Assembly: GCA_023132075.1 (NCBI GenBank)
Contig: JAGLYT010000059.1
Location: 1 to 8,330, forward strand
Direction of reading: 5' to 3'
Length of the DNA: 8,330 nucleotides
Source: JAGLHV01 sp023132075 [NCBI: bacterium]
Lineage (GTDB): Bacteria > CBDUZB01 > JAGLHV01
Both the position numbers and the translations under genes were made by a program. Position 1 is the stretch's first letter. The number at the start of each line of letters is the position of its first letter. The notes beneath the pieces are model-generated. The model was given only the letters and a program-made list of their open reading frames with translations, ran no database searches and was not told where the DNA came from. Positions 1 to 8,330 of the stretch are shown in pieces.

Positions 1-1122
1 TATGTTGCTAAGGTTTTAATTACCTGGGATTGGCCCAAAGGGATGCTGGCATATATGATTTTAGGATTTTCTTTTTTAGGGGTTCTGACCTATGTTAGTC
101 TATATCCATTAAGGGAAAAGGTAGGCTGGATTAAAAAAGCCGGGCAAATATTTTATTTTATACTTATTCCCCAGATTGTGATGTTATTTTGGACACTCTG
201 GTTTCGAATTTCGCAATACGGTATAACGGAGAAGAGATATTTGGTTTTTGTTTTTGGATTGTGGCTGTTAGGAATAGGAATATATTTTTTGCTGAGCAGG
301 AAGAAAGATATTCGGATTATTCCCATTACCATTTTTATTATCGCACTAAGCTGTTCTTTCGGTCCCTGGGGAGCTTTTGCTGTTTCCCGAAGAAACCAAA
401 CCGGACGTTTAAAAGAAGTATTGATAAAAAATAACCTCTTAATTAGTGAGAAAATCAAAAAATCAGAAAAAAAAGTACCTTTTGATGATAGAAAAGAAAT
501 AAGCGCTATCATCCGTTATCTAATTGAGGTTCATGGTGTGGACGTTATTCAACCCTTGTTTAGACGGAACTTGACCTTGCTTAAAGAGCAGGAAGATATA
601 AAAAGCGGAAGAAAGGGGTATTCTTCAGTTGTTTTACCGTCAAAAATAGTGGAAGAGCTTCTTGGTTTTACTTATGTTAACCGGTGGGAGAATAGAAAGG
701 TTAACGACGAATATTTTTCTTTGAATACTTCTCAGATTCCAAAACAAGTGTTGGATGTTTCAAAATATAATTATATGGCAATGTTAAGCAGTCATTCAAA
801 AAATAATAATATCGCAGGCGATATCGGTGAAATTGATGGAGTTAAATATAGATTTGAAGTTGGTAGCAGTAGTAGCGAATTTGTTATATTTCAAAATAAT
901 GAGATTCTAATAAAAATCTCATTACAAGAATTTTTAAACAATATTCTTGTAAAGTATTCTGAAGAAGGAAAAAACAAGTTTCTTCGTGAAGAATTAAAAG
1001 TTGAACATAAAGATGAAAACATTAACTTTGCTTTGTGTTTTTCCCATATTTCCGGTAAAAGGGGAAAAGATAATAAATATCTAATTAGCTATATAAATGC
1101 AACCTTTCTATTTTCCTTATAA
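1..1122 (+). CDS. DUF4153-family membrane protein, 5'-truncated by window edge
   Basis: The reading frame is open from base 1, so the gene begins outside the window and the internal ATG at 43 is not its start; 373 codons are visible before TAA at 1120-1122. The visible part begins with four hydrophobic segments, at about codons 16-37, 47-68, 80-98 and 105-122, with a YGITEKRY stretch just before the third and SFGPWGAF at the end of the fourth. A soluble, charged C-terminal half of about 250 residues follows. This arrangement and these motifs match my recollection of DUF4153 proteins, an uncharacterised family of polytopic inner-membrane proteins. The molecular function is unknown. It is separated from the next gene by a strong promoter, so it probably belongs to an upstream transcription unit. 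Confidence 0.75.
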   Translation, partial: YVAKVLITWDWPKGMLAYMILGFSFLGVLTYVSLYPLREKVGWIKKAGQIFYFILIPQIVMLFWTLWFRISQYGITEKRYLVFVFGLWLLGIGIYFLLSRKKDIRIIPITIFIIALSCSFGPWGAFAVSRRNQTGRLKEVLIKNNLLISEKIKKSEKKVPFDDRKEISAIIRYLIEVHGVDVIQPLFRRNLTLLKEQEDIKSGRKGYSSVVLPSKIVEELLGFTYVNRWENRKVNDEYFSLNTSQIPKQVLDVSKYNYMAMLSSHSKNNNIAGDIGEIDGVKYRFEVGSSSSEFVIFQNNEILIKISLQEFLNNILVKYSEEGKNKFLREELKVEHKDENINFALCFSHISGKRGKDNKYLISYINATFLFSL

Positions 1123-1157
1123 AAAAGCCGGAGGGACAAACCTTCAGAAAAAAAGAC

Positions 1158-1186
1158 TTGACAAGATTTAGAATACGATGTATAAT
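1158..1186 (+). promoter_or_regulatory. Consensus sigma70-type promoter for the Fur-family gene
   Basis: TTGACA (1158-1163) and TATAAT (1181-1186) are both perfect consensus hexamers separated by exactly 17 bases. Transcription would start near 1192-1194, about 35 bases before the regulator's ATG. A Fur-like box lies immediately downstream of the -10 element. Confidence 0.85.
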
Positions 1187-1197
1187 ATAACTGGGAA

Positions 1198-1212
1198 TGA
1201 AAACCATTACCA
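1198..1212 (+). promoter_or_regulatory. Fur-like operator box (7-1-7) in front of the regulator
   Basis: TGAAAACCATTACCA agrees with the classical 7-1-7 Fur-family box TGATAATNATTATCA at 11 of 14 fixed positions. It sits about 11 bases after the -10 hexamer, over the early transcribed region, where a bound repressor would block initiation. This suggests autoregulation. A sister site with the same flanks (AATGAAAA...CATT) lies at 1728-1742. The match to consensus is seen; binding is inferred. Confidence 0.55.
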
Positions 1213-1228
1213 TTAGGAGATGATTAGA

Positions 1229-1696
1229 ATGCCCGGACGAAACGGCAAGGGGCCACCCTGGTGGCACGGAAAATTTAGAGGATGTGGTTATAGGCTAACA
1301 ATCCCCAGGGAAACTATTATAGAGGTTTTAAGTAAAGCGGCGAAACATTTGAGTGCGGAAGAGATATATCTGGCAGTACATAAAGTGTATCCGGCTATTG
1401 GACTTACTACTATTTATCGCACTCTGGAATTACTGGTACAAATAGGATTGGTTTTCAAATTTGATTTTGGAGATGGAAGAGCCCGGTATGAATTAGCAGA
1501 AGGGCCTAAAGGAATAAGACAGCATCATCATTTGGTATGTACCAATTGTGGCAGAGTAATAGACTATACGGATTTTATTGATGAAGCCAAAGAATTTCTT
1601 TCACAAACGATGAAGGCTCTTAATAAAAAATGTAATTTTAAGATAACTAATCATCTTATTCAGTTTTATGGATTGTGTGAGAAATGTCAAAAATAG
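1229..1696 (+). CDS. Fur-family metal-dependent transcriptional regulator
   Basis: This 155-aa protein is a ferric-uptake-regulator family repressor. It has a winged helix at roughly residues 20-90, including the recognition helix region around GLTTIYRTLELL (58-69). The dimerisation/metal domain carries HHH at 99-101, CTNC (C104, C107), H142 and a C-terminal CEKC (C150, C153). The two CxxC pairs are the usual structural zinc site of the family. I chose ATG 1229 over the in-frame ATG at 1220, because 1220 lies inside the ribosome-binding site AGGAGATGATTAGA. The N-terminus MPGRNGKGPPWWHG is an unusual Gly-rich extension that resembles the start of the DUF5320 protein downstream. Whether it senses iron, zinc, manganese or peroxide cannot be decided from sequence. 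Two Fur-like boxes nearby suggest it controls itself and the following genes. Confidence 0.93.
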   Translation: MPGRNGKGPPWWHGKFRGCGYRLTIPRETIIEVLSKAAKHLSAEEIYLAVHKVYPAIGLTTIYRTLELLVQIGLVFKFDFGDGRARYELAEGPKGIRQHHHLVCTNCGRVIDYTDFIDEAKEFLSQTMKALNKKCNFKITNHLIQFYGLCEKCQK

Positions 1697-1714
1697 AAAG
1701 TGGAAGAATATATT
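1685..1714 (+). promoter_or_regulatory. Possible weak promoter for the DUF5320-led genes
   Basis: TATATT (1709-1714) matches five of six -10 consensus bases, but the candidate -35, TGTCAA (1685-1690, spacer 18), is poor and overlaps the end of the regulator gene. It is listed because it would place the Fur-like box at 1728-1742 in the same geometry, about 13 bases after the -10, as at the regulator promoter. Confidence 0.3.
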
Positions 1715-1727
1715 TTTTGAGCATAAA

Positions 1728-1742
1728 TGAAAATGGTTGTCA
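1728..1742 (+). promoter_or_regulatory. Second Fur-like operator box, before the DUF5320 gene
   Basis: TGAAAATGGTTGTCA matches TGATAATNATTATCA at 11 of 14 fixed positions. The extended 19-mer at 1726-1744 is an imperfect palindrome (AATGA...TCATT). It shares its outer arms (AATGAAAA...CATT) with the box at 1198-1212. It lies in the 71-base gap between the regulator and the DUF5320 gene, consistent with Fur-family control of the downstream genes. Confidence 0.55.
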
Positions 1743-1749
1743 TTAATAA

Positions 1750-1763
1750 AGAAAGGAGGTGAT
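1750..1763 (+). promoter_or_regulatory. Very long Shine-Dalgarno site
   Basis: AGAAAGGAGGTGAT is complementary over 14 bases to the common bacterial 16S rRNA 3' tail (ATCACCTCCTTTCT). The ATG at 1768 lies 8 bases after GGAGG, which fixes the start. The in-frame GTG at 1759 is inside this site and is not a start. A nearly identical site precedes the 69-aa protein at 3045. Confidence 0.85.
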
Positions 1764-1767
1764 TAAG

Positions 1768-2151
1768 ATGCCAGGTGGAGATAGAACAGGTCCTCGTGGA
1801 TTAGGGCCAATGACCGGTCGGGCAGCAGGTTTCTGTGCTGGTTCCCCTACTCCAGGTTATATGAATGGTATTCCCGGGAGAGGACGGGGAGGTGGTCGTG
1901 GTTGGGGTAGAGGTCGTGGCTGGGGACGAGGTTTTGGTATGGGTTTTGGTAGGCGAGGATTTGCATATCCTTATGAAATGCCTTATTATGGAAATGCTTA
2001 TCCTACAGCTCCATATGCTCCGGAGATTACTCCTCAACAAGAAGCCTCAATGTTGAAAGAACAGGCCAAAGCTATGAAGGAAGAAATTGAGCTGGTAAAC
2101 CAGCGCATAAAAGAGTTAGAATCGGCTGTCGCGTCAAAAGGCAATGAGTAA
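1768..2151 (+). CDS. DUF5320-type Gly/Arg-rich protein with C-terminal coiled coil
   Basis: This is a 127-aa protein in three parts. The N-terminus MPGGDRTGPRGLGPMTGRAA, followed shortly by FCAG, is the signature I associate with DUF5320. A Gly/Arg/Trp/Phe repeat section at about residues 32-65 is made of GRG, GWG and GFG units. A Tyr/Pro/Ala-rich linker leads into a charged helix at about 91-122 that looks like a short coiled coil. There is no signal peptide, membrane segment or catalytic motif. Such proteins are commonly met beside NifX-domain and MinD-type genes in anaerobes, as here, but no function is established. The basic, glycine-rich middle could bind nucleic acid, polyanions or metal, which is speculation. 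A very strong ribosome-binding site, an upstream Fur-like box and a hairpin after the stop suggest high, regulated expression. Confidence 0.8.
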   Translation: MPGGDRTGPRGLGPMTGRAAGFCAGSPTPGYMNGIPGRGRGGGRGWGRGRGWGRGFGMGFGRRGFAYPYEMPYYGNAYPTAPYAPEITPQQEASMLKEQAKAMKEEIELVNQRIKELESAVASKGNE

Positions 2152-2164
2152 AATGAGTAAGCAG

Positions 2165-2201
2165 TAGGTGGGAATAGAACCATTAATTCTATTCCCACCT
2201 A
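2165..2201 (+). terminator. 15-bp perfect hairpin between DUF5320 and the first NifX-type gene
   Basis: TAGGTGGGAATAGAA (2165-2179) and its exact complement (2187-2201) enclose a 7-base loop. Only AATTT follows instead of a T-run, so a full intrinsic terminator is doubtful. It may be a partial terminator or a 3'-end stabiliser that raises DUF5320 mRNA relative to the downstream genes. Confidence 0.6.
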
Positions 2202-2228
2202 AATTTCAGAAGGAAAAAGAGGTTAATT

Positions 2229-2618
2229 ATGAAAATAGCAATTTCAACTGATGGGGATTTTGTTTCTTCCCATTTTGGGCGATGTCCTTCTTTTACTATC
2301 ATTAATATCGAAAATAAAGAGGTAGTTAAAAAAGAGATAATTGATAATCCGGGACATCATCCGGGATTTATTCCGCAGTTTTTACATCAAAGAGGGGTAG
2401 AATATATTATTGCCGGTGGAATGGGTGCCCGGGCAGCGCAGCTTTTTAATGAAAAGGAAATAAAAACAATTGTAGGAATAACCGGGACAATAAACGATGT
2501 AATAGAAAAGCTAAAAAAAGGAACGTTAGAAGGTAAAGAAAGCCTTTGCAATCCAGGTGCAGGCAGGGGATATGGCATTGACAAGAGTGTATGCGACCAT
2601 CCTGATGAAGAACAATAA
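2229..2618 (+). CDS. NifX/orange-protein-type cofactor-binding protein (first copy)
   Basis: This 129-aa protein belongs to the dinitrogenase iron-molybdenum cofactor biosynthesis domain family (NifX, NafY, the NifB C-terminus, orange protein). The RNase-H-like fold is indicated by the opening strand MKIAIS, SSHFGRCPSF at 13-22, NPGHHPGF at 40-47, the glycine loop IIAGGMGARA at 60-69 and GITGT at 83-87. NPGHxPGF followed by AGGMG is typical of the orange-protein-like branch rather than of NifX itself. The C-terminal tail from about residue 104 adds a cysteine/glycine patch (C107, C122, H124) beyond the core domain, possibly an extra metal ligand set. The family carries Mo/Fe or Mo/Cu sulfide clusters. 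The cargo here is unknown and no nitrogenase gene is visible. The start is preceded by an AGGAAAAAGAGG purine run. Confidence 0.88.
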   Translation: MKIAISTDGDFVSSHFGRCPSFTIINIENKEVVKKEIIDNPGHHPGFIPQFLHQRGVEYIIAGGMGARAAQLFNEKEIKTIVGITGTINDVIEKLKKGTLEGKESLCNPGAGRGYGIDKSVCDHPDEEQ

Positions 2619-2641
2619 AAAACAGAAAGGGAGGTAAAAAG

Positions 2642-3010
2642 ATGAAAATTTGTGTAACTGCAGAAGGGGATAATTTAGATTCCACGGTAGATCCCCGTTT
2701 CGGAAGATGCCAGTATTTTATTGTAGTAGACAGTGATACTTTAGAGTTTGAAGCCATACAAAATCCAAATAGGGAAACGATGGGTGGTGCGGGGATTCAA
2801 TCTTCTCAACTTATTGCCGGGAAACAGGCTAAAGCCGTGTTATCGGGAAATATTGGGCCCAATGCTTTTCAAACCCTTCAGGCAGCAGGGGTAGAAATAA
2901 TTACCGGGGTTTCGGGAACAGTTAAAGAGGCAATAGAGCAATACAAAGAGGGTAAATTAGAATCAACCCAGGGACCCAGTGTAAATTCGAAATTTGGTAT
3001 GCCGGAGTAG
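2642..3010 (+). CDS. NifX-type cofactor-binding protein (second copy)
   Basis: This 122-aa protein is a second member of the dinitrogenase FeMo-cofactor biosynthesis domain family. It has the opening strand MKICVTAEG, VDPRFGRCQYF at 16-26, a glycine loop around LSGNIGPNA (67-75) and TGVSGTVKEAI near 88-98. Cysteines are C4 and C23; the extra Cys-rich tail and the HH motif of the upstream copy are absent. The two copies are clearly diverged, so they probably do different jobs (for instance carrier and partner) rather than being a recent duplication. The gene starts 23 bases after its neighbour's stop, behind a strong GGGAGG ribosome-binding site, and the next gene follows after 34 bases, which indicates one operon. 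In the family these proteins bind or shuttle metal-sulfur cofactors. The metal here is not predictable. Confidence 0.9.
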   Translation: MKICVTAEGDNLDSTVDPRFGRCQYFIVVDSDTLEFEAIQNPNRETMGGAGIQSSQLIAGKQAKAVLSGNIGPNAFQTLQAAGVEIITGVSGTVKEAIEQYKEGKLESTQGPSVNSKFGMPE

Positions 3011-3030
3011 AATTAGAATAATTTTAAAAA

Positions 3031-3070
3031 AGGAGGTGATTAAGATGCCCAGAGGAGATGGAACAGGTCC
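3031..3070 (+). repeat. Copy of the RBS plus N-terminal codon module
   Basis: These 40 bases, from AGGAGGTGAT through codon 9 of the 69-aa protein, are identical at 36 positions to 1754-1793 at the DUF5320 gene. A weaker version starts at 1215 before the Fur-family gene (18 of the first 22 bases). The ATG at 3045 is 8 bases after GGAGG. The in-frame ATG at 2994 overlaps the previous gene and reads straight through the ribosome-binding site, so it is rejected as the start. Confidence 0.8.
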
Positions 3071-3254
3071 GTTTGGCGGGGGTCCGGGAAGTGGAGGAGG
3101 ACGAGGTCAAGGAAGAGGGGGAGGCCGTCCCGGAATAGGTCCGGGAGGTTCTTGTTTGTGTCCGAAATGCGGTAATAAGGTTGCGCATCAGGCAGGGGTT
3201 CCCTGTACGTCAATGAGTTGTCCGAATTGCGGGACAAAAATGACTAGAAATTAA
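3045..3254 (+). CDS. 69-aa Gly-rich protein with double-CxxC zinc-ribbon-like end
   Basis: This small protein has a glycine/arginine-rich N-terminal half. It begins MPRGDGTGPFGGGP, close to the DUF5320 opening, and has GRGQGRGGGR-type repeats up to residue 35. The compact C-terminal half has C37, CPKC (C39, C42), C54 and CPNC (C59, C62). Two CxxC knuckles 16 residues apart are typical of a zinc ribbon or rubredoxin-like fold, so it should bind Zn or Fe. I do not recognise a characterised homologue. It lies 34 bases after the second NifX-type gene and before the ATPase pair, so it probably belongs to the same system, perhaps as a metal-binding accessory. The RBS and start are nearly a copy of those of the DUF5320 gene, pointing to co-evolved or coordinated translation. 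Confidence 0.8.
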   Translation: MPRGDGTGPFGGGPGSGGGRGQGRGGGRPGIGPGGSCLCPKCGNKVAHQAGVPCTSMSCPNCGTKMTRN

Positions 3255-3422
3255 GCGCATTTTTTTAACACTTATTTAATGTAGGGGCGACCGAGGGTCG
3301 CCCGAAAGATTTGAAGAATGGTCCTAAGCGAAAATTCGTTAAATCATTCAGGGTACATTCTGCCTTCATTTTTTTGAGGGGTATAGTTAAAATTTTGATT
3401 TTTTGAGGGAGAAAAAAAGTAG
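3255..3422. other. Structured intergenic region before the first MinD-type ATPase
   Basis: No gene is visible in this 168-base gap. It holds a T-run at 3260-3266 without a preceding stem, the GC-rich hairpin at 3285-3303, and an imperfect long-range stem between AGAATG (3315-3320) and CATTCT (3356-3361) that encloses CGAAAATTCG. The ribosome-binding site GAGGGAG (3405-3411) for the next gene is rather far, 11 bases, from its ATG. No convincing promoter was found. Confidence 0.5.
3285..3303. repeat. GC-rich palindrome, REP-like
   Basis: GGGCGACC (3285-3292), loop GAG, GGTCGCCC (3296-3303) is a perfect 8-bp stem much richer in GC than its surroundings. No T-run follows on either side, so it is not a standard terminator. 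Its look resembles short palindromic elements dispersed in many bacterial genomes; copy number cannot be seen from this window. Confidence 0.5.
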
Positions 3423-4289
3423 ATGATTATTTCAGTAGCCAGCGGTAAAGGTGGGACGGGAAAGACATTGGTATCCACCAGTCTTGCCCTTTCTATGGAG
3501 AACAATGTACAACTTTTAGATTGTGATGTAGAAGAACCCAATGCTCATATTTTTATAAAAGCGGAGATTAAAAACAAATATCCGGCTTTTATTCCTATTC
3601 CTCAAATTGATAAAGAAAAATGTAATTTTTGTGGTAAATGTGCCGAGGTGTGTGTTTATAATGCTATAGCGGTATTGAAACAAGACGTTTTAGTTTTTAA
3701 AGAGCTTTGCCATGGTTGTGGTGCCTGTAGTTTTCTTTGTCCGCAGAAAGCAATAAGAGAAATTAATAAAGAAATTGGGGTAGTTAATAAGGGTAATTTC
3801 AAAGCTATAGAATTTATTGAGGGGAAGCTTAATATTGGGGAAGCAATGGCTCCCCCCTTGATTCGACAGGTTAAAGAACATATAAATGCTGAGAAAACAG
3901 TGATTATTGATGCCCCTCCCGGAACTTCCTGCCCGGTTATTGTTTCTATTACAGAAACTGATTTCTGCCTGTTAGTAACAGAACCAACCCCTTTTGGTCT
4001 TAATGATTTGATATTAAGTGTGGAAGTAATGAGAAAGCTTAAGATTCCTTTTGGCGTAATTATTAATCGTTGTGATTTGGGAGATGAAGAAACGCAGAAA
4101 TATTGTACAAAGGAAAACATTCCGATACTGATGAATATTCCCTTTAAAAAAGAGATAGCAATTGCTTATTCCAAAGGGACACCTCTGGTAGAAGCGTTTC
4201 CCGAATATAAAAATAAATTTATGGATTTGTTGAATAAGATAAAAGTAATAAAAAGAAGTGAGTGGGAAAAATCAATTATTTCGCAGTAA
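3423..4289 (+). CDS. MinD-superfamily ATPase with inserted 2[4Fe-4S] ferredoxin domain (first copy)
   Basis: This 288-aa protein is a P-loop ATPase of the MinD/Mrp superfamily, in the group carrying an inserted ferredoxin domain (COG1149 type). The deviant Walker A GKGGTGKT is at 8-15, DCDVEEPN (switch I region) at 33-40 and DAPPGTSCPV at 163-172. Between switch I and switch II are two ferredoxin motifs: C67-C70-C73-C77 and C96-C99-C102-C106, enough for two [4Fe-4S] clusters. Length and domain order are normal for the family. Relatives act in ATP-driven handling of iron-sulfur or other metal cofactors, and two such ATPases occur in the orange-protein complex of Desulfovibrio. Here it is the first of a tandem pair, following the NifX-type genes. 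A metallocluster assembly or transfer role is inferred from this context. Confidence 0.93.
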   Translation: MIISVASGKGGTGKTLVSTSLALSMENNVQLLDCDVEEPNAHIFIKAEIKNKYPAFIPIPQIDKEKCNFCGKCAEVCVYNAIAVLKQDVLVFKELCHGCGACSFLCPQKAIREINKEIGVVNKGNFKAIEFIEGKLNIGEAMAPPLIRQVKEHINAEKTVIIDAPPGTSCPVIVSITETDFCLLVTEPTPFGLNDLILSVEVMRKLKIPFGVIINRCDLGDEETQKYCTKENIPILMNIPFKKEIAIAYSKGTPLVEAFPEYKNKFMDLLNKIKVIKRSEWEKSIISQ

Positions 4290-4445
4290 GCCATGGGGAA
4301 TTAAACACTCGACCCTTCGCTTCCCTGCAAGGGAGTTTATGCTGAGCAAAGCGAAGTGCTCAGGATCAATTCGACTACAGAGTTTTCAGCTAAAGCTTAT
4401 AAAAACTCTAAGTCTCATTGAAATTAAATTATACAAGGATTGATA
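4290..4445. other. Repeat-bearing spacer between the two ATPase genes
   Basis: This 156-base gap interrupts an otherwise tight series. Most of it is a palindromic, more GC-rich element (about 4309-4375). The last 60 bases are AT-rich and end in AAGGA (4435-4439), the ribosome-binding site for the ATG at 4446. An open frame crossing the region (4258-4443) has no ribosome-binding site or recognisable product. Confidence 0.5.
4309..4375. repeat. Composite palindromic element, possible dispersed repeat
   Basis: TCGAC occurs as a direct repeat at both ends (4309-4313, 4371-4375). Inside are CTTCGCTT (4315-4322), a small stem TCCCT/AGGGA (4322-4334), and a perfect 7-bp stem CTGAGCA/TGCTCAG (4342-4348, 4357-4363). 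The 8-base loop of that stem, AAGCGAAG (4349-4356), is the exact complement of CTTCGCTT. The composition differs from the surrounding AT-rich spacer. It resembles short non-coding repeats scattered in many bacterial genomes; this is inferred from appearance. Confidence 0.55.
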
Positions 4446-5324
4446 ATGAAACAAATTGTGATCATCAGCGGTAAAGGAGGGACGGGAAAAACTGTAGTAA
4501 CCAGTGCTTTTGCTTCTTTGGCCAAAAACAAAGTAATGGCAGACTGTGATGTTGATGCTGCCGATTTACATTTGTTGCTTAGTCCTCAAATAAAAGAAAA
4601 GTATGAATTTAAAAGCGGGGTGACTGCAGTTATTGATAAAGAACTTTGTAATCAATGTGAGCAATGTGTTCAGGTGTGCCGTTTTTCCGCTGTAAATACG
4701 AGTCAATCCGCCTCCGGGGAAAAAGAGTTTGTGGTAGATCCTATTGCTTGTGAAGGATGTGCCTTTTGTAGTTTTGTCTGTCCTACCAAAGCAATAAAAA
4801 TGGAAGAGAATGTATCCGGAGAATGGTACATTTCGGATACCAGGTTTGGTTCTCTTGTTCATGCCAAATTAGGAATAGCGTCTGAAAATTCAGGAAAACT
4901 TGTTACCCTGGTGAAACAAAAAGCAAAAGAATTAGCAGAGAAACAAAATTGTGATTGGATTATTATCGATGGTGCTCCCGGGATAGGATGTCCGGTAATT
5001 GCTTCATTATCGGGGGTGGATTATGCATTAGTTATCACCGAGCCGACATTATCCGGCCTTCACGATGCGGATAGAGTGATTAAAATGGTAAAGCATTTTA
5101 AACTTTCGGTTAAATTAATCATCAACAAATACGATTTAAATAAAGAGATGACGGAAAAAATAGAAGAATATTGTAAAAGCAGGGATATTCCTCTTATCGG
5201 AAAAATAAGTTTTGATGAGTCGATGGTAAAGGCGATGATAGAGGGTAAAACAATTATAGAATATGGGCAGGGAAAAGCCCGGGACGAGATTATTACGATC
5301 TGGGATAGATTAAAAAAAACTTGA
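4446..5324 (+). CDS. MinD-superfamily ATPase with inserted 2[4Fe-4S] ferredoxin domain (second copy)
   Basis: This 292-aa paralogue of the preceding ATPase has the same order of parts: GKGGTGKT at 9-16, DCDVDAADLH at 33-42, ferredoxin motifs C68-C71-C74-C78 and C102-C105-C108-C112, and IDGAPGIGCPV at 174-184. The intact deviant Walker A lysine pair and all eight cluster cysteines suggest an active redox-linked ATPase. I start it at ATG 4446, six bases after AAGGA, rather than at the in-frame TTG 4440, which directly follows that site. MinD-type ATPases work as dimers, so the two neighbours could form a heterodimer. That is inference, supported by both being retained complete but well diverged. 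The end of the gene overlaps the -35 element of the TetR promoter, so this is the last gene of the metal/redox block. Confidence 0.93.
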   Translation: MKQIVIISGKGGTGKTVVTSAFASLAKNKVMADCDVDAADLHLLLSPQIKEKYEFKSGVTAVIDKELCNQCEQCVQVCRFSAVNTSQSASGEKEFVVDPIACEGCAFCSFVCPTKAIKMEENVSGEWYISDTRFGSLVHAKLGIASENSGKLVTLVKQKAKELAEKQNCDWIIIDGAPGIGCPVIASLSGVDYALVITEPTLSGLHDADRVIKMVKHFKLSVKLIINKYDLNKEMTEKIEEYCKSRDIPLIGKISFDESMVKAMIEGKTIIEYGQGKARDEIITIWDRLKKT

Positions 5325-5349
5325 CAAATTAAACGAAATAAGCTATAAT
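5321..5349 (+). promoter_or_regulatory. Consensus sigma70-type promoter for the TetR gene
   Basis: TTGACA (5321-5326) and TATAAT (5344-5349) are perfect hexamers with a 17-base spacer. The -35 overlaps the stop codon of the preceding ATPase gene. Possible operator elements downstream are weak: a GAATAT direct repeat at 5352-5357 and 5373-5378 (21-base period), and CTAAA/TTTAG arms at 5362-5366 and 5378-5382. Either could be a TetR site, with low confidence. Confidence 0.85.
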
Positions 5350-5396
5350 CAGAATATAAAACTAAAACGGTCGAATATTTAGAAAGGTGTATTTAA

Positions 5397-5975
5397 TTGA
5401 AAACAAACGAGAAAAAAGGAATTATCACTAAAGTAGCGCAGAGAATTTTTTCCAAATATGGTTTAATTAAAACAACCGTTGATGAAATTGCCAAAGCCGC
5501 CCGAATGGGGAAAGCAAGTTTATATCATTATTTTAAAAGCAAGGAAGATATTTTTAGAGAGGTTGTTGAAAAAGAGAATAGATTTTTAAAAGAAAAAATA
5601 AACGAAGCAATAAACAACGAGCATACACCGCAAAAGAAAATCAGAGCATATATAATGACTCGAATGAAATACCTCAGTGAGCTGGCTAATATCCACAGCG
5701 CTCTCAAGGATGATTATCTTGACCATTATGCTTTTATAGAAAAAATAAGAGAGAGAACTTTTCAGGAAGAAATTGCAACAATTAAAGCAATTCTAAAAGA
5801 AGGGGTAAAAAACGGAATATTTTCAATTCGTGATATAGAATTGACTTCATTTGCGATTATTTCTGCATTGAAGGGTTTGGAATATCCCTGGTCTGTGAAA
5901 ACATCTTTACCGGAAATAGAAAAGAATATAGATAAATTGATGGAAATACTTTTTAATGGGATTATAAAGAGGTAG
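5397..5975 (+). CDS. TetR/AcrR-family transcriptional regulator
   Basis: This 192-aa one-component repressor has the TetR-type helix-turn-helix near residues 25-47 (TVDEIAKAARMGKASLYHYF), followed by the usual KSKEDIF. The C-terminal ligand-binding domain is helical and not specific enough to predict an effector. The start is TTG 5397 behind AGAAAGGTG (5381-5389). The next in-frame ATG falls inside the DNA-binding helix and would destroy it, so a non-ATG start is well supported. The gene has its own consensus promoter and is followed after 65 bases by the ACP gene. The context suggests a lipid- or acyl-responsive regulator of the ACP, acyltransferase and patatin genes, as for several TetR proteins of fatty-acid metabolism, but this is inference. 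Confidence 0.92.
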   Translation: MKTNEKKGIITKVAQRIFSKYGLIKTTVDEIAKAARMGKASLYHYFKSKEDIFREVVEKENRFLKEKINEAINNEHTPQKKIRAYIMTRMKYLSELANIHSALKDDYLDHYAFIEKIRERTFQEEIATIKAILKEGVKNGIFSIRDIELTSFAIISALKGLEYPWSVKTSLPEIEKNIDKLMEILFNGIIKR

Positions 5976-6040
5976 TTTATTTTTTTTTGTTTAAAAATGG
6001 AACGAAAAACCAAAATGTTTGAATAGTTTAAAAGGGAAAA
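5976..6040. other. AT-rich gap with T-tract after the TetR gene
   Basis: A T-tract (TTTATTTTTTTTTG, about 5977-5989) directly follows the TetR stop codon, but no stem precedes it, so I do not call a terminator. AAAGGGA about five bases before the ACP start is the probable ribosome-binding site. Read-through from the TetR gene into the ACP gene is plausible. Confidence 0.35.
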
Positions 6041-6313
6041 ATGTTACTATTTAATGAAGTAAAAAAAATTGTGGTTAATCAACTCCGGGTTGATGATTCA
6101 AAGGTAAAATTAGAGTCTAAATTTATTGATGATTTAGGTATTGATTCTTTAGATTTGGCTCAGTTGCTGATGTTTATGGAAGATGCATTTGGGATTAATA
6201 TTATCGATACTAATTATTTTCAACGGTTTATTACTATTGGCGATCTGGTAGAAATTGTAGAAGAAGAAATAAAAGGGAAGGATAATTTAAAGAAAAATAA
6301 AAGTTTAAATTAA
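6041..6313 (+). CDS. Acyl carrier protein
   Basis: This 90-aa acidic four-helix carrier protein holds fatty-acyl or other acyl groups as thioesters on a 4'-phosphopantetheine arm. The attachment serine is S36 in the DDLGIDSLDLAQLL motif at 30-43. The core domain ends near residue 78 (VEIVEEEIKGK) and a lysine/asparagine-rich tail of about 12 residues follows, making it slightly longer than housekeeping AcpP. No fab genes lie around it; instead it sits upstream of a YghO/bCerS-like acyltransferase. That suggests a dedicated carrier for a specialised lipid pathway rather than the bulk fatty-acid synthase carrier. A polyketide-type or other specialised carrier role cannot be excluded from sequence. 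Confidence 0.92.
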   Translation: MLLFNEVKKIVVNQLRVDDSKVKLESKFIDDLGIDSLDLAQLLMFMEDAFGINIIDTNYFQRFITIGDLVEIVEEEIKGKDNLKKNKSLN

Positions 6314-6375
6314 TAGAAATTGTAATTATATATTTTCTGGACGGAGATAGATGCAGGGCTGATAAGGAGAGAAAA

Positions 6376-7494
6376 ATGAACGGGATAAATATTAAAGTTG
6401 TTGAAAGCAAAAAAGATTTAAAAAAATTTTTAAAATTTCCCTGGAAAATTTACCGAGACAATTCTTATTGGGTTCCACCATTGATGAAAGAGGTTAAAAA
6501 TTTACTTGATCCTGAAAAACATCCATTTTGGATACATGCAAAGAGAGAATTATTCTTAGCCGAAAGGAATGGGGAGGTTGTGGGGAGAATTGCTGCTATT
6601 TTTGATCAAAATCATAATAACTTTCACCAAGAGAAAACCGGGTTCTTCGGTTTTTTTGAATGTATTGAGGAGTATTCTGTTACTGAAGTTTTATTGAATA
6701 CTGCCAAAAGATGGTGCCAAATGGAGGGGATGAAAATTTTAAGGGGTCCTGTAAATCCCAGCATGAATGAAGAGTGTGCCTTTCTTCTGGAAGGGTTTGA
6801 TAAATCGCCGACAATAATGATGTCGTATACCCAACCCTATTATCTTGAATTTATGGAGCGATATGGTTTTCGGAAAGCAAAAGATTTATATGCTCTACTC
6901 AAAAAAATAGAAGACGGTATTCCTAAACGCATTGAAAAACTCGTAGAGAGAATAAAGAAAAAAACAAGGGTGAAAGTACGGCCTTTTGATATGAAAAATT
7001 ATAAAAGAGATATTCAATTTATTAAAGATATTTATAACTCTGCCTGGGAGAAAAATTGGGGTTTTGTTCCAATGACAGAGGGTGAAATGGATTTGACTGC
7101 AGAAAATATTAAACAAATTGCCATTCCTGAGTTGGTTCTCTTTGCTGAAATAGAGGGTAAACCTGTGGGGGTGAGTGTTACCGTTCCGGACTTTAATCAG
7201 GTATTGAACAAATTAAACGGCAAATTAGGACTGATTGGGATAGTGAAATTTTTATATTATAAGAGAAAAATAGATGGAGTTCGTTCAATCCTTGGTGGAG
7301 TAAAAAAAGAATACCGGAATTCCGGGATTATTGCTGTTTTATCTTATGAAACAGAAAAGAATATAATTAAATTAGGATATAAATGGTGTGAATTAGGTTG
7401 GAATTTGGAGGATAATGATTTAATAAATCAATTTGATATGGCTATCGGAGGGAAGATTTGTAAGAAATATAGAATTTATGAGATGGAGATTTAA
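6376..7494 (+). CDS. YghO/bCerS-like GNAT-fold acyltransferase
   Basis: This 372-aa protein has two GNAT-like halves. The N-terminal part contains YWVPPLMKE (31-39), a strand LFLAERNGEVVGRIAA (59-74), and GPVNPSMNEECAFLLEGF (124-141) followed by YTQPYYLEFMERYGFRKAKDLYA (151-173). The second part contains YNSAWEKNWGFVPMT (220-234), AEIEGKPVGVSV (257-268), GGVKKEYRNSGI (307-318) and GWNLEDN (341-347). These blocks are those I associate with the YghO/BcerS-like family. It includes bacterial ceramide synthase, which N-acylates sphingoid bases, and many uncharacterised members. The substrate is therefore uncertain: N-acylation of a long-chain amine is the best guess, and another amine or amino-acid acceptor is possible. 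A strong AAGGAGA ribosome-binding site precedes the ATG. The stop overlaps the next gene's first ATG, so the two are translationally coupled. Confidence 0.75.
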   Translation: MNGINIKVVESKKDLKKFLKFPWKIYRDNSYWVPPLMKEVKNLLDPEKHPFWIHAKRELFLAERNGEVVGRIAAIFDQNHNNFHQEKTGFFGFFECIEEYSVTEVLLNTAKRWCQMEGMKILRGPVNPSMNEECAFLLEGFDKSPTIMMSYTQPYYLEFMERYGFRKAKDLYALLKKIEDGIPKRIEKLVERIKKKTRVKVRPFDMKNYKRDIQFIKDIYNSAWEKNWGFVPMTEGEMDLTAENIKQIAIPELVLFAEIEGKPVGVSVTVPDFNQVLNKLNGKLGLIGIVKFLYYKRKIDGVRSILGGVKKEYRNSGIIAVLSYETEKNIIKLGYKWCELGWNLEDNDLINQFDMAIGGKICKKYRIYEMEI

Positions 7495-7496
7495 TG

Positions 7497-8330
7497 ATGA
7501 GAAAAAAATTAAAAATAGGTTTGGCCCTGGGAAGCGGAGCGGCACGGGGTTTGGCTCATATTGGGGTATTAAAAGTTTTAGAAGAAAATAAAATTCCTAT
7601 TGATTTAATTGCGGGAACGAGTATGGGGGCATTAGTTGGGGGGGCATATGCCGTAGGAATGTCTGTGGATGAGATGGAAAGAATAGCGATGGAAGTGGAC
7701 TGGAAAAGGTTAGGCCGGTTAATGGATTTTGTTATTCCCAGGTCAGGATTTATCAATGGGAAAAAAGTGAAAACTTTCATCAAAACCCTGGTGAAGAATA
7801 AAAAGATTGAGGAACTCAAAATACCTTTTGCTACTGTGGCTACAGATATTGAAACAGGAGAGGAAGTAATTATTCAGCAAGGGTTGATAGTAGAAGCAAT
7901 CCGGGCCAGTGCTTCAATCCCGGGAATATTTACTCCGGTCAGGAATGGGAAAAAAATTTTAGTCGATGGAGGATTGGTTAATCCTATTCCAATAAGTGTA
8001 GTGAAAAAAATGGGAGCAGATATTATTATTGCGGTTAATGTCATTTCCGGTCCGAAGAGAAAAAACCCTTCTAAAAAACTTCTATCACCCACTTCTGTTT
8101 TAGCAAAGAAAAATCAATCCGTCAAACATAATGAATCTCGTTTGCCCGGATTAGACCTTGCAGTGATCAAAACTAAATTTGATAAACTATTAAAAGAGAA
8201 ACTGATAAGCAGCGAGAAGTGGAAACAGATTATTAACCGATTTCAAAACGGGGAAGATAAATCACTGCCCAATATTATTACTGTACTATACCAGGCAATA
8301 AAAATAGCGGAAGAGAAAATGGTAGAATCC
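7497..8330 (+). CDS. Patatin-like phospholipase (RssA type), 3'-truncated by window edge
   Basis: The frame stays open to the last base, giving 278 residues with no stop, so the C-terminus lies beyond the window. It has the patatin oxyanion loop LGSGAARGLAHIGVL (11-25), nucleophile elbow GTSMG with Ser42, and catalytic Asp157 in VDGGLVNPIP, i.e. a complete Ser-Asp dyad. ASIPGIFTPV (139-148) is the usual block before it. Proteins of this COG1752/RssA group are predicted to be esterases or phospholipases acting on membrane lipids. Two adjacent ATGs (7494 and 7497) are possible starts. I take 7497, eight bases after GGAG (7485-7488), though 7494 forms a TAATG overlap with the upstream stop. Residues beyond about 185 are lysine-rich and less conserved. 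Coupling to the acyltransferase suggests a shared role in lipid remodelling. Confidence 0.9.
   Translation, partial: MRKKLKIGLALGSGAARGLAHIGVLKVLEENKIPIDLIAGTSMGALVGGAYAVGMSVDEMERIAMEVDWKRLGRLMDFVIPRSGFINGKKVKTFIKTLVKNKKIEELKIPFATVATDIETGEEVIIQQGLIVEAIRASASIPGIFTPVRNGKKILVDGGLVNPIPISVVKKMGADIIIAVNVISGPKRKNPSKKLLSPTSVLAKKNQSVKHNESRLPGLDLAVIKTKFDKLLKEKLISSEKWKQIINRFQNGEDKSLPNIITVLYQAIKIAEEKMVES

Follow-up and report, generated by a model that had tools for sequence, protein, structure and literature searches.

A conserved Fur-linked operon of NifX-type proteins, DUF5320 and ferredoxin-MinD ATPases as a candidate iron and sulfide handling system of anaerobic bacteria

The gene cluster at positions 1229-5324 of the stretch of DNA analysed here (the window, 8,330 nucleotides) is conserved, more so than expected by chance, and is present in many little-known anaerobic bacteria. 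Its cargo is probably iron, alone or as iron-sulfur, and not some other metal. The fuller reading, to which we give an even chance, is a Fur-repressed operon in which iron-sulfide would be held on NifX-type and DUF5320 proteins and moved by two ferredoxin-MinD ATPases; a matrix step in which these proteins act as a split version of IssA is suggested by analogy and is plausible but somewhat doubtful. Anaerobes of sulfidic habitats have to keep and pass on iron and sulfur without precipitating them; this operon is a concrete candidate for such a system, and the combination of a possible split IssA with dedicated ferredoxin-ATPases assigns a likely job to DUF5320.

All of the named genes were confirmed on the + strand by Pfam matches and open reading frames, with the content that a preliminary description had claimed for them. 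The start codons judged best from sequence are at 1229 for Fur, 1768 for DUF5320 and 4446 for the second ATPase (MinD-2); an ATG at 1220 lies inside the ribosome-binding stretch of fur, so the start of Fur was taken as 1229. No Rfam match reached its gathering score within the window. The features are:

1158..1186, + strand: sigma70-type promoter upstream of fur, TTGACA-17-TATAAT, 12/12 consensus
1198..1212, + strand: Fur box 1, 11/14 positions, 12 bases past the -10 hexamer and near the expected transcription start
1229..1696, + strand: Fur-family regulator with N-terminal MPGRNGKGPPWWHGKFRGCGYRLT extension, PF01475, 105.5 bits
1728..1742, + strand: Fur box 2, in the gap between fur and DUF5320, 11/14 positions
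1768..2151, + strand: DUF5320 protein with N-terminal MPGGDRTGPRGLGPMTGRAAGFC, cationic Gly/Arg/Trp-rich middle and predicted C-terminal coil, PF17253, 85.4 bits
2165..2201, + strand: perfect 15-bp hairpin directly 3' of the DUF5320 stop codon, without a U-run (RNA fold)
2229..2618, + strand: NifX1 with HFGxC, PF02579, 82.0 bits; MrpORP model positions 265-363, 101 bits
2642..3010, + strand: NifX2, orange-protein-type, with a cysteine in RFGRC, PF02579, 89.1 bits; 2wfb, 89.2 bits
3045..3254, + strand: small Gly-rich double-CxxC protein of 69 aa with MPRGDGTGP start, six Cys and one His
3423..4289, + strand: MinD-type ATPase 1 (MinD-1), two-[4Fe-4S] ferredoxin inserted at about 3600-3761
4290..4400, no strand assigned: dispersed repeat in the gap that separates the ATPase genes, 27 matches in its own genome, this copy included
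4446..5324, + strand: MinD-type ATPase 2, two-[4Fe-4S] ferredoxin inserted at about 4626-4802

The Fur protein was the sole query for related loci, of which 80 of 189 were taken into the counts, and neighbour families were defined with our own ORF finder and clustering. Downstream of fur, DUF5320 lies within 1.5 kb in 61 of the 69 loci having that much sequence, NifX1 and NifX2 within 3 kb in 49/57 and 53/57 loci, the CxxC gene within 4 kb in 35/49, MinD-1 within 6.5 kb in 42/43 and, by family clustering, MinD-2 within 6 kb in 37/43; profile counts placed no DUF5320, NifX1, NifX2, CxxC or MinD-1 neighbour on the strand opposite to fur. The six core genes occur together in 40 of 80 loci by profiles and, by clusters, in 27 of the 43 loci that have 6 kb or more of downstream sequence. 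Among 237 sampled genomes of the Omnitrophica-labelled phylum of locus L042, the Fur subfamily is found in 73, DUF5320 in 75 and the two together in 70. Fur and DUF5320 were adjacent in 75 of 83 cases, possibly an undercount since one DUF5320 place was entered per locus or genome; in G001, a genome of the window's genus, neither was found. Conserved clustering in relatives, on which the preliminary description had made its proposal depend, is thus borne out both by same-strand neighbours in Fur-fetched loci and by co-occurrence in genomes. No title or abstract opening in the literature searched describes a Fur-DUF5320-NifX-MinD cluster.

The Fur protein (cut-off of PF01475, 23.1 bits) is the sole match to its family found in its own genome, which is 86.7% complete. 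The residues common to Fur proteins are present: the iron ligands H40, E88, H99 and H101, numbered after PMC10318462, occur in 78 of 78 aligned sequences, and the zinc-site residues are likewise conserved. It differs from other Furs by an N-terminal WW extension, where the predicted structure is of low confidence, and by scores set apart from those of other Furs of the same phylum, the split being placed at 140 bits after the score list had been seen; no NCBIfam equivalog cut-off was reached. The predicted structure has a pLDDT of 72.7, with 47 and 59 for the first 20 residues, and at this modest confidence nothing is claimed about the fold of the extension.

Predicted Fur operators, as conserved boxes, are present near the gene of Fur itself. 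Taken alone, the boxes of the window are weak (5 sites with at most three mismatches versus 1.55 expected, with as many in 6 of 200 shuffles), and the promoter scan returned 12 sites versus 10.6 expected, of which the site before fur is notable only for its quality. Across loci, a box matching at least 11 of 14 positions occurs at the position of Fur box 1 in 47 of 81 loci versus 2.97 in dinucleotide shuffles, and a box equivalent to Fur box 2, before DUF5320, occurs in 34 of 59 versus 1.4 in shuffles; boxes are scarce at NifX1 (1/51 loci), NifX2 (1/36), CxxC (0/30), MinD-1 (1/43) and MinD-2 (1/25). When all 140 permutations of the half-site were compared, the Fur half-site ranked second with 47 loci, the median being 2, and the top-ranked permutation, TAATGAT (48 loci), we read as an overlapping register of the same Fur box. 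In 42 of 48 regions, fur is preceded by both a promoter match and a box of at least 11 positions; most of these boxes lie no more than about 15 bases from the -10 hexamer, and this predicted placement is a repressor position. A scan for sigma54 promoters found 2 sites with at most two mismatches versus 2.35 expected, neither of which precedes the cluster; together with the sigma70-type promoter and Fur box before fur, this agrees with the earlier statement that control is distinct from that of the sigma54-type Desulfovibrio case.

NifX1 and NifX2 are the only PF02579 proteins (cut-off 26.3 bits) found in their own genome. The region of MrpORP that NifX1 matches is the Di-Nase domain, for which a [3Fe-4S] cluster and the motifs CXHFGHCE and CDH have been reported (PMC6345978). 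Among 62 aligned NifX1 proteins, HFGxC is present in all 62 and a C-terminal C[DENS][HD] motif in 47. The best solved relative of NifX2 is the Desulfovibrio gigas orange protein (2wfb, E 2e-24), which carries a Mo-Cu cluster; the score to the IssA-type MTH1175 is lower, at 76.4 bits. The motif [RH]FG[RH]C is present in 55 of 62 NifX2 proteins, and its cysteine, in RFGRC, aligns with Ala in 2wfb, 1eo1 (MTH1175) and 1rdu (TM1290-type); both NifX proteins have Cys where aligned solved relatives show Ala or Ser. NifX1 and NifX2 are naturally fused in locus L034, and NifX2 is joined to a DUF5320-like C-terminal coil in L076.

The DUF5320 protein (cut-off 27 bits) has its N-terminal motif and Cys23 conserved in the alignment. 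The middle segments of 57 such proteins have medians of 27% Gly, 11% Arg+Lys and 20% Phe/Trp/Tyr and a pI of 10.35, and contain 403 Arg versus 12 Lys. A composition search with thresholds derived from DUF5320 itself gave one match among 1185 non-members, and that one is DUF5320-like; titles and abstract openings of the literature found under the name of DUF5320 gave no sign of a function. The hairpin that follows the gene (-24.3 kcal/mol, z -5.5) is, in relatives, specific to the gap downstream of DUF5320. In the CxxC protein, C37, C39, C42, H48, C54, C59 and C62 are present in 43 of 43 aligned sequences, and Pfam gave only zinc-ribbon matches, all below their cut-offs. A search for a solved relative of the CxxC protein gave a ClpX-like chaperone as the best profile match (E 0.0025) and weaker others, and was set aside as uninformative.

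An N-terminal motif resembling MPxxDGTGP is found on three unrelated proteins, the Fur (in part of the Furs), DUF5320 and the CxxC protein. It is an unlikely proposal that this N-terminus is a docking or sensing motif, that Fur reads an iron-sulfide matrix, and that NifX plus DUF5320 are a two-protein equivalent of IssA, widespread among uncultivated anaerobes. As the Fur of the operon bears a version of the motif of the Gly-rich cargo-holders, one NifX/ATPase machine would handle both, and Fur would then sense the state of the matrix instead of, or in addition to, free ferrous iron.

Both MinD-type ATPases match CbiA, ParA (PF10609, above the Pfam cut-off) and two Fer4 motifs each, and score 52.7 and 47.1 bits to the MrpORP equivalog (cut-off 450). 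The eight ferredoxin cysteines are invariant together with C170 in 52 of 52 MinD-1 and with C182 in 45 of 45 MinD-2 proteins, and a C-terminal CxxC was seen in neither ATPase. MinD-1 has a predicted structure with a pLDDT of 92.4, and its nearest folds include ApbC, MinD and HypB. BLAST aligned MinD-1 with NifH over the P-loop alone. By eye, a Cys is seen seven residues past the switch-II Asp in both ATPases and in NifH.

The earlier proposal, that of a conserved locus for metalloclusters which is controlled by metal, is supported by the retained clustering, the Fur boxes, the relation of NifX2 to the orange protein and the resemblance of the ATPases to Orp3 and Orp4. In the iron-sulfide reading, shortage of iron would cause Fur to leave its two operators, a direction of control suggested by their position, and the operon would be transcribed. 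NifX1 (Di-Nase-like), NifX2 (orange-protein-like, with its additional Cys) and the cationic DUF5320 would hold iron-sulfide or Fe-S precursors; the model is IssA, in which a NifX domain and a tail hold thioferrate, the parts being here spread over separate proteins. The two ATPases, using ATP and electrons, would then mobilise this material and hand it over to client proteins, in some cases together with Mrp or NifU-type partners whose genes lie close by. SufBD was found in 20 of 49 genomes with the system and not found in 29, many of them incomplete, so its absence is only partly supportive.

The alternative that survives best, while improbable, is a store of the IssA kind that takes up iron and sulfide in times of plenty, Fur then being an activator or anti-silencer instead of a repressor. 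Such a store would suit the IssA-like composition of DUF5320, the hairpin, which could raise the amount of DUF5320, and the EncFtn-like iron-storage genes found in 7 of 80 loci, but the box mostly takes a repressor position before fur, and feoB stands in the same stretch in three Atribacterota loci. The feoB gene, too, occurs in 7 of 80 loci (one member each of the feoB and EncFtn-like families was checked in Pfam), and the low counts of both families tell against the iron-sulfide reading. In L036, L044 and L069, feoB immediately precedes fur and is read in the same direction; the small gene adjoining it is a putative feoA. Expression of feoB is normally iron-repressed. IssA is produced under abundant iron and sulfide (PMC5524996), whereas the repressor-type box predicts expression at low iron, so plain storage is a poor fit.

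It is less probable still that the locus encodes an orange-protein-type complex carrying a Mo-Cu sulfide cluster that has merely been set under Fur control. The kinship of NifX2 to the D. gigas protein and the two ferredoxin-MinD ATPases, like Orp3/Orp4, are what this explanation predicts, and an SBP_bac_11 (PF13531) protein is found in 36 of 49 genomes and in none of the other 13, although this is a broad family that includes molybdate-binding proteins, too broad to indicate molybdate uptake. Iron-sulfur is favoured over molybdenum-copper by the Fur boxes, the invariant iron ligands of Fur, the feoB and ferritin-like genes at some clusters and the NifX cysteines, which the orange protein lacks, and the earlier lean toward a Mo-Cu-type cargo is weakened to that extent; further, no sigma54 promoter exceeds chance in the window, and none of 20 Mrp-like neighbour proteins has the HFGxC motif of MrpORP, searched as HFG[HR]C or RFG[HR]C.

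Little probability likewise attaches to a system devoted to maturing a single other metalloenzyme that is encoded outside the locus, with iron as a regulatory cue only. A methyltransferase (23/43 loci), Mrp (12/43) and a NifU_N-type protein (16/43) are neighbours that it would explain, as it would the ApbC and HypB folds near MinD-1, but the 80 loci show no one enzyme family as a repeated neighbour of the cluster; the families that do recur there comprise regulators, carriers and transporters as well as general enzymes.

The description of the locus as one without nitrogenase does not hold at the genome level, as the window's own genome and a same-genus relative carry nif genes (nifD, K, E, N, H and B in L088 and L089 being named from translations and PF00148 matches). 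A NifX-type chaperone set for assembly of the nitrogenase cofactor is the least probable explanation. It would fit these genes, the lack of a NifX part in the relative's nearby stand-alone radical-SAM protein, which we read as NifB, and the finding of no PF02579 proteins in the genome other than the window's two. As a general function it was rejected, although conceivable in this genus, because among 50 genomes that carry the system 45 lack a PF00148 (nitrogenase family) match over the cut-off; the nifX equivalog TIGR02663 also gives 16.7 bits, its cut-off being 112.

The iron-sulfide reading can be compared with three known systems. The ORP complex of Desulfovibrio vulgaris (Orp3, 4, 5, 8 and 9) shares the ORP-type NifX protein (NifX2) and two MinD-type ATPases that each carry two ferredoxin motifs, Orp3 and Orp4 being described as ferredoxin-MinD ATPases (PMC6345978). 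It is controlled by sigma54 and an activator (PMC3897727), whereas Fur boxes and a sigma70-type promoter are found here; the DUF5320 and CxxC proteins are absent from the five listed ORP proteins (PMC6345978), NifX2 has Cys at the position of Ala in ORP, and there is no MrpORP fusion in the window. With the Di-Nase domain of MrpORP (Orp9), NifX1 has in common the profile match, HFGxC and mostly C[DENS][HD], but NifX1 is a stand-alone protein, and only 12 of 62 NifX1 sequences have the initial Cys of CXHFGHC. IssA of Pyrococcus furiosus, like the operon, pairs a NifX-type domain with a high-pI segment rich in Gly, Arg and aromatic residues; its thioferrate-binding tail has 15 Gly, 7 cationic and 14 aromatic residues of 70 and a pI of 10.7 (PMC5524996). 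The words operon, MinD and Fur are absent from the main text of that paper by whole-word search. In the operon, the cationic segment is not on the NifX1 or NifX2 chain but is the separate DUF5320 protein, and it is accompanied by two different Cys-bearing NifX proteins, the ATPases and Fur control.

The cluster has seven genes, fur to MinD-2, all on one strand, and a hairpin.

1229-1696, + strand, fur
1768-2151, + strand, DUF5320 gene
2165-2201, 3' of the DUF5320 stop codon, perfect 15-bp hairpin with no U-run (folding z -5.5)
2229-2618, + strand, NifX-type gene (NifX1)
2642-3010, + strand, NifX-type gene (NifX2)
3045-3254, + strand, small double-CxxC gene (CxxC)
3423-4289, + strand, MinD-type ATPase with ferredoxin insert (MinD-1)
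4446-5324, + strand, MinD-type ATPase with ferredoxin insert (MinD-2)

The window is an entire contig (C345) of a 1.87-Mb genome in 389 contigs, 86.7% complete, in which no PF01475 match other than Fur and no PF02579 match other than the NifX pair was found. The gap ahead of MinD-1 (3255-3422) holds a GGGGCGACC/GGTCGCCC palindrome, seen by eye, and 4290-4400 is a repeat element dispersed through the genome, with 27 matches when its own copy is counted. Downstream (5397-8330) lie a TetR regulator, an acyl carrier protein (ACP), a 372-aa protein and a last protein read as patatin-like; a second sigma70-type promoter (12/12 match, 5321-5349) precedes the TetR-ACP genes, which among the loci profiled are conserved in L003 only.

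A search with Fur alone returned 189 relatives, and 80 loci were kept. Their record titles span Omnitrophota, Nitrospirae, WOR-3, TA06, Elusimicrobia, Atribacterota, Latescibacterota, Eisenbacteria, Ratteibacteria, Coatesbacteria, Auribacterota, Neomarinimicrobiota, Spirochaetes and others, labels that are possibly wrong because almost all loci come from metagenome bins; the window's own phylum is represented in the genome set by three genomes of one genus. Gene order and direction after fur are kept across this Fur-selected set: DUF5320 lies downstream of fur in 61/69 loci, NifX1 in 49/57, NifX2 in 53/57, CxxC in 35/49 and MinD-1 in 42/43, with no opposite-strand copy of any of these five behind fur in the same loci, and MinD-2 is at most 6 kb from fur in 37/43. 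Among 237 genomes of the phylum of locus L042, this Fur subfamily is a separate group (48-78% identity, >140 bits), the other Furs scoring lower (one at 112.8 bits, the remainder at most 92.4). The subfamily occurs in 73 of these genomes, DUF5320 in 75 and both in 70, so that 3 carry the Fur alone and 5 DUF5320 alone (Fisher p 6e-50, uncorrected for shared ancestry), and DUF5320 comes next after 75 of the 83 fur genes of the subfamily. The same-genus genome G001, listed as 94% complete, has no match to the Fur subfamily or DUF5320.

The preliminary description of the locus as "without nitrogenase" holds for the window only, as its genome has three PF00148 matches on another contig (C131, locus L088). 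Same-genus genome G003 has four on one contig (C135, locus L089), with genes of NifH-like and radical-SAM type next to them; the radical-SAM gene, stand-alone and without a NifX part, is read as nifB. Nitrogenase is not a general partner of the cluster, because 45 of 50 genomes, every one picked for carrying the Fur subfamily, have no PF00148 match above the cut-off.

With a 7-1-7 Fur box model (at least 11 of 14 positions; dinucleotide shuffles as background), a box is predicted ahead of fur in 47/81 loci (2.97 in shuffles) and ahead of DUF5320 in 34/59 (1.4 in shuffles), and ahead of each of the remaining five genes in 0 or 1 locus. When all 140 permutations of the half-site are compared, that of Fur ranks second (47 loci) and its overlapping register first (48), the median being 2. 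A promoter match is also present in 42 of 48 fur upstream regions with a box, which there mostly starts within about 15 bases past the end of the -10 hexamer. The window's two boxes (1198-1212 and 1728-1742), with three mismatches each, are weak evidence taken alone, and no sigma54-type site stands out in the window. In Fur, the counterparts of the E. coli iron-site residues H33, E81, H88 and H90, and the CxxC pairs, are kept in 77 or 78 of 78. A [2Fe-2S] cluster is reported at Cys-93 and Cys-96 of E. coli Fur (PMC10318462), and the window's Fur carries both corresponding cysteines. The operon would thus be repressed by iron-loaded Fur.

The hairpin is a recurrent feature of its position: perfect inverted repeats of at least 8 occur in 17/46 DUF5320-NifX gaps (0.3 in shuffles), compared with 0/14 NifX1-NifX2, 1/15 NifX2-CxxC and 1/7 MinD-1-MinD-2 gaps and 9/50 fur-DUF5320 gaps, the last containing the Fur box, a palindrome in its own right. 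Folding z, from mononucleotide shuffles, is below -3 in 26/42 DUF5320-NifX gaps versus 8/46, 1/10, 1/21, 0/8 and 2/7 in the other gaps. The window hairpin, which has no Rfam match, may stabilise a 3' end or serve as a processing site, and so give DUF5320 a level different from the rest of the operon.

Three of the proteins begin alike. DUF5320 starts MPxxDxTGPxGxGPMTGRxxGYC (M, P, the T/G/P core and Cys23 in 98-100% of 61), the CxxC protein MPxGxGxGP (M and P in 98% of 43) and Fur MPxxxGxGPPWWxGxFxGCGYR (W11 96%, W12 91%, G20 100% of 78). The Fur version is the least regular, since a loose pattern fits only 26/83 Fur cluster members versus 60/60 DUF5320 and 29/43 CxxC proteins; it also matched a few small proteins, one by chance. 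Other small proteins with MPxxDGTGP-like starts are found in three loci (L030 10146-10361, L026 4942-5520, L079 3788-4273), and DUF5320 has a tandem double motif in seven (L030 8537-9064, L035 6445-6969, L046 625-1161, and L056, L058, L064 and L078). A strict DNA pattern finds 49 sites in 25 genomes, its reverse none; the window's genome has two, both inside the window. Selection on the motif has an alternative in common descent of the gene starts, which may apply because the three genes concerned share, in the window, a repeat (D2) around ribosome-binding site and start, with copies 60% and 89% identical to the reference.

An iron or iron-sulfur cargo is suggested by neighbours and residues. 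feoB occurs in 7/80 loci; in the Atribacterota records L036, L044 and L069 it sits immediately 5' of fur. An EncFtn-like gene occurs in 7/80, lying within the cluster in L042 (2400-2651, PF22277) and six more loci; one member of each of the two families was confirmed in Pfam. NifX1 is nearest to the Di-Nase part of MrpORP and has HFGxC in 62/62, with C[DENS][HD] towards the C-terminus in 47/62; for that domain, CXHFGHCE and CDH have been proposed as the motifs that ligate a [3Fe-4S] cluster (PMC6345978). The nearest relative of NifX2 is the orange protein, but NifX2 has Cys where the orange protein, MTH1175 and 1rdu have Ala; the motif carries cysteine in 55/62 relatives and is FGRA in 3.

In both ATPases the deviant Walker A (GKGGTGKT) is conserved, as are eight ferredoxin cysteines. 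The predicted MinD-1 model (pLDDT 92.4) is nearest ApbC (Z 23.1, rmsd 3.0, 218 aligned), then MinD (22.0, 2.9, 213), BchL (21.8, 2.9, 216) and HypB (21.7, 2.5, 201), nearly tied scores for a common fold that tells nothing of function.

Over 57 proteins, the median composition of the DUF5320 middle part is 27% Gly, 11% Arg+Lys, 20% Phe/Trp/Tyr and 2% acidic residues, the median pI is 10.35, and the pooled count is 403 Arg versus 12 Lys; the 70-residue tail of IssA is reported to have 15 Gly, 7 cationic and 14 aromatic residues and pI 10.7 (PMC5524996). By thresholds derived from DUF5320 itself, a segment of such composition is present in 48/60 DUF5320 proteins versus 1/1185 other ORFs, that one DUF5320-like. 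In locus L076 the NifX2 gene bears a C-terminal segment; of its 22 other matches among those listed (best E 2e-6), 21 are DUF5320 proteins and the remaining one is another protein with the tag. In L034 a single ORF comprises NifX1 and NifX2; these fusions suggest that NifX1, NifX2 and DUF5320 may act together. The main rival explanation is storage when iron is high. We read the cluster instead as a Fur-repressed operon for iron-sulfur capture and delivery, for which the evidence on regulation, conservation and residues is computed; cargo, ATPase role and a sensing role are inferred. It would be related to the orange-protein and IssA systems but a distinct variant.
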